From Paenibacillus sabinae T27 (GTDB lineage Bacteria; Bacillota; Bacilli; Paenibacillales; Paenibacillaceae): a stretch of DNA of 64,000 bases. Each line of letters starts with the position of its first letter. Position 1 is the first letter of the stretch. Position numbers and translations under genes: made by a program. Under the pieces are notes generated by a model that ran no database searches, was not told the origin of the DNA, and saw only the letters and a program-made list of their open reading frames with translations. The stretch is taken from contig NZ_CP004078.1 of assembly GCF_000612505.1 (NCBI RefSeq), positions 1,848,001-1,912,000 on the forward strand, written 5' to 3'. Of this stretch, positions 1 to 64,000 are shown in pieces.

Positions 1-37
1 AGCGAGTAGGCGGCACAACAAGCTTCAAGTACAGCAA

Positions 38-71
38 GGCCCGGGGACGGTGGGTCCTCGGGCCTGCTTTT
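38..71 (+). terminator. Rho-independent terminator of an upstream gene
   Basis: GGCCCGGGGAC and GTCCTCGGGCC form an 11-bp stem with one G-U pair, followed by TGCTTTT. It would end a rightward gene lying mostly outside the window. Bases 1-9 (AGC GAG TAG) could be the end of that gene, but this cannot be confirmed. Confidence 0.65.
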
Positions 72-134
72 GAATATGGCGCTATCCGGCGCCGTTTTTA
101 CCTAATCTGCTGCATCCCGGCTCCGGCCGAGACT

Positions 135-1523
135 TTAGACGAACTTCCGCAGCACCTTTTTGCCGTCATAGGAGAAGCATGCCTTCTTGTCTTCGACGAC
201 AGTCTCCAGATGGACGGTCTTGCCCCACAGCGTGTGAATATGAGGCAGCGTGCGTTCCAGATATTTCAGATCCAGCTCGATGCCTTCATAGCGGTGGATG
301 ATGTATAGCTCGCCGTTGCGCTCGAAGTTGCCATCCTGCACGACGAGATAGGGGGCGCCGCCGTTGATGCGGGCCTGCACCAGCTGGTCCCTGACATTTT
401 CCCAGGCTTTGTCGGTGATCTTCCATTCCGGGCCTTTCTTCTCGAAGACATAAAGATCGAGATCCTCGACCAATTCTTTGGTCAGATAGCTGCGGATGAA
501 GGAGATATCGGAGTCGAGCTCCCGGACCTCGAAGATTTTGTCCCGGTCCCAGCGGCGTTCGATATCTTCGAGAATCTTCAGTCCCAGATAATACGGGTTC
601 AGGCTCTGGCGGGAGGGCTGCACCACCGCAGAGTTGAGCTTGGCGTACTCGATGGTCTCCTCCGGCGTCAGGTCCAGCTCCCGCATGATGCGCTGATGCC
701 AGTAAGACGCCCAGCCCTCATTCATTATCTTCGTCTCCATCTGCGGCCAGAAGTAGAGCATTTCATCATGCAGCATCGTCATAATGTCGCGCTGCCAGTT
801 CTCCAGACTGGCGGAGTACTGCTGAATGAACCAGACCAAATCTTTCTCCGGCTCCGTGGGGAACGGCTTATGTCCAGACGCGGGCTGCCGGGAGCCCCCT
901 GTGGCGTCATCGAGCCCCCAAAGATCGTTGTAAGGGTTGGCATCGGCAAGACCCTGCGCCGTTTCCCGGCGTCCTTTCAGCCGCCCTTCCGCGATCCGGC
1001 TATTGCCGAGCCTGCCCTGTTGGATCAGGCTAGGGTCGATATGCTCCTGGATGGACAGAACGGCGTCGATGAAACTCTCGACCGTGTCCGTCCCGTACTT
1101 GATCGAATATTCGCCGATCCGGTCGGCTGTGGCCGACATGCTCTCCACCATATTCCGGTTCGACTTGGAGAAGCGGACATTGTTCTTGAAGAAGTCGCAG
1201 TGCGCGAGCACATGGGCGACGATCAGCTTGTTCTGGACCAGCGAGTTGCCGTCGAGAAGAAAGGCGTAGCACGGATTGGAGTTGATGACCAATTCGTATA
1301 TTTTGCTCAGCCCGAAATCATATTGGGACTTCATCTTGTGAAACGTCTTGCCGAAGCTCCAGTGGCCAAAACGCGTCGGCATCCCGTAAGCTCCGAAGGT
1401 ATAGATAATATCGGCAGGGCAAATCTCGTAGCGCATCGGATAGAAATCCAGGCCAAAGCCGGAGGCGATTTCCGTAATCTCGGCTATAGCTTTCTCAAGC
1501 GCCTGTATCTCGTCGCTGGGCAT
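135..1523 (-). CDS. spoVR: SpoVR family stage V sporulation protein
   Basis: This 462-residue protein belongs to the SpoVR family, which in Bacillus is made in the mother cell and takes part in spore cortex formation; its biochemical activity is not established. The whole protein is family-like: an N-terminal region with [13 protein letters not shown] and [11 protein letters not shown], a central [22 protein letters not shown] stretch (given here only as a landmark), and a long alpha/beta C-terminus. No signal peptide or membrane segment is visible. I start at the ATG of MPSDEIQ because AAAGGAG lies 8 bases before it; a longer frame begins nine codons earlier without a good ribosome site. A SigE-like promoter lies upstream. 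In Bacillus relatives spoVR often sits near yhbH and prkA, but here yhbH is about 15 kb away and prkA is not in the window. Confidence 0.93.
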
Positions 1524-1577
1524 GTACCCATCTCCTTTCCAGCTGTCCATCCTGTCAGCGGCAGACCGTTCTTAACA

Positions 1578-1606
1578 TGTATATGGCTAGTTGTGTGCAA
1601 ATATGA
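1578..1606 (-). promoter_or_regulatory. SigE-like promoter of spoVR
   Basis: Reading leftward, TCATATT (1606-1600), a 14-base spacer and CATATACA (1585-1578) resemble the SigE pattern kmATATT-N14/15-CATACAnT. The transcript would begin near 1571, about 48 bases before the spoVR start. SigE control fits the known mother-cell expression of spoVR in Bacillus. Confidence 0.5.
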
Positions 1607-1640
1607 GCCTCCCCAAGCACGAAAGTTAACAAAAAATCCC

Positions 1641-1669
1641 GTTAAACCTTTGAAAATTTTTGCTATAAT
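1641..1669 (+). promoter_or_regulatory. Extended -10 promoter for the histidine kinase
   Basis: TGCTATAAT at 1661-1669 is a perfect extended -10 element. The -35 position (GTTAAA, 1641-1646, 17-base spacer) is poor, as is common for extended -10 promoters. A leader of roughly 165 bases would precede the GTG at 1844. The rest of this 320-base gap holds the SigE-like site of spoVR and a hairpin at 1795-1817. Confidence 0.5.
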
Positions 1670-1794
1670 AAGCTTAACTTCTGCTCGAATCTACACCAGT
1701 AGACTATCTTCGCCTGCCGGATGGCCGGCGGTGCTTATATATTGGATTTCTATCACAGCAATGCAAAGCGGTTTCATGGCAAATTGCCCGTCGC

Positions 1795-1817
1795 AATGCC
1801 TTCTAGAGGAAGGCATT
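1795..1817 (+). other. Leader hairpin just before the kinase ribosome site
   Basis: AATGCCTTC and GAAGGCATT form a perfect 9-bp inverted repeat around a 5-base centre. It ends 13 bases before the GAGGAAG ribosome site at 1831. There is no T-run, so it is not a simple terminator; a role in translation or RNA stability is possible. Confidence 0.4.
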
Positions 1818-1843
1818 CAGTTCGTTTAGAGAGGAAGTAGACT

Positions 1844-3406
1844 GTGCATAGGGATAAACTAGCCATATTAAAGCGGTTAATTGCCGAAGAGGGCATATAC
1901 AAGGCACTGTATGAGCACCATCCGGACTGCGTCTACGTTCTGGATCTTAGAGGGCGCTGCATCGGTGCTAACCGCTCCGCTGAACAGCTGGCTGCACCCG
2001 AGGAAGTAAGGGGCATTTGGAGCAAAGCGCTTTTGTTCGGAAGCCGGACGGAAGCCGGGCGTCATTTTGTGCTGGCCTGTGCGGGCAATACAACTTCGTT
2101 TCATTTGAAGTTTATTCAAAAATTGGGCATTGTCGCTTCCGCCGAGGTAACATTTATCCCGATTGCAAATAAGGAAGACGTGGTTGGCATATTCGCCATT
2201 GTGCGGAACATCACCGCTGAGACGGTGGCGGAGAGCGGCGGGACCGCGCCAAGGGCCGCCTATCCAGAGCTGGACTACGAGCATCAAGACCCGCAGAGCC
2301 TGATCCTGGATTCGGTTACGGAAGGGATCTTCGGACTTGACAGGGACGGAGAAATTATCTTCATCAACAAAACCGCGATGTTCATGCTGGGGTACTCCAG
2401 TGAGGAAATCATCGGCGTACACAGCCTCTCGCATATCCATCACACCCGGCCTGACGGCTCCCGTTACTGCCCGAAAGAGTGCCCGATTCTTATGACGGTT
2501 GAGGACGGGACTTCAAGGACCATGAATGAGGAGATTTTCTGGCGCAAGGACGGCACCAGCTTCTGGGTGAACTACAGAGTGTCGCCCATCATGGAACGCG
2601 GCCAGATTGATGGTGCGGTCGTCGCCTTTACCGATATTACGAACGATCGGGAAATTCGCCGGGCGAAGGAGTCTGCCGAGCAGGCCTCCCGGGCGAAATC
2701 GGAGTTTCTGGCCATGATCAGCCACGAGATCCGGACCCCGATGAACGGCATGATCGGAATGGCCGATCTGCTGCTGGACAGTGATCTGGGGGAAGAGCAG
2801 CGGACGTATGCGGAGATTCTGCGCAGCAGCAGCTACAGTCTGCTGAATATTTTGAACGACATCCTCGATTTCAGCAAAATCGAAGCCGGCAAGATGCCGC
2901 TCGAGCCCGAACGGTTCGGCCTCCGGGAGATGCTCTCTGTGATCATCGATTTGTTCACGCCGAAGGCGGAGGAGAAGGGCTTGGCGCTTCGCTGGTGGGC
3001 GGATACAAGCGTCCCCGAGACGATTAAGGCCGATCCGAGCCGTCTGCGGCAGATTATCGTCAATCTGGTCGGTAATGCGCTGAAATTCACGGAGAAGGGA
3101 AGCGTGACGCTGTCCGTCAAGAACATCCTGCTGCCCGAATCGCCGAACTATCTGCTGGAATTTTCCGTACGGGATACCGGGGTCGGCATCGCCGAGGACA
3201 AGCTGGGGCTGCTGTTCCAGTCGTTCTCCCAGCTTCATCCGATGATTAACCGCAAATACGGCGGCACCGGACTGGGGCTGGCGATCTGCAAGCAGCTGGT
3301 GGAGCTTATGGGCGGAACGATCTTCGTGGAGAGCGAGGAGGGCCGCGGTTCCATCTTCCGGTTTATGCTGCCCTTTGTCAAAGAAGAGGCGGAAGTTCAA
3401 ATCTAA
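1844..3406 (+). CDS. PAS-domain sensor histidine kinase (orphan)
   Basis: This 520-residue kinase has two PAS domains (about 20-125 and 150-265), a HisKA dimerisation domain with the phospho-accepting His at residue 294 in [12 protein letters not shown], and a C-terminal HATPase domain with NLVGNALKF (N box), DTGVGI (G1) and GGTGLGLAI (G2). It has no receiver domain, no transmembrane segment and no adjacent response regulator, so it is probably a soluble orphan kinase. Such kinases in spore formers often feed the Spo0 phosphorelay, which is an inference here. The second PAS carries two cysteines (YCPKECPI). The start is a GTG with GAGGAAG 6-7 bases upstream. Confidence 0.88.
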
Positions 3407-3416
3407 GCTCAAATCA

Positions 3417-3457
3417 AAACGGATACCCCTGGTAATAGGCGGTATCCGTTTCTTCTT
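3417..3457 (+). terminator. Terminator after the histidine kinase
   Basis: AAACGGATACC pairs perfectly with GGTATCCGTTT, followed by CTTCTT. It lies between the rightward kinase and the leftward degV gene and may act on both sides. Confidence 0.75.
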
Positions 3458-3509
3458 GGTATAAGTACTGTACAGCGATCAAGCCGCTGCGAAATCAGTG
3501 TAAGTCCGG

Positions 3510-4358
3510 TTATTCGTTCTTAAGGTACATCATGCCTACGGTACGAGGTCCGCAGTGGCTGCCGATTACGCATCCCGCTTCCATAACGGCAATTTCCTCC
3601 GCGCCTGCGCCTTCCAGCGCGTCGCATAAATATCTGGCGTCTTCCTCGGCCTGCGTATGCGCAATGATCACCAGCTCCTTGTCCATCCGTTCGATGTCGG
3701 AAAGCGCATGGGAGAGCATTTGCTCGACCGCTTTTTCCTTCTTGCCGCGGACTTTGCTCACGGGAACGATGGAGCCGTCGACCATTCGAAGCACCGGCCG
3801 GATCTTGAGCAGGCTGCCGATAAAATTCTGCATGCCAGAGCAGCGACCGCCCATATATAAATAATCCAGCGTATCAATGACGAACTCCGTGTTGAGCCGT
3901 TCCCGGTCCCGCTCCAGCATGGAGACGATTTCGCCGGAGCTGCTGCCGCCGAGAGCCGCTTTGGCCGCCTTTACGGCGAGCAGGGCGATTCCGCCGCACA
4001 CGGTGCAGGAATCCACGACCTGCACGCGTCCGGGAGGAAATTCCTCTGCGGCAAGCCGCGCGTTCTGGTAGGTGGAGGAAAGCGATGAGGAAAGGCTGAG
4101 ATACACAATATTGTCACCGCTCTCAATTACGGGCGCAAAGGCATGGATGAAGTCGGCAGGCGAAGGGGCGGCTGTCTTCGGCAGCGCACCGGCAGCGGCT
4201 ACTTTCCGGTACACTTCATCCGGTGTAATATCCACGCCGTCTCTGTATGTAGTATCCTCGAACACGACATACAGCGGGATAACGCCGATATCATAGGTTT
4301 CTTTCCAGCCTTGCGGCATATCGGATGTGCTGTCGGTAAAAATTTTGACGTTGGGCAT
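3510..4358 (-). CDS. DegV family fatty-acid-binding protein
   Basis: A 282-residue DegV-fold protein. Members bind a single fatty acid and, as FakB-type proteins, can present it to the FakA kinase for phosphorylation and entry into phospholipid synthesis; whether this one partners with a FakA is unknown. The family N-terminus FTDSTSDMP, the ligand-pocket loop SLSSSLSSTYQNA, the segment DTLDYLYMGGR and the C-terminal HCGPRTVG are all present. Length is normal. I chose the ATG of MPNVKIF because AAGGAG lies five bases before it; a GTG five codons upstream overlaps that ribosome site. The gene stands alone. Confidence 0.9.
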   Translation of the reverse strand: MPNVKIFTDSTSDMPQGWKETYDIGVIPLYVVFEDTTYRDGVDITPDEVYRKVAAAGALPKTAAPSPADFIHAFAPVIESGDNIVYLSLSSSLSSTYQNARLAAEEFPPGRVQVVDSCTVCGGIALLAVKAAKAALGGSSSGEIVSMLERDRERLNTEFVIDTLDYLYMGGRCSGMQNFIGSLLKIRPVLRMVDGSIVPVSKVRGKKEKAVEQMLSHALSDIERMDKELVIIAHTQAEEDARYLCDALEGAGAEEIAVMEAGCVIGSHCGPRTVGMMYLKNE

Positions 4359-4523
4359 GAAATTCTCCTTCACCGATGAATCGGATCACCTTAAGTCTAA
4401 AGCATGTATCGCGTATACGTTCATTATAGCATCTCCATGCTCCCATCGCGATGATCCGTTCCACGGCTTACGGACTCCTTCTGCCTGGCTTACTGTGAAT
4501 TCCGGGACGCCTTGTCCAGAGCA

Positions 4524-4560
4524 AACCGGCCGAGCGCACTGAAGCGCCCGGCCGGTTCTT
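4524..4560 (-). terminator. Terminator after the AraC/GyrI-like regulator gene
   Basis: AACCGGCCGAGCGC and GCGCCCGGCCGGTT form a 14-bp stem with one imperfect pair. Read leftward it is followed by TTTGCTCT and would end the regulator transcript. Confidence 0.65.
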
Positions 4561-4589
4561 GACGTACATAACCGCTCAATCAGCCTCGC

Positions 4590-5453
4590 TTAAGACTTCT
4601 TCAGAACCGGAATCCATATCTCGCAGCGGTAGTCTTCCGATGCCGGGTCTCCGGGCGGATACAGCTCGAATTCGGGCCCGCCCGAATGCTCGTAGCCGGT
4701 GCCCGGGAACCATTCCTGAAAGATCCTTGCCCACACACTCTGAATCGCATGCGGCATGGGGCCAACGGAGGTGAAGACGGCCCAGGTTGCGGCCGGAATG
4801 ACGGTGGAGGAGTAGCCGTCCGGGGCGGGTTCGCCGCTCTCCACGGCAATCCAATAAGTGAGCGTCTCCTGCTCGTGATTTATATCGGCGCATATCCCGA
4901 GCAGATCATGGACGCTGCCGCCCAACTCAAGAAGTTTGTCATAGGTGCCGTCCTTGTTGCATTCGAGCCAGAAAAGCGGGATTTTCCGCAAATTCTCTCC
5001 ATCGCGGGAGGAGGTCTTCATCGTTTTGCCAACCACGGTAAACGCTTCTTTGTGTACGATACGGTAATCCATTTCTTTGTCTCCCTTCAAGGACAAGTGG
5101 AAGGAGAGGCGGGGAAAAGCCTTTAGGACGGTCCCCGGCTCTCGCGCCGCCGAGGGCGTAATGCCGTGCGCCTTGCGGAATGCTTTGGCGAATGCTTCCG
5201 GAGAGTCGTAACCGTATTTGAGCGCAACGTCCAGCACCCGGATCGGCGTCATCGCCAATTCCTGCGCGGCCAGCGTCAGCCTCCGCTTGCGGATGTACTC
5301 GGCTACGGTCACTCCGGTCAGCAGATTGAACATCCGCTGAAAGTGGAAGGGCGAAGAGCAGGCCGCTTTGGCGATATCATCCATATTCACCGGTTGCGTC
5401 ATATGCCCTTCCATATAGTCCAAAGCGTCCCTCATGCGGTTCAGCCATTCCAT
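4590..5453 (-). CDS. AraC family regulator with GyrI-like effector domain
   Basis: This 287-residue protein joins an N-terminal AraC/XylS DNA-binding domain (about residues 1-105; two helix-turn-helix units, the first with MDDIAKAACSSPFHFQRMF, the second with ALKYGYDSPEAFAKAFRKAHG) to a C-terminal GyrI/SOUL-like small-molecule-binding domain (about 125-285) ending in EIWIPVLKKS. This is the Rob/BltR-like architecture of drug- or metabolite-sensing activators. The ATG at 5453 is chosen because AAAGGAG lies 10 bases upstream. The gene is alone, so its targets cannot be read from context. Confidence 0.88.
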   Translation of the reverse strand: MEWLNRMRDALDYMEGHMTQPVNMDDIAKAACSSPFHFQRMFNLLTGVTVAEYIRKRRLTLAAQELAMTPIRVLDVALKYGYDSPEAFAKAFRKAHGITPSAAREPGTVLKAFPRLSFHLSLKGDKEMDYRIVHKEAFTVVGKTMKTSSRDGENLRKIPLFWLECNKDGTYDKLLELGGSVHDLLGICADINHEQETLTYWIAVESGEPAPDGYSSTVIPAATWAVFTSVGPMPHAIQSVWARIFQEWFPGTGYEHSGGPEFELYPPGDPASEDYRCEIWIPVLKKS

Positions 5454-5606
5454 CGCTCGCCATCTCCTTTGCATTTATCCTACCATTCAGCGCTGCCCCG
5501 GTCCTGTTCTTCCGTGCTCCCTTGGGACAGTATCCCTCGGTTCATCCACACCAGTATATCGCAGTTACGGAAGCTGCGCTTGCCCCATCGCCTCATTGCG
5601 CGTACA

Positions 5607-5638
5607 GAAGAAAACCGCCCGGCCGAAGGCCAAGCGGT
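5607..5638 (-). terminator. Terminator after the maltose phosphorylase gene
   Basis: Read leftward, ACCGCTTGGCC pairs with GGCCGGGCGGT (two G-U pairs) around a TTC loop, followed by TTTCTTCT. It ends the pgmB-phosphorylase transcript. Confidence 0.8.
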
Positions 5639-5650
5639 GGAAGCTGCTTT

Positions 5651-7969
5651 TTATATGATTACAGGTATCCCTTGCGCAGTCACTTCGCCAAGTCCGTTCA
5701 CCGTGTACTCCTTGTCGTAAATCCGGATGGAAGCCGGGGTTTCGGTTTCGTTGGCGACCGTAACGGTTTGGTCGGTGACAGTTACCTTAAGCCGGGAACT
5801 GCGGAACATGATTTTGAACGAATACGACTTCCAGTGGCCCGGGTTGAACGGTTTCAGGATCAGACGGCCATCCTGGACACGCAGTCCGCCGAAGCCGTGG
5901 ACGATCGACATCCAGGTGCCCGCCATGCTGGTGGTATGGCAGCCGTCCTCGGTGTCGTTGTTGTAATTGTCCAGGTCAAGCCTTGAAGTGCGCAGGTACA
6001 TCTCGTAGGCCTTCTCCTTGTATCCCAGCTCGCAGGCGAGAACCGAATGGATGCACGGAGAGAGGGAAGACTCGTGAACGGTGATCGGCTCGTAGAAGTC
6101 GAAGTTCCGTTTTTTCGTCTCCAGGTCGTAGCGGTCGTTCAGGAAATACAGTCCTTGCAGCACGTCGGCCTGCTTGATATAGCAGGAGCGCAGAATGCGG
6201 TCCCAGGACCATTTCTGGTTCAGCGGCAGGTGTTCTTGGCCAAGCTCCCTGACCGGGATGATCTGCTTGTCGAGGAAGCCGTCCTGCTGCAGGAAAATGC
6301 CGCGTTCCTCGTCAGCCGGGTAATACATTTTGTCGATGATATCCTGCCACTTCTCCGTCTCGCTCTCCAGCAGATCCAGCTTGTCGACCAGCTCGGTATA
6401 GCGCGATTCTTCATTGTCCCGCAAATAGGCGAGCGCTTCGAGGGTATACTCCAGCGTCCAGGCGGCGATCCGGTTCGTGTACCAGTTGTTGTTCACATTA
6501 TTCTCGTACTCGTTCGGTCCGGTAACGCCGAGCATGACGTATTTGTCTTTATGCGGGGCGTAGTGCACGCGCTCTTCCCAGAAACGGGAGATTTCCGTCA
6601 GCACCTCCAGGCCGTATTGTCCGAGATAGGACTTGTCGCCGGTGTAGTTCACATAGTTGTAAATTGCGTAGGCGATCGCTCCGTTACGGTGGATTTCCTC
6701 AAAAGTGATCTCCCACTCGTTATGGCATTCCTCGCCGTTCATTGTCACCATCGGATACAGTGCGCCTTTGGTAAAGCCGAGCTTAAGGGCGTTCTCCTTG
6801 GCCTTTTCCAGATGCTTGTAACGGTAAATCAGCAGATTGCGGGCAATGGAGGCATCCGCGGTGCTGAGGTAAAAAGGAACGCAGTATGCCTCCGTGTCCC
6901 AGTAGGTGCTGCCGCCGTATTTTTCACCGGTGAAGCCCTTGGGTCCGATATTCAGCCGGTCATCCTCGCCGGTATAGGTCTGGTTCAGCTGAAAAATATT
7001 AAAGCGGATCGCCTGCTGGGCCGAAGGGTCGCCTTCAATAATAATGTCGCTTTCTTTCCATTTGTCCTTCCAGGCATCCGCCTGCTCCGTCAGCAGGGCT
7101 ACAAAACCGGCCTCCCTTGCCGACTGGAGAGCACTCTGCGCCGCCTCCACGAGCTGGCCCAGACCGTAGTTGCGCGAAGTCACGCTTGCGGCGTATTTGT
7201 AGACGACGACCTGCTCGCCCTGGTGCACCGGAACCTGAATGATATTCGCCACATACTTGTCGCGCAGAACCGGCTCGGCCTCGGCTTCCAGCTTCTCTCC
7301 GGCAACGACAATATCATACGCCATGGCGGTGGTCACATGAAAATCGAGCTTCTTCGTCTTCAGGGTCAGATAGCCCCCGCCGGGAAAGCCGTTCTTCTCA
7401 ACCTCATTCCAGAACTTCTCATCATAATTGGAATCCTTGTTCTTGATGTCCCCGTCCAGGTAGGGGGTTACCGTAATCGTTCCCGCAAAATTGAGCGGGG
7501 TGACCGAATAGCGGATCGCACCGATCTCCCGCCGGGTCATGCTTACAATTCGGATGCTTTCCACTTTAACTTCCTTCCCGTCCGCAAGGACGGCGGTGAA
7601 GCTGCGGGACAGCGTGCCTTCCTTCATGTTCAGCACCCGCCGAAATTCCGATACGGTGGAAGACGCGAGATCCAACGGAGTGCCGTCAATATCGATGTCG
7701 ATACCAATCCAGTTGGTGCTGTTCAATACTTTGGCAAAATATTCAGGGTAGCCGTTCTTCCACCAGCCGACCCGGGTCTTGTCGGGATAGTACACGCCGG
7801 CCATATAGCTGCCTTGAAGGCTGGGCCCGCTGTACTGTTCTTCAAAATTGGCGCGCCCGCCCATATAGCCGTTGCCCAAACTGAATACGCTTTCGGAAAT
7901 CTCCTGGGTTTGGGGATCGAATGATTCTTCAACAATGGACCATTCATCGACTTTTAAATATTGTTTCAT
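5651..7969 (-). CDS. mapA: Glycoside hydrolase family 65 maltose phosphorylase
   Basis: A 772-residue GH65 enzyme predicted to split maltose with phosphate into glucose and beta-glucose-1-phosphate in the cytoplasm. The N-terminal beta-sandwich begins with the family signature SVFSLGNGYMGGRANFEE; the (alpha/alpha)6 barrel carries STYWDTEAYCVPF and HNEWEITFEEIHRNGA, which contains the likely general-acid Glu; the C-terminus has a DGCHTTSMAGTW segment. Length fits maltose phosphorylases. Kojibiose and trehalose phosphorylases share the fold, but the neighbouring pgmB and the maltodextrin importer and GH13 genes favour maltose. It lies 52 bases behind pgmB and is probably co-transcribed with it. 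AAAGGAG lies 10 bases before the ATG. Confidence 0.88.
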   Translation of the reverse strand: MKQYLKVDEWSIVEESFDPQTQEISESVFSLGNGYMGGRANFEEQYSGPSLQGSYMAGVYYPDKTRVGWWKNGYPEYFAKVLNSTNWIGIDIDIDGTPLDLASSTVSEFRRVLNMKEGTLSRSFTAVLADGKEVKVESIRIVSMTRREIGAIRYSVTPLNFAGTITVTPYLDGDIKNKDSNYDEKFWNEVEKNGFPGGGYLTLKTKKLDFHVTTAMAYDIVVAGEKLEAEAEPVLRDKYVANIIQVPVHQGEQVVVYKYAASVTSRNYGLGQLVEAAQSALQSAREAGFVALLTEQADAWKDKWKESDIIIEGDPSAQQAIRFNIFQLNQTYTGEDDRLNIGPKGFTGEKYGGSTYWDTEAYCVPFYLSTADASIARNLLIYRYKHLEKAKENALKLGFTKGALYPMVTMNGEECHNEWEITFEEIHRNGAIAYAIYNYVNYTGDKSYLGQYGLEVLTEISRFWEERVHYAPHKDKYVMLGVTGPNEYENNVNNNWYTNRIAAWTLEYTLEALAYLRDNEESRYTELVDKLDLLESETEKWQDIIDKMYYPADEERGIFLQQDGFLDKQIIPVRELGQEHLPLNQKWSWDRILRSCYIKQADVLQGLYFLNDRYDLETKKRNFDFYEPITVHESSLSPCIHSVLACELGYKEKAYEMYLRTSRLDLDNYNNDTEDGCHTTSMAGTWMSIVHGFGGLRVQDGRLILKPFNPGHWKSYSFKIMFRSSRLKVTVTDQTVTVANETETPASIRIYDKEYTVNGLGEVTAQGIPVII

Positions 7970-8021
7970 TGCGGATCGTCTCCTTTGATTAACAATAATC
8001 TGAAATAGACCGACCTTTCAT

Positions 8022-8684
8022 TTAAACGGCGGCAAAAGCTTCCTTAAGCCGTGCGACGTTCATCTCCTGCAGGGACGGGATGACAAGGTTCGCGGCTCCA
8101 AGCGTCTCCGGCGAACCGATGCCGACGCTCGCCATGCCTCCGCGGATCGCCGCCTCGATTCCGGCCTCGGCGTCTTCGAAGACAACGCATTCGGCGGGAG
8201 AGACCCCGAGCGCTTCGGCTCCGAGCAGGAAGACTTCCGGATCGGGCTTGGCCGCGGACGTCTTGGTGCCGTCGATAATCGCGTCGAAATAAGGGGTGAG
8301 TCCGGTCTGGTCCAGAATCGTCATCGCGTTCTTGCTGGCGGAGCCGAGGGCGACCCATATTCCCTGACTGCGGCATTCCTTCAGGAAGTTCAGCGCTCCG
8401 GGAAGGATTTCGGAGCTGTCCATCTTCGAAATATATTCGACGTAGCGGTTATTCTTGCTCTCGGCAAGCTTGGCTTTTTCAGCCTCGTCCAGCGTAAGTC
8501 CTCCGATTTCCAGCAGGATGTTCAGCGAGGCGGTCCGGCTGACGCCTTTCAGCCGCTCGTTATCCTTCTCGGTGAACTCGAAACCGAGGCGGTCCGCCAG
8601 CTCTTTCCAGGCGATGTAATGATACTTGGCCGTGTCGACCAGCACGCCGTCGAGATCGAACAGGCAGGCTTTGACTTCTTTCAT
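8022..8684 (-). CDS. pgmB: Beta-phosphoglucomutase
   Basis: A 220-residue HAD-superfamily enzyme that converts beta-glucose-1-phosphate to glucose-6-phosphate, completing phosphorolytic maltose use. The catalytic loop FDLDGVLVDTAKYHYIAWK supplies the nucleophile Asp and acid/base Asp; ERLKGVSRTASL is the cap-domain substrate motif of beta-PGM; LGSASKNA and VFEDAEAGIEAA are the later HAD motifs. Length is typical. Its start is preceded by TTAGGAGGG. It leads a two-gene operon with the phosphorylase and has its own promoter with a repressor operator between the -35 and -10 boxes. Confidence 0.94.
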   Translation of the reverse strand: MKEVKACLFDLDGVLVDTAKYHYIAWKELADRLGFEFTEKDNERLKGVSRTASLNILLEIGGLTLDEAEKAKLAESKNNRYVEYISKMDSSEILPGALNFLKECRSQGIWVALGSASKNAMTILDQTGLTPYFDAIIDGTKTSAAKPDPEVFLLGAEALGVSPAECVVFEDAEAGIEAAIRGGMASVGIGSPETLGAANLVIPSLQEMNVARLKEAFAAV

Positions 8685-8727
8685 GTTAACCCTCCTAATA
8701 ACAGCAGTGTCGCCATTGATCGGCGGT

Positions 8728-8756
8728 ATTGTGCAAACGTTTGTACTAAATGTAAA
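8728..8756 (-). promoter_or_regulatory. pgmB promoter with LacI-type operator in the spacer
   Basis: Leftward, TTTACA (8756-8751), a 17-base spacer and CACAAT (8733-8728) form a SigA-like promoter. The spacer contains the perfect palindrome CAAACGTTTG (8734-8743), inside the near-palindrome GTGCAAACGTTTGTAC (8731-8746). The central CG is typical of LacI/MalR-family operators. A bound repressor would sit directly on the promoter. Confidence 0.7.
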
Positions 8757-8786
8757 AAAACAAATGAAGCTTGCGGCGCTTCATTT
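8754..8786 (-). terminator. Terminator after the lacI-type gene
   Basis: Read leftward, AAATGAAGC pairs with GCTTCATTT and is followed by GTTTTTTT. It separates the repressor transcript from pgmB; its T-run abuts the -35 box of the pgmB promoter. Confidence 0.75.
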
Positions 8787-8804
8787 ATTTACATGTTCTC
8801 GGCG

Positions 8805-9842
8805 TCATTTTCCGCCGGGTGAATACATGGAGGATTCTCGAACAATCAAACGATGAGGAATAATATGCCGCTTTGTGCCGCCCGGCTCGTTAACCTGCTT
8901 CTGAATCGTCTGAATCAGAATTTGAGAAGCGGTGTAGCCCAGCTGGTAAATTCCGATATCGATGCTGCTGATCGGCGGAGTAGACAGCTCTGACAGCGGA
9001 ATGTTGTTAAAGCTGACCAGCGCCAGATCCGCGGGAACCGAGTAGTTCAGCTCGCTTAGCCCCCGGAGAACTCCGAAGGAGACGATGTCGTCCACAACAA
9101 CCAGCGCCGTTGGACGGCTCGGCAGATTCATGAAGAAAGACATGGCCCGGTAGCCGCTCTCCTGCAGAAACTCGCCTTCCACAATCCATTCGGATTTCAG
9201 TTCAAGGCCGTTATCCTCCATAGCTGCCCGGTAGCCTTCCAGCCGGTCCCGGGAGACGATCAGGTTCGGAGGCCCGCTGACGAAGCCGATTCGTTTATGC
9301 CCCATGGAAATAAGGTGACTTGTGGCATCATAAGCCGCCATCCGGTTGTCGGTATCGACCGACAGGATATCGTCATACTTGTCGCTGCGCCCCACCAGAA
9401 CAAAGGGGTAGCCCTCTTCTTTGAGAAAATCGATCACGGCGTCGCCTTTGCGCGAGTAGAGCAGGATCGCGCCGTCAACCCGCCGACCTTTCAGCAGCCG
9501 TGAGACCGCTTCCAGTTCTTCCTTCTCCGTTGCGCCGGAGCTGATCAGAACATCGTAGCCCGAGCGGCTTGCCTGTGTGACAATCCCGCGAATCAATTCC
9601 ATAAAGAACAGATTGGAGAACAATTCCTCGGCCGGCTTCGGCAGAATGATGCAGATGCTGTTCGTCGTCCTTGAAACGAGACTCTTGGCCATGATGTTCG
9701 GGTGGTAGCCCATTTCTTCCATTATAATCTTGACCTTGCGTGAGGTTTCCGCGCTGATTCTCGGATGGCCCGACAAAACCCGGGAGACCGTGGAAGGGGA
9801 GACGCCCGCTCTCTTGGCCACATCCTTGATGGTAACCGTCAT
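8805..9842 (-). CDS. LacI family transcriptional repressor (MalR-like)
   Basis: A 345-residue LacI/GalR regulator. The N-terminal helix-turn-helix is TIKDVAKRAGVSPSTVSRVLSG, shown here to the end of the hinge approach, and is followed by a periplasmic-binding-protein-like core with YPFVLVGRSD, HKRIGFVSG and the C-terminal LIVRESS typical of the family. The ATG at 9842 is preceded by AAGGGGG; an upstream in-frame start would add 30 unrelated residues. Its place within the maltose cluster and the shared operator core at three promoters suggest that it represses this locus and itself, with a maltose-derived sugar as inducer (inference). Confidence 0.92.
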   Translation of the reverse strand: MTVTIKDVAKRAGVSPSTVSRVLSGHPRISAETSRKVKIIMEEMGYHPNIMAKSLVSRTTNSICIILPKPAEELFSNLFFMELIRGIVTQASRSGYDVLISSGATEKEELEAVSRLLKGRRVDGAILLYSRKGDAVIDFLKEEGYPFVLVGRSDKYDDILSVDTDNRMAAYDATSHLISMGHKRIGFVSGPPNLIVSRDRLEGYRAAMEDNGLELKSEWIVEGEFLQESGYRAMSFFMNLPSRPTALVVVDDIVSFGVLRGLSELNYSVPADLALVSFNNIPLSELSTPPISSIDIGIYQLGYTASQILIQTIQKQVNEPGGTKRHIIPHRLIVRESSMYSPGGK

Positions 9843-9856
9843 AGAAACCCCCTTAT

Positions 9857-9905
9857 GGAAACGTTTGCTTAAGCTTATCTTAATCGAAGTCCAATCAATT
9901 GTAAA
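9857..9905 (-). promoter_or_regulatory. Promoter and operator of the lacI-type gene
   Basis: Leftward, TTTACA (9905-9900), a 17-base spacer and TAAGAT (9882-9877) form a promoter. GCAAACGTTTCC at 9868-9857 lies at the likely transcription start and shares the CAAACGTTT core with the pgmB operator, suggesting autorepression. Confidence 0.6.
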
Positions 9906-9948
9906 TAGTTGAACTTTGCAGGGCCGGACCATAAAAGGTATTGAAAAA

Positions 9949-11697
9949 TTATAGGTCTGCTGCGCCCAGAACTGTAAAGCCGTAGGCAGGCAGCTTGACG
10001 GACAGTACGCCCCGGCTTATGCGAAGCGTTTCCCCGGTGAACAGGTCTTTCCAGCGCTCTATCTCTACATTAAGATGGAAAGATTGCGCCGTATCTTCAT
10101 TATTAAGAAGCACAATTACCGACTCGTCTCCCAGCCGGCGTTCGTAGGCCAGCTTGCTGCCGTGACGGTTGGCTTCAAGAAAAGCCATTGTGCCGGTCCG
10201 GAGCGACGGATGACTCTTCCGGATGTCGATCAGCTTGCGGTAGAAGCCGAACAGCTCGCGGTCCTGCTTGGCCATGTCCCATTCCATACATTTCCGGCAG
10301 CCTGGATCTTCACCGCCTTCAAGACCGATCTCATCGCCGTAATAGATGCAGGGAGCGCCCATGAATGTGAATTGAAACAACGCGGCCAGTTTCATTATAC
10401 GCTTGTCGCCTCCGGCGAGCGTCAGCAGGCGGGCGGTATCATGGCTGTCCAGAAGATTGAAGGTGACTTCGCTGGCTTGAAGCGGATAACGGGATAACTG
10501 TTTGCCGATCGCATGGGCAAAGCCTTCCGAATCCAAAGAGCCGCGTATGAAGAAATCGAGTACGGCCTCGGTAAATGGATAGTTCATCACGGCGTCAAAT
10601 TTGTCTCCCTCCAGCCATGGGGAGGATTCATTCCAAATTTCGCCCAATATATACGCTTCGGGGTTGGCCTGCTTGACGACCTTCCGGAAATCGCGCCAGA
10701 AACCGTGATCCACTTCGTTAGCCACGTCCAGACGCCAGCCGTCAATGCCTACTTCCTTGATCCAGTATTCGGCAACGCCCAGGAGATAACGCTTGACGTC
10801 CGGATGTTCGGTATTCAGCTTCGGCATTTCTCTCACAAAGCCAAAGGCATCGTACGTGGGAATTCCATTCTCGGAATGAACCGGGAACTTGCGGATATGA
10901 AACCAGTCCTTATAAACAGAGTTCTCCCCGTTCCGGACGACGTCGACAAACGGGGCAAAGGTACTGCCCGAGTGATTGAACACAGCGTCGAGCAGCACGC
11001 GAATTCCTCTTTCGTGGCAGGCGTCCACAAGCCGCTTCAATGTCTCGGTGTCACCGAAATGCGGATCAACTCTCATGTAGTCCTCTGTGTCATATTTATG
11101 ATTCGAGGCAGCGGCGAACACAGGCGTAAAGTAAATACCGGTAATGCCGAGTTCAGTCAGGTGGTCCAGATGATCGATCACACCCTGCAGGTCGCCGCCG
11201 AAAAAGTTGTCCTGTTTCGGAACGCCGCCCCAAGGCTCAACGTTTTCCGGATCAAGGCCGGGGTCGCCACTCGCGAAACGCTCCGGGAAAATTTGATAAA
11301 AGATCGAATCCTTGACCCAGGCCGGAGGAGCGAAGACATCGCCGCGGTTGATATATGGGAATTCAAACAGCCGATAAGGATTCAAGGGACGCTCGGCTTG
11401 AAATTCGCTTTCGGTCATCCAGATCCGCTCTTTGCCCTTTTGCAGCAGAAAGCCATATTTCAGCCGGCGGAAAGGCGGAACGGACTCGCATTCCCAATAA
11501 TCGAACATGTCGTCAGAGGCAAAAACGGTCATTGGAATCAGTTCTTTGGTTTGATCCCAGGCATATTTATCCCCTACCCAGGCGAACACTTCGCTCAAAT
11601 CGCCTTTTTTGGCGCGAAGCCGCAGATGAATCGTGTTCTCATCGTAAGCATAGGACCAGTTGAGACGAGGGCGATGATAGACAGCTTCCAGTAACAT
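9949..11697 (-). CDS. GH13 alpha-glycosidase (neopullulanase/cyclomaltodextrinase type)
   Basis: This 582-residue enzyme probably hydrolyses imported maltodextrins or cyclodextrins to maltose and glucose in the cytoplasm; there is no signal peptide. It has the N-terminal starch-binding-like domain of the GH13_20 group (about 1-125), then the TIM barrel with DAVFNHSG (region I), GWRLDVANEVDH (region II, nucleophile Asp), ILGEIWNES (region III, acid Glu) and LLDSHDTARL (region IV, stabilising Asp). The ATG at 11697 has GGGAGGT seven bases upstream; a TTG two codons earlier is less well placed. It leads the leftward arm of the maltose locus. Its leader holds a terminator-like hairpin and a cre-like site. 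Confidence 0.92.
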   Translation of the reverse strand: MLLEAVYHRPRLNWSYAYDENTIHLRLRAKKGDLSEVFAWVGDKYAWDQTKELIPMTVFASDDMFDYWECESVPPFRRLKYGFLLQKGKERIWMTESEFQAERPLNPYRLFEFPYINRGDVFAPPAWVKDSIFYQIFPERFASGDPGLDPENVEPWGGVPKQDNFFGGDLQGVIDHLDHLTELGITGIYFTPVFAAASNHKYDTEDYMRVDPHFGDTETLKRLVDACHERGIRVLLDAVFNHSGSTFAPFVDVVRNGENSVYKDWFHIRKFPVHSENGIPTYDAFGFVREMPKLNTEHPDVKRYLLGVAEYWIKEVGIDGWRLDVANEVDHGFWRDFRKVVKQANPEAYILGEIWNESSPWLEGDKFDAVMNYPFTEAVLDFFIRGSLDSEGFAHAIGKQLSRYPLQASEVTFNLLDSHDTARLLTLAGGDKRIMKLAALFQFTFMGAPCIYYGDEIGLEGGEDPGCRKCMEWDMAKQDRELFGFYRKLIDIRKSHPSLRTGTMAFLEANRHGSKLAYERRLGDESVIVLLNNEDTAQSFHLNVEIERWKDLFTGETLRISRGVLSVKLPAYGFTVLGAADL

Positions 11698-11800
11698 GAA
11701 CAATACCTCCCAAAATTTTTTTAACGGGACTCTCTTACTTCAAGACACCTTGTTATTTAAGCCACCCCGGTCACGACACAAGGAGATTATGCGCCCTTAA

Positions 11801-11851
11801 ACCAAAGCAAAAAGGCACATCCTAAGCCGGGAAACGACCGAGGATGTACCT
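11801..11851 (-). promoter_or_regulatory. Terminator-like hairpin inside the GH13 leader (possible attenuator)
   Basis: Read leftward, AGGTACATCCT pairs with AGGATGTGCCT (one mismatch) around a smaller CGG/CCG stem, followed by TTTTTGCTTT. It lies between the likely promoter (11915-11944) and the GH13 start at 11697, so it could attenuate transcription. It could also end a short untranslated RNA. Confidence 0.5.
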
Positions 11852-11885
11852 GTAACAAGTAGCATTGCCTTTAAATTGGTATCCA

Positions 11886-11899
11886 GGAAAGCGATTACT
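11886..11899. promoter_or_regulatory. cre-like CcpA site in the GH13 leader
   Basis: GGAAAGCGATTACT matches 12 of 14 positions of the cre pattern TGWAANCGNTNWCA. It lies about 10-20 bases downstream of the predicted GH13 transcription start, a place where CcpA usually blocks transcription. Confidence 0.5.
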
Positions 11900-11914
11900 T
11901 CTGGAATGATTAGG

Positions 11915-11944
11915 ATTATAGCATGAGGCCAAGATTTCAGGCAA
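11915..11944 (-). promoter_or_regulatory. Promoter of the GH13 gene
   Basis: Leftward, TTGCCT (11944-11939), an 18-base spacer and TATAAT (11920-11915) with an upstream TG form an extended -10 promoter. The transcript would start near 11908 and have a leader of about 210 bases. The 693-base gap 11698-12390 is a divergent regulatory region with no gene that I can support. Confidence 0.65.
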
Positions 11945-12190
11945 TAGTTAATTCAAACCTTTGCACACAATTGTTTTTGCTTCGAACAGGCTCAGGGAAG
12001 AATAGAGATTTTTTTGCAGTCTTACTCTGCTTAATATGGCTTTCCTGTTTTGCTTGAATATGCATGAATATTGCAGTTCACTAGTAAATGTTTTGAAAAA
12101 AAGAAACGAAAACAGGAGATATCATTTGATTTGAGAAGATAATAGGTGATTTACCCAATTAAATTGGACGAAATGACGTAAAATTCTATG

Positions 12191-12229
12191 TGAAAGCGTT
12201 TTTACAAACAAGATACGCTATTGTATGAT
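12191..12229 (+). promoter_or_regulatory. malE-type promoter overlapped by a cre-like site
   Basis: TTTACA (12201-12206), a 17-base spacer and TATGAT (12224-12229) form a good SigA promoter. TGAAAGCGTTTTTA (12191-12204) matches 13 of 14 positions of the cre pattern and overlaps the -35 box, suggesting CcpA control. Confidence 0.65.
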
Positions 12230-12240
12230 TGGTTCGAAAT

Positions 12241-12250
12241 GAAGCGCTTC
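12241..12250. promoter_or_regulatory. Palindromic operator at the malE-type transcription start
   Basis: GAAGCGCTTC is a perfect 10-bp palindrome with the central CG of LacI/CcpA-family sites. It begins about five bases after the predicted start of transcription. Confidence 0.4.
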
Positions 12251-12315
12251 CAAGTTATGGGATTGTCTAATTCGACGAAATAAGATAAGAATTACGGTCC
12301 TGTGGCAGCTTTTTT

Positions 12316-12327
12316 GCAATCGTTTGC
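12316..12327. promoter_or_regulatory. Second LacI-type operator in the malE leader
   Basis: GCAATCGTTTGC differs by one base from a perfect GCAAACGTTTGC palindrome and shares the core found at the pgmB and lacI promoters. It lies about 65 bases before the ATG. Confidence 0.45.
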
Positions 12328-12390
12328 GCAAACTGCCGAACTTGATCGCTTCAACTCAAAAATTAAGGGAATTGAACACGAAAGGGGCTA

Positions 12391-13716
12391 ATGAAATTGA
12401 AGATGAAAAAGTTTGTCACTCTCGCCGCTGCGTTCACAATGGTTCTCTCCATTACGGCCTGCGGGTCCGGAAATAACGGAGCGAATTCTGCCCAAACGAG
12501 TGCACCTACAGAAAGCGCCTCCAATTCTGGAGGTACGAACACGGGATCAGTGTCTTCTCAAATCACTCCTGAAGACGGAGCTGCTTTGACGGTATGGGAG
12601 AGTAAAGAAGAAAGGGCGTTCACCGAGCAAATCGCCAAGGAATTTACCCAAAAATATAATGTTCCGGTCAAAATCGAAGAAGTGGCTCCCGCAGATCAAG
12701 TGACGAAATTGTCTCAGGACGGTCCTTCGGGATTGGCGGCGGACGTTATCGTTATTCCGCATGACAATCTCGGTAAGGCGGTCGCTGCGAGTCTTGTCCT
12801 TCCAAATGATCTGTTTGCCGAGGAAACCAAAAAGAACAACACCGAGGCCGCGATTACCGGAGCCAGCTTTGAGGGCGAACTGTACGGCTACCCGCGTTCC
12901 GCCGAGACCTACGCTCTGTATTATAATAAATCGCTGGTGAAGGAAGCGCCGAAGTCTTTTGATGATGTGCTTGCTTTCAGCAAGACGTTCACGGACAAAT
13001 CGAAGAACAAATACGGGATTATGTGGGAAGTCGGCAACCTGTATTTTAACTATATGTTTATCGCTTCGACAGGCGGTTATGTCTTCGGCGATAGCGGCAC
13101 TAACAAGGACGATATTGGCCTGAACTCCGATCAAGCCATTGAAGGCTTGAAAGCTTTTGTCAAAATGAAAGAGGCTCTGCCGATCAAGAGCGGGGATATC
13201 AACCCGGATATCAAGCGCAGCCTGTTCAATTCCGGAGACGTAGCTATGGATATTAATGGTCCGTGGGAACTGGCCGGCTATAAACAAGCGCTTGGAGACA
13301 AGTTGGGTTTGGCGCCGCTGCCGACAGTTGACGGGAAAACGTCGATTTCCTTCTCCGGCATCAAAATCTACGGAGTCAATGCGTATTCGCAGTATCCGAA
13401 TGCGGCCAAATTGTATGCTGAATTCGCTACCAGCAAAGATGCCCAGCTTCTGCTGAACAAGCTGATTGGTTCCATCCCGACGAACAAGGAAGCATTGGAA
13501 GATCCGCAGGTCAAGAATGATCCATATGTGTCGGCCTTTGCCGAACAAGCGAAGAATTCCCAGCCTATGCCGTCCATACCGGAGATGGGCAATGTGTGGA
13601 GCCCGGCTAACGCAGCGCTGCCGGAAATTTGGGATAAAAACGCCGATCCGAAGGCGGCAATGGACAAAGCGGTTCAGCAAATCAAGGATTTGAACAATGG
13701 AGCCGCAGCTCAATAA
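12391..13716 (+). CDS. mdxE: Maltose/maltodextrin ABC transporter substrate-binding lipoprotein
   Basis: A 441-residue family 1 solute-binding protein. A lysine-rich start and hydrophobic stretch end in the lipobox SITAC, so the mature protein would be lipid-anchored at Cys about residue 24 after cleavage. A Ser/Thr/Asn-rich linker follows, then a maltose-binding-type fold: LTVWESKEE, DVIVIPHDNLGKA, YGYPRSAETYALYYNKSLV and NGPWELAGYK match MalE landmarks. It captures maltodextrins outside the membrane and delivers them to the two permeases encoded next. Preferred sugar length cannot be read from sequence. A stable hairpin follows the gene. Confidence 0.92.
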   Translation: MKLKMKKFVTLAAAFTMVLSITACGSGNNGANSAQTSAPTESASNSGGTNTGSVSSQITPEDGAALTVWESKEERAFTEQIAKEFTQKYNVPVKIEEVAPADQVTKLSQDGPSGLAADVIVIPHDNLGKAVAASLVLPNDLFAEETKKNNTEAAITGASFEGELYGYPRSAETYALYYNKSLVKEAPKSFDDVLAFSKTFTDKSKNKYGIMWEVGNLYFNYMFIASTGGYVFGDSGTNKDDIGLNSDQAIEGLKAFVKMKEALPIKSGDINPDIKRSLFNSGDVAMDINGPWELAGYKQALGDKLGLAPLPTVDGKTSISFSGIKIYGVNAYSQYPNAAKLYAEFATSKDAQLLLNKLIGSIPTNKEALEDPQVKNDPYVSAFAEQAKNSQPMPSIPEMGNVWSPANAALPEIWDKNADPKAAMDKAVQQIKDLNNGAAAQ

Positions 13717-13727
13717 TGAAACAAATC

Positions 13728-13764
13728 GCCATCGCCCGCCGCGCCAAGCCTGGCGGGCGATAGC
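13728..13764 (+). other. Stable intercistronic hairpin between the binding protein and permease genes
   Basis: ATCGCCCGCC (13731-13740) and GGCGGGCGAT (13752-13761) pair perfectly, and CGC/GCG can extend the stem beyond one mismatch. No T-run follows. Such hairpins commonly protect the upstream binding-protein message and raise its level over the permeases (inference). Confidence 0.6.
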
Positions 13765-13793
13765 GATTCCCGGGAGAGGAGAGCGGAGAAGGA

Positions 13794-15107
13794 ATGCGAA
13801 TACAACGCGCAACAGCCACGATACTGTCGACGATTTTTATGGGACTCGGACAAATATACAACCGCCAATTCGTAAAAGGCATTATTTTTTTCTTGATCGA
13901 ATCAGCGTGTGTCTATTATTTTATCGGAAATTTGGGAAGGGCCTTGTGGGGGATTGCCACTTTGGGAGATACGCCCAACCATTTGGCTAAAGTGAACGGG
14001 ATCACGAAAATGGTGCCCGGAGACCATTCCATTTATATTTTGATTCAGAGCTTGATTACCTTGTTTGTGCTGATTTTGTTTCTGATCGCCTGGGTTATGA
14101 ACATCAGGGATGCGTTCCAAACCGCCAGGAAACGGGAAGCCGGAATTCCGGTTAACAACTTTAAACAATCACTCCGCTATGTACGGGATTATAAATTTGC
14201 GGAAACCTTCCTGATTCTTCCTGCCGTCGGCATTTTGTTCTTCACCATCATGCCGATTATCTTTATGATCCTGATTGCCTTTACGAACTATTCCGCCCCC
14301 TCGCACGTTCCTCCGGCGAAGCTTGTGGATTGGGTCGGCTTCGAAACCTTCCGCAATTTGCTTGCACTGAAGACATGGAGCCATACTTTTTACGGGGTTC
14401 TGACCTGGACAATTATTTGGGCGATCTTATCGACGGTTACCACTTATTTCGGAGGTCTGCTGGTAGCGCTGCTGATTAGCCAGCAGGGTATAAGATTTAA
14501 AGGTTTCTGGAGAGCGATTCTGATTATTCCGTATGCTGTTCCGCAGCTGATCTCTCTGCTGCTCATGCGCAACCTGTTCAATGGGCAATTCGGCCCGATC
14601 AATCAATATCTGAGATATTTTGGACTCGGCGGACTGCCGTGGCTAACCGATCCATTCTGGGCGAAGGTGACCGTTATTATTGTAAATATGTGGGTCGGCA
14701 TACCGGTATCCATGCTGCTAATTATGGGTGTGCTGACGACAATTCCGCGGGATATGTACGAAGCGGCAGAGGTTGACGGAGCTTCCAACTTTCAAAAATT
14801 TCGCATTGTCACTTTACCCATGGTTCTGTTCACCACAGCCCCTACGCTCATAACGCAGTTTGCGGGCAACATTAACAACTTTAACGCGATTTTTCTGCTT
14901 ACGGGCGGGAATCCGGTGAATGGGAACTATCAATACGCAGGTTCAACGGATTTGCTCGTAACATGGTTGTATAAATTGACGCTTGACCAGAACAAAAACA
15001 ACATGGCCGCCGCAGTAGGGATCATTATCTTTATCATCATCGCTTCCTTTTCGATATACAACTACCGCCGGACCAATTCTTTCAAACAGGAGGACATGAT
15101 CCAATGA
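13794..15107 (+). CDS. mdxF: Maltodextrin ABC transporter permease, MalF type
   Basis: A 437-residue inner-membrane permease with about eight predicted membrane segments. It has the extended N-terminus usual in Firmicutes MalF/MdxF proteins, including a GLGQIYNRQFVKG motif. The cytoplasmic coupling loop EAAEVDGASNFQKFRIVTLP is the EAA motif that contacts the ATPase. It pairs with the next gene product, whose start overlaps its stop by four bases. No ATPase gene lies in the locus, so energising by a shared MsmX/MalK-type ATPase is inferred. Confidence 0.92.
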   Translation: MRIQRATATILSTIFMGLGQIYNRQFVKGIIFFLIESACVYYFIGNLGRALWGIATLGDTPNHLAKVNGITKMVPGDHSIYILIQSLITLFVLILFLIAWVMNIRDAFQTARKREAGIPVNNFKQSLRYVRDYKFAETFLILPAVGILFFTIMPIIFMILIAFTNYSAPSHVPPAKLVDWVGFETFRNLLALKTWSHTFYGVLTWTIIWAILSTVTTYFGGLLVALLISQQGIRFKGFWRAILIIPYAVPQLISLLLMRNLFNGQFGPINQYLRYFGLGGLPWLTDPFWAKVTVIIVNMWVGIPVSMLLIMGVLTTIPRDMYEAAEVDGASNFQKFRIVTLPMVLFTTAPTLITQFAGNINNFNAIFLLTGGNPVNGNYQYAGSTDLLVTWLYKLTLDQNKNNMAAAVGIIIFIIIASFSIYNYRRTNSFKQEDMIQ

Positions 15108-15949
15108 TCGGACGTAAATTCGCCAATATCAGTCGTCTGGCTGTGAGTTATATCATCCTGATTGTCCTGGCGATATCGGCCTTGTATCCGGCGATATGGA
15201 TTGTTCTCGGATCGCTTCGGCCCGGAAAGTCGCTGTACAGCAAGCATTTTATTCCGGATCAGCTGACGCTTGTCCATTATAAAGAGCTCTTTACCTCACA
15301 GGTCTATTTGTTCGGCACTTGGTACATGAATACGTTGAAGATCGCTCTCTGCTCTATGCTGATCGGCGTATTATTGACTCTGCTGACAAGCTATGCGGTA
15401 TCAAGATTTCGTTTTAAGGGACGTCAGACGGCGTTGTCCACACTGCTGATTCTCGGCATGTTCCCGGGCTTTATGAGTATGATCGCCATTTATTTGCTGC
15501 TGAAGGAGTTTCATCTTCTGGATACTCATCTGGCGTTAATTATCGTCTACGCGGCCGGCGCTCCTCTCAGCGGAACATTCATCGCCAAAGGCTTTCTCGA
15601 TACGATTCCCCGTTCCCTTGACGAGGCCGCGCGGATTGACGGGGCAAGCAACTTCGGCATTTTCTCAAGAATTATTCTGCCATTATCACGACCGATGATT
15701 ACTTATATGGCGCTGACCCAGTTTGTCGGACCATGGGTTGACTTCATTTTCGCACGGCTGATTCTGCGGACAAAAGAGAACTGGACCGTCGCAGTAGGGA
15801 TGTGGGACATGGTCAACACCATTCAGAACTCCAACTTCACCCTGTTCTCGGCCGGAGCCGTACTGATTGCTGTGCCGATTATGATCTTGTTCGCCTTCCT
15901 CCAGCGCTTGCTGGTAGACGGATTGACAGCGGGAGCCAGCAAAGGGTAA
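15104..15949 (+). CDS. mdxG: Maltodextrin ABC transporter permease, MalG type
   Basis: A 281-residue permease with six predicted membrane segments. The EAA coupling loop is EAARIDGASNFGIFSRIILP. Length and the C-terminal FLQRLLVDGLTAGASKG match MalG proteins. The ATG overlaps the stop of the MalF-type gene (ATGA), so translation is likely coupled. It is the last gene of the rightward arm and is followed by a strong terminator. Confidence 0.93.
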   Translation: MIGRKFANISRLAVSYIILIVLAISALYPAIWIVLGSLRPGKSLYSKHFIPDQLTLVHYKELFTSQVYLFGTWYMNTLKIALCSMLIGVLLTLLTSYAVSRFRFKGRQTALSTLLILGMFPGFMSMIAIYLLLKEFHLLDTHLALIIVYAAGAPLSGTFIAKGFLDTIPRSLDEAARIDGASNFGIFSRIILPLSRPMITYMALTQFVGPWVDFIFARLILRTKENWTVAVGMWDMVNTIQNSNFTLFSAGAVLIAVPIMILFAFLQRLLVDGLTAGASKG

Positions 15950-15991
15950 GAGCGTAAAGGGAAATAGCTGCTTAACCCATTTAAAATATTT

Positions 15992-16027
15992 AAAAGCTTC
16001 CCGTTCTTACAACAGGGAAGCTTTTTT
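15992..16027 (+). terminator. Terminator of the maltodextrin transporter operon
   Basis: AAAAGCTTCCC pairs perfectly with GGGAAGCTTTT, followed by a six-T run. Confidence 0.9.
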
Positions 16028-16127
16028 AGGTAATAAACGGCCGTTTTTCGTTTTTATATGCTGCTGAAGGTTGTAAGGAGTGAAGTCAAAGAACCGGCTT
16101 GTTCCCGTGGCGTCCGGGATTAACGGA

Positions 16128-17291
16128 TTACCGCCCTGCGGGCTCTTTTTTGGCGAAAAAGGTCTTGAGCGCCTGATACACTTCCTTCTTGTCCTTGATG
16201 ACATAGTACATGAACTGCGGCTGCTTGATATGCTTGTATGCCGACATCAGCGTGCTGCTCCGGTTATACTGGTTGACCTCGCCGTAGCCGAAGATGTTGC
16301 TGCGCTTCAGCAGCTCCCCGATCAGCTTGACGCAGCGCTCGTTGTCGGAGCTTAAATTGTCGCCGTCCGAGAAATGGAAAGGATAGATGTTGTACTTGGA
16401 AGGCGGATAGCGTTTGTCGATAATATCCAGCGCTTTTTGATAGGCCGACGAACAGATCGTGCCGCCGCTCTCGCCCCGGGTGAAGAAGTCATGCTCGGTG
16501 ACCTCTTTGGCTTCCGTATGATGGGCCAGAAAGACAATCTCGACCTTCTCGTACTGGCGGCGCAGGAAGCGGGTCATCCAGAAGAAGAAGCTGCGGGCGC
16601 AGTATTTTTCAAAGGTTCCCATACTTCCTGAAGTATCCATCATGGCGATGATAACCGCATTGGAATGCGGGATGGTCGTTTCGTCCCATGTTTTGTAGCG
16701 CAGATCGTCGGGACTGATGCGGTGAATTTTCGGAATACCGGCTCTGGCGTTGCGGCGCAGGTTCTCAAGCAGGGTGCGCTTTTTGTCGATATTGGACATC
16801 ATACCTTTTTTGCGGATATCGTTGAAGACGATGGACTGGACCTCAACTTCTTCCTTGTCCTTGGGCTTTAGATGAGGCAGCTCAAATTCCTGAAACAGAA
16901 TGTCCTCCAGATCCTCCAGATCGACCTCCGCCTCCACCAGGTCCTGACCCGGCTGATCGCCGGCTTTATCTCCCTTGCCCGGACCCGCTTGGGCCGGTTC
17001 CCGTCCCAGAACATCTCCAATTTGACTGTCTCCGTCGCCTTGCCCGACATGCTTCTGCTTGCGGTAATTATAAATAATCCGGTACTCATCCAGACTGCGG
17101 ATCGGCACTTTTACAATTTGCTTGCCATCGGACATGATAATGTTCTCTTCCGTAACGAGATCGGGCAGATTGCTCTTGATGGCTTCCTTGACCTTCTGCT
17201 GGTGACGTTCCTGATCCTGATGGCCTTTGCGGTGCAGGGACCAGTCTTCCTTTGAGACGACGAATGAAAAAGGCTGTGACGATTGCGGCAA
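16128..17291 (-). CDS. yhbH: YhbH/DUF444 family sporulation protein
   Basis: A 387-residue protein of the YhbH (DUF444) family, which in Bacillus is expressed in the mother cell and is linked genetically to PrkA and SpoVR; its exact activity is unknown. The C-terminal half resembles a von Willebrand A-type domain, with the metal-site motif MMDTSGSMG (about residues 215-223). A central Gly/Gln-rich stretch (about 85-115) looks disordered. The start is a TTG: a near-perfect ribosome site, GGAGGTGATCC, lies nine bases upstream and no ATG fits as well. A SigE-like promoter precedes it. Confidence 0.92.
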
Positions 17292-17409
17292 AGAGGATCA
17301 CCTCCCATGGAATATAAGAAACGAAAGAATTCGCGGCTTGCGGCGCGGACCGGCATAAGGGGAACAGATCCGGCAAAGCGCCGGGGCGGAGAAGCCGGTA
17401 GTTGTAACT

Positions 17410-17439
17410 AAAGTATATTCACGGGGCTTGGGGATATGT
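17410..17439 (-). promoter_or_regulatory. SigE-like promoter of yhbH
   Basis: Leftward, ACATATC (17439-17433), a 15-base spacer and TATACTTT (17417-17410) approximate the SigE pattern. yhbH belongs to the mother-cell regulon in Bacillus, which supports the call. Confidence 0.4.
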
Positions 17440-17564
17440 GCGCTGAAAGCGGCGGAGAAGTTAAAGGCCGGTTTCCGGAAAAATTCATTTGCAACCTTAG
17501 CACGGGATGGGACGTTAAAAGGGTAAGTGCGCACCGCACGAGAACCTTAAGGAGGCAAAACTGC

Positions 17565-18479
17565 ATGAAACCACAACGTTCCATATCGGCCGCGGCCGCT
17601 CTTGCCGTATTCTTGCTCGCTCTGACGGCTTGCACGGGAGATAAGCCTGCCGCAGGCCCATCGGATGCGCCCGTCACGGCCTCGCCGACCATTGCGCCCA
17701 CGGCCGTTCCCGAACCGAGCACGGCGCCCGAACCATCCGCTTCACCGAGCCAACCGGCAGTCGGGGAGACTCAGGTTATAAAAGGGACCGGGGTCTACAA
17801 CGGTCAAATCGATAATCATTCCATAGAAATCCAGACGGAGGAAGGTCCGATTGCCTTTGAACTCGGAGCCGGATTGGAGAATGTGCCGGAAACGCTGAAT
17901 GAAGAGGACAAGATCTCCTTTGAATACGTGGAAAAAGAGGTAGAGGGCGACCCTTCGGTCAAGCAGCGTGTGCTTACCAAGCTGAGCGCTTCGGAAGGGA
18001 GCGCGGATAATTCGTCCGAATTGCCGCCAACGAAGCAGCTGGAGCTTACGTTGGAAGGAAGCCGGGAAGTGAAGACGGCGACGCTCGCTCAGGGCAACGG
18101 TTATGCGCTGTATGTGTTTGATATTCTCAGCTTCGACCAGGCGAAGGGCCGGCTTTATCTGAAGGTTAATCCCGACTATTACGCCGACATCGAGAAGCTT
18201 CCTTCAGACTTTAATCTGGATATTCTGCGGCTTGAAGGCAGCAAGGAGCTGTCCAAAATTGGGGAAGTCAAGGAGCTTAAAGAGGGCGAGAGAGCTCAGG
18301 CAATGCCGGACGCCCGGCTGTTCCTGACCGCAACCGGCAAGGACGGGGCGAAAAAATATATCGTCAAGGAGTCGGACGGGCAGGGTTTTATCATTACCAT
18401 GAATATCCCTTTCGGTGAGGCCACGGAAGGATTTCCACCGCATGCCTTTGCTTCGTTGAATACGCTTGTGAACCGTTAA
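17565..18479 (+). CDS. Lipoprotein of unknown function
   Basis: A 304-residue predicted lipoprotein. The N-terminus has basic residues, a hydrophobic core and the lipobox LTAC, giving a lipidated Cys at about residue 23. A Pro/Ser/Thr/Ala-rich linker (about 28-67) follows, then two soluble parts: one beginning QVIKGTGVYNGQID (about 70-150) and one beginning with LELTLEGS (about 163-300). I do not recognise a catalytic motif. The ATG at 17565 is chosen because AAGGAGG lies just upstream; the frame is open further but those residues are not signal-like. It is divergent from yhbH. Confidence 0.8.
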   Translation: MKPQRSISAAAALAVFLLALTACTGDKPAAGPSDAPVTASPTIAPTAVPEPSTAPEPSASPSQPAVGETQVIKGTGVYNGQIDNHSIEIQTEEGPIAFELGAGLENVPETLNEEDKISFEYVEKEVEGDPSVKQRVLTKLSASEGSADNSSELPPTKQLELTLEGSREVKTATLAQGNGYALYVFDILSFDQAKGRLYLKVNPDYYADIEKLPSDFNLDILRLEGSKELSKIGEVKELKEGERAQAMPDARLFLTATGKDGAKKYIVKESDGQGFIITMNIPFGEATEGFPPHAFASLNTLVNR

Positions 18480-18516
18480 ACGCAGCATAAAAGGCTTCAC
18501 TGGCTGAGAGACAAAA

Positions 18517-18570
18517 CGGCCCCTCGGGTCTTGTCTTCGGGTAATTACCCGGACAACCCGAGGGGCCGGT
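18517..18570. terminator. Bidirectional terminator between convergent genes
   Basis: CGGCCCCTCGGGT pairs with ACCCGAGGGGCCG, with an inner stem. Leftward it is followed by TTTTGTC, so it should end the membrane-protein gene on the minus strand as well as the lipoprotein gene. Confidence 0.75.
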
Positions 18571-18619
18571 TCTGTATTCGAAGCCGCCATTTTGTAAGGG
18601 GGCAGCGTCCGTCCCGACT

Positions 18620-19060
18620 TTACGACAGGGCGCCCACGTCCGCCAGAACCACCACAATGAGCAGCACGAACATCAGCAATATAAGTCCGTTGATGATCGT
18701 CCCGATGATTCCGAATACTTTGCGCCTACCGCGCAGGGCAAGGCCGATGATTCCAACCACCAGGCCGATCAAATTAAGCGCCGCAAGCGCAAGCACCGAC
18801 AAGCCGAGAAACAGAAAACCTTCGCCTCCCCGGTCAGCCAGCGTGATCGTTACATGAACTTCCTGCCCGATTAAGACTGCAGCGACTATGAAGGAGACGA
18901 TGTATCCCACAATTGTCACCATAGCGATAACAAAGGAGGCGATGCCTGGGCCAGAATGCTTGAGCTTTCGCGGTTCCTCCGGGTAGGGAGAGAAGCCGGG
19001 GGCACCGGTATAGGGGTTGTTTTGCTGTGGGTCTTGCTTCGGAAAATCCTGTTCATCCAT
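18620..19060 (-). CDS. Small multi-pass membrane protein, unknown function
   Basis: A 146-residue protein with a hydrophilic, Pro/Gln/Asn-rich N-terminal tail (about 1-35, including NNPYTGAPGFSPYPEEP) and three or four membrane segments (about 38-62, 82-107 and 112-140). The tail plus the small helical core resembles DUF4190/DUF4064-type proteins, a weak assignment. No catalytic residues are obvious. It is a single gene facing the lipoprotein gene. Confidence 0.7.
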   Translation of the reverse strand: MDEQDFPKQDPQQNNPYTGAPGFSPYPEEPRKLKHSGPGIASFVIAMVTIVGYIVSFIVAAVLIGQEVHVTITLADRGGEGFLFLGLSVLALAALNLIGLVVGIIGLALRGRRKVFGIIGTIINGLILLMFVLLIVVVLADVGALS

Positions 19061-19260
19061 AGACTGGGTATGCTCCTTTGCCGATTATTTACTATGTATA
19101 TGCTATAACTATTGTTCACAGGCTAAGCTCCAAATGCAAGGCCCCTGGCAAAAAAGGTGAACACTGGATATGTCTGCTGTGCATCCGTTATGATAGAAGG
19201 GATCGAAAAAGCATGCCGTATGTAGCGTATTCTCGGCATAGGATAAGGAGTTGTCAGTCT

Positions 19261-19644
19261 TTGCAGCGGACATTTATCACTTGGGGAGCGCTGTTCGCCA
19301 TGCTTGCCGTAGCCGTCGGCGCTTTCGGCGCCCATATCCTTAAAGCCTCGCTCAATGAATCGGCGATGGCGGTCTATGAAACGGGCGTCCATTATCACAT
19401 GATGCATGCGCTGGGTCTGCTGATCGTCGGCCTTGCCGCCGGACAATGGGGTGAGAGCGGCCGGCTCCGCTGGTCCGGCTGGCTGCTTATTGCCGGCATC
19501 ATCCTGTTCTCGGGGAGCCTTTATGCGCTGAGCATTTCGGGAATCAAGGTGCTGGGAGCAATTACTCCGTTAGGCGGAGTATGCTTCATTGCCGGCTGGC
19601 TGCTGCTTGCTTTGGAGGGCTGGTCCCGGAAAAAAGCCCGCTAG
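19261..19644 (+). CDS. DUF423 family membrane protein (YwdK-like)
   Basis: A 127-residue protein with four predicted membrane helices. The family landmarks GALFAMLAVAVGAFGAHILK, YETGVHYHMMHALGLL and the C-terminal TPLGGVCFIAGWLLLA are clear. The function of the family is unknown. I start at the TTG at 19261, which has AAGGAG 10 bases upstream and gives the usual length; the open frame continues 61 codons upstream but that part is unlike the family. Confidence 0.85.
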   Translation: MQRTFITWGALFAMLAVAVGAFGAHILKASLNESAMAVYETGVHYHMMHALGLLIVGLAAGQWGESGRLRWSGWLLIAGIILFSGSLYALSISGIKVLGAITPLGGVCFIAGWLLLALEGWSRKKAR

Positions 19645-19707
19645 TTCCAAAAGGCGCTCCGCTGGCAGAAGCGCATTGAATCTCGCGGAGCGATCTTATG
19701 GCTTTAC

Positions 19708-19765
19708 GCAAGCGAGGGTGCTCTTAGACCGTCTTATGGTCTAAAGGCACCCTCGTTTGCTTTTT
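19708..19765. terminator. Long bidirectional terminator
   Basis: GCAAGCGAGGGTGC pairs with GCACCCTCGTTTGC (one G-U), and TTAGACC pairs with GGTCTAA inside it, followed by TTTTT. It lies between convergent genes and its T-run overlaps the 3' end of the minus-strand gene. Confidence 0.85.
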
Positions 19766-20273
19766 ACAAAAATTCGTCGATTTCATTTAGCCTGAACGTA
19801 TATACCTGCTTCTCGTCTACATGATAGACGTTTATGGTGCCTGTCTCTTCGTCAAAATTCAGAATACGGCACGGAAGTGACAACTGCTTGCCCTGGCGGT
19901 TGGCCCTTAACCGGACCAGTCGGTTATCCCGGATAAACGTGCGAATCTGTTCGAAGGCGTCTGCGGGACTTTCCGCGGGTGCCTTCGGAGGAGATGCCGC
20001 TGCAGAAGGTGAAGCGTGCACGGAAGACTTATAACCCGAGAGCTTCTTAAGCAGAGCGCTTTCCTGCTTGGACAACGTTTTGGGCGGATTCAGCAGGCTG
20101 TCGATTTTTTTTCCCAGGGGGAGTTCCGAATTGATTTTAAAATCTCCTACGACCTGGCTGCCGTTCATCAGTTCCAGCAAATATTGCAGAGCAAGCGGAT
20201 GGGTACGGGCATTAATCAAGATGTCGACGTTAAACAAATAATGATCGTCTTCGCTTAGTGTTTTTTTGTCCAT
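19764..20273 (-). CDS. Conserved-looking hypothetical protein
   Basis: I do not recognise this 169-residue protein. It has a folded N-terminal part (about 1-80), a low-complexity Ala/Pro/Ser linker (about 84-105) and a C-terminal part (about 106-169) with RLRANRQGKQLSLPCRILNF and NVYHVDEKQVYTFRLNEIDEF, which looks like a small beta-barrel and is faintly reminiscent of WYL or SH3-like modules. No signal peptide or membrane segment is visible. GGGGG precedes the ATG. It is a single gene. Confidence 0.65.
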   Translation of the reverse strand: MDKKTLSEDDHYLFNVDILINARTHPLALQYLLELMNGSQVVGDFKINSELPLGKKIDSLLNPPKTLSKQESALLKKLSGYKSSVHASPSAAASPPKAPAESPADAFEQIRTFIRDNRLVRLRANRQGKQLSLPCRILNFDEETGTINVYHVDEKQVYTFRLNEIDEFL

Positions 20274-20475
20274 AATGCCCCCAGCTTATCCTTAGAAATG
20301 GTTCTATGTAAACAAACTATATCATTAAACGCGAAATAATAATATAGAAGAATTTCGGGGAGATTGGGCCTTTTGTCACCTGGTTCTTCCGTAAAAATCG
20401 GGACCATCGTCCACACGTCTGCAACAAGGCAGGCATACACATAGAGCGGGGAAACGATAAGGGAGGTGGCTGTTA

Positions 20476-20778
20476 ATGGTGACTTTGGAGCCTGTAGCGG
20501 TCGGCAATCATATTATGCTTGGCGTGGAAGTGAAACTGCCCAAAACGACGCTGCTGACGATCAGCACCGATAAAGGTTATATTATGTGCGGAGCGCTTGA
20601 TGTCGGACTGCTGAACGAACGTCTTGCAGACCGGGGCATCATTGCCGGAAGGGCTGTGGGGGTACGGACATTGGAACAGCTGCTTGCCGCTCCGCTGGAA
20701 TCCGTGACATTCGAGGCGGAGAAGCTTGGAATCGTTCCGGGCATGATCGGGTCCGAAGCTTTGCTCAGGATGCTGTAG
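20476..20778 (+). CDS. yunC: DUF1805 family protein (YunC-like)
   Basis: A 100-residue protein of the DUF1805/YunC family, small alpha/beta proteins of unknown function. The core LLTISTDKGYIMCGALDVGLLN and AGRAVGVRTLEQLL are characteristic. GGGAGGTGG precedes the ATG. In Bacillus yunC is next to yunD; here a YunD-like nucleotidase is encoded about 15 kb away at 35715. A terminator follows directly. Confidence 0.85.
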   Translation: MVTLEPVAVGNHIMLGVEVKLPKTTLLTISTDKGYIMCGALDVGLLNERLADRGIIAGRAVGVRTLEQLLAAPLESVTFEAEKLGIVPGMIGSEALLRML

Positions 20779-20797
20779 AGAAATGCGCAGGTGAGAT

Positions 20798-20819
20798 GGG
20801 GCCAATCGGCCCCTTTTTT
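20798..20819 (+). terminator. Terminator after the yunC-like gene
   Basis: GGGGCC pairs with GGCCCC around AATC, followed by six T. Confidence 0.9.
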
Positions 20820-20951
20820 AATGCTAGGCTTTTAACCAAATTGATGTCCATAAATAGAGGTTACGCGTTTGTGTAAAAAACCGGAAGCGGATGGGCAAGC
20901 ATAAGCGGGAATCCCTTTGAGCATCCTACGGAAGTCGATCCATCCGGTATT

Positions 20952-20981
20952 TTGACAAAATTATGGAGATTGGGTCATATT
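20952..20981 (+). promoter_or_regulatory. Probable promoter of the dps gene
   Basis: TTGACA (20952-20957), an 18-base spacer and CATATT (20976-20981) form a SigA-like promoter about 100 bases before the ATG. Apart from this and the terminator, the 305-base gap 20779-21083 shows no gene or PerR box. Confidence 0.5.
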
Positions 20982-21083
20982 GTTTCGCCCGGGTGGACAT
21001 AGGGGTAAATGGTCAGTAGACAACGGCAGGGCCGGACCATCTTGAGATGCCGGCTACATTTTTGGACAAGGAAGGGATTTAAA

Positions 21084-21545
21084 ATGGCTAAAGCAACAAA
21101 CAAAGTTGAATCTACCTCAGTCGAGCAAGTATTGAACCGTCAGGTTGCCAATCTGAATGTGCTGTATGTCAAAATACACAATTACCATTGGTATGTAAAA
21201 GGCGAGCAGTTCTTCTCGCTTCATGTCAAATTCGAAGAATTATATGATGAGGTTACGGAGAAAATGGACGAGGTGGCAGAGCGTCTCTTGAGCATCAAAG
21301 GGCAACCGGCTGCAACCTTGAAGGAGTATCTGGAAATTGCGACCATTCAGGAAGCAACCGGCAAGGAGGATACGCGCGCGATGGTGCAAACACTGATCGA
21401 GGATTTCACCACCGTGGCTGAAGAAGTGACGGAAGGCATCGAACTGGCGGAGGAAGGTACGGACCACCCTACGGCCGACTTGTTCATCAAAATCCGCACC
21501 GACTTTGAAAAGCATGCCTGGATGCTGCGTTCTTTCCTCGGTTGA
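21084..21545 (+). CDS. dps: Dps family DNA-binding/ferritin-like protein
   Basis: A 153-residue Dps-type protein that oxidises and stores iron with hydrogen peroxide and may protect DNA. The four-helix ferritin fold carries the ferroxidase residues: KIHNYHWYVKG (His), FFSLHVKFEELYDEVTEKMDE (His/Asp/Glu), shown here only as landmarks. The Lys-rich N-terminus (MAKATNKVE) could contact DNA. Length is normal. The ATG at 21084 follows GGAAGGG; the open frame begins 25 codons earlier without family similarity. The gene stands alone and has its own terminator. Confidence 0.92.
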   Translation: MAKATNKVESTSVEQVLNRQVANLNVLYVKIHNYHWYVKGEQFFSLHVKFEELYDEVTEKMDEVAERLLSIKGQPAATLKEYLEIATIQEATGKEDTRAMVQTLIEDFTTVAEEVTEGIELAEEGTDHPTADLFIKIRTDFEKHAWMLRSFLG

Positions 21546-21595
21546 GGACCGGACCGTACGTTTGACAGGCAGTGAGGATCTATGAATTAGCGGAC

Positions 21596-21618
21596 AAGCC
21601 TCCCCAGGAGGCTTTTTT
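21596..21618 (+). terminator. Terminator after dps
   Basis: AAGCCTCC pairs with GGAGGCTT around CCA, followed by six T. In the rest of the gap 21546-21867 I see no gene or clear site. Confidence 0.9.
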
Positions 21619-21867
21619 GCGTTATTCGACAAATTCGTAATGCCTTTTGAAAAAAACTGCTTTGGAAAATATTTCGGGATGATACCGCGGCTGAGGAAGG
21701 AAATCTATACACGGCGCGTTTTTTTACGCCATACGGATTCCGGAATACGAGCTTGAATGGTCTTCTTGCGGAAGCTTTTTTAACATCAGCCTGTCGGAAT
21801 GGAACGAATGCCGTTATAATAGATTCATGAGCAGCTGAAAAATTGGGATTGGAAGGAGGGATAAGCG

Positions 21868-22440
21868 ATGAAACTCAACCCCGTCGCTCTGAAAGAATGG
21901 GCTTCGGTCATTGATGTTCTGCTGGAAGGTGATCAGATCCTGCTTATGCGAAAAGGCGGCATCGAGGAGGAAACGAGGCGGTTTGAGCTGAAGAGCCGTT
22001 CCTTTTATCTGTTCCCGACCTATGAACACCAGCGGGCCCACCTGATCAAGGACCCCTATCAATCCTTCGTGGAGCGTTCACTTTCGGAATTTGATGCGGG
22101 AGCCGCCCATGTGAAGCTTACCGCATATGCCGAGGCAACCGATGATCTTGAAGTGCGTGATTTCGCGCAGCTTGAGCTGCTTTATCCTTATCATATGTGG
22201 ACGGGAAATTTGGCCGAGGAGCGGCTCAAATGGAAGGCGAAGCAGCCGCTTCATATATTACTGCTCCGGGTATACAAGCTGGAGGAGCCGGTTCTGATCG
22301 AGGCGCTTCCGGAATATGGGGGCTGCCGTTCCTGGATTGAGCTTCCGGCGGTGAAGGACGACATCCGGTTAAACCCGGTTTTGAGCGAAGAGTCGTTTGA
22401 AGAAAAGCGTGTGAGAATTAAGTCCATATTAGGGCAATAA
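21868..22440 (+). CDS. DUF1802 family protein
   Basis: A 190-residue protein of the DUF1802 family, of unknown function. Characteristic parts are ALKEWASVIDVLLEGDQILL, the basic/acidic turn RKGGIEEETRRFELK, the FYLFPTYEHQ motif and a C-terminal LRVYKLEEPV region. It looks cytoplasmic. AAGGAGGG lies nine bases before the ATG. It is followed by the suf promoter region, so it is probably transcribed separately. Confidence 0.82.
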   Translation: MKLNPVALKEWASVIDVLLEGDQILLMRKGGIEEETRRFELKSRSFYLFPTYEHQRAHLIKDPYQSFVERSLSEFDAGAAHVKLTAYAEATDDLEVRDFAQLELLYPYHMWTGNLAEERLKWKAKQPLHILLLRVYKLEEPVLIEALPEYGGCRSWIELPAVKDDIRLNPVLSEESFEEKRVRIKSILGQ

Positions 22441-22536
22441 TATGACAATAATGGTGAAACTTCGTTGAAAGATTTTGAAAAAATGAAAATTCGGTTTGTA
22501 ATGACAGGTTCATTATAATAAAATGAGTGAAAATCA

Positions 22537-22573
22537 TTGATAATCAGTGAGAATCAAATTATAATGATTATAA
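22537..22573 (+). promoter_or_regulatory. suf operon promoter with an overlapping PerR/Fur-type box
   Basis: TTGATA (22537-22542), a 17-base spacer and TATAAT (22560-22565) form a strong SigA promoter. TTATAATGATTATAA at 22559-22573 is an exact 7-1-7 palindrome matching the Bacillus PerR box consensus TTATAATnATTATAA and covers the -10. Fur-type boxes differ by a few bases, so the controlling protein could be PerR or Fur. A second AT-rich TGAAAATCATTGATAATCA stretch overlaps the -35. Confidence 0.75.
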
Positions 22574-22670
22574 TTTGATAAGCACTCTAAAGCATAATGC
22601 TGGGATCAGGGCTAACCTGTTTTAATATAATTCTGATTTCGCAAATCGATCAATGGAGGGAATGAACGTT

Positions 22671-23453
22671 ATGGCAGCAGAATTTGTCATTGAGGGTTTG
22701 AAAGCGACAGTTGAGGGGAAAGAGATTCTAAAGGGGTTTAACCTTCAAATGAAGGGCGGCGAGGTTCATGCCATCATGGGGCCGAACGGCACCGGCAAGA
22801 GTACACTTGCTTCTTCGCTGATGGGCCATCCGAAATACGAAGTAACGGAAGGAACCGTAACCCTTGAGGGCGAAGACTTGCTGGAAATGGGCGTTGACGA
22901 GCGCGCCCGCGCCGGATTGTTCCTTGCAATGCAGTATCCGAGTGAAATCGCCGGCGTAACGAACTCCGACTTTCTCCGCAGCGCGATTAACGCCCGCCGC
23001 GAAGAAGGCAGCGAAATTTCGCTGATCAAGTTTATCCGCCAGATGGAAGGCAAAATGAAGGAATTGGAAATGAACCCTGAGTTCATGCACCGCTATTTGA
23101 ACGAAGGCTTCTCCGGCGGCGAGAAGAAACGCAACGAAATCCTGCAAATGATGTTGCTGGAACCGAAAATCGTCATTCTTGACGAAATTGACTCCGGTCT
23201 GGATATCGACGCATTGAGAGTTGTAGCCCAAGGGGTAAACGCTATGCGCAGCGAAGACCGCGGATTCCTGGTTATCACCCACTACCAACGTTTGCTCAAC
23301 TATATCAAGCCTGACTTTGTTCATATAATGATGCAAGGCAGAATCGTCAAATCCGGCGGTCCGGAGCTGGCGGAACGTCTTGAAGCCGAAGGCTACGAAT
23401 GGGTGAAGGAAGAACTCGGAATCGAAGATGAAACCGTAGGACAGGAAGCTTAA
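22671..23453 (+). CDS. sufC: Fe-S cluster assembly ATPase SufC
   Basis: A 260-residue ABC-type ATPase of the SUF scaffold complex SufBCD, which assembles iron-sulfur clusters. Walker A is GPNGTGKST, the signature is FSGGEKKRNEI (SufC-specific variant), Walker B is IVILDEIDSGLD and the switch His is in VITHYQRLL. I start at the third of three in-frame ATGs (MAAEFVIEG) because GGAGGG sits nine bases before it. It opens the operon sufC-D-S-U-B. Confidence 0.96.
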   Translation: MAAEFVIEGLKATVEGKEILKGFNLQMKGGEVHAIMGPNGTGKSTLASSLMGHPKYEVTEGTVTLEGEDLLEMGVDERARAGLFLAMQYPSEIAGVTNSDFLRSAINARREEGSEISLIKFIRQMEGKMKELEMNPEFMHRYLNEGFSGGEKKRNEILQMMLLEPKIVILDEIDSGLDIDALRVVAQGVNAMRSEDRGFLVITHYQRLLNYIKPDFVHIMMQGRIVKSGGPELAERLEAEGYEWVKEELGIEDETVGQEA

Positions 23454-23478
23454 GAACACCTGGAAGGAGGAGACCATT

Positions 23479-26418
<2,940 letters not shown>

Positions 26419-26442
26419 ATGAAATGAAGGAGGCATACCCCC

Positions 26443-27840
26443 ATGGCCAAAAAAGCGCCTGAAATTGAAGAGTACAAATATGGTTTTCGGGACGAGCACA
26501 AGGCGGTATTTCAAACGGGTAAAGGGCTGACTCCGGAAATCGTCAAGGAAATTTCGGCTATCAAGAATGAACCGCAGTGGATGCTGGACTTCCGTCTGAA
26601 ATCGCTCGGTCAATTCGACAAAATGCCGCTGCCGCGTTGGGGCGGAGACCTTGACGAGCTGGACTTCAACGACATTCAGTATTATGTCAGACCCTCTGAG
26701 AAGCAGGGAAAGACCTGGGAAGAGGTTCCTTCCGAAATCAAGGAAACCTTCGATAAGCTCGGTATTCCTGAAGCTGAACAAAAGTTCCTCGCGGGTGTAT
26801 CCGCACAATACGAATCCGAAGTTGTATATCACAGCATGCAGAAGGATCTGGAAGAGCAGGGCGTTATCTTTACGGATACGGACACGGCTCTTCGTGAGTA
26901 TCCCGAGATTTTCAAGGAATATTTCGGTACCGTTATTCCTCCTGCCGACAACAAGTTCGCTGCGCTGAACAGCGCTGTGTGGTCGGGCGGAAGCTTTATC
27001 TATGTTCCAAAGGGCGTTAAATGCGAAGTTCCGCTGCAAGCATACTTCCGCATCAACTCCGAGAACATGGGTCAATTCGAAAGAACGCTGATCATCGCCG
27101 ACGAGGACAGCTTTGTGCACTACGTGGAAGGCTGTACCGCTCCGGTCTACAGCACGAACTCGCTGCACAGCGCTGTCGTTGAGATCATCTGCAAGAAGAA
27201 CGCGCGTGTCCGTTATACCACTATCCAGAACTGGGCGCCGAACATCTACAACCTCGTTACGAAACGCGCGGTTGCGGAAGAGAACGCGACGATGGAATGG
27301 GTTGACGGCAACATCGGTTCCAAGCTGACGATGAAATACCCAGCTGTTGTTCTGAAAGGACGCGGCGCCAAAGGATCTGTGCTCTCCATCGCGGTGGCCG
27401 GCAAAGGCCAGCACCAGGATGCAGGGGCCAAAATGATCCATTTGGCACCGGACACAACGTCCACCATTATTTCCAAATCGATCAGTAAGCACGGCGGCAA
27501 GGTTACTTACCGCGGACTTGCTTCCTTCGGCCGTCAGGCGGAAGGCGCGAAATCGAACATCAAGTGCGATACGCTCATTATGGATAACGAGTCCACTTCG
27601 GATACGATTCCTTATAATGAGATTATGAACGATAACATTACGCTTGAGCACGAAGCGACGGTCTCGAAGGTATCCGAGGAACAGCTCTTCTACCTCATGA
27701 GCCGTGGTCTTTCGGAAGCCGAAGCGACCCAGATGATCGTTATGGGCTTCATCGAGCCGTTCACCAAGGAGCTGCCGATGGAATACGCCGTCGAAATGAA
27801 CCGTCTCATCAAATTTGAGATGGAGGGAAGCATCGGTTAA
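26443..27840 (+). CDS. sufB: Fe-S cluster assembly scaffold protein SufB
   Basis: A 465-residue SufB, the central scaffold that forms the cluster with SufC and SufD. Landmarks are [38 protein letters not shown] with a conserved Cys, and the C-terminal [11 protein letters not shown] and [12 protein letters not shown]. It closes the operon 24 bases after sufU and has its own AAGGAGG ribosome site. Confidence 0.96.
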
Positions 27841-27905
27841 CCTTGATCCTTCAAGGTTTTTCGGCTTTCGGACGGAGTTTAGCCGTTAATTAAATACCAT
27901 CTTTG

Positions 27906-27967
27906 ATACGTGTCCGCCAGTGAACTTGACGCTCTTATGCCCAAGACGCTCGGACACGTATTTTATT
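27906..27967 (+). terminator. Probable terminator of the suf operon
   Basis: ATACGTGTCCG and CGGACACGTAT form a perfect 11-bp stem around a 34-base loop, followed by TTTATTT. The long loop is unusual. Confidence 0.65.
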
Positions 27968-28012
27968 TAGGTCAACATACTTTAAATTGTGCTGGAAATT
28001 AGGGGGAATATC

Positions 28013-28594
28013 ATGAGCTTTGTGTCTATTTTGGGCCGGGAGAATTTTTTAAGCGTGATGAGCGACGGAAAGCTGCTGGGTGAGAACAACGAGGTTTTGC
28101 AAGAGGATTATCAAAATTTTATTAATATCGGAAACAGCGCTTTTATTGCTTTCGCGGGCAGTCAAGGGCCTTGTGAAGAGCTGTCGGTCCAGATGCTTCC
28201 CTACTTTGATGAAAAAACGGATTTTGCCGCCATTCATCAAGCTTTGGTCGATTTTTTCAAAGTCGATGATCCGAGTCAAAGGGATGTAAAGATAATGATT
28301 GCCTTTGGAGGCATCAACCTCGAAGGCCGCATTGAGTTCTATACGATAGATTCAGGAACGAGCACAAGCGAGAGGTACCTCCCGGAGGGTGAAGATATTA
28401 AATTCTGTTTCCTGCGCAGCGGAGAGCTCCTTACTGACCTGAATGTAAAGGGGAAAATGATCGAGCTGCTCCGCACTACGGGCGCAGGTACGCCGACCGA
28501 GTGCATTTCCGCGCAAAAATTGCTGAATGATTATGCAGCCGACCATGATGCTTCGGTTAATAAGAAGACCACGAGAATGGTCATCAAAAAATAA
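28013..28594 (+). CDS. Hypothetical protein, possibly Ntn-hydrolase-like
   Basis: I do not firmly recognise this 193-residue protein. The order of beta-rich N-terminus (SFVSILGRENFLSVMSDGKLL), a FIAFAGSQGPCEEL segment, and a later IMIAFGGINLEGRIEFYTIDS strand-turn-strand is faintly like the proteasome/HslV Ntn fold, but there is no N-terminal Thr or clear catalytic residue. It has no signal peptide and no membrane segment. AGGGGGAAT precedes the ATG at 28013. It stands alone between terminators. Confidence 0.6.
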   Translation: MSFVSILGRENFLSVMSDGKLLGENNEVLQEDYQNFINIGNSAFIAFAGSQGPCEELSVQMLPYFDEKTDFAAIHQALVDFFKVDDPSQRDVKIMIAFGGINLEGRIEFYTIDSGTSTSERYLPEGEDIKFCFLRSGELLTDLNVKGKMIELLRTTGAGTPTECISAQKLLNDYAADHDASVNKKTTRMVIKK

Positions 28595-28604
28595 GGCAAG
28601 TCCG

Positions 28605-28628
28605 ACCCGGCCCCGGCCGGGTTATATT
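28605..28628 (+). terminator. Terminator after the hypothetical gene
   Basis: ACCCGGCC pairs with GGCCGGGT with a minimal loop, followed by TATATTTT. Confidence 0.6.
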
Positions 28629-28640
28629 TTGGACTAGACA

Positions 28641-28654
28641 CGAACATATGTTCT
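28641..28654. promoter_or_regulatory. LexA (SOS) box-like operator before the VOC-family gene
   Basis: CGAACATATGTTCT matches 13 of 14 positions of the Bacillus LexA/DinR box CGAACRNRYGTTYC and contains the perfect palindrome GAACATATGTTC. It lies directly upstream of TATGAT (28654-28659), the likely -10, with TTGGAC or TGGACT as -35, so a bound repressor would cover the promoter. Confidence 0.6.
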
Positions 28655-28709
28655 ATGATAACATGGCAGTAGATATTCAAAATCCAAGATTGAAAGGGAT
28701 GTTGAAGAC

Positions 28710-29120
28710 ATGGCTAAACTGACCCCGTACATTTTTTCGGAGGATGCCAAATCTCAGGCTGCATTTTATACCGAGGCGCTTGGCGGAGAAATTCTGGATG
28801 TGATGACATTTGCGGATGGTCCCGACCCGAATCCGGAATTTAAAGACAAGGTTATGCATCTGAGTCTGAAGGCGGCCGGTATTTTATTTTACATGTGTGA
28901 TTCCATGTGGGCGTTCGAGCGTGGTAACGGGATGGCTCTCTCGCTTGAATTTCCGGCGGAAGCAGAGGCTTATGCCGCTTTTGACAAGCTGGCCGAGGGC
29001 GGCAAAATCATGGAGCCACTAAAGAAACAATTTTGGGGAGCGCACTTCGGCCAGCTTGAGGACAAGTACGGGATCATTTGGCAAGTCATGACGGAGATGG
29101 CGGCGCCCGAGCCCTCCTGA
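28710..29120 (+). CDS. VOC-fold (glyoxalase/PhnB-like) protein
   Basis: A 136-residue protein of the vicinal-oxygen-chelate superfamily, PhnB-like subgroup. It begins with LTPYIFSEDAKSQAAFYTEALGGEIL and ends with KKQFWGAHFGQLEDKYGIIWQV, both given as landmarks of the paired beta-alpha-beta-beta-beta modules. Substrate and metal use cannot be predicted; members include glyoxalase-like enzymes, antibiotic-resistance proteins and proteins of unknown role. A LexA-like box in front of the gene suggests induction by DNA damage. AAAGGG lies 11 bases before the ATG. Confidence 0.82.
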   Translation: MAKLTPYIFSEDAKSQAAFYTEALGGEILDVMTFADGPDPNPEFKDKVMHLSLKAAGILFYMCDSMWAFERGNGMALSLEFPAEAEAYAAFDKLAEGGKIMEPLKKQFWGAHFGQLEDKYGIIWQVMTEMAAPEPS

Positions 29121-29171
29121 TTCCATCCGAAGCTTGCAATCTTAACAAAGGTAATGACAGGGATAACGATG

Positions 29172-29205
29172 AGCGTTTCCGCGTTGGAGACGCTTTTTAT
29201 TTTGT
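29172..29205 (+). terminator. Terminator after the VOC-family gene
   Basis: AGCGTTTCC pairs with GGAGACGCT (one G-U), followed by TTTTTATTTTG. Confidence 0.8.
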
Positions 29206-29257
29206 TCTCGATTTATCCTAGATAAGGCCAGCATGGAGGAGAGAATAGAAGCATTCT

Positions 29258-29416
29258 ATGAACGCAGGGACCGATTTGGATAGAATAAACGTCAAATTCC
29301 AGGATTTAACGCCGAATCAGGCTATTTTTCCACTTTGCTCCATTAATTTAGGAATGATAAACTGCTTAAAGTCGCTAAAAACTGAAAGCGTTAAATTTTG
29401 GAAAGGTGTGAAATAA
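29258..29416 (+). CDS. Possible 52-residue leader peptide before the ABC exporter genes
   Basis: An ATG-initiated frame of 52 codons runs through the exporter leader and stops with TAA at 29416, directly against the AGGAGGAG ribosome site of the next gene. In Bacillus the related bmrCD exporter is preceded by the leader gene bmrB, which controls it by ribosome-mediated attenuation; position and size here are similar. Against it: GGAGGAG lies 16 bases before the ATG, which is too far, and I find no convincing terminator/antiterminator pair. The peptide has no recognisable motif. It may be a chance frame. Confidence 0.3.
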   Translation: MNAGTDLDRINVKFQDLTPNQAIFPLCSINLGMINCLKSLKTESVKFWKGVK

Positions 29417-29428
29417 AGGAGGAGAGAC

Positions 29429-31189
29429 ATGGATGTTCTTAGGCAACTGCGGGGCTTTTACCGGGAGAGGCTGCATTATCTGATTCTTTCGATTGTATGT
29501 TTAGCCGCCGCTACGGCAGTGGGGCTAATTACCCCGAACCTGCTGAGGAAACTGATTGACGATGTGATTGTGCCCATGAAGTTCAATGATGTTCCCCTGC
29601 TTGCTCTGACCGTACTGGCTGTGGTGTGCGTGAAGGCGAGTTTGCAGTTCGCACACGGCTTTTTCGGAGGAAGGGTTGGGAATTATCTGGCCTACCGGCT
29701 CCGTAACGCCTGTTATGAGAAACTGCAGTTTCTGTCATTCCGTTATTACGACACCGCAAAGACCGGAGATCTCATGTCCCGGCTGACCGGCGATCTCGAG
29801 GCGATCCGGCTGTTCATCGGCTTCGGATTCGCGCAGCTGTTGAATGTTTTCTTCATGGTGGTTTTCGGATCGATCATGATGTTCTCGCTCAACTGGAAGC
29901 TTACGCTGGTGACGCTCGTCACGATGCCGCTGCTGGCTGCGGTAGCTTTCAAGTTCGAATCCCGCATTCATCCGGCTTTTCAGGAGATGCGTCTTGCGCT
30001 CAGCGCGCTGACAACGGCGGTTCAGGAGAATGTGACCGGTGTGAGGACCGTCAAATCTTTTGCCAGAGAGCCGCATGAGGTGGAGAAATTCTCCGGTCGC
30101 AATGAGCGGTATAAAAACAATCAAATTTTTGCAGCCGGTCTCTGGAGCAAGTTCTTTCCGATCATGGAGTTTCTGGCTTGCGCCTGTGTGGCTATTCTCC
30201 TTGGAGTGGGCGGAACGCTGGTCATTAATCATGGAATGACACTCGGCGAACTGGTCGCTTTTTTCAGTCTGATCTGGTATATTATCGCTCCTGTATGGGG
30301 ACTTGGCTTTCATATCAACAATTATACCCAGTCGAAGGCTTCCGGAGAAAGAGTGCTGGAGGTGCTGAATCAATGGATCGACGTCCGGGATCAGCCGGAT
30401 GCGGTGGAAGTGGCTGCGACTGAAGTTGAGGGTAATATCGAGTTTGATCATGTTACCTTTGCGTATGGAAATAAGCTTCCGGCTGTAACGGATATTAACT
30501 TTGAGGCAAAAGCCGGCTCGGTCATCGGTTTCCTTGGCGGGACCGGTTCGGGCAAATCAACGATCATCCAGCTGCTCATGCGGGCTTATGATGTTAATGA
30601 GGGCAGCATCAGATTGGACGGCACCGACATCAGGGAGCTTGGAGTACGCAGCTTGAGATCTCAGATCGCCACCGTATTTCAGGAGACCTTTCTGTTCTCG
30701 TCCTCGATTCGGAACAATATCGCCTACGGGCTGAAGGATGTGACGATGGAGGAGGTAATCCGGGCAGCCAAGCTGGCACAGGCGCATGATTTTATTATGG
30801 AGCTGCCGGAAGGGTACGAGACGATTGTCGGTGAGCGCGGCATGGGGCTCTCGGGAGGCCAGAAGCAGCGGGTTGCGATTGCAAGAGCTCTGCTGAAGAA
30901 CCCGCGGATTCTGATCCTTGACGATGCCACAAGCGCGGTCGATATGGAGACGGAGCATGAAATCCAGGCAGGATTTCAGGAGGTTATGCGCGGCCGGACG
31001 ACGCTGATTATCGCGCACCGCATTTCTTCGCTCCGGCATGCCGATGAGATCATTGTTCTGAACGAAGGAAAAATCGCGCAGCGCGGTACCCATGAGCAGT
31101 TAATTCAGGTTCCAGGCCCCTACCGGGATGTGTACCGGATTCAATACGCCGATTATTTGGTGAAAGCCGCTGGAGGTGAGGTACAGTGA
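29429..31189 (+). CDS. yheI: Heterodimeric ABC exporter subunit, BmrC/YheI-like
   Basis: A 586-residue half-transporter with an N-terminal six-helix membrane domain (about 1-320) and a C-terminal nucleotide-binding domain. Walker A is GGTGSGKST, the signature LSGGQKQR is intact, but Walker B reads RILILDDATSAVD: the catalytic Glu is Asp. That is the degenerate half of heterodimeric multidrug exporters such as BmrCD. Its GTG-starting neighbour overlaps its stop and supplies the other half. Likely substrates are drugs or lipids; none can be named from sequence. The ribosome site AGGAGGAG is strong. Confidence 0.9.
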   Translation: MDVLRQLRGFYRERLHYLILSIVCLAAATAVGLITPNLLRKLIDDVIVPMKFNDVPLLALTVLAVVCVKASLQFAHGFFGGRVGNYLAYRLRNACYEKLQFLSFRYYDTAKTGDLMSRLTGDLEAIRLFIGFGFAQLLNVFFMVVFGSIMMFSLNWKLTLVTLVTMPLLAAVAFKFESRIHPAFQEMRLALSALTTAVQENVTGVRTVKSFAREPHEVEKFSGRNERYKNNQIFAAGLWSKFFPIMEFLACACVAILLGVGGTLVINHGMTLGELVAFFSLIWYIIAPVWGLGFHINNYTQSKASGERVLEVLNQWIDVRDQPDAVEVAATEVEGNIEFDHVTFAYGNKLPAVTDINFEAKAGSVIGFLGGTGSGKSTIIQLLMRAYDVNEGSIRLDGTDIRELGVRSLRSQIATVFQETFLFSSSIRNNIAYGLKDVTMEEVIRAAKLAQAHDFIMELPEGYETIVGERGMGLSGGQKQRVAIARALLKNPRILILDDATSAVDMETEHEIQAGFQEVMRGRTTLIIAHRISSLRHADEIIVLNEGKIAQRGTHEQLIQVPGPYRDVYRIQYADYLVKAAGGEVQ

Positions 31190-33048
31190 GCCATGTGACG
31201 ATGAAGACCAAAGAGGAAGCGCCTGGCTCTATGAAGACGGGAACGGAGATATCGAGGCAGGAGAGATTCGTCTACAAGGATGACGATGTCATTGACAAGC
31301 CCTTTGACTGGAGGCAATTTCTCCGGCTGTTCGGCTACATGAAGCCATATGCCAGGCAGATGCTGCCGCTTGTTCTGCTAATGATGGTACTGGGCACGAT
31401 CACCAAGCTTGCGGTACCGTTTCTCACCAGCCAAGCGATCGATAAAGCCATTGCACCGAAGACAGGAATCCCGAATCCGGCCTTGCTCTATCTTCTTACC
31501 GCAGGCGTAATCGTACTGTACATCGTGCAGTGGGTTGCCGGTGTCTACCGGATCAAGTACACCAATGTGATTGGGCAGCGCGTCATCTACGATCTCCGTT
31601 CCGATCTGTTCAAGCATATTCAGAAGCTCTCATTTAACTTCTTCGACAAACGACCGGCAGGCTCGGTGCTGGTGAGGGTGACCAATGACATCAACTCGCT
31701 CCAGGATCTGTTCACGAACGGGGTCGTCAACTCGATTATCGACTGCGTTCAGCTTGCCGGGATTATCGTAATTTTGCTGGCGCTGAACTGGAAGCTGGGC
31801 CTCGCCGTTATGGTGACGGTGCCGATCATGTTCTTCGTCTCGACGAAGCTCCGCAAGACGATCCGCGTCGCTTGGCAGGAGGTCCGGATCAAGAACTCGC
31901 GGATCAATTCGCATTTGAACGAGTCGATTCAAGGCATACGGGTAACCCAGGCCTACACCCAGGAGCTCGAGAACATGAGCTACTTCGACGCCATGAACAT
32001 GGACAGCAAGAAGTCCTGGGATAAAGCGTCGGCCATGAACCAGTCCTTCGGACCGATTATCGAGATCACGGGCGGCATCGGAACGCTGATTCTGTTCTGG
32101 CTTGGAGCGCATCTGATCCAGACGGGGAATCTGACGGTAGGTGTGCTCGTGGCTTTCAGCACTTATGTGAGCAACTTCTGGGACCCGATCAACCGGCTTG
32201 GACAAACCTATAACCAGCTGCTTGTGGCGATGGCATCTTCGGAACGCATTTTTGAATATCTTGATGAAGAGCCGCTCGTCCGGGATCATCCCGGCGCGAA
32301 GCCGCTGCCGACGATCCGCGGCGATATCGCCTTTCGGAAGGTCTATTTCGAGTATGAAAAAGGGCGCGCCGCGCTGAAAGGAATCGATCTGGATGTCAAA
32401 GCGGGGCAGTCGATTGCGTTAGTCGGCCATACCGGTTCGGGGAAGAGCACCATCATTAATCTGATCGGTCGTTTCTATGATATTACGGGCGGACTAATTA
32501 CAATAGACGGCCAGGATATCCGCGAGGTCACTCTGAGCAGTCTCCGGAGCCAAATCGGAATCGTGCTGCAGGATACGTTTATTTTCTCCGGGACCATCCG
32601 GGATAACATCCGCTTTGGGCGGCTTGACGCGACAGACAAAGAGGTTGAAGAAGCGGCCAAAGCGGTAGATGCCCATGAATTCATTATGAAGCTCCCGGAC
32701 GGCTATGATACCGAGGTAGAGGAGCGCGGTAGCGCGCTGTCGATGGGGCAGCGTCAGCTGTTGTCATTTGCCCGGGCGCTGCTGGCCGATCCGCGCATTC
32801 TGATTCTGGACGAAGCGACGGCCAGCATCGATACCGAGACGGAGCTGAAGATTCAGGAGGCGCTAAAGGTATTGCTCAAAGGCCGGACGTCGTTCATCGT
32901 CGCCCACCGGCTGTCAACGATCCGCCATGCAGACCAGATCGTCGTCCTCGATCACGGGGAAATTAAAGAAATGGGGACGCATCGCGAGCTGACGGAACGC
33001 GAGGGCATATATAACGGCCTGATTGAAGCGCAGTTCCGGTTTCTGTGA
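31186..33048 (+). CDS. yheH: Heterodimeric ABC exporter subunit, BmrD/YheH-like
   Basis: A 620-residue half-transporter with a hydrophilic N-terminal extension (about 1-45), six membrane helices (about 60-350) and an ATPase domain. Walker A is GHTGSGKST and Walker B ILILDEATASID has the catalytic Glu, while its signature is altered to LSMGQRQ. Paired with the previous protein this gives one complete and one degenerate ATP site, as in BmrC/BmrD. The start is a GTG overlapping the upstream stop, with GGAGGTGAG before it, so the two are translationally coupled. Confidence 0.9.
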   Translation: MSHVTMKTKEEAPGSMKTGTEISRQERFVYKDDDVIDKPFDWRQFLRLFGYMKPYARQMLPLVLLMMVLGTITKLAVPFLTSQAIDKAIAPKTGIPNPALLYLLTAGVIVLYIVQWVAGVYRIKYTNVIGQRVIYDLRSDLFKHIQKLSFNFFDKRPAGSVLVRVTNDINSLQDLFTNGVVNSIIDCVQLAGIIVILLALNWKLGLAVMVTVPIMFFVSTKLRKTIRVAWQEVRIKNSRINSHLNESIQGIRVTQAYTQELENMSYFDAMNMDSKKSWDKASAMNQSFGPIIEITGGIGTLILFWLGAHLIQTGNLTVGVLVAFSTYVSNFWDPINRLGQTYNQLLVAMASSERIFEYLDEEPLVRDHPGAKPLPTIRGDIAFRKVYFEYEKGRAALKGIDLDVKAGQSIALVGHTGSGKSTIINLIGRFYDITGGLITIDGQDIREVTLSSLRSQIGIVLQDTFIFSGTIRDNIRFGRLDATDKEVEEAAKAVDAHEFIMKLPDGYDTEVEERGSALSMGQRQLLSFARALLADPRILILDEATASIDTETELKIQEALKVLLKGRTSFIVAHRLSTIRHADQIVVLDHGEIKEMGTHRELTEREGIYNGLIEAQFRFL

Positions 33049-33053
33049 CAAAT

Positions 33054-33100
33054 AAATGCCCCGGCAGAGTCCTGAATGTTCAGGCTCCGCCGGGGCATTT
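33054..33100. terminator. Bidirectional terminator
   Basis: AAATGCCCCGGC pairs perfectly with GCCGGGGCATTT, with CCTGAA/TTCAGG inside. It lies between convergent genes. Confidence 0.9.
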
Positions 33101-33120
33101 ATGTACATATATGCAGAGGG

Positions 33121-33543
33121 TTACAGCTTCTCCACCTTGAATACAAAACGCCATGTGGCCGTGTTTCCGGAATACCGTCCGCGGTTCTCGGTCACGGTGA
33201 CGTTCAACGTTTTGTTGACGGAGGATTTAAGGGAGGACACTTTAACGGAAGCATTGGCGATTCCGTCTTCAGGAATTTTATCCTGCTCCTGGGCTTCCGC
33301 GCGAAGCTTGATGGAACCCGATGAGCTGGCGCTTACAGTCACAGACGATCCTTCCTCAAGCTCCTTGCCGTTGACATAACCGCCCCACCACCACTCATTG
33401 CCCACATGCTCGTTCTGAACCAGCTCGGCGCTTACGAAGGTCACTTTAACCTTCACAGTCTTGCCTGCCGCAAAGAGCGGCTGAGCCGAGAGAATAAAGG
33501 CCAGCATGAACAAAAGACCCGCTTTTACCGCTTGCTTAACCAT
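33121..33543 (-). CDS. Secreted protein of unknown function
   Basis: A 140-residue protein with a clear signal peptide (basic VKQAVK, hydrophobic core, probable cut after LFAA at about residue 26). The mature 114 residues look all-beta, with NEWWWGGYVNGKELEEGS and an ATWRFVFKVEKL end. No cell-wall anchor or catalytic motif is visible. I do not recognise a family. It has its own terminator and no operon partner. Confidence 0.72.
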   Translation of the reverse strand: MVKQAVKAGLLFMLAFILSAQPLFAAGKTVKVKVTFVSAELVQNEHVGNEWWWGGYVNGKELEEGSSVTVSASSSGSIKLRAEAQEQDKIPEDGIANASVKVSSLKSSVNKTLNVTVTENRGRYSGNTATWRFVFKVEKL

Positions 33544-33720
33544 TGTGCTGCATCTCCTTGTAAACTATTTTCTTCCAATTATACTACTCTATTTGTACTA
33601 GGTATATGGAACTATATGAAAATAATATGTACAAGGCGTATCCGTCTTTTGGCGGGGCATGACGAAAAGTCTTCAACCGGGGATGAGATGCAGGGTCGGT
33701 GTAACCTCATAATAAGAGCA

Positions 33721-33746
33721 GCCCCCCGGGAAGCTTCCCGGAGGGC
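33721..33746 (-). terminator. Probable terminator after the degenerate HD-GYP gene
   Basis: Leftward, GCCCTCCGGGAA and TTCCCGGGGGGC form a 12-bp stem, followed by TGCTCTTATT. The T-rich tail is weak. Confidence 0.55.
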
Positions 33747-33754
33747 CAAGTCTG

Positions 33755-34789
33755 TCACTCCATATAGATTTCTACAATTGAAACCTGCCGTTCCCGGTCC
33801 AGATCGATGAAGCGGCCTTCGCTCTGGACGAGAGGCCGAAAGACATCAATTGGGTTATTCATGATGATAATTCCCATGTCGCCGGTGCTGAGCAGCACTC
33901 TTTTGCCGATAAAGTTGGGAATTAAATGATGGATAAAGGATTGTACGAATTTGCCGTTCAATTTGCCGAATCCGAGATTATGCAGCTCCCGCAATACACT
34001 GATAAACTCCTGCTTGGACTGAAACGCGCGGGTTGTTGTCATTGCGCTGTACACGTCCGCGATTGCGGCGATTTGGGCGTAGGGATGAATTTCGCTTGAT
34101 TTCAGACGGCCGGGATAACCCGACCCGTCCTCGCGTTCATGATGCTGAAGAGCCACAAGCGCCGTGCTGTGGTCGTTCATGGAATTGCGGATGATTTCAT
34201 ATCCGTATGTAGTGTGCCGTTTGACCTCCTGAAATTCTTCCGGAGTCAGTCTGCCGGGCTTGTTCAGCAAGGAAGTCGGGATACGGCATTTGCCAATGTC
34301 GAGCAAGTAACCCGCCCGGGAAATTTCGTAGCATTCCTGCTTGGAATAACCGAGCCAGGTAGCAATATAATAGGTTAGCATACCGACCTGGAGGGAATGG
34401 TTATAGGTATATTCATCATCACGATCCAGCAAAAGAAGCAGCGAAACAGTGTCCTTGTGCTGGTCGAGTGAGTGAAGCAGAGGCTTCAGGATATCGTCAA
34501 CCATGGAACGGTTGAAGCTTCCTCTGGACAGCGCCTCCAGATAGAGGGATTGAAAGCCCTCGATGCTTTGGTCAAAATTCGTGGTAACCGTATGGAAGAC
34601 ACGAGGAATCGAAGCGGGAGTTTGAGGGGGGTCCTCAATATCCACATAGTCCACATCATGCCGAATCAACCTGGAAATATCATCCAACTGGAGCAAAGCT
34701 CCCTTGGACAGCACATGAATGCCCCTCTTGCTGAAGGTGTCGTCCTTCAGGCAATCGCCGGGCTTTAAATCAGTGACGTGAACTCTCAA
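33755..34789 (-). CDS. HD-GYP domain protein with an altered HD dyad
   Basis: A 344-residue protein of the HD-GYP family, whose active members cleave cyclic di-GMP. The C-terminal motif HHEREDGSGYP (about 216-226) is intact. The metal-binding dyad, normally HD, reads LD in YLLDIGKC (about 163-164): codon CTC (34301-34303) in place of a His codon. Activity may be lost or changed. The N-terminal part (about 1-100) matches that of the intact paralogue at 38248. I start at the TTG at 34789 because it aligns with that paralogue's start and has GGGGAG nine bases upstream; another TTG lies two codons earlier. Confidence 0.85.
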   Translation of the reverse strand: MRVHVTDLKPGDCLKDDTFSKRGIHVLSKGALLQLDDISRLIRHDVDYVDIEDPPQTPASIPRVFHTVTTNFDQSIEGFQSLYLEALSRGSFNRSMVDDILKPLLHSLDQHKDTVSLLLLLDRDDEYTYNHSLQVGMLTYYIATWLGYSKQECYEISRAGYLLDIGKCRIPTSLLNKPGRLTPEEFQEVKRHTTYGYEIIRNSMNDHSTALVALQHHEREDGSGYPGRLKSSEIHPYAQIAAIADVYSAMTTTRAFQSKQEFISVLRELHNLGFGKLNGKFVQSFIHHLIPNFIGKRVLLSTGDMGIIIMNNPIDVFRPLVQSEGRFIDLDRERQVSIVEIYME

Positions 34790-34847
34790 ATCCAATGTCT
34801 CCCCTGCCAGTTATTTGCTTCAAGCATAACAAGAGCAGGTAAAATTT

Positions 34848-35579
34848 TCAATGAGAATCAGCGGGGGGAGCAGGCCAATTGTCCCGGGAAGCCGGATCGG
34901 CGCCTTTCCACGATTGGGAGGATTCGCCTATGTCTTTCTTCCAGATGGGGACCATGCGTTTCAGCTCTTCAATCGCAAAGCGGCTGGCCTCATAACAGAC
35001 GGCCCGATGCGGGGAAGATACCGCGATCACAACGCTTGCTTCCTGTACGCCCACAAGTCCGATGCGGTGCGAAATGGCGCAGCGCGCCTGCCAGCGTTCC
35101 TTGACTTCCCTGCCGATTTCTTCAAATTTGGAGAGGGCCATCGGAATATAGGCCTCGTAGTACAGGGCGGAGGTGTGCTCGCTGCCCGTCATTTCCCGGG
35201 TAGTCCCGACAAAGACAAGCGAAGCGCCGTGATTCCTGTCTAGTACTTTGGCCAGGATGTCCTCCGTACGGAGCGGCTGCTCCGTTACGGTGTACAATCC
35301 ATCCTGAGTGCTGTTCTCCTCCGGGGAGGGCTCTCCCCCGGAAACCGGAGGAATCAGCGCCACTTCGGAAGATTCGGGAATTACGGTGTCTTCGGGAGCG
35401 TATTCGCGGTCAACGGCCACCATGGAAACGGCGATCTGACCGGCGGCTTCCGGATAGGAAGCGGACAGGAGCTCCTTGAGTCTGCCGGCGGTTACAGGAG
35501 GCTCGGCAACGTGGAAATTCAAGGTCTGGGAGCCGATAACTTCGGCCAATCCCGCGAAAAGACGAATGGAAAGCTGCAT
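34848..35579 (-). CDS. Fused molybdopterin synthase MoaD-MoaE
   Basis: A 243-residue fusion. Residues 1-82 are a MoaD-type ubiquitin-like domain ending in ALIPPVSGG, the Gly-Gly that normally forms the sulfur-carrying C-terminus. A short Pro/Ser/Glu linker leads to a MoaE domain (about 97-225) with VGTTREM, HRIGLV, SSPHRAVCYEAS and the active-site lysines in PIWKKD. Together they convert precursor Z to molybdopterin. Because the MoaD tail is internal, it probably needs cutting after GG, as reported for mycobacterial MoaX. No other molybdenum-cofactor gene is nearby. AGGTG precedes the ATG. Confidence 0.88.
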   Translation of the reverse strand: MQLSIRLFAGLAEVIGSQTLNFHVAEPPVTAGRLKELLSASYPEAAGQIAVSMVAVDREYAPEDTVIPESSEVALIPPVSGGEPSPEENSTQDGLYTVTEQPLRTEDILAKVLDRNHGASLVFVGTTREMTGSEHTSALYYEAYIPMALSKFEEIGREVKERWQARCAISHRIGLVGVQEASVVIAVSSPHRAVCYEASRFAIEELKRMVPIWKKDIGESSQSWKGADPASRDNWPAPPADSH

Positions 35580-35714
35580 CTGAAGTTCACCTCGCTATGA
35601 TCGTAATGACTACAATATACCATAATGTCATTTAAAATGTTATGCTAGGCACTATAGACAAACTGCCGGCCGCCCCTTATGGGCGCGGATATACAGGCGG
35701 AAGGAGCTTGGACG

Positions 35715-37154
35715 ATGAGGCCTGAAACAGAGCGTCTGACGATTCTACATACCAATGACATTCACAGCCACTTCGAGATGATGAGCCCGCTTGCAGCCGC
35801 TATCGCAAGGCAGAAACAAGAGGCCCGAAACAGTCCCGTGCTTCTGTTCGATATCGGAGATCATATGGATCGGGCCGCCCCGGAAACTGAAGGCACCTTG
35901 GGACAGGCGAATATCGATATGATCAACCTGACGGGCTACGACGCCGTTACAATCGGTAATAATGAAGGCTTAACTTTTACGCGGGAGATGCTGTCTTCCG
36001 TCTTTGCCGGCATTCAGTGTCCGGTCGTATGCTGCAACTTGGTGGAGAGCACAACGGGGAAGCCTCCGCATTGGATGCAGCCCCATGCCATTCTGGAAAG
36101 AGAAGGAATACGGATCGGTGTTACAGGAGCAACCGCTCCTTTCACCTCGTTCTATTCCCTGCTCGGATGGGATGTGCTGGAGCCCGAAGAATGCCTTCGG
36201 GAACAATGCCGGCTGCTTGCGCAGAAAGCTGATATTGTCATTATCCTTTCGCATCTGGGCCTGCCTGCGGATCAGCGGCTTGCCGAACGCCTGGACGGGG
36301 TCCACGCCATTCTCGGCGGCCATACGCATCACGTGCTGGAACAGCCGCTGATCGTAAACGGCACAGCGGTGTGCGGCGCGGGCAAATTCGGGAACTATCT
36401 GGGGCGTCTTGAATTCGAGCGCGACGAAGCGTCTGGACGTTTCCATTATGTAACGGGTGAATGCGTGCCAGTCAATCCATCTCTCCTGGAACCTTCACTC
36501 TCCTCGGCGGCCGTCCTGCAGCTGGAGCGCGGAAGGGAAGCGCTGAGCGAGAAGGTTGCCATTACCGACCGGCGGCTGGCCCTTGATCTCAGGGGAGAGT
36601 CGCCTTTTGCCAATCTGCTGGCGCAGTCGGTAAGACGATTCACAGGGACCCCGCTTTCGCTGGTCAATGCCGGTCAGCTGCTAGGACCGCTTCCCGAAGG
36701 GGAGATCACGGCCGGTATGCTGCATGCGCTCTGTCCGTCCCCGATTAACACGTGCATTATGCGGCTGCCCGGACGGGATATCCGCACCGCGCTTCAGCAG
36801 AGTCTGTTGTCGGAATTCCGTGAGAAGGTCGTATACGGATACGGCTTTCGGGGTGAACGGCTCGGCGGTCTGGCTGTGGACGGATTAAAAATCTTGTACG
36901 ATCCTCATGTGATGCCGTATGATACAAATATTGCAGTTTTTGTCGACGGACAGCCGCTTGACGACAGCCGGGACTATACGGTCGGGACGCTCGACATGTT
37001 CACTTTTCGCATGGGGTATGAGTCGATAAGCAATGGAGAAGACGTGCGGTACCTGCTGCCTCATTTTCTCCGGGATTTGCTTCGGCTGGAGCTGCAGCGT
37101 CCGGGAAGTCTGGACGAGTGTGGAAAGGTCCGCTGGGAGCCGAGAACCCGCTAA
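35715..37154 (+). CDS. yunD: Metallophosphoesterase / 5'-nucleotidase family protein (YunD-like)
   Basis: A 479-residue protein of the 5'-nucleotidase/2',3'-cyclic phosphodiesterase family. The calcineurin-like N-terminal domain has LHTNDIHSHFE, DIGDHMD, TIGNNEGL, LSHLGLPAD and GGHTHH; the C-terminal 5-nucleotidase domain begins near residue 290. GNNE in place of GNHE is a feature I recall for YunD-type members. No signal peptide is seen, so it is likely cytoplasmic, unlike UshA. The ATG at 35715 follows AAGGAG; an earlier in-frame start adds 12 residues. Confidence 0.85.
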   Translation: MRPETERLTILHTNDIHSHFEMMSPLAAAIARQKQEARNSPVLLFDIGDHMDRAAPETEGTLGQANIDMINLTGYDAVTIGNNEGLTFTREMLSSVFAGIQCPVVCCNLVESTTGKPPHWMQPHAILEREGIRIGVTGATAPFTSFYSLLGWDVLEPEECLREQCRLLAQKADIVIILSHLGLPADQRLAERLDGVHAILGGHTHHVLEQPLIVNGTAVCGAGKFGNYLGRLEFERDEASGRFHYVTGECVPVNPSLLEPSLSSAAVLQLERGREALSEKVAITDRRLALDLRGESPFANLLAQSVRRFTGTPLSLVNAGQLLGPLPEGEITAGMLHALCPSPINTCIMRLPGRDIRTALQQSLLSEFREKVVYGYGFRGERLGGLAVDGLKILYDPHVMPYDTNIAVFVDGQPLDDSRDYTVGTLDMFTFRMGYESISNGEDVRYLLPHFLRDLLRLELQRPGSLDECGKVRWEPRTR

Positions 37155-37302
37155 CGCAGGACCTCCCGCTAACGCAACTCCCGCTCATTACCCTCGAATT
37201 TCCAGGGGTTCCCGCAAAAGGGCCTGAACTCTTCTTCGGAGCAGATCGCACACCTGCGGGACTGTCTTACTACTAAATTGCAGAACTGTTAGGAGGCCAA
37301 AT

Positions 37303-38127
37303 ATGGACACAATTACAGCTATCATTCTCGCTATCGTTGAGGGCATCACCGAATTTATTCCCGTATCCTCCACCGGTCACATGATCCTGACCACCCGGCT
37401 TCTCGGATTTGAAGAACAGGACAATTTGATGAAGACGTTCGAGATTGTCATCCAGCTCGGGGCGATTCTCGCAATCGCGCTCATCTACTGGCGGCGTATC
37501 CTTAATCTGCTCGGTATCGGCCGCAAGAAGGAGAGAGCTGGCGTCATGCCCCGCTCGCGCCTTAATCTCATTCATGTTCTTCTCGGCATCGTCCCTGCGC
37601 TTGCAGTCGCCTTTTTCGCCCGCGATTTCATTAAAAGCCTGTTCGGAGCGAGCACGGTGCTGTGGGCTCTGGTCGCAGGAGGAATTCTGATGATCGTCGC
37701 CGAGTGGGTCAACAAGCGCAAAGTGCGGATCACCGCACATGAACTGGATGACCTGTCCTACGGACAAGCTCTGGCGATCGGGTTGTACCAGATTATTTCC
37801 GTGCTGTGGCCCGGCTTTTCACGTTCCGGCTCGACGATTTCGGGCGGCATGCTGAGCGGTGTCAGCTACAAGGCATCGGCCGATTTCTCCTTTTTGATCG
37901 CTATCCCGATCATGTGCGCGGCGTCAGGCTATGAGCTGCTCGATTCCTACAAGGACATTACCGGCGACACCATCGGAATCTTTGCCATCGGGTTCCTGGT
38001 TTCTTTTGTAGTAGCCTATCTCGTCGTGATACTGTTCATGCGTCTGATTCAAAAAATCCGGCTCACCCATTTTGCCATTTACCGCTTTTTGCTAGCCGCC
38101 TTCTTCTGGCTGTTCGTTATGCGCTAA
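37303..38127 (+). CDS. uppP: Undecaprenyl-diphosphatase
   Basis: A 274-residue membrane enzyme that dephosphorylates undecaprenyl diphosphate, recycling the lipid carrier for wall and polysaccharide synthesis. Seven or eight membrane helices are predicted. The two signature motifs are present: the Glu-rich GITEFIPVSSTGH near the start and the PGFSRSGSTISGG motif with the catalytic Arg and Ser in the middle. Length is typical. Loss or overexpression affects bacitracin sensitivity in other species. TTAGGAGG precedes the ATG. Confidence 0.95.
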   Translation: MDTITAIILAIVEGITEFIPVSSTGHMILTTRLLGFEEQDNLMKTFEIVIQLGAILAIALIYWRRILNLLGIGRKKERAGVMPRSRLNLIHVLLGIVPALAVAFFARDFIKSLFGASTVLWALVAGGILMIVAEWVNKRKVRITAHELDDLSYGQALAIGLYQIISVLWPGFSRSGSTISGGMLSGVSYKASADFSFLIAIPIMCAASGYELLDSYKDITGDTIGIFAIGFLVSFVVAYLVVILFMRLIQKIRLTHFAIYRFLLAAFFWLFVMR

Positions 38128-38247
38128 GACCCGTTTCTCGCTTTATCGACCCGCTTGCTGGATGTAACGGTAACGGTATAGCTACCCGAGCGATCATGAA
38201 TATTTTGTATGGCACCCAATTACCGTTAAGGCAGGAGTGAGCCCAAG

Positions 38248-39324
38248 TTGCGTTTGGTACCAGTCAATCGGCTTCAAGAGGGGATGAAGCTGGGCAAAAA
38301 AATATATAACGATGAGGGATTAGTGCTGCTCTCAGACGGTGTGGAGCTTACTGGTCCTCTGATCGGCCGCCTGGCCAGAATGGATATCGGATATGTATAC
38401 GTACACGATTCCCTGACGGAAGATGTCGATATTCCGACGATGCTGCACGATGAGACCCGCAATCAGGCGCTGAAGACGATACGCACCCAATTCCAGGACA
38501 TGTCGAACTCGTCAGGCATCAGGAAAGGCTTTTATCATCTGGACAAGAAATTCTCCAATATCATGGATTCCATACTCGACGATATGTCTTCGCAGGAAGA
38601 TCCGATGATTATGCTTCATGATATGCATACTACGGACAATTACCTGTACGTCCATTCGCTGAATGTATGTCTCTATACGCTGGTACTCGGAATCGCTCAC
38701 GGTTACAGCAGCTCCGAACTGAAAGTGCTCGGGCTCGGCTCGCTGCTGCACGATATCGGCAAGACGCAGATTCCGATCAAGATCGTGCAGAAGCCGGGCA
38801 TGCTGAGTGATGAAGAGTTCCGGCACATGCGGGCCCATACCGAGATCGGCTTCAAAATTCTGAAGGACGAACCGAACATTCCTCTTCTCGCCGCACACTG
38901 TGCCTATCAGCATCACGAACGGATCAATGGGTCCGGGTACCCGCGCGGCATACGGGGTCCGGAGATTCACGAATATGCCAAATGGATCGGCGTGGCAGAT
39001 TCCTATGATGCGATGACATCAAACCGCATTTATAAAAAAGCGATGCTGCCGCATCAGGCGGTGGAGGCGCTTTATGTCGGTTCCGGCACACTTTATGAGC
39101 AGAATCAGCTTGAGATCTTCCGGGATCGCGTGGCGATCTATCCGATTGGCTTGAACGTCAAACTGAGCACGGGAGAGACCGGCGTTGTCGTTTCAATTGA
39201 TCCAAGCCTTCCCCACAGGCCCGTTGTCCGGGTCATCGAGGGTCCGGAGGGCGAGAAATTGACTCCCTATGAAATCGATCTGCGTAAGGTCCTGTCGGTG
39301 GTCATTTCCGATATGACGGAATAG
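38248..39324 (+). CDS. HD-GYP domain cyclic di-GMP phosphodiesterase
   Basis: A 358-residue HD-GYP protein with all family residues: SLLHDIGKTQIP (HD dyad), VQKPGMLSDEEF, RAHTEIG, and HHERINGSGYPRG (GYP). It is predicted to hydrolyse cyclic di-GMP. The N-terminal part (about 1-110) matches that of the paralogue at 33755 and is a likely sensory or dimerisation part; no receiver or membrane segment is seen. The start is a TTG with AGGAG ten bases upstream. It is monocistronic with a terminator downstream. Confidence 0.9.
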   Translation: MRLVPVNRLQEGMKLGKKIYNDEGLVLLSDGVELTGPLIGRLARMDIGYVYVHDSLTEDVDIPTMLHDETRNQALKTIRTQFQDMSNSSGIRKGFYHLDKKFSNIMDSILDDMSSQEDPMIMLHDMHTTDNYLYVHSLNVCLYTLVLGIAHGYSSSELKVLGLGSLLHDIGKTQIPIKIVQKPGMLSDEEFRHMRAHTEIGFKILKDEPNIPLLAAHCAYQHHERINGSGYPRGIRGPEIHEYAKWIGVADSYDAMTSNRIYKKAMLPHQAVEALYVGSGTLYEQNQLEIFRDRVAIYPIGLNVKLSTGETGVVVSIDPSLPHRPVVRVIEGPEGEKLTPYEIDLRKVLSVVISDMTE

Positions 39325-39375
39325 GCCCTGTATATGCTCGCTAATCTCCTGGGGTTCCGTACGGAACCGGCCGCC

Positions 39376-39454
39376 ATGCAGCGGGAATGGGGACGAAAGG
39401 CGCCTCCGGCCGGGGGATGTCTTCGCCTTCTTTCCCGCTGCATTCTTTGTTTTG
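39376..39454 (+). terminator. Terminator after the HD-GYP gene
   Basis: ATGCAGCGGGAA and TTCCCGCTGCAT form a perfect 12-bp stem around a GC-rich insert, followed by TCTTTGTTTT. Confidence 0.75.
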
Positions 39455-39609
39455 ACCCGTCAAGAGCTTAGGGAAGCGGCTGTGCGAGTTGCGGAACCCT
39501 GCGTTTTTTAAAAAGTTCATGGTATGATATAGGATAAGACGGAAGTTTTTCGCGTTTTTTTTGGTTAATAAAGAGAATAAGCAATTGCTATCGAAGGAGT
39601 TTCTGCCAC

Positions 39610-40746
39610 ATGAACAGGATTCAATCACCGGCATCATTACCCCAGGAGCTGTCGCCCAGCTATGATCCGTGGGACCCGATTTCTTCGCTCAGCCGATACG
39701 GCAAGCATGTGCTTACCAGCGTGGAAATGACAGTTACCAATCTGTGCAACATGCGCTGTGAGCACTGTGCGGTCGGCGACAGTCTGACGACTCGGGAAGG
39801 AGAGATGCTGCCGCTGGAGATGATGTTGCGCCGGCTGGAGGAAGTAGAGCATCTGGAGACGATCAGCATTACCGGCGGGGAGCCGATGTTCCGCGCAAGT
39901 ACCGTGGACAACATCATTGTTCCATTACTTCAATATGCTAAGGAGCGCGGGTTGCGCTCGCAGATCAATTCGAATCTGACGATGCCTTATTCCCGGTATG
40001 AGAAGCTGCTCCCGTATCTTGACGTCATGCATATCTCGTTCAACTATGTGAACGGCGATGATTTTCATGAGGTCGGGTTTGCGGCTAGTGGCCATTCGGT
40101 GGCGAAAGAGACGGCTTACCGGCTGTATGACACGATGCTGGAGAACGCGGAGCGGCTCAGCCGGGAAGGCATGTTCATCTCCGCCGAATCGATGATCAAT
40201 TACCGGACGCACGGCAAGCTGCCGGAAATTCACCGGCTGATCGGGGAAATGGGCTGCCGCAGACATGAGGTTCATCCGATGTACGCCTCCAATTTCGCAT
40301 CCTCGCTTCCGGTTCTCTCTCTGAATGAGACGGCGGCAGCCATTCAGGGCCTGCTGGACCAGCGGAATCCCGACATGTGGATGCTGTTCGGCACGCTGCC
40401 CTTTTTTGCCTGCAGCTTTCTGGAAGAGGACCGCAAGCTGCTGCACCGCCTGAAGTCCGAGAAGAACGTTACGGTGCGCAACGATCCCGACGGCCGAAAC
40501 CGCGTCAATGTCAATCTGTTCACCGGCGATGTATTCGTCACGGACTTTGCTGACATTCCAGCCTTCGGGAATATTGCCGAGCGGAAGCTGGATGATATAT
40601 TTGCGGAATGGCAAAATGAGCATCCTCTGAATCAAACGGTGAACTGCCACTGCGCCGAAGCCGGCTGCTGCGGCCCCAATCTCTTGGTAAAAGACATGTA
40701 CTATTCGGATATTGATTTTAAATCGAGAAAAGCGATCACTTTGTAG
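39610..40746 (+). CDS. Radical SAM protein, YfkAB-like
   Basis: A 378-residue radical SAM protein. The 4Fe-4S motif CNMRCEHC (CxxxCxxC, about residues 50-57) is followed by ISITGGEPMF, the SAM-binding GGE motif. The C-terminal region has NCHCAEAGCCGPN, a Cys cluster that may hold a second cluster, as in YfkAB-type proteins. Their substrate is unknown. GAAGGAG precedes the ATG. The CorC/HlyC gene begins 15 bases after the stop, so the two may be co-transcribed. Confidence 0.85.
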   Translation: MNRIQSPASLPQELSPSYDPWDPISSLSRYGKHVLTSVEMTVTNLCNMRCEHCAVGDSLTTREGEMLPLEMMLRRLEEVEHLETISITGGEPMFRASTVDNIIVPLLQYAKERGLRSQINSNLTMPYSRYEKLLPYLDVMHISFNYVNGDDFHEVGFAASGHSVAKETAYRLYDTMLENAERLSREGMFISAESMINYRTHGKLPEIHRLIGEMGCRRHEVHPMYASNFASSLPVLSLNETAAAIQGLLDQRNPDMWMLFGTLPFFACSFLEEDRKLLHRLKSEKNVTVRNDPDGRNRVNVNLFTGDVFVTDFADIPAFGNIAERKLDDIFAEWQNEHPLNQTVNCHCAEAGCCGPNLLVKDMYYSDIDFKSRKAITL

Positions 40747-40761
40747 AAATGGGGCGTTGTA

Positions 40762-42129
40762 ATGAACGTGCATACGGAATTTGAGATAGGAAGTTTAATT
40801 CTTAACCTTCTGCTTGTTCTGTTGCTCGTCTTTTTGAACGGTGTCTTTGTGGCTGCGGAGTTCTCGCTGGTGAAGGTTCGGCAGTCCCGGCTGACCCAGC
40901 TTCAAAGCGAGGGCAACAAACTGGCCGCCTATGCGCTCAAGGTCAACCATCGGCTGGACGCTTACCTGTCCGCCACCCAGTTCGGCATCACGCTGGCTTC
41001 GCTGGGTCTTGGCTGGGTGGGGGAGCCGGCGATTTCAGAGCTGCTCGTGGAGCCGCTGATGTTCAAGCTGGGGGTCACCGACCATGGACTGATTTCCACC
41101 GTATCAGTCGTTATCGGCTTCTGCATCATCACTTTCCTACATATTGTGCTTGGCGAGCTTGCGCCCAAATCTCTGGCGATCCAGAAGACCGAAGGCTCTG
41201 CGCTGCTGCTGTCGGCTCCGTTGATGTTCTTTTACAAGCTGTTCTTTCCGTTCATCTGGGTGCTGAACGCGTCGGCGAACGGGCTGCTGCGTTTCATCGG
41301 CGTGGAGCCGGCGAGCGAGGCAGAGGCCGCCCACTCCGAGGAGGAGATCCGCATTCTGATGAATCAGAGCGCGAAGAGCGGCGTTATCGACAAGGACGAG
41401 ATGAAGCTGATGGACAATATCTTCGAGTTCTCCGACCTGTTGGCCAGGGAAGTCATGCTTCCCCGAACGGATATGGACTGCTTGTACACGAATCTTTCCG
41501 TGGAAGAGAATTTGCGGATTGTGATGGAGACCAAGCATTCCAGATATCCCGTGGCGCTGGAAGACAAGGACCGGATTATCGGCTTCGTTCACATTACCGA
41601 TTTTCTGCTTGCTACCCCGGAGCAGCAGGGCAATCTCGCCAGCCTTGTCCGTCCGATTCTGAATGTGCCGGAATCGATCGAAATCAGCCATGCACTGCGG
41701 CTGATGCAGAAGCATCATTCCCAGCTGACGCTGGTTGTGGACGAATACGGCGGCACGGCCGGCCTGCTTACGGCGGAAGAAATTCTCGAAGAGATTGTCG
41801 GCGACCTGCATGACGAGTTCGAGGATGAACGCCCCGAGGTGGAGCACAAGGAGAATGGCTATATCTCCGTCTCCGGCCGGCTGCTGATCGAGGATATCAA
41901 TGATTTGACTGGCATCGAGATCGAGGACGACGAGGTTGACTCCATTGGCGGCTGGCTGTTCAAGGAGCTGGAGGGGAATCCGGCCAAGGGCAAACGCAGA
42001 GTCGTCGATCATGTGATATTCGAGGTGGAGGAATCCACCAGACTGCGCATTACCCGGATCAACATTCACCGGGAACCGGGCTTTTCCAAAGCGGAAGAAG
42101 AAGAGGAAGCTCAGGATCGAAACGATTAA
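40762..42129 (+). CDS. CorC/HlyC-type CNNM transport-like membrane protein
   Basis: A 455-residue protein with an N-terminal DUF21/CNNM membrane domain (about 10-200; three or four helices with NGVFVAAEFSLVKVRQSR and HIVLGELAPKSLAIQ), a central pair of CBS domains (about 220-340; REVMLPRTDM, RYPVALEDKDRIIGFVH) and a C-terminal CorC_HlyC domain (about 355-440). Homologues are linked to Mg2+ or other cation efflux, although older annotation called them hemolysins. The start is weakly supported: only GGGGCG upstream. It is followed by a terminator. Confidence 0.9.
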   Translation: MNVHTEFEIGSLILNLLLVLLLVFLNGVFVAAEFSLVKVRQSRLTQLQSEGNKLAAYALKVNHRLDAYLSATQFGITLASLGLGWVGEPAISELLVEPLMFKLGVTDHGLISTVSVVIGFCIITFLHIVLGELAPKSLAIQKTEGSALLLSAPLMFFYKLFFPFIWVLNASANGLLRFIGVEPASEAEAAHSEEEIRILMNQSAKSGVIDKDEMKLMDNIFEFSDLLAREVMLPRTDMDCLYTNLSVEENLRIVMETKHSRYPVALEDKDRIIGFVHITDFLLATPEQQGNLASLVRPILNVPESIEISHALRLMQKHHSQLTLVVDEYGGTAGLLTAEEILEEIVGDLHDEFEDERPEVEHKENGYISVSGRLLIEDINDLTGIEIEDDEVDSIGGWLFKELEGNPAKGKRRVVDHVIFEVEESTRLRITRINIHREPGFSKAEEEEEAQDRND

Positions 42130-42168
42130 AGCTCATGACGGCCGCACTCGTTCGAACCCTTAAAGACT

Positions 42169-42212
42169 CGCCCCGCGCCTTACGGCGCTCTTACGGGGCG
42201 GGTTTTTATTTT
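42169..42212 (+). terminator. Terminator after the CorC/HlyC gene
   Basis: CGCCCCG pairs with CGGGGCG, with GCGCC/GGCGC inside, followed by GGGTTTTTATTTTTT. Confidence 0.85.
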
Positions 42213-42225
42213 TTCGGAAAGATCG

Positions 42226-42253
42226 TCTTAATGGCGGGAGAGCTACATAGATT
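42226..42253 (+). promoter_or_regulatory. Weak SigE-like promoter of the cotJ operon
   Basis: CATAGATT (42246-42253) resembles the SigE -10 CATACAnT; the -35 candidate TCTTAAT (42226-42232) with a 13-base spacer is poor. cotJ is a SigE operon in Bacillus, which is the main reason to list it. Confidence 0.3.
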
Positions 42254-42323
42254 AGTTACGAAGATAATCCCCGGGAGAGCAGAATTTACGTGTCAGCCGG
42301 GGAAAGCGAAGGAGGAATTGCCG

Positions 42324-42557
42324 TTGACTTCACAAGCGCCGAAGAACTCCGAAGAACGTGTATATTCGGTATACGCAGGGCCGTTCGATCCCTGTCCGCC
42401 GGTGACTTGCAAGACGTATGTCGTGCCCCCGCATTTGTTTTTGGGCTTCCAACCTCCCAATCTGCCGCAGTTTAACCTTCCGGAAGCCTTGAGGCTCGGC
42501 ACGCTGTGGCCCGCGCTGTACAGTCCGTATACGCCTCAAATCAGAGGAGGGAACTAG
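42324..42557 (+). CDS. cotJA: Spore coat-associated protein CotJA
   Basis: A 77-residue CotJA, a small spore coat component made with CotJB and CotJC. The Pro-rich middle YAGPFDPCPPVTCKTYVVPP, given as a landmark, and the LRLGTLWPALYSPY C-terminus are family-specific. I start at the TTG at 42324, eight bases after GGAGG, which gives the expected size. A longer upstream frame is open but unlike the family. The stop is three bases from the cotJB start. Confidence 0.87.
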   Translation: MTSQAPKNSEERVYSVYAGPFDPCPPVTCKTYVVPPHLFLGFQPPNLPQFNLPEALRLGTLWPALYSPYTPQIRGGN

Positions 42558-42560
42558 CAC

Positions 42561-42827
42561 ATGGAAGCAACTCCCTGCGATCCCCGCTATTATGAACTGC
42601 TGGAGCAGCTTCAGACGCTGGATTTTGCGCTGGTTGAGCTGAATCTGTACCTGGACACTCATCCGACAGACCTCAAAAGCATCCAGCAGTTCAATCAGCT
42701 TACCCAGGAACGGACGCGGCTAGCGAAGCAGTTTCAGGAGCTGTACGGTCCGCTGCAAAATTTCGGGCGCGCGTACTCGAAATGTCCCTGGGAATGGAGC
42801 GAAAGTCCCTGGCCTTGGCAGGTTTAA
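42561..42827 (+). CDS. cotJB: Spore coat protein CotJB
   Basis: An 88-residue CotJB. The family pattern LLEQLQTLDFALVELNLYLDTHP, given as a landmark, and the PWEWSESPWPWQV end are clear. It is one of three coat proteins encoded together and is probably needed for CotJC assembly. GGAGGG precedes the ATG, which lies three bases after the cotJA stop. Confidence 0.92.
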   Translation: MEATPCDPRYYELLEQLQTLDFALVELNLYLDTHPTDLKSIQQFNQLTQERTRLAKQFQELYGPLQNFGRAYSKCPWEWSESPWPWQV

Positions 42828-42860
42828 GGAAACGATAGAGGCGAAAAGGAGGTCCAGCGC

Positions 42861-43430
42861 ATGTGGGTTTACGAAAAAAAACTGCAATATCCGGTCAGGG
42901 TGTGCAAGTGCGACGTCCGGATGGCGAAGTATCTGATCGAGCAGTATGGAGGAGCGGATGGAGAGCTTGCCGCCGCCCTTCGCTACATGAATCAAAGATA
43001 CACCATCCCGGGCAAGGTGATCGCGGTGCTCAACGATATTTCAACGGAAGAGCTGGCCCATTTGGAAATGATTGCCACGATGGTCTACAAGCTGACCAAG
43101 GATGCGACCGTGCAGCAGCTGGAGGAGGCCGGTCTAGGCGCCCATTATGTCAACCATGACTCCGCGCTGTATTACGAGAATGCCGGAGGCGTGCCGTGGA
43201 CGGCCGCTTATATTCAGGCCAAAGGGGACCCGATTGCCGATCTCTATGAAGACATTGCTGCAGAGGAAAAAGCGCGGGCTACATATCAGTGGCTGATCAA
43301 TATGACCGATGACGTGGATCTTCAGGACAGCCTCAAATTCCTGAGAGAGCGGGAGATCGTGCATTCGCAGCGGTTCCGGGAAGCTGTTGAGATTCTCAAG
43401 CATGACCAGGATTGCAAGAAGATATTCTGA
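42861..43430 (+). CDS. cotJC: Spore coat Mn-catalase-like protein CotJC
   Basis: A 189-residue CotJC, a ferritin-like di-manganese protein related to Mn catalases. The metal-binding motifs are visible: NDISTEELAHLEMIATM (Glu/His), and EDIAAEEKARATY and REREIVHSQRFREA (Glu/His). It sits in the spore coat and may remove peroxide during germination or storage (family knowledge). AAGGAGGTCC, an almost perfect ribosome site, precedes the ATG. Confidence 0.93.
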   Translation: MWVYEKKLQYPVRVCKCDVRMAKYLIEQYGGADGELAAALRYMNQRYTIPGKVIAVLNDISTEELAHLEMIATMVYKLTKDATVQQLEEAGLGAHYVNHDSALYYENAGGVPWTAAYIQAKGDPIADLYEDIAAEEKARATYQWLINMTDDVDLQDSLKFLREREIVHSQRFREAVEILKHDQDCKKIF

Positions 43431-43475
43431 GCAAAAAAATTGGCTGAGCCTGCTCTTGAAGCGGGCATCGGCGAA

Positions 43476-43516
43476 AAAGCCAATACCCCGCTCTCAATTA
43501 GCGGGGTATTGGCTTT
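43476..43516. terminator. Strong bidirectional terminator
   Basis: AAAGCCAATACCCCGCT and AGCGGGGTATTGGCTTT form a perfect 17-bp stem. It overlaps the 3' end of the leftward deacetylase gene and ends both that gene and the cotJ operon. Confidence 0.85.
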
Positions 43517-44313
43517 GAGGTGCGGGCGGATTCGCCCGATTCCTTCAAAGGATCGGGAATCCGGTTTATATCGGCGGCCCGCCGGCTCGAACGGTGCTTC
43601 AGAAGCTCCGATACCGTTACGACGGAATAATTCCGCCTGCGAAGCTCAGGAAGGATGATTTTGAGCGCCTCGACTGTCTGGGTGCTGTTGTATACATAAT
43701 CATGCATCAGGATGATATCGCCGCTGCGAACATTGCCCAGCACTTTGTTTACGATGCGGCCAACCCCCGGCTTGGCCCAGTCCCAGGTATCCTGATGCCA
43801 GGACCACAGCACCATTTGCATCCGGTTTTGTTTGATAATATCCACGACTGCTTCGTTATACCAGCCGCCGGGAGGACGGAACAGGACGGGCTTATGGCGG
43901 GTTGCCTGCTGAACAGCATCCTGTGTCCGGCTAATCTCTTCCAGAATCCGGATGGAGGACGCTCCCTGGAACGAGGGGTGATGGAACGTATGATTGCCGA
44001 TTTCATGGCCTTCATCAAGCTCGGCCCGCAGAATTTCAGGATACCGTATCGCCTTGTCGCCGACGACGAAAAAGGTGGCCTTCGCCCCGTATTGTTTGAG
44101 CAGACGGAGGATTTCCGGGGTGAGCCTCCGGTCGGGTCCGTCATCGAAAGTAAGGGCGACGAGCTTCTGCGCAGTCGGCACCTCCCAAACGATTTCACCA
44201 TGTTTTTCGTAGTATGTTCTGTCTTTGGGCCCCGCAGCCGATGCGGCATTCGCGCTGCCTCCGGCCAGCGCGGCGGACAGCAGCAAGCATAAGGGCAGTC
44301 TATAAACCCGCAA
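43498..44313 (-). CDS. Secreted polysaccharide deacetylase (NodB/PdaA-like)
   Basis: A 271-residue carbohydrate esterase family 4 enzyme. A signal peptide (about 1-24, ending in ANAASA) precedes the catalytic domain, with the metal and acid residues in ALTFDDGPDRR, HEIGNHTFHHPS, RPPGGWYN and DIILMHDY. It probably deacetylates peptidoglycan or another N-acetyl-polysaccharide outside the cell. The start is a TTG at 44313: AAAGGAG lies nine bases upstream, and the residues that follow form the signal peptide; a longer frame upstream does not. The C-terminal 20 residues are hydrophilic and likely disordered. Confidence 0.9.
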   Translation of the reverse strand: MRVYRLPLCLLLSAALAGGSANAASAAGPKDRTYYEKHGEIVWEVPTAQKLVALTFDDGPDRRLTPEILRLLKQYGAKATFFVVGDKAIRYPEILRAELDEGHEIGNHTFHHPSFQGASSIRILEEISRTQDAVQQATRHKPVLFRPPGGWYNEAVVDIIKQNRMQMVLWSWHQDTWDWAKPGVGRIVNKVLGNVRSGDIILMHDYVYNSTQTVEALKIILPELRRRNYSVVTVSELLKHRSSRRAADINRIPDPLKESGESARTSKPIPR

Positions 44314-44521
44314 TTTCGTATACTCCTTTCCAGCGCATCTCCGGCGCAAAACCAACACTTTAATTGTCGCTCTTAGCGTTAGATTTCCTGAAACGGGCTC
44401 CGGTTATACCACTCCTCCGGAATGCGGACCGCATTTTCTGTAACTCTCTATTATTTTGCGATCCCCGCTTTAATAGAATGGAATGATATAGTAGAATAGG
44501 AGGGATGCTGAAACTTTTTCA

Positions 44522-44537
44522 ATGTAAAGGTTTACAT
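44522..44537. promoter_or_regulatory. 7-2-7 palindrome before the capA-like gene
   Basis: ATGTAAAGGTTTACAT is a perfect inverted repeat with a GG centre. It ends just before the ribosome site GAGGGGG at 44541. I cannot name a binding protein. The arms could also form a short hairpin near the ribosome site. Confidence 0.45.
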
Positions 44538-44554
44538 AAAGAGGGGGATTCAGG

Positions 44555-45607
44555 TTGCGCAGACTTCCGCTATTCTTCATTATAATCTTGCTTGCTCTGT
44601 CCATTCCGGCCGGAACCGAAGCATCTGCCGTTAACCGTACAGCGGACGCCGCTTCCGATATCAAGCTGGTGTTCGCCGGTGATATACTGCTTGACGGTTA
44701 TGTCGGCGACCAGATTGCCAAATACGGAGTGAATTATCCTTTTGTTAAAGTGGCGCCATTGCTTCAGAAGGCGGATGTGGCCTTTGCCAACCTGGAGACG
44801 CCTGTTTCGACTAAAGGCCAGGCCGCGAAGAAGACGTTTGTATTCCGGTCAAAGCCGGGCACGCTCGCCGGTCTCCAATATGCCGGAATTGACGGAGTGA
44901 CCGTGGCGAACAATCATATTCTGGATTACGGGCAAGCAGGCATGCTGGACACCTTGTCCAATCTCGACAAATACGGAATCGGCCGTACGGGTGCGGGAAA
45001 GGATGTCGAGGAAGCGTTCAAGCCCTATATTAAGACGGTGAACGGTCAAAAAATCGCGATCCTGGGCGTAAGCCGCGTGCTGTCGGACTCTTCTTGGTAC
45101 GCGGGGAAGAACAAACCGGGGGCGGCCTCGGCCTACACGCCGGAGCCGCTGCTCGGCAAGATCAAACAGTCGGCCAAAACCAATGATTTCACAGTCGTCT
45201 ATATCCATTGGAATCAGGAATTCAAGGATTATCCAGAGAAGTATGCGCGCGTGCTGGCCAGGCAGATGATCGACAGCGGAGCCGATTTGATTATCGGAGC
45301 GCACAGCCACTGCTTGATGGGAATCGAGTACTATAAGCACAAGCCTATTTTTTATTCTCTCGGGAATTTTGTATTCAACCGTTCTACCCGCGGCGGAGAC
45401 AAGACGCTGGATTCGATGCTCGCGAATTTCCGGATTGCCGGAAACAAGCTGTCCGCCAGCGTAACGCCGGTCAAAATTGTGCACGGCCAGCCGGTATTTA
45501 TGGGAGCAAATTACAACAAGAAGATTATTCAATTGCTAAAAGAGCGGTCATTTAATGCTGTTGTAGATTCGAAGGGACAGGTTTCCGAGAGAACCGCAGG
45601 CGCATAG
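44555..45607 (+). CDS. CapA-family metallophosphatase, secreted
   Basis: A 350-residue CapA/PGA_cap family protein. A hydrophobic signal segment (about 4-22) is followed by the metallophosphatase fold: VFAGDILLDGYV, FANLETPVST, GVTVANNHILDYG, VYIHWNQEF and GAHSHCLMGIEYY. Relatives take part in poly-gamma-glutamate synthesis or in related surface functions. No capB or capC gene is near, so its role here is open. The start is a TTG with GAGGGGG seven bases upstream. It is divergent from the deacetylase gene. Confidence 0.87.
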   Translation: MRRLPLFFIIILLALSIPAGTEASAVNRTADAASDIKLVFAGDILLDGYVGDQIAKYGVNYPFVKVAPLLQKADVAFANLETPVSTKGQAAKKTFVFRSKPGTLAGLQYAGIDGVTVANNHILDYGQAGMLDTLSNLDKYGIGRTGAGKDVEEAFKPYIKTVNGQKIAILGVSRVLSDSSWYAGKNKPGAASAYTPEPLLGKIKQSAKTNDFTVVYIHWNQEFKDYPEKYARVLARQMIDSGADLIIGAHSHCLMGIEYYKHKPIFYSLGNFVFNRSTRGGDKTLDSMLANFRIAGNKLSASVTPVKIVHGQPVFMGANYNKKIIQLLKERSFNAVVDSKGQVSERTAGA

Positions 45608-45620
45608 TGACTGAATGAGA

Positions 45621-45648
45621 AGGGCGGCCGCAAGGCCGCTCTTTTTTT
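45621..45648 (+). terminator. Terminator after the capA-like gene
   Basis: AGGGCGGCC and GGCCGCTCT form a stem around GCAA, followed by seven T. The region 45649-45850 holds no gene that I can support. Confidence 0.85.
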
Positions 45649-45850
45649 AACCGAAATCCCTGCAAAAGCATGTGTAATTAGCACCGGACATAGGAAACTC
45701 TAGCGACTCTACTAGAGATCTGTTGGAATAAACTTGCCATTACCCCTGATTTTAGATTAAATTAGTAGTAATCAGACTTTGCTTTGTCGAATTTAGGAGA
45801 GTTAATGCGATAAATTTGTCGATTGATATCGGAAGATGTAGAAATATGAA

Positions 45851-45879
45851 TTGACAGGAAACTTGTGACACTTTACAAT
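45851..45879 (+). promoter_or_regulatory. SigA promoter of abrB
   Basis: TTGACA (45851-45856), a 17-base spacer and TACAAT (45874-45879) are near-consensus. The transcript would begin near 45886, about 90 bases before the ATG. Confidence 0.75.
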
Positions 45880-45977
45880 TCAAGTAAGAGCGTAATCATT
45901 TCTATCCGTTAATGGAATTTTTCGCTTTTCTATTCTAAAAGATGGCATAACGGTTATTTCAAGGGAGGATACATTGA

Positions 45978-46232
45978 ATGAAGGCAACTGGAATCGTAAG
46001 AAAAGTGGATGAGCTGGGACGTATCGTCATTCCGATCGAGCTTCGCCGCACGATGGGAATCGACATTAAGGACCCGCTTGAAATTTTCGTCGACGGAGAG
46101 AAGATTATTCTCAGAAAATATGAACCAACCTGCATTTTTTCCGGAAGCTCGGAGAATCTGATTAACTTCAAGGGGAAAATGGTCAGCAAGGACATTCTCG
46201 ACGAACTGCTCGAGAGCTTTAACCAGATATAA
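45978..46232 (+). CDS. abrB: AbrB-family transition-state regulator
   Basis: An 84-residue regulator with the AbrB/SpoVT swapped-hairpin DNA-binding domain: GIVRKVDELGRIVIPIELRR and LEIFVDGEKIILRKY are close to AbrB. The C-terminal multimerisation part is about ten residues shorter than in B. subtilis AbrB and diverged, so it might be the Abh-like paralogue. It probably represses stationary-phase genes during growth. AAGGGAGGA precedes the ATG. Confidence 0.88.
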   Translation: MKATGIVRKVDELGRIVIPIELRRTMGIDIKDPLEIFVDGEKIILRKYEPTCIFSGSSENLINFKGKMVSKDILDELLESFNQI

Positions 46233-46258
46233 TCCGGCAGACTCAAAAATAATAATAC

Positions 46259-46305
46259 AACGGCAGGAGGGGAGTTCCGAATGGAACGGCCAACCTGCCG
46301 TTTTT
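46259..46305 (+). terminator. Terminator after abrB
   Basis: AACGGCAGG pairs with CCTGCCGTT, with GTTCC/GGAAC inside, followed by TTTTT. Confidence 0.8.
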
Positions 46306-46369
46306 AATTGCGGGGACCATTTGGTTTCCAATAATATAGGGGTAGTCCAAGGGAAGGGAAGAGTGATTC

Positions 46370-47086
46370 ATGAGCAGAGAAGGTCAAAGTGCGGAACATC
46401 AAGACATGCAGAAATTGCTAGTAAAGCCCGAGGCGATGGTGTTCGATATGGACGGAACCCTGCTTCAGACAGAAAGTCTGCTGCTGCCAGCCTACCACAA
46501 AATGTTCGATATTCTGCGCGAGGAAGGGCTGTATTCGGGGCCGACGCCTCCCGAGGAGCGGATCCTTGGCTGCCTAGGCATGCTGCTGTCGGATATTTGG
46601 AAGAACGTCATGCCGGAAGCCGGGGAAGCGGTTCACCGGCGCGCCAGCGAGCTGCTGCTGAAGCTGGAGATCGAAGGGCTTGAGGCCGGCGGCTCCGTTC
46701 TGTACCCGAGCGTTCCGGAGACGCTGCGGAAGTTGAAGGAGAAGGGCATCCGGCTGTTTGTTTGCAGCAACGGTCTGGAGGAATATATTCACAGCATTGT
46801 CGTTATACATAAGCTGGAAGATGTGTTCGAAGGCTTGTACAGTGCGGGCGGCCAGGGTACCTCTACGAAGGCCCAGCTGCTGAAGCTTCTTCTGGACAAC
46901 CACCGCATCGGCACCGCCTGGATGGTAGGAGACCGATCTTCCGACGTTCAGGCGGGAAAAGAGAACGGGCAGACGGTGATCGGCTGCGCCTACGCCGGAT
47001 TTGGCCGTGAGGACGAGCTTGAAGGCTCGGATGTGATTATCCGTTCCTTTGACCAGCTTCTGGAGCTGTACGAAGGGGCGCAGTAA
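46370..47086 (+). CDS. HAD-superfamily phosphatase
   Basis: A 238-residue HAD hydrolase. The nucleophile motif is MVFDMDGTLLQTESL, motif II is LFVCSNG and motif III/IV is WMVGDRSSDVQAGKENG. A helical cap domain lies between residues about 35 and 100, as in phosphoglycolate phosphatase and beta-phosphoglucomutase relatives. The substrate is unknown. AAGGGAAGAG precedes the ATG. A terminator follows. Confidence 0.85.
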   Translation: MSREGQSAEHQDMQKLLVKPEAMVFDMDGTLLQTESLLLPAYHKMFDILREEGLYSGPTPPEERILGCLGMLLSDIWKNVMPEAGEAVHRRASELLLKLEIEGLEAGGSVLYPSVPETLRKLKEKGIRLFVCSNGLEEYIHSIVVIHKLEDVFEGLYSAGGQGTSTKAQLLKLLLDNHRIGTAWMVGDRSSDVQAGKENGQTVIGCAYAGFGREDELEGSDVIIRSFDQLLELYEGAQ

Positions 47087-47112
47087 CCAAGAGAGTCAGT
47101 AAAGCAAAAACT

Positions 47113-47182
47113 AACCCCAACGAAGCCATTGTCATCCGCACGGAAGAGGCGGGTTTAGTCAATCGCTTGTTGGGGTTTTTTT
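47113..47182. terminator. Terminator between the HAD gene and the ATP-grasp operon
   Basis: AACCCCAAC pairs with GTTGGGGTT and AAGC with GCTT beyond one bulged base; a seven-T run follows on the plus strand. Its loop is about 40 bases. Confidence 0.65.
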
Positions 47183-47207
47183 CTGCCGGAACGAAGGGTC
47201 TCGCCCG

Positions 47208-48338
47208 TCACTCCTCGACTTTCTTCGAGGAGGAGGGCGCCAGCTTCGTCCGGTAAATCCAGAGCGCGTATTCCAGCGGCCGCCTCAGCGCTTTGCGGTA
47301 GGTTTCCTTATCGCCGGCCCTGGAGAACACCTCGCGGGCCGGTTTGGGGTTAACCTCAAGGACATAGATCCTTCCTTCCCGGTCGATGGCCAGATCAAGA
47401 GCGAGCTCGCACAGGTCGCTGAAGCTATCTTCCAGATAAGCGGCGGCGTCCGTACCGAGCTTCTCGGCCGTTTGTATCGTTTTTGCCGCTTTCTCTTCGC
47501 TGCCGAGCCACTGCTTCAGCAGTATCTCCGCTCTAACCGCATGACCGCCGCCATGCAGATTGGAGGTCACGCTCCTGGCTGCTCCAACCCGGCCGGCGAT
47601 GCCGGTCATCGCCCAGTTGCCCTGGCTGTTCTTCTGAACGAGCATCCTGTAATCGTGGAACCGGCCGCCCGGAAGGCGCAGCGGGATGCCCTGCTGGACG
47701 AGAAAGCGGCCGCCGATGCACCACTGGCGGACGATCGACTCCAGCCGGGATAAGGAAACCCGGCGGGGCTGAATAATCTGGCGGTTAAGACGCCGGCCCT
47801 GGATGTCGAACATCCCGCGCTCTCCCTTCAGCCGCTCGATGCGTAGAATCCCTCTTCCGCCTGTGCCGTTAGATGGTTTGATGTAGACCACCGGATTCGC
47901 CCTGAGCATTCGGTGCAGGTCTGCCGAAGACTGATACAGCAGAGTATCCGGCAAATGCTGGCGGAAGCGGCCCTTTTGCGAGAACGTCTGGTGAATCGTC
48001 CATTTGTTGCGCAGCGGCCGGTTCAGGAAGGTGAGGTGGTTGTAACGCGAGCGGAATTGAAGCAGCTGCTGGAAGCGGACGCTGCGCTGAATGCGACACC
48101 GGTCGTATATCATGTCGGGAAAGCTCCGCCATTTACGGCTCCACTCTCCCTTTGCCGGGTCGAACACAAGCGCATAAATGCGCTGCTTCACGTTGTCGAC
48201 ATCCATCGGCGTGAACACGAAGACATCCAGCCCAATCTGCTTGCCTTCCGCGATCATCCGGCGGTACACCTGCTTTTCTTCCAACTGCCGGGCGTTATTC
48301 AGATACAGGGTCAGAATTCCCAGAACGGGTTGGCTCAC
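47208..48338 (-). CDS. yheC: YheC/YheD-family ATP-grasp protein (YheC-like), last gene of the operon
   Basis: A 376-residue ATP-grasp protein. It begins with VLGILTLYLNNARQLEEKQ, typical of YheC, and continues with the fold's parts: YIKPSNGTGGRGI (nucleotide loop), FLVQQGIPL, DYRMLVQKN and the metal motif YVLEVNPKP. ATP-grasp enzymes join a carboxylate to an amine through an acyl phosphate; the YheC/D proteins are associated with the spore coat, but their substrates are unknown. The start is a GTG that overlaps the stop of the GNAT gene upstream by four bases, so they are translationally coupled. Confidence 0.87.
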   Translation of the reverse strand: MSQPVLGILTLYLNNARQLEEKQVYRRMIAEGKQIGLDVFVFTPMDVDNVKQRIYALVFDPAKGEWSRKWRSFPDMIYDRCRIQRSVRFQQLLQFRSRYNHLTFLNRPLRNKWTIHQTFSQKGRFRQHLPDTLLYQSSADLHRMLRANPVVYIKPSNGTGGRGILRIERLKGERGMFDIQGRRLNRQIIQPRRVSLSRLESIVRQWCIGGRFLVQQGIPLRLPGGRFHDYRMLVQKNSQGNWAMTGIAGRVGAARSVTSNLHGGGHAVRAEILLKQWLGSEEKAAKTIQTAEKLGTDAAAYLEDSFSDLCELALDLAIDREGRIYVLEVNPKPAREVFSRAGDKETYRKALRRPLEYALWIYRTKLAPSSSKKVEE

Positions 48339-48877
48339 AGAGATTCACCTTCTTGCAGTAAAATGGGACTCCGGTCCCGCTGCGCGTCCGGTTCGGCGGC
48401 TTCTGCGAGCAGGAACCCGGCCGGGAAGGAGCGCAGGCGGAGAACCGGCGCGCCGGAGGCGCTCCGGGTCAGCGCCACGGCAGCCAAGCCGGCATTGAAG
48501 CACATCTTCAGGCCGGATGCATGATCCGGAGTCACACGGCATTCGAGCGTTCCGAGACGTTTCACCTGCTCCCGCATCAGGGAGGCGCCTATGCCTTTGT
48601 TCCGGTACAGCGGGTGAACGGCGATGACACAGGCCTCCTTGCCGTAATCCGTCACCAAGCTAAGGGCGGCAAGCTGGGTGCCGAGCTGATCGCGAAGCGT
48701 TGCCGTCAGCAGCGACGTACCTGGCGCGGATAGACGTCCCGGCGTCAGATCCGCCAGCGTTTGCAAGCATTCCGTTGGAATCCGCTGGCCGGCATGGCGG
48801 CGGAGAAAGGCGAGAAGTGCGCCCTGCTGCCGGCTCCACTGTATGGAGCCGGCGGCGTAAACAGAAGATATCCGCAT
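48335..48877 (-). CDS. GNAT-family N-acetyltransferase embedded in the ATP-grasp operon
   Basis: A 180-residue GNAT protein. The acetyl-CoA-binding motif A is ACVIAVHPLYRNKGIGASLM (about 82-101), preceded by a SLVTDYGKE strand and followed by a less typical C-terminus. The substrate is unknown. Its position inside an operon of amide-bond-forming enzymes suggests that it acylates their product or supplies an acyl-amine substrate (inference). It begins ten bases after the upstream ATP-grasp stop; the ribosome site AAAGGATGTG is somewhat distant. Confidence 0.8.
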   Translation of the reverse strand: MRISSVYAAGSIQWSRQQGALLAFLRRHAGQRIPTECLQTLADLTPGRLSAPGTSLLTATLRDQLGTQLAALSLVTDYGKEACVIAVHPLYRNKGIGASLMREQVKRLGTLECRVTPDHASGLKMCFNAGLAAVALTRSASGAPVLRLRSFPAGFLLAEAAEPDAQRDRSPILLQEGESL

Positions 48878-48886
48878 GCTGGCTAG

Positions 48887-50011
48887 TCACATCCTTTGCG
48901 GAAAGATTGCGATTTGGCGGTACAAATGTTGGCTGTATTGAATGATCCGTTCGAGTGACAGCCTCCGGATGTCCGGCTCATCGAATTTCATCGGACGGGA
49001 ATTGGCTTCGAAGAACCAGAGACCGCCTTTTTCGTCGACGCCCAGATCCATGGACATTTCGCCCAGCATATAGCCGGAAGCCCGCTCGATCTGCCGGGCG
49101 ATCAGCAGGGCCGTTCCGGAAACGCTTTTCAGGATGGATAAGGACCGTTCGGGGCCGAACATGGCTTCGAGCATGCTGGAGGGCTCTTCAACACTTCCGC
49201 CTCGGGGAACATGGGTCGTGATGCTGCGGGAGCCGGCCAGTCTGGCACCGATGCCCGTCATGCTCCATCCGCCCTTGCCGTTCTTTTGCACGAGCACGCG
49301 CAGGTCGAAAGGTCTTCCTTTGCACGTCGCAAGCTCAATCGCCTGCTGAACGATATAGCGCGAATCGCCCCGTTCCTTTCCGATGCGGGACCAGAGCCGC
49401 TCCACTGTCGCCGCCTTGTATGTGACGTTCTTCTTGCCGCTTTGAATCTGCAGCCGGTACGGCAGCTCACCGCCTGCGTGATAAATGACCCGCATGATGC
49501 CTTTCCCCGCCTTGCCGGTCTCCGGCTTGAGGTACAGGCTGGTGTGGGTCTTCAGCATGGCCGCCAGCGTTCGCGCGCTTCTGAGCCGCCGGGTAGCAGG
49601 CACATGCCGGGCTGTCGCATTTGAGCCTCTCAGCCATTCGAACAGGCTCCATTTGTTGAAAAAGTAAGGATTGTACAGCCGAATGCCCGGATACTCCAGA
49701 CATTCGGCGAGTTTGCGGGCAACTGCGGGTTTGGCTTCATCCTCGCGGGTCGGAATGCGATTGTATACGACTTCCGGCGGGGGAAGCTGGACGGAGATCC
49801 ATGATTTGCCCGGACCCGGAACGTAACCGTTAACATAGTGATTCCCCAGCCTTAGTTCTTTCACGGTGATCACATAAACGAGATAGCCGAGTTCCTTGCC
49901 GGTTCGAATAATATCGCGAAAGTTCTTATGATTGCCGCGGAATTCCCGGAACTTATCTCTGGTCGTTAGTATGGCGATGACGGGCTTTCTGTCGTCGGGC
50001 CGGATGTTCAC
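48887..50011 (-). CDS. YheC/YheD-family ATP-grasp protein (short form)
   Basis: A 374-residue member with IAILTTRDKFREFRGNHKNF at the start, YLKPETGKAGKGIMRV (nucleotide loop), YIVQQAIEL, DLRVLVQKN, a GARLAGSRSITTHVPRGG loop and the metal motif FFEANSRP. It lacks the N-terminal extension of the two long paralogues. The start is a GTG overlapping the stop of the next upstream gene, with GAGGGAT before it. Confidence 0.85.
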   Translation of the reverse strand: MNIRPDDRKPVIAILTTRDKFREFRGNHKNFRDIIRTGKELGYLVYVITVKELRLGNHYVNGYVPGPGKSWISVQLPPPEVVYNRIPTREDEAKPAVARKLAECLEYPGIRLYNPYFFNKWSLFEWLRGSNATARHVPATRRLRSARTLAAMLKTHTSLYLKPETGKAGKGIMRVIYHAGGELPYRLQIQSGKKNVTYKAATVERLWSRIGKERGDSRYIVQQAIELATCKGRPFDLRVLVQKNGKGGWSMTGIGARLAGSRSITTHVPRGGSVEEPSSMLEAMFGPERSLSILKSVSGTALLIARQIERASGYMLGEMSMDLGVDEKGGLWFFEANSRPMKFDEPDIRRLSLERIIQYSQHLYRQIAIFPQRM

Positions 50012-51381
50012 ATATCATCCCTCCTGCGGAACTTGCTGAGGTATAGGCAGTGCTCCAGTATATGCTCGATGGAGGCTTTGCCTTCAGCCCTCAGGGAAGG
50101 ATGGCGGAAGATGGACCGCCCGGGCTTGGCGTTTGCCTCGAACATCCAGATTTCTTCATTCTGGTCAATGCCAAGATCGAAGCCGATTTCTCCAAGCAGA
50201 TGGCGATGCTGGGTTTCCAGCGATTCCGCCAGCCGGATAGCCGTTTGCTTCGCCCGCTGCAGCACTTCGTCGGCTTTGGCTCCGAATACGCGTCCGAGCG
50301 CCTGCTGCGGGGTAAGGAGGGAGCCTCCGTTTTTCAGATGGGTCGTTACGCTGCCGCGTCCGGCCTTCTTCGCTCCGATTCCAACCACAACCCACTGGTT
50401 GCTGCCGTTCTTGTGCATGTGGAACCGGAAGTCGATCGGGCAGCCGTCGATTTCAATCAGCCGGATACCCTGCTGAACGACATAGCTCTGCAGAGAGCGG
50501 CCATGACGGGACTGCAGCAGTCGCATCAGGCTCTCAAAGGTTCCAAAACGAAGCAGCACGTTCTTGCCGCCCCGGCGATAGCGGGCGAAATATCCGCGTT
50601 TCGGCAGATAAGTCAGCCTGTAAATGCCGTGGCCAAGGCTGCCGGCGGATGGCTTGTAGTAGACGAAATGATGGCGGTCCAGCATATCTCTGATGAGCTC
50701 GGTATCGGGGCTGCTGTGCGTTTCGGGCACATGCTGGCTCGCAAAGCTGTCGTTTTCCAGGAGCCGGTAAATGTCGGATTTGTTGAAAAAGCTCCAGTTG
50801 AAAAACGGGATTTTCTTGCGGGTGAACCGTTCCCGGAGCTGGTTAATCGCAAGCGACGTCTCCGCCCGCCTGCTGGGCAGCCGGTTGTAGATGACATCGG
50901 GCAGCGGTACGATCTTGCGCTCGAACTTGCCGCTTTCCGTCAAAAAGTACCCGTTCACACGTTCCTGCTGCCAATTAATGTCCCGGGGCATGAACGCGAA
51001 AATATAGCACATGTTGCTGCCTTCGCGCAGCAGCTGCTTGATGAAGCCCGTTCGTGAACCGAACGGCTGGGTCGGAGAAGACGGGCCGTCGGACAGGACG
51101 CCCACGAGCGGGCCGATTTGCACCTCGTCGTTCTGCAGGTTCCTCAGGTAGACGCTGCCCGTTTTGGGCACCTTGATGGCGTTCTGAACGCCCGAAGCGA
51201 GAAAAAGATGTTTCCCGGCTCGCTTGATCGGCTTGATCACCGCCGGAATGGCGTCTTTGCCGAGTCGCAGCCGGATGTTCCTCTTCCCGGACAGCTTCAG
51301 GCTTTTCATCAGCGACCCCGATATATAGACGACTCTTTGGGGCTGCTTGGTGAAATGGACATTGCAAAATGTGAGACCCAT
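50008..51381 (-). CDS. yheD: YheC/YheD-family ATP-grasp protein (long form, YheD-like)
   Basis: A 457-residue long form. An N-terminal extension of about 95 residues, rich in short beta strands (VVYISGSLMKSL, IRLRLGKDAIPAVIK), precedes the shared core, which starts at IGPLVGVLSDG. The ATP-grasp core shows YYKPSAGSLGHGIYRL, YVVQQGIRL, DFRFHMHKN and MFEANAKPG. Family proteins are spore-associated with unknown chemistry. AAGGAGG precedes the ATG. It overlaps the following gene by four bases. Confidence 0.87.
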   Translation of the reverse strand: MGLTFCNVHFTKQPQRVVYISGSLMKSLKLSGKRNIRLRLGKDAIPAVIKPIKRAGKHLFLASGVQNAIKVPKTGSVYLRNLQNDEVQIGPLVGVLSDGPSSPTQPFGSRTGFIKQLLREGSNMCYIFAFMPRDINWQQERVNGYFLTESGKFERKIVPLPDVIYNRLPSRRAETSLAINQLRERFTRKKIPFFNWSFFNKSDIYRLLENDSFASQHVPETHSSPDTELIRDMLDRHHFVYYKPSAGSLGHGIYRLTYLPKRGYFARYRRGGKNVLLRFGTFESLMRLLQSRHGRSLQSYVVQQGIRLIEIDGCPIDFRFHMHKNGSNQWVVVGIGAKKAGRGSVTTHLKNGGSLLTPQQALGRVFGAKADEVLQRAKQTAIRLAESLETQHRHLLGEIGFDLGIDQNEEIWMFEANAKPGRSIFRHPSLRAEGKASIEHILEHCLYLSKFRRRDDM

Positions 51382-51423
51382 TTATGAATCCTCCTTAAGC
51401 ACCATTGATATCAATCTTCCGGA

Positions 51424-52554
51424 TCATCCGCTTAAGCTTTCGGCGCTTCGGGGAGAACGTCGCCGTGTCAGCAGCAGGTAGCGGGCGTAGGAAAGAGGGT
51501 ATTCCGCCGCGCGCCGCGCGGCGTCTTTGTCGCCCGTAATTGTAAATGCGGAGCGGCCCGGCTTGGAGTTGGCCTCGAGCAGCCAGATCCGGCCCCCGGG
51601 ATCGATGCCGAAATCGAGCCCAAGCTCGCCGAGACGCCCGCAGGCAGCCTCCAGCAGCGGCGGAAGAAAGGCGGCGCTAAGCTCCACCTCACGTAGAATA
51701 TCATCCGCGGCCCCGCCGTATTGCTTCCGTAAGAAGGAAGCGGGATGGACCGCGGTTCCTCCGCCGTGAAGGTTCGAGGTAAGCGCGCCGCTCGGGCCAA
51801 GGCGGGCAGCCATTCCAGAGAGCGTCCAGCGGCCGGCGCCGTCCTTCTGCATGAGTACGCGGACATCGAACGGCTGTCCGCCTCCGGTCAGCCGCAGGAA
51901 CGGCTGCATGATAAAGCCCTGCTTGCCGATAAAGCGGTCGATCCATTCAAGACCGCTCAGGCGGTCATTAAAGCCGCGGACGATCTCCCGGTTATCTCCG
52001 TCCCGGCCCTTTACGAACAGTCCTCCGGATGAAGTTCCCCGGAGCACGGCATGCAGGGTTCGCTTTCCGTGTGTGCCTGCCCGGGGCTTCAGAAAGACCC
52101 CGTCCCCCTGTTCGGCGAGCATTCGCTCCAGGCTGCGCCGGCCTGCATACCTTCTCGTCTCGGGCAGCAGGGAGGAAGCCCTGCGGCTGCGCCGCAGAAG
52201 TTCATATACCCTCCATTTGTCCGGCAGCCCCCTCGACCATACGAGACTGCGCCCCAGCGCATGCAGAGCCCGGGAGCCGTTTCGTCTTTCCTCCGGATTT
52301 TTGCAGAACATCCGGTTATACACAATGTCGGGCGCTTCGGCCGTCGCTTCGCGCCATTCTTCACCTTCGCGAACAAACCCTCTCACTGTCCTGCCGTCGC
52401 CTGAAACGCCATCGGGAGTGAAGACGATGACGCGCAGACCGTAGGATGGAGCGGTCCGGCACAGTACGCTGCAGAAGGCGGGTTCGGCCACCGGGGAACC
52501 TTTGACGCCCCGGCACGTCAGAATGCCGAGACAGCCCATTTCGGTCACTGGCAT
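51424..52554 (-). CDS. YheC/YheD-family ATP-grasp protein (short form)
   Basis: A 376-residue member beginning LGILTCRGVKGSPVAEP. The nucleotide loop is FLKPRAGTHGKRTLHAV, in which the usual GxGI is GKRT, a noticeable change; FIMQPFLRL, DVRVLMQKD and LLEANSKPG follow. It is very rich in Arg, Gly and Ala and more GC-rich than its neighbours. The altered loop may affect nucleotide binding. AAGGAGGACGCC precedes the ATG. A 42-base gap separates it from the gene downstream. Confidence 0.84.
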   Translation of the reverse strand: MPVTEMGCLGILTCRGVKGSPVAEPAFCSVLCRTAPSYGLRVIVFTPDGVSGDGRTVRGFVREGEEWREATAEAPDIVYNRMFCKNPEERRNGSRALHALGRSLVWSRGLPDKWRVYELLRRSRRASSLLPETRRYAGRRSLERMLAEQGDGVFLKPRAGTHGKRTLHAVLRGTSSGGLFVKGRDGDNREIVRGFNDRLSGLEWIDRFIGKQGFIMQPFLRLTGGGQPFDVRVLMQKDGAGRWTLSGMAARLGPSGALTSNLHGGGTAVHPASFLRKQYGGAADDILREVELSAAFLPPLLEAACGRLGELGLDFGIDPGGRIWLLEANSKPGRSAFTITGDKDAARRAAEYPLSYARYLLLTRRRSPRSAESLSG

Positions 52555-52564
52555 GGCGTCCTCC

Positions 52565-53932
52565 TTACAGTCCGGCCAAGTAGCGGCAGTACTGAATCAT
52601 TTGCTTCACGGACGGTCTGATTTTGGTGTCGTTCAGCGGAGTGTTATCATTCTTGGACGGCTTCGAATTTACTTCGAGCAGCCAGATCCGGCCGGATTGA
52701 TCCATACCAAGATCGATGCCCAGCTCTCCGAAATGGGCCGGAATATTGGCCTCCACGCCTTTGGCAATGGCAAGCGCCGCCCGGGGCAGCTGAAGATTTG
52801 CGCTTTCTTTGGCACCGGGAGGGATGGAGCTTTTACCGATCGCCTCGCGAACGGTGCTAAGGCTGCCGCCCCGCGCCAGATTCGAGACGAAATGGTTGTT
52901 CCCTGCGGTGCGGGCGACGATGGAGGTGACATTCCATTTTCCGGTGCCGTTCTTTTGCACGAGCGCCCGGAAATCAACCGGCCTGCGTCCGATTTCCATC
53001 AGCGGCAGCCCCTGCTGAATCTGGAATCGGGTGGTCTTCATCTTCGGCGCAACCGCCTGATACAATTTGGTTAGGGTCGGGTAGCTCTGCTTGCGGGTGC
53101 CCAGCGGAGTTGTGGACTGCAGCCGGTAGCCGCCGCCTTCTTCCCGGGAAATCCGCAGAATGCCTTTGCCGAGGCTGCCCCGGACAGGCTTCAGGAACAC
53201 GACCGGATAATGGCCGCACATTTTCTTGAGAATCGCAAACCCGCCGAGCAAGTGGGACTCCGGCAAATAACGCTGAAGGGAAGGGTCCCGCCGGAGCGCT
53301 TCGAACACCTCGCTCTTGTCGAGGAATTTCTCATTGAAAAAATGAGTGCCGTACCTTGATTTTACTTCCGACAAAAAATGCTGTACGCTAGGTTTATTCT
53401 CCGCCTTGCGCGTGGTGAGCCTGTTGTTGATGACATCGGCAATGGGCAGCTTCGATTGTTTCCAGCCTTCGTCGTATACCCAGCCCGTAATGGAGGAGCC
53501 GGTACTCTCCAGAGCTTCCGGGGTAAAGAAATAGACAAAGGCGCCCTGCGCATGGCAGGCATTCGTTAATTCCCGGCAGAACAAGGTGATTGGACCGAAC
53601 AACCTTTCAGGCCGCTCGGGATGCTCCCGGCTGACCAGCACGCCGATCAGCGGTCCGAGCCGAAGCGTCCGGCTTCCGGAACTGTAGGAGGCGTTCAGCA
53701 CATTACGCGCCTTGAATCCGGTCTTCCGCGCCAGACCCTCGCTCACGCGAAGATTGTCGGATCGGGGGACCGGAATGACGGTGACCTCCTGACGGAAAGA
53801 ACCGAAGGCAAGCAGGATTGGTCCGTGCGCCGGGATTTTGAGTTTTTTGATGAGCCGGTCGCCGAGCATGACGGCGTTCTCCTGCAGGATGCCCGAGTAC
53901 ACCGTATGGACCGGGATCTTTAGCTTTGACAT
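52565..53932 (-). CDS. YheC/YheD-family ATP-grasp protein (long form), first gene of the operon
   Basis: A 455-residue long form. The N-terminal extension (about 1-100; KIPVHTVYSGILQENAVMLG at the start) resembles that of the 457-residue paralogue. The ATP-grasp core starts near LGPLIGVLVSRE and has FLKPVRGSLGKGILRI, FQIQQGLPL, DFRALVQKN and LLEVNSKPS. The ATG at 53932 is preceded by AAGGAG; nine extra upstream codons have no ribosome site. It heads the six-gene leftward operon and is divergent from the YlbF/YheA-type gene. Confidence 0.87.
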   Translation of the reverse strand: MSKLKIPVHTVYSGILQENAVMLGDRLIKKLKIPAHGPILLAFGSFRQEVTVIPVPRSDNLRVSEGLARKTGFKARNVLNASYSSGSRTLRLGPLIGVLVSREHPERPERLFGPITLFCRELTNACHAQGAFVYFFTPEALESTGSSITGWVYDEGWKQSKLPIADVINNRLTTRKAENKPSVQHFLSEVKSRYGTHFFNEKFLDKSEVFEALRRDPSLQRYLPESHLLGGFAILKKMCGHYPVVFLKPVRGSLGKGILRISREEGGGYRLQSTTPLGTRKQSYPTLTKLYQAVAPKMKTTRFQIQQGLPLMEIGRRPVDFRALVQKNGTGKWNVTSIVARTAGNNHFVSNLARGGSLSTVREAIGKSSIPPGAKESANLQLPRAALAIAKGVEANIPAHFGELGIDLGMDQSGRIWLLEVNSKPSKNDNTPLNDTKIRPSVKQMIQYCRYLAGL

Positions 53933-54102
53933 CGTGGATCTCCTTCCGGTAGGCAGCATGATGCCGGCTGTTTCACAGCTGAGGTCTTCATATCATCCAT
54001 CATATGGAGTCATACGCCCCTTGGTGATTGACCCATCTGCCGAAAGGTCCCTTATTCACAAGGGGGAAGGGGTCTAACAATACTTTTAGGAGGAACCCAA
54101 AT

Positions 54103-54447
54103 ATGAACATCTACGACAAGGCGCATGAATTGGCCCGTGCAATCAAGGATAGCAGCGAGGTGGCGGATATTTCCGCAGCGCTCAAGCTGGTGGAGGCTGA
54201 TCCGGGCAGCAAGGAAATGCTGGACAATTTTCGCAGCAGCCAGCATGAGCTTCAGGAACGGATGATGGCTGGGGAAATGCCGGCACAGGAAGAGATGGAG
54301 AAGATGGAGAAGCTGTTCGAAGTGCTGAATATGAACCTCAGCATCCGCCGCCTGTTCGAAGCGGAGCGGCGCCTCAGCGTTGTTATCGAGGACGTGAACA
54401 AGATTATTACCGGCAGTCTGGAACATCTGTATGGAGCGGACGTTTAA
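54103..54447 (+). CDS. YlbF/YheA-family protein
   Basis: A 114-residue all-helical protein of the YlbF/YmcA/YheA family (DUF964). The core is AHELARAIKDSSEVADISAA and DNFRSSQHELQERMMAGEMP, given as landmarks. YlbF and YmcA influence RNA processing and development in Bacillus; YheA, encoded next to yheC and yheD, is uncharacterised. The divergent position beside yheC/D-type genes argues for the YheA branch. TTAGGAGG precedes the ATG at 54103. Confidence 0.85.
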   Translation: MNIYDKAHELARAIKDSSEVADISAALKLVEADPGSKEMLDNFRSSQHELQERMMAGEMPAQEEMEKMEKLFEVLNMNLSIRRLFEAERRLSVVIEDVNKIITGSLEHLYGADV

Positions 54448-54484
54448 AGGCGCCTCAGGCATTATTTCATCACATAAAAATCAA

Positions 54485-54529
54485 AGAGGGTGCTTGTTGC
54501 CGGTTAGATCCGGCTGACAAGCACCCTCT
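54485..54529. terminator. Bidirectional terminator after the YlbF/YheA gene
   Basis: AGAGGGTGCTTGT pairs perfectly with ACAAGCACCCTCT, with GCCGG/CCGGC inside. Leftward it is followed by TTTGATTTTT; rightward by GTTTGTTC. Confidence 0.8.
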
Positions 54530-54721
54530 GTTTGTTCAGGCGATTAACATAACCGGCTTACCCGGCGGTCTCCTGCTTGCCTTCGTCCGGGCCGAGAATG
54601 ATACGTTCGGCTGCCCTGACCCTATCCTTGCTCTCCGGCATTTTGATAACTCGTCTCATAATTTGGACGGCTTGCTCATAGAGTAGAGTATAGATTCGTT
54701 ATGAAGGAGCTGTCGGAAGAA

Positions 54722-55003
54722 ATGAGAAAAAGAAACAAGTTCAAGCATGTGGTCTACCTGGTGCTGGCGCTGGTCATGCTCCTGTATGCGCTGCCGGAGT
54801 TGTCGTGGGCTGGTTCAACCCCGGTATTCGTGTTCGGGGCGGTATGGGTGGCCTTTGCGCTGCTTGTGATTGCGGCTCATCTGCATTTTATTCTCGGGGT
54901 GGACGAGGAGAAGCAGAAACGGCTGGAGGCGGTGCGCAAGGCGAAGCTGGATATGTGGCAAGGAAAATGGAGCGAAGAAGGACGGGCTGCTCAGCGGTTA
55001 TAG
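54722..55003 (+). CDS. Small two-helix membrane protein, unknown function
   Basis: A 93-residue protein with two predicted membrane helices (about 10-28 and 35-58) and a charged C-terminal tail (about 60-93) with EEKQKRLEAVRKAKLDMW, probably helical and cytoplasmic. I do not recognise a family. I prefer the ATG at 54722, with AAGGAG 12 bases upstream; another ATG seven codons earlier has no ribosome site. A terminator follows. Confidence 0.65.
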   Translation: MRKRNKFKHVVYLVLALVMLLYALPELSWAGSTPVFVFGAVWVAFALLVIAAHLHFILGVDEEKQKRLEAVRKAKLDMWQGKWSEEGRAAQRL

Positions 55004-55015
55004 TCCTTTCGTCAT

Positions 55016-55052
55016 ACGGTCTGTCCGGAAATGATCCGGCGGGCCGTTTTTT
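55016..55052 (+). terminator. Terminator after the small membrane protein gene
   Basis: ACGGTCTGTCCGG and CCGGCGGGCCGT form an imperfect stem, followed by six T. Confidence 0.75.
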
Positions 55053-55080
55053 ATTTGCGCTTATGAAACAAAGGATTCAT

Positions 55081-55110
55081 TTGACGGCCGTACCCGGTTG
55101 CGTCTACAAT
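55081..55110 (+). promoter_or_regulatory. SigA promoter of ytoI
   Basis: TTGACG (55081-55086), an 18-base spacer and TACAAT (55105-55110) give a good promoter. ATACAG is repeated directly after it, and CTACA/TGTAG around 55104-55125 is a weak dyad that could bind a regulator. Confidence 0.6.
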
Positions 55111-55153
55111 ACAGATACAGTGTAGTACAGTTTTGGCTTCGGAGGTGTAACAG

Positions 55154-56488
55154 TTGGACAATCAAGGCGATGCAGTCACTAAGCACGAACAGCTGCTGCA
55201 GCATATTGAAAACCTGAAGGTGGGCTCCAAAATATCGGTCCGGAAGCTGGCGAAGGAGATGGCTGTCAGCGACGGAACGGCATACCGGGCGGTCAAGGAA
55301 GCGGAGAACCTGGGGATTGTCATTACCAAGGAGCGCATAGGAACCGTCCGGGTGGAAAAGAAGCCCAGAGGCATCTCGGAGCAGCTCACGTTCGGTGATG
55401 TGGTTGACATTGTCGAGGGACATGTGCTCGGAGGTGCTAACGGACTGGACAAGCCCTTGCATAAATATATCATCGGCGCCATGAAGATCGACGCCATGAT
55501 CCGCTATATCGATGCGGACAGTCTGCTGATTGTTGGCAACCGCGACGACGTCCATTCGCTGGCGCTGGAACAGGGCGCGGGGGTGCTTGTGACCGGAGGC
55601 TTTGGAACTAGCCGGGAGGTCAAGGAGCTGGCGGACAAGCTTGACCTTCCGGTCATTTCTTCGCGCCACGATACCTTTACCGTAGCCTACATGATCAACC
55701 GCGCGATTTTTGACCGGTTAATCAAGAAAAAGATTATGCTCGTGGAGGATATTGTCGAACGGAAGCCGCGGATCAACACGCTGAAAATATCCAGCACGGT
55801 CGGCGAGCTGCTCAGTCTGTCCAGGGAGAGCGGGGAACAGCGGTTTTCCGTGACCGATGAATGGAACCGCGTTATCGGCATCGTCGGCCGCCGGGATGTG
55901 GAGGATCTGCCCGATGATCAGACGATCGAGAAGATGATGATCCGCGGTCCGGTCACAGCCGGATTGCAGACGTCGCTGGCCTCGGCGGCCCAGATCATGA
56001 TGTGGGAGGGCATCGACTTTCTGCCCATTATCGACCGGAACCGCAAGCTGGTAGGCTCGCTTACCCGGAAGGAAGTGCTGCAGAGCCTAAGGGACGCCCG
56101 AAACCAGCCGCAGCTTGGGGAAACCTTCGACCATCTCATCTGGAACGGATTTGCCGAGGAGCGGGACGAGGAGGGCAAGCTGTTCTTCCACGGCTTCATC
56201 ACCCCGCAGATGGCGACGGATCTGGGCACCATTTCCGAAGGGGTGATTTCGACGCTCATGATGCATTCCGCATTCAAGGCGGCCAAGGATATCACCGGGA
56301 ACGACCATGTGCTGGACAATATGTCCACTTATTTTGTTCGTCCGGTCCAGATCGAGGACTCCGTTATCGTAACGCCGAGACTGCTGGAGAGCAGCCGCCG
56401 GACCTGCAAGCTTGAAATCGAGATCAGCCATCAGGGCACCCTGGTCGCCAAGGCCGTATTGATGCTTCAGTCGATAGACCACGGATAG
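55154..56488 (+). CDS. ytoI: CBS/DRTGG/hotdog-domain regulator YtoI
   Basis: A 444-residue multidomain protein. A winged helix-turn-helix (about 10-70; KISVRKLAKEMAVSDGTAYRAV) is followed by a DRTGG domain (about 85-190), two CBS domains (about 200-310; LVGSLTRKEVLQSLRDA) and a C-terminal MaoC/hotdog domain (about 330-440; STYFVRPVQIEDSVIVTPRL). The layout suggests a ligand-sensing transcription factor; CBS pairs usually bind adenine nucleotides and the hotdog domain may bind an acyl-CoA. The start is a TTG with GGAGGTG eight bases upstream. In B. subtilis it lies next to ytpI. Confidence 0.88.
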   Translation: MDNQGDAVTKHEQLLQHIENLKVGSKISVRKLAKEMAVSDGTAYRAVKEAENLGIVITKERIGTVRVEKKPRGISEQLTFGDVVDIVEGHVLGGANGLDKPLHKYIIGAMKIDAMIRYIDADSLLIVGNRDDVHSLALEQGAGVLVTGGFGTSREVKELADKLDLPVISSRHDTFTVAYMINRAIFDRLIKKKIMLVEDIVERKPRINTLKISSTVGELLSLSRESGEQRFSVTDEWNRVIGIVGRRDVEDLPDDQTIEKMMIRGPVTAGLQTSLASAAQIMMWEGIDFLPIIDRNRKLVGSLTRKEVLQSLRDARNQPQLGETFDHLIWNGFAEERDEEGKLFFHGFITPQMATDLGTISEGVISTLMMHSAFKAAKDITGNDHVLDNMSTYFVRPVQIEDSVIVTPRLLESSRRTCKLEIEISHQGTLVAKAVLMLQSIDHG

Positions 56489-56559
56489 ATCAAGCGGCAA
56501 GAGATTCTTAGCAGGAGCCGGACAAAGGCAGCGGACTTCATCGTTCATAAGGCTTCAAC

Positions 56560-56594
56560 AAGGGCTTCGTCAGTTATGACGGAGTCCTTATTTA
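56560..56594 (+). terminator. Terminator after ytoI
   Basis: AAGGGCTTCGTCA and TGACGGAGTCCTT form a 13-bp stem with two G-U pairs around GTTA, followed by ATTTATG. The remaining gap up to 56842 contains a TTGACA at 56680 without a convincing -10 and no gene that I can support. Confidence 0.65.
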
Positions 56595-56842
56595 TGCAAA
56601 TGGCGGATTTCACGTTTCTTCAACCCTCTAAAGGATTATTGAGGCGGTATCTCCTTGGAGGATGCCCTTGGGTCGAAAGTTGACATTTCCTGCATTTTTA
56701 TTGCAAAGGGAAAATCGATTCTTTAGAATTGGAACAAAGTAAGAGCGGCTTTCAGAAAATTCCCATCAGCTTTTCCTCCACACCTGGAAGAGCCTGTTCG
56801 TTGCCGGTTTCGGCTATCTACCTGCGGGAAGGGATGAAGAAA

Positions 56843-58012
56843 TTGAAAAGAATGTTGATCCACGCGTATACCAAATTCAATCTGGGCGATGATCTCTTTG
56901 TCAAGCTGCTGTGCGAGAGGTATCCGGACACCCATTTTGTCCTTCCCGCCCGGAGCGAGTACAAGCAGTGCTTCGCATCTTTGTCCAATCTTACCCTGTA
57001 TCCGATCGAATCCATCTGGGTTCGCGGAATCCGCAAGGTGCTCAAGAAATTGAAACTCGGGAGCATCGATATCCAGAAGGTCCTGCTCAAGAGACTGGCC
57101 CGGCGCTGCGACGGTGTCGTTCAGATCGGCGGTTCGGTATTTATGCAGGGAGCCCGGTGGAAAGAGGATTATGCCTGGAAGCTGGACGTGTTCGACAGCA
57201 GAAAGCCGTACTTCGTCCTCGGCGCCAACTTCGGACCTTACAAGGACGACACGTTCTACGTCAGGCACAGAGAGCTGTTCTCCACGTACACCGATATCTG
57301 TTTCCGGGACCGGTACTCCTACGACCTGTTCAAGGATCTGGGCAACGTCAGGCTGGCACCGGATATCATTTTCCAGCACGCCAAGCCGGATAACCCAAGG
57401 AACGGGAAATATGTCGTCATTTCCGTCATCAAACCCTCGGACCGTGAGAGCCTTAAAGACTTCGACGCGATGTATTACAACAAAATCAAAGAGATCGCCG
57501 TCGCTTTTGCCGAAGAAGGCTACGGGGTGAAGCTGATGTCGTTCTGCGAGTATGAAGGGGACGAGGAAGCGGTAAAAGCTATCCATTCTTTAATTCCGCA
57601 GGTGTATGCCGACCGTGTGAATATGTATTTTTACAAGACCAACCTGGAGGAAGCCGTCGGGCTGCTGGCCTCTTCCGGCATGATTGTCGCGACGCGGTTC
57701 CATGCCATGATTCTCGGCTGGGTGTTCGGTAAGCCCGTGTTCCCTATCGCCTACAGCGAGAAGACAACTAACGTTATGAATGACGCCGGCTTTACTGGAG
57801 CGTATGCTGATCTCAAAGCGATGGACTCCCTGGATCCGGAAGAGGTTGTCCGCAGCCTGAACACGAACACTCTGAACGTCTCCGTTCTGGCCAGACAGGC
57901 CGAGCGGCATTTCGAAAAGCTGGACAACTATCTTGGAAAAAACAATAATGCCAAAGAAGCTTCGGCTGCGTTAAATCCCGGCGTCTTTGCAAGGAGGGGC
58001 CATGAAAGCTAA
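56843..58012 (+). CDS. Polysaccharide pyruvyl transferase family protein
   Basis: A 389-residue protein of the polysaccharide pyruvyl transferase family, which adds ketal-linked pyruvate to surface sugars. It begins KRMLIHAYTKFNLGDDLF and has VQIGGSVFMQGA, FVLGANFGPY, CFRDRYSYDLF and ATRFHAMILGWVFGKP, all typical. CsaB-like members pyruvylate cell-wall polymers that anchor S-layer proteins; the partner genes here point to an exported polysaccharide instead. The start is uncertain: I choose TTG at 56843, nine bases after AAGGG, over ATG at 56834, which abuts that site. Confidence 0.82.
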   Translation: MKRMLIHAYTKFNLGDDLFVKLLCERYPDTHFVLPARSEYKQCFASLSNLTLYPIESIWVRGIRKVLKKLKLGSIDIQKVLLKRLARRCDGVVQIGGSVFMQGARWKEDYAWKLDVFDSRKPYFVLGANFGPYKDDTFYVRHRELFSTYTDICFRDRYSYDLFKDLGNVRLAPDIIFQHAKPDNPRNGKYVVISVIKPSDRESLKDFDAMYYNKIKEIAVAFAEEGYGVKLMSFCEYEGDEEAVKAIHSLIPQVYADRVNMYFYKTNLEEAVGLLASSGMIVATRFHAMILGWVFGKPVFPIAYSEKTTNVMNDAGFTGAYADLKAMDSLDPEEVVRSLNTNTLNVSVLARQAERHFEKLDNYLGKNNNAKEASAALNPGVFARRGHES

Positions 58013-59543
58013 ACGGAGTATTCTTAACCTTGTCTTCGGTTTGGGCAGCCAGCTGATTACGATCGTTCTCAGCATTTTCATTCCCCGGCTGATCATGGTT
58101 CATTACGGGTCGGAGGCTAACGGGCTTGTGTCCTCCGTCGTCCAGATCATTGCGTATCTGGCGCTGCTGGAAGCGGGCGTAGGCGCGGCATCGTTGCAGG
58201 CGCTGTACAAGCCGATCTCGAAGGATGACCGTGAAGGCATTAATTCCATCCTTTCGGCCACCGCCATGTATTACAAAAAAACGGGCTTCTACTACCTGCT
58301 CTCCGTAATCGCCATTTCGGTGATTTACCCATTCGCGGTCAAGACGGAGCTGGGCATGTGGCAGGTAATGGGCATCGTGCTTTTCAACGGTATGGGCGGA
58401 GCCATCAATTACTATTACCAGGGTAAATTCAGGGTGTACCTGCTAGCCGAAGGCAAGAGCTATGTGGACACCTCAATTGTCACCGTCGGCAACATTATCA
58501 ACAATCTGGTGCGGATCATCCTGCTGATGCAGAGTGTGGATATCGTGCTGGTGCAGGCTTCGTATTTTGCCGTGACGCTGCTTCAAATGGTTGCTTTTCA
58601 TATCTATAAGAAACGGCATTATAAATGGCTGGATTTCAACAAAGAGCCGAATCTTGCGGCCATCAGCCAGAAAAATTTCGTGCTCGTTCATGAGCTGTCC
58701 TATATGATCTTCCGGAATACCGACGTGCTGGTGCTGACCTTTTTCACCAATCTGAAAATCGTCAGCGTCTACGTGATGTACAACATGATTTTTACCATTA
58801 TCGACAACATCGTCAATACGGTAAATACAAGCGTCCGCTTCGCCCTGGGGCAAAGCTATCATGAAGGCCGAAGCCGATTCATCAAGCTCTACGACGCGTA
58901 CGAGCTGTATTTCATGGCCTTTGTGTTTTCGCTGATGACGGTCGCCTATATTCTCATCCTGCCGTTCATCACGCTCTACACAACCGGCGTCAATGACGTC
59001 AATTATGTGCTGTACTGGGTTCCGGTCCTGTTCGTCGCCCAAAAGCTGCTGATCAACGCGCGTTCGTCCGCCAACAATGTCATCAATATCGCCGGCCATT
59101 TCAAAAATACGCTGAGCCGTACGCTGCTTGAATCGGGCATCAATCTCGGCGCATCGCTGATTCTGGTCCACTTTATGGGCATTTACGGCGTGCTGCTGGG
59201 CACGGTGGCCGCGCTGGTATACCGTTCCACGGATATTATTTTTTACGCCAACCGAAGGCTGCTTGATCGAAGCCCCTGGATCACATTCCGAAGATGGGTC
59301 ATCAATATCGCGGTATTTGCCGGAGTCGTTTATCTGAACAATCTTGTAGGCTATTCGTTCGATTCCTACCTTTCAATTATTTTGGGAGCCTTTGTTCTTG
59401 GCATTATCATTTTTCCGCTCTACGTTGCGGTTGCTTCGCTGCTGGAGCGCGAGGTGTTTCTGTATAGTCTCGGGCTGTTCAGGGGTCTGGGCTTAAAGAT
59501 GAGAGCCAAGTTCGTTCCCGGCAAGGTCAAGGTCAGCGGCTGA
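58002..59543 (+). CDS. Polysaccharide flippase (Wzx/PST family)
   Basis: A 513-residue membrane protein with about 12-14 predicted helices of the oligosaccharidyl-lipid flippase superfamily. The start SILNLVFGLGSQLITIVLSI and PRLIMVHYGSEANGLVSSV are typical of Wzx-like exporters. It would flip a lipid-linked repeat unit across the membrane. It overlaps the end of the pyruvyl transferase gene by 11 bases. The ATG at 58002 follows AAGGAGG; an earlier in-frame start has no such site. Confidence 0.88.
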   Translation: MKAKRSILNLVFGLGSQLITIVLSIFIPRLIMVHYGSEANGLVSSVVQIIAYLALLEAGVGAASLQALYKPISKDDREGINSILSATAMYYKKTGFYYLLSVIAISVIYPFAVKTELGMWQVMGIVLFNGMGGAINYYYQGKFRVYLLAEGKSYVDTSIVTVGNIINNLVRIILLMQSVDIVLVQASYFAVTLLQMVAFHIYKKRHYKWLDFNKEPNLAAISQKNFVLVHELSYMIFRNTDVLVLTFFTNLKIVSVYVMYNMIFTIIDNIVNTVNTSVRFALGQSYHEGRSRFIKLYDAYELYFMAFVFSLMTVAYILILPFITLYTTGVNDVNYVLYWVPVLFVAQKLLINARSSANNVINIAGHFKNTLSRTLLESGINLGASLILVHFMGIYGVLLGTVAALVYRSTDIIFYANRRLLDRSPWITFRRWVINIAVFAGVVYLNNLVGYSFDSYLSIILGAFVLGIIIFPLYVAVASLLEREVFLYSLGLFRGLGLKMRAKFVPGKVKVSG

Positions 59544-59598
59544 CATTAGGAAACCAGAAGATATCGCTGTATTACAGATCGCGACTGGAGGGGTGGGA

Positions 59599-60909
59599 AT
59601 GGTTCAAAAAGAAGAAATGCGGCAGGTCTGCCGCAGATTTATGGACAGCGTAAGCCGGGAAATCAGCGGCGGTCCGGCAGCGGAAGAAACGGTGTTCGGA
59701 ACGTGCCAGACACTCGCAACCCTGGAGCAGCCGGAGGCGCAGGAAGCGCTGACGGCGCTGTCGCGGGTAATCGCCCGCCAGGCCGCAGGCAAGGATGCGC
59801 CTGAGGTGCTCCGCTTCTACCTGGACAGCCAGTTCGGGGCAGGTGAGTCGGAAGAGACCGACCTGCTGGAGGCCAAGCTTGCGGCGCTGTGCGGCGGCGA
59901 CGGGGCCGAAGCGGCGGACAGCGCCGCGTCTGGTGCCGAAACCGGCAGCGCACCCAAAATCAGCGTCATCATTACCACCTACAACCGCAAACCGTTCCTG
60001 CGACAGGCTGTGGAAAGCATCCTGGCCCAGGATTATCCGAACAAAGAGATTGTCGTCATCGACGACGCTTCGACGGACGGAACGGAGTTGATGATGGAGG
60101 AGAGCTTCGGAGACGAGCCGCGAGTCATTTACATGCGGAACGATACTAACCGGGGACCAGGCGCGAACCGGCTTGCAGCCTTTACCGCGCACGGGGACGG
60201 AGAGTACATTCTCTTCCTCGACGACGACGATTATTTGATCGACAGCGGATATTTCAGCAGAGCCGTTGCTTTTCACCGGAGCCATCCCGGCCTTTCCTTT
60301 GTGGCCGCCAACGTCTTTCTGGAGTATTCCGCGACGCAGCGGCTGCAGCTTCAGGAGATCGGACTTTCGGATGTGACCGACCGGCGCGCCTATTTTCTGA
60401 ATTTCGAGCGGCCGGGCTACGGGAAGCCGGCTTCCACGCTGACCACGCTGTTCCGGCGGGAAGCGCTGATCGAAATGGATATTCTTCATATGAATATGGT
60501 GAACGACGCGTCCATCTACCTGCGCTCCCTGCTCGTCGGCGACGCCGGATTCATCGACGCGGCGGTCGGCGTATACCGGATTCACGGAAATAACATCACC
60601 TTCAATCTGTCCCGGGATTTTCTGGTCCGGAATCTGGAAGAGAAGCGCACGATCCGCAACCTGGCCATCGAGCGGTACAATTATAAGAAGAAGGAAATGA
60701 CCGGCTGGTTCAACAACACCGCCTACGATACGATCGTCTACTACCTTCGGAATTCGGCCAAGACGAAGGAAGATTACACGTACATGTACGAGTGGACGCA
60801 CAGCAACTGCCCGGAGATCTATGCCAAGGTCAAGCAGGAATTCCGAACGCGGCTTATTAAAAAGCAGATTCTCCAGGTTCCTTTAATCCGCAAGCTGATC
60901 GGTCGTTAA
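59599..60909 (+). CDS. Family 2 glycosyltransferase with N-terminal helical extension
   Basis: A 436-residue GT2 enzyme. Residues about 1-110 are a helical extension rich in Glu and Ala (EEMRQVCRRFMDSVSREI), which I do not recognise. The GT-A domain begins ISVIITTYNRKPFLRQAVESI, given as a landmark, with VIDDASTDGT and the DxD motif region in ILFLDDDDYLI. The sugar donor and acceptor are unknown. It probably builds the polysaccharide handled by the two genes upstream. The ATG at 59599 follows GGAGGGG; a GTG two codons earlier is also possible. Confidence 0.87.
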   Translation: MVQKEEMRQVCRRFMDSVSREISGGPAAEETVFGTCQTLATLEQPEAQEALTALSRVIARQAAGKDAPEVLRFYLDSQFGAGESEETDLLEAKLAALCGGDGAEAADSAASGAETGSAPKISVIITTYNRKPFLRQAVESILAQDYPNKEIVVIDDASTDGTELMMEESFGDEPRVIYMRNDTNRGPGANRLAAFTAHGDGEYILFLDDDDYLIDSGYFSRAVAFHRSHPGLSFVAANVFLEYSATQRLQLQEIGLSDVTDRRAYFLNFERPGYGKPASTLTTLFRREALIEMDILHMNMVNDASIYLRSLLVGDAGFIDAAVGVYRIHGNNITFNLSRDFLVRNLEEKRTIRNLAIERYNYKKKEMTGWFNNTAYDTIVYYLRNSAKTKEDYTYMYEWTHSNCPEIYAKVKQEFRTRLIKKQILQVPLIRKLIGR

Positions 60910-60927
60910 CTGAACATGTGGAAAGAC

Positions 60928-60964
60928 AAACAGCCTTCTTGTCCCGAAAGGGAGAAGGCTGTTT
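60928..60964. terminator. Bidirectional terminator between the GT2 and ytpI genes
   Basis: AAACAGCCTTCT pairs perfectly with AGAAGGCTGTTT, with CCC/GGG around GAAA inside. It serves the convergent genes. Confidence 0.85.
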
Positions 60965-61008
60965 GAGCTGGCTGTAAGGGCCTGAGCCCGGCCTCGCAGT
61001 GGATAACC

Positions 61009-61320
61009 TCACCGCCGGCTCCGCGAATGATCCTGGCGGCTGTAATAGCCGTAGCTGCGCAGCCCGGAAAACAGATTGAAGGCGCCCAGTACAAGAAAGA
61101 CCGCTTCGACCGCGACGCTGACGGTGGAGCCGCGAAATAGAAACATCGACATCAGCGCGAGCAGAATGAGCATGCATCCGAGCAGAATATTCATGACCGC
61201 CCGTTTCAGCCCCCGCTCGCCGGGATCTAGGGCACGGCGTGAAGCGGCGCTGTAATAAGCGGCTCCGAGGACGGAGAGCGTCAGCAGGAGAAACAGGAGA
61301 TATTTGATAAACAAGATCAT
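61009..61320 (-). CDS. ytpI: YtpI-like membrane protein
   Basis: A 103-residue membrane protein with three predicted helices (about 1-22, 40-62 and 65-88). The start MILFIKYLLFLLLTLSVLGA and the AFNLFSGLRSYGYYSR end match the YtpI family, of unknown function. In B. subtilis it lies between ytoI and nrnA. It is encoded leftward, before ytrI and ytrH in the sense of coordinates but downstream of them in transcription. GAAGGGG precedes the ATG. Confidence 0.8.
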   Translation of the reverse strand: MILFIKYLLFLLLTLSVLGAAYYSAASRRALDPGERGLKRAVMNILLGCMLILLALMSMFLFRGSTVSVAVEAVFLVLGAFNLFSGLRSYGYYSRQDHSRSRR

Positions 61321-61443
61321 GGTACACCCCTTCGAGCGCCATCTGCCCCCGCAAGCTCTTGTCCGGCAGACAGCGGACTAAAGCGTTTTCTACCTGTATT
61401 TTAGCATGCTGTTGGCGGGTCTGCCCATGTTAATCTGCGAGAT

Positions 61444-61947
61444 TTATCTGGGGGGGTTCGGCGTGATCTCCACCCAGATCTGCAGAACGCCTTCCATGAC
61501 AAGCATCGTTCGGATGCGGACCGCATATTCCTTGTCGCGCACGATGTATACCTTTCCGCTCAGCAGAAGACGGGCCATCTTGCTGTCCTCGTCGATGTCG
61601 AAGACGCTGCGGCCGCGCATCGGCGCGAGGTCGCCGCTCATTTTGAGGATTATCTCCTTTACGGTTGCCGGGTCCAGCCCGTTTGCGGCTTCCCTTGATC
61701 CGCCGCTTTCGGACCGGATTTTGATTTCCTTGATGACTGTTGAGCTGTTTTTGTATTTTTTCAGGGTCAGAATATCCTTCTCATACTGCTCCACCTGCAC
61801 ACGCAGGTCCTGATTGTCCAGCCAGAGCGCATTGAAGCCCATATGAAAAATCGCATTGTACACCGCGCTGCCGACGATCATCCCGAGCACAAAAATGGCC
61901 GACACCTTGGAGAACCGGCGAAACTGCTGAAAGGGCGGAACCCTCAT
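61444..61947 (-). CDS. ytrI: Sporulation membrane protein YtrI
   Basis: A 167-residue protein with one N-terminal membrane helix (about 14-36; VSAIFVLGMIVGSAVYNAIF), a coiled-coil segment (about 45-75) and a C-terminal domain ending in VLQIWVEITP. YtrI is a mother-cell protein needed for efficient sporulation in B. subtilis. It follows ytrH with a four-base gap and is probably translated from the same message, driven by the SigE promoter at 62340-62369. Confidence 0.87.
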   Translation of the reverse strand: MRVPPFQQFRRFSKVSAIFVLGMIVGSAVYNAIFHMGFNALWLDNQDLRVQVEQYEKDILTLKKYKNSSTVIKEIKIRSESGGSREAANGLDPATVKEIILKMSGDLAPMRGRSVFDIDEDSKMARLLLSGKVYIVRDKEYAVRIRTMLVMEGVLQIWVEITPNPPR

Positions 61948-61951
61948 GGCA

Positions 61952-62275
61952 TTACCCCCTGCTGCATACCCATTTCACCAGCTCGCTGCCCATATGCGCG
62001 CCCAGAAAAGCAAAGACCAGATATAATATCTGCTTGATGGCCGGGGACAGATTTCCGCCCAGCATATTGCTTTCAATGACCCGCATCGGGTCGATCGTCC
62101 CGCCTACGGCGGCAGCCAGCGCCCAGATCTTGATCCTGCCTGCCACATCCAGCATCGTCTGCGTCGGCGGCTGGAGCGATATGACCGCTCCGATGCCCCC
62201 GAGCATGGCTCCGCCCAGCACAATGCCGAAGGCTATGAAGAAATCGAGGACGGCTTTGCCCAAAAAAACGTTCAT
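61952..62275 (-). CDS. ytrH: Sporulation membrane protein YtrH
   Basis: A 107-residue protein with three predicted membrane helices. KAVLDFFIAFGIVLGGAMLGG, AAVGGTIDPMRVIESNMLGG and the LVFAFLGAHMGSELVKW end match YtrH, which is made under SigE control and aids sporulation. It is the first gene of the leftward pair ytrH-ytrI and is divergent from dnaE, as in Bacillus. Confidence 0.9.
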   Translation of the reverse strand: MNVFLGKAVLDFFIAFGIVLGGAMLGGIGAVISLQPPTQTMLDVAGRIKIWALAAAVGGTIDPMRVIESNMLGGNLSPAIKQILYLVFAFLGAHMGSELVKWVCSRG

Positions 62276-62339
62276 AAAGTCCCCCTTGTCCGGACGCGGC
62301 TTCTGTCAAGTGCTTTGCCTGTCCTTGTGCTCTCCCTTC

Positions 62340-62369
62340 ATTCTATGGGCCAATCCCCCTTCAATATGA
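62340..62369 (-). promoter_or_regulatory. SigE promoter of ytrH-ytrI
   Basis: Leftward, TCATATT (62369-62363), a 15-base spacer and CATAGAAT (62347-62340) match the SigE consensus kmATATT-N14/15-CATACAnT at nearly all positions. The transcript would begin near 62333, about 58 bases before the ytrH start. SigE control of ytrHI is known in B. subtilis. Confidence 0.75.
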
Positions 62370-62411
62370 TAAAATAAACGGTATATCGAAAAACCGGAAG
62401 GAAGTGGGATC

Positions 62412-64000
62412 ATGAGCCCTTTCGTGCATCTGCATGTGCACAGCGAATACAGTTTATTGGACGGGGCGGCGCGCATTGCCGATCTGGTGCGCCGGGCCGG
62501 CGAACACGGCATGAAGTCGCTGGCGCTGACCGATCACGGAGTGATGTACGGGGCGATCCCTTTTTATAAAGCGTGCAAGGAGAACGGCATCAAGCCGATC
62601 ATCGGCTGCGAGGTGTATCTGACGGCGGGCTCGCGCCGCGAACGCGGCAGCCGCAAGGATCAGCCGATCTATCACCTGATCCTGCTGGCCCGGAACGAAG
62701 AAGGCTATCGAAATCTGATGAGGCTCGTTACCATCGGCCAACTGGAAGGCTATCACTATAAGCCGAGAATCGACATAGAAGCCCTTGCCGCGCATGCGGA
62801 GGGCCTTATTTGTCTAAGCGCCTGTCTCGGCGGAGAGGTGCCGCAGCATCTGCTCTACGGGCGGGACGGTGAGGCGAAGAAGGCGGCGCTGCGATACAAG
62901 GAGATCTTCGGCGGAGACTTCTATCTGGAGCTTCAGGATCACGGAATGTCCGAGCAGAAAAGAGTGAATCCGAAGCTGATCGCCCTCGCCGAAGAAACCG
63001 GCATCCCTCTGGTGGCCACCAACGATGTGCATTATCTGTCTCGGGAGGATTCCGAGGTTCAGGACGTGCTGATCTGCATCGGAACGGGGAAGACGGTGGA
63101 AGACGAGGACCGGCTGCAAATCGGAACGGATCAGCTTTATCTTAAGAGCGGCGAGGAAATGGCCGCGCTGTTTCCGCATGTCCCGGAGGCTGTTGCCAAC
63201 ACGGCAGTCATCGCTGAACGGTGCAATCTGGAGCTGGAATTTGGCAAGCACATACTGCCCGCCTACTCCCCGCTGCCGGAAGGACTGGATGCCGCCGCCT
63301 ATTTAAGGCGGCTGTGCGAAGCCGGCCTTGAAGAACGCTACAAAGACACTCCCCGGTGGGAATCGGAGGAGAGCCGGAGGCTTGCAGAAGAGCGGCTGTC
63401 CTATGAGCTGGGCGTTATCGAGACGATGGGCTTCTCCGATTATTTTCTGATTGTCTGGGATTTTATCGCCTTCTGCCACAGAGAAGGCATTGCGACAGGA
63501 CCGGGGAGGGGCTCGTCCGCCGGAAGCCTCACCGCCTACTGCCTGCGCATTACGGATGTCGATCCGCTGAAGTATAATCTGTTGTTCGAACGCTTCCTGA
63601 ACCCCGAGCGGATTACGATGCCCGATATCGATATCGATTTCAGCGACGAGCGCCGCGACGAGGTCATCTCGTATGTCTCCGGCAAATACGGCGAAGAGCA
63701 TGTCGCTCAGATCATTACGTTCGGAACCCTGGCGGCTCGGGCGGCGGTCCGAGACGTGGGACGGGCGCTGAACCTTCCCTACGGGGATGTGGACAAAGCG
63801 GCGAAGCTGATCCCGGGGACGCTTGGCATCAGCATCGAGCGGGCGCTGGAGAGCAGTCCGGATCTTAAAGCGCTGTACGAGGGCAGCCCGAAGACCCGCG
63901 ATTTGCTCGACATGGCGATGAAGGTCGAGGGCATGCCGCGTCATGCCTCGACGCATGCCGCCGGGGTCGTTATCTCCCGGGGGCCGCTCACAGATGCGGT
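62412..64000 (+). CDS. dnaE: DNA polymerase III alpha subunit DnaE (5' part, cut by the window end)
   Basis: The first 529 codons of a replicative C-family polymerase. The PHP domain begins FVHLHVHSEYSLLDG and holds LALTDHGVMYG and ATNDVHYL; the palm domain contains GRGSSAGSLTAYCL and the catalytic aspartates in MPDIDIDFSDERRDEV. HASTHAAGVVIS lies just before the window end. The full protein should be about 1,150-1,200 residues. In low-GC Gram-positives DnaE works beside PolC in lagging-strand synthesis. AAGGAAG precedes the ATG. Confidence 0.95.
   Translation, partial: MSPFVHLHVHSEYSLLDGAARIADLVRRAGEHGMKSLALTDHGVMYGAIPFYKACKENGIKPIIGCEVYLTAGSRRERGSRKDQPIYHLILLARNEEGYRNLMRLVTIGQLEGYHYKPRIDIEALAAHAEGLICLSACLGGEVPQHLLYGRDGEAKKAALRYKEIFGGDFYLELQDHGMSEQKRVNPKLIALAEETGIPLVATNDVHYLSREDSEVQDVLICIGTGKTVEDEDRLQIGTDQLYLKSGEEMAALFPHVPEAVANTAVIAERCNLELEFGKHILPAYSPLPEGLDAAAYLRRLCEAGLEERYKDTPRWESEESRRLAEERLSYELGVIETMGFSDYFLIVWDFIAFCHREGIATGPGRGSSAGSLTAYCLRITDVDPLKYNLLFERFLNPERITMPDIDIDFSDERRDEVISYVSGKYGEEHVAQIITFGTLAARAAVRDVGRALNLPYGDVDKAAKLIPGTLGISIERALESSPDLKALYEGSPKTRDLLDMAMKVEGMPRHASTHAAGVVISRGPLTDA

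What the first reader, a model, noticed from the sequence alone, without database searches (positions are those of the whole stretch)
47208..53932. Operon of five YheC/YheD-type ATP-grasp paralogues plus a GNAT acetyltransferase
Sequence: six tight leftward genes (gaps 10-42 bases or 4-base overlaps). Five encode ATP-grasp proteins with the same order of motifs (KP..G..G.GI, QQ.I.L, D.R.L.QKN, E.N.KP) but clearly diverged; two have an extra 95-100-residue N-terminal beta-rich domain. One (51424-52554) has lost the GxGI form of the nucleotide loop. Known: B. subtilis has only yheC and yheD, linked to spores, with unknown substrates; ATP-grasp ligases make amide bonds. Inference: the set may build a stepwise peptide or peptide-like modification, capped or acylated by the GNAT protein, on or in the spore. 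The divergent YlbF/YheA gene is a conserved neighbour.
Basis: partly seen in the sequence, partly recalled or inferred. Interest (0 to 1): 0.75.

Follow-up and report, generated by a model that had tools for sequence, protein, structure and literature searches.

The report
Ancient sporulation operon of ATP-grasp ligases
Five related ATP-using enzymes and a small acetyltransferase-like protein are encoded side by side in an old gene set of spore-forming bacteria, probably switched on late in the mother cell to modify the spore surface; Bacillus-type relatives keep only two of them, and in some Paenibacillus one gene is cut in half by a mobile element.

Summary
In detail: six tight leftward genes, five PF14398 (YheC/YheD) ATP-grasp proteins and one GNAT-like protein. 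It is not peculiar to this genome. The order A5-A4-A3-A2-(GNAT)-A1 is largely kept across the order, and the paralogues form five clades that each include members from outside it. The Bacillus-type yheC-yheD pair falls with A4 and A3, so it looks like a reduced remnant.

The spore link is supported from several sides. A sister genus lacking SpoIVA and SpoIIGA (0 of 16) has an empty site at this locus in 16 of 16. A conserved element, CACC-N16-CATATGAT, close to a sigma-K promoter, precedes A5. A1 is split in 7 of the 99 same-genus genomes with a match; the same 7 carry a near-identical serine recombinase absent from the other 93 searched. In six examined, joining the halves in silico restores a 376-residue A1.

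All five keep the ATP-grasp catalytic residues, so enzymes are likelier than structural proteins. A stepwise peptide product is untested. The GNAT is present in only 71 of 115 loci, which argues against an obligatory capping step.

The parts
52565..53932 (-). A5: PF14398 ATP-grasp protein with extra N-terminal domain, first gene of the operon (ATG at 53932 behind AAGGAGAT)
   Evidence: 259.4 bits; sequence, RBS; own clade of 24 rows, SH-aLRT 100
51424..52554 (-). A4: PF14398 ATP-grasp protein with altered glycine loop; groups with the Bacillus-type YheC
   Evidence: 218.6 bits; G252 lost, other catalytic columns kept; clade of 24 rows, support 91
50008..51381 (-). A3: PF14398 ATP-grasp protein with extra N-terminal domain; the most conserved of the five; groups with the Bacillus-type YheD
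   Evidence: 268.3 bits; clade of 28 rows, support 98
48887..50011 (-). A2: PF14398 ATP-grasp protein
   Evidence: 260.2 bits; clade of 26 rows, support 99
48335..48877 (-). GNAT-like acetyltransferase, often lost in relatives
   Evidence: PF00583 21.1 bits, cut-off 20.7
47208..48338 (-). A1: PF14398 ATP-grasp protein, last gene; intact here, split by mobile elements in seven same-genus genomes
   Evidence: 255.5 bits; clade of 25 rows, support 99
53999..54027 (-). Conserved promoter-like element TCACC-N16-CATATGAT upstream of A5, sigma-K-like
   Evidence: AC 17 nt before CATA in 104 of 106 distinct upstream regions anchored on CATATGAT; the only exact match in the genome
54103..54447 (+). Divergent YlbF/YheA-type gene, conserved neighbour but not part of the transcription unit
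   Evidence: PF06133 94.4 bits; 99 of 115 loci

Best explanation
The six genes form one operon that is dedicated to sporulation and probably transcribed late in the mother cell. It encodes five non-redundant, catalytically competent ATP-grasp ligases (A4 the most altered) and an accessory GNAT. They most likely make or attach an amide-linked small molecule or peptide-like modification of the spore coat or outer layer. Shown by sequence: operon layout, five old orthologous groups, intact catalytic residues, co-loss with sporulation markers, a conserved promoter-like element, interruption of A1 by recombinase-bearing elements. Inferred: sigma-K control, enzymatic amide-bond formation, spore-surface target, rejoining of A1 in the mother cell.
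For: Gene order A5-A4-A3-A2-(GNAT)-A1 is largely kept in the 56 fetched loci of the order and in the 80 named loci, whose listed titles are mostly Paenibacillus. Five clades, each with members from outside the order; the Bacillus-type pair (L134, L135) sits in A4 and A3. K201, K243, D317, R319, E398, D402 and N417 are 100% conserved in all five groups, K324 95-100%, E415 98-100%; 117 to 129 sequences per group. A sister genus in the same family: 0 of 16 with SpoIVA, 0 of 16 with SpoIIGA, and HAD-YlbF-SpxR-like adjacent with no operon gene between in 16 of 16. Class survey of 299 genomes: 189 have both PF14398 and SpoIVA, 11 PF14398 only, 19 SpoIVA only, 80 neither. Promoter-like element. A1 split in 7 of 99, with core repeats, in-frame joining in 6 of 6 examined, the same recombinase in exactly those 7 of 100, and purifying selection on the distal half. 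In B. subtilis yheC and yheD are sigma-E genes stimulated by SpoIIID (PMC517825), and YheD forms a SpoIVA-dependent shell around the spore (PMC7911427).
Against: No expression, localisation or chemistry could be tested. B. subtilis yheCD is reported as sigma-E, not sigma-K; a scan with a recalled sigma-E consensus gave no excess here (40 of 123 upstream regions at score 11 or more, about 51 expected from shuffles), and the -10 has G where the recalled sigma-K consensus has A in 82%. PF14398 is not strictly tied to spores: 11 of 299 genomes have it without SpoIVA and 19 have SpoIVA without it, and the association is not corrected for phylogeny. Eight of 16 genomes of the non-sporulating genus keep other PF14398 proteins, and the window genome has four further copies outside the operon. 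YheD was seen only to self-interact, which also fits a structural role. Selection on split A1 is somewhat relaxed (median dN/dS 0.167 against 0.076 for intact A1; A2 in the same genomes 0.100 against 0.060).
Confidence: 0.65

Rival explanations
1. The five proteins are chiefly structural coat proteins that kept an ATP-grasp fold; the ATP site serves assembly or polymerisation and no small molecule is made.
For: B. subtilis YheD encases the forespore, depends on SpoIVA and interacts strongly with itself (PMC7911427 and PMC7769602, passages). A4 has a degenerate glycine loop.
Against: The metal and phosphate residues stay fixed over 117-129 sequences in each of five groups, including D317, R319, E398, D402 and N417, which is more than ATP binding for assembly would seem to need.
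Confidence: 0.2
2. The five paralogues are parallel isozymes with different carboxylate or amine substrates, not successive steps of one pathway.
For: Each group stays distinct and is kept nearly one to one (A2 in 115, A4 in 113, A5 in 113, A1 in 110 of 115 loci; four of the five loci without A1 are split A1). Subsets survive: Bacillus-type A3+A4 only, L046 and L053 without A4, L048 without A5.
Against: Strict co-operonic order over a wide span is more usual for a joint product (inference).
Confidence: 0.4
3. The operon acts in general cell-envelope or metabolite chemistry and its link to spores is phylogenetic coincidence.
For: PF14398 occurs in 11 of 299 genomes without SpoIVA, and the Pfam controls ring in E. 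coli, Synechococcus and archaea, in four of five over the cut-off.
Against: Clean absence of exactly this operon, with flanking genes kept, in 16 of 16 genomes of a genus without SpoIVA and SpoIIGA; 25 of 25 sampled genomes of the other three genera of the family have SpoIVA and strong PF14398 matches.
Confidence: 0.1

Closest known systems
B. subtilis yheC-yheD (YheC/YheD, PF14398)
   Same: Same Pfam family; A3 and A4 group with the Bacillus-type pair, which also lies near a 117-aa YlbF-type gene.
   Different: Five genes plus GNAT here against two; the promoter-like element looks sigma-K-like here, while yheCD is reported as sigma-E plus SpoIIID. That L134/L135 are the B. subtilis-type locus is inferred from layout and recalled gene lengths.
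R2K ATP-grasp plus GNAT operons (PMC4431377)
   Same: Several ATP-grasp ligases and a GNAT in one operon, with proposed ligation then capping (passages).
   Different: Different ATP-grasp clade; the text holds no mention of YheC or spores.
yheCD-like gene between gyrB and gyrA of paenibacilli (Iiyama 2014, seen only as cited in PMC5627462)
   Same: PF14398; a copy lies at 6742-7656 of the chromosome here.
   Different: A separate gene outside the five clades of the operon.
Sporulation-gene intervening elements: skin/sigK, SPbeta/spsM (PMC4191935), gin/gerE (PMC5595907), yin/yabG (PMC10747680)
   Same: Large serine recombinase, short core repeat, host gene split, precise joining restores the frame.
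   Different: New target gene (A1); cargo differs (pectin-use genes in G031; anti-repressor in G030; GerA gene in G029). Excision has not been shown. It lies in relatives, not in the window.

Membership tests
PF14398 YheC/YheD ATP-grasp | Profile match above the curated cut-off | tested here: met
   218.6-268.3 bits in all five, cut-off 26.8
PF14398 YheC/YheD ATP-grasp | Intact ATP-grasp catalytic residues | tested here: met
   95-100% conserved in five groups; only the A4 glycine loop (G252, I253) degenerates. Assignment of columns to ATP and metal binding is recalled from other ATP-grasp enzymes; no structure could be made
PF14398 YheC/YheD ATP-grasp | Orthology with B. subtilis YheC and YheD | tested here: inconclusive
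   L134/L135 fall in A4 and A3, A4 on a long branch; B. subtilis itself was not in the tree
GNAT acetyltransferase | Pfam cut-off reached | tested here: inconclusive
   PF00583 21.1 bits (cut-off 20.7) reached; PF13508 25.6 (cut-off 27) not reached
GNAT acetyltransferase | Acetyl-CoA loop R/Q-x-x-G-x-G/A (recalled motif) | tested here: inconclusive
   Window has RNKGIGA; in 52 aligned proteins R92 and G97 are invariant but the first G varies
Sigma-K promoter | AC-N17-CATANNNTA (letters recalled; layout of 5-nt and 10-nt elements with 15 nt between from PMC517825) | tested here: inconclusive
   Spacing and CATANNNT fit in 104 of 106; last position G in 82%. Full CATANNNTA in L137, L139 and L140
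Sigma-K promoter | Transcription start and sigma-K dependence | not testable with these tools
   needs RNA data
Sporulation-gene intervening element | Host gene split at a core repeat by an element with a large serine recombinase | tested here: met
   Six genomes: core exact (GTGTTTAC) in G015, G026, G030, G031, one mismatch in G029 and G036; recombinase domains found in the four run, the other two 88% and 90% identical to the G030 one
Sporulation-gene intervening element | Excision in the mother cell during sporulation | not testable with these tools
   only in-silico joining

The most novel reading that the evidence does not exclude
An ancient late mother-cell operon makes an undescribed amide-linked modification of the spore with five successive or parallel ATP-grasp ligases; B. 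subtilis keeps only a reduced two-gene remnant; and in part of Paenibacillus the last ligase gene is rebuilt by mother-cell excision of a recombinase-bearing element that has taken this gene as its attachment site.
Probability: 0.4. Interest if true: 0.78.

Novelty: new variant of a known kind. Interest (0 to 1): 0.6.

Why it matters
YheC and YheD have been known as spore-linked proteins of unknown function for twenty years, and the two-gene B. subtilis locus may be the wrong place to look. The fuller operon, with its intact active sites and a natural clean loss in a genus without SpoIVA and SpoIIGA, offers a tractable system: delete it in a sporulating Paenibacillus and compare spore-surface chemistry. 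The A1-targeting elements add a candidate new case of developmental gene rearrangement and, if excision is shown, an independent sign that A1 is needed in the mother cell.

Tried and rejected
A scan with a recalled sigma-E consensus gave no excess over shuffles and was dropped in favour of the directly conserved element. A sigma-70 scan found one promoter-like site in the whole stretch, at 54055-54084 on the plus strand, against 3.0 expected, and 8 terminator-like sites against 9.3 expected: no information. The idea that the set is a recent expansion in this genome was rejected by the tree. The idea that A1 is simply deleted in six loci was rejected when its distal half was found 18-71 kb away. 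In one search the G029 join used a wrong core occurrence and gave a false 476-aa protein; one search repeated it with the one-mismatch core and gave 376 aa. Seven of 123 upstream regions lacked the CATATGAT anchor (L137, L139, L140, L141, L161, L184, L188); three of these have a CACC-N16-CATANNATA form, and the printed sequence for L161 suggests a misplaced start. L028 and L038 have fragmented operon genes and were left out of the catalytic-residue count. The 2x2 table rests on lists compared by eye and typed into (the totals agree: 189 both ways). The genome search scored at most 8 or 9 candidates per genome in the class surveys, so copy numbers there are lower bounds. Of the PF14398 proteins left in the sister genus only the ~700-aa ones of three genomes were put on the tree.
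Full report
What is there. Six leftward ORFs lie at 47208-53932: A5, A4, A3, A2, GNAT, A1 in reading order, with gaps of 9 to 42 bases or 4-base overlaps. Five match PF14398 at 218.6-268.3 bits (cut-off 26.8) and the sixth is a weak GNAT. The genome has nine PF14398 matches, four of them elsewhere.

Not a local oddity. All 60 relatives searched have PF14398, with 6 to 18 matches each. Among 56 fetched loci of the order (11 families) the order A5-A4-A3-A2-(GNAT)-A1 is largely kept; exceptions include L046 and L053 (no A4), L048 (no A5), L054 and L062 (no A1), six loci with truncated A1, and fragmented genes in L028 and L038. The same holds for 80 named loci found with an A3 profile, a list cut at the best 80. 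After removal of duplicates, 115 loci of 12 kb or more hold A3 by choice, A2 in 115, A4 in 113, A5 in 113, A1 in 110, YlbF in 99 and the GNAT in 71. The counts include the window.

Age. A tree of 137 domains (quick maximum-likelihood, SH-aLRT only) gives five clades: A1 25 rows (99), A2 26 (99), A3 28 (98), A4 24 (91), A5 24 (100); each holds members from the order and from outside it. The Bacillus-type pair of L134/L135 (363/371 and 452/453 aa, beside a 377-aa gene and a 117-aa YlbF-type gene) falls in A4 and A3, A4 on a long branch. So two genes look like a remnant of a larger old set. The GNAT is found next to A2 in five of eight loci outside the order (L137-L141; not L134-L136), so it is old but often lost. 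The four further copies of the window genome fall outside the five clades.

Enzymes or scaffolds. Columns K201, K243, D317, R319, E398, D402 and N417 (A3 numbering) are invariant in all five groups; K324 is 95-100% and E415 98-100% (A1 117, A2 128, A3 129, A4 124, A5 123 sequences; fragmented L028 and L038 left out). Only A4 departs: G252 is R in 36%, G in 26%, N in 14%, and I253 is mostly T. The Bacillus-type YheC copies have D at E415, A at D406 and S at G353. That these columns bind ATP and metal is by recalled analogy with other ATP-grasp ligases. Weak cross-matches are to glutathione synthetase, RimK, MptN and tubulin-tyrosine-ligase families.

Link to spores. (1) In 299 genomes of the class 189 have PF14398 and SpoIVA, 11 PF14398 only, 19 SpoIVA only, 80 neither (not corrected for phylogeny). 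(2) A genus of the same family has SpoIVA in 0 of 16 and SpoIIGA in 0 of 16. In 16 of 16 the HAD, YlbF and SpxR-like neighbours lie side by side with no operon gene between. Eight of 16 keep other PF14398 proteins, at 200 bits or less; those of three genomes that were put on the tree lie outside the five clades. The 25 sampled genomes of the other three genera of the family all have SpoIVA. (3) Of 123 upstream regions of A5, 106 distinct ones hold CATATGAT with at most one mismatch, and in 104 of these AC stands exactly 17 nt before it. The element is kept in families where no YlbF was found (for example L046, L049, L055, L058), so it belongs to the operon. Three loci outside the order show CACC-N16-CATANNATA (L137, L139, L140) and L138 a near form. 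The layout (5-nt element, 15 nt, 10-nt element) fits the sigma-K legend of PMC517825 (passages); the consensus letters are recalled. In B. subtilis yheC and yheD are reported under sigma-E with SpoIIID stimulation, so timing may differ.

A split gene in relatives. In G015, G026, G029, G030, G031 and G036 only the first 43-44 codons of A1 are at the operon, and residues 37/39 to the end lie 18-71 kb away on the same strand. Among 100 genus genomes, 99 have an A1 match and 7 are split (the six plus G421, whose 5' half was not looked at); G402 has a full A1 plus an extra distal copy. The halves overlap in GTGTTTAC, exact in four and with one mismatch in G029 and G036. Joined there, six of six give 376 residues. 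A 520-aa large serine recombinase (domains found in the four proteins run) lies in each of the six, 86-98% identical to each other. At 88% or more it occurs in exactly the seven split genomes of 100; four others have relatives of 48-54%. It abuts the distal half (4-10 bp) in G030, G036 and G421, but not in the other four. Cargo differs: pectin-use genes in G031, a phage anti-repressor in G030, a GerA gene in G029. dN/dS of the distal halves has a median of 0.167 (15 pairs) against 0.076 for intact A1 (34 pairs); A2 of the same genomes gives 0.100 against 0.060: relaxed a little, still purifying. Such elements are known in other sporulation genes (PMC4191935, PMC5595907, PMC10747680, passages), almost always mother-cell genes (PMC6957869, passage).

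What is in print. Searches for YheC/YheD with ATP-grasp, spore, spore coat or Paenibacillus and for intervening elements found no report of the five-gene set or of an A1-type element in the held library; the four element papers hold no mention of Paenibacillus or yheC in the main text. Iyer 2009, which may have discussed the family, was not held; that Pfam describes PF14398 as linked to spore wall and capsule is recalled.

Verdict. A real, old, sporulation-linked operon of probable ligases; the chemistry is open.

Noticed in passing
L024, L034, L036, L037, L038, L043; L222-L232: A1 split by 18-71 kb elements with a shared large serine recombinase; cargo ranges from pectin-use genes to phage-like genes and a GerA germination gene.
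   Followed up: yes
L068:6742-7656 (chromosome position 6742-7656): A PF14398 copy between a 653-aa and an 850-aa ORF, probably the gyrB-gyrA interval gene cited from Iiyama 2014; the flanking genes were not identified by a search.
   Followed up: partly
L069:5146-5808 (chromosome 4226085-4226801): A PF14398 copy with one in-frame TAA inside the match, possibly decayed.
   Followed up: no
G402:C1:2479747-2487778: A full A1 plus a second distal A1 copy about 6 kb away, possibly a relic of an element that carries its own 3' end of A1.
   Followed up: no
L100-L105: In the genus without SpoIVA, about 700-aa proteins with two PF14398 domains in tandem.
   Followed up: partly
L028: A2, A3 and A4 each read as two ORFs in one same-genus genome; decay or assembly error not separated.
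   Followed up: no
window 47095-47190: Inverted repeat AACCCCAAC/GTTGGGGTT with a long loop between the convergent ends of A1 and the HAD gene, followed by AGTTTTT on the minus strand; possible terminator, missed by the scan because of its long loop.
   Followed up: no
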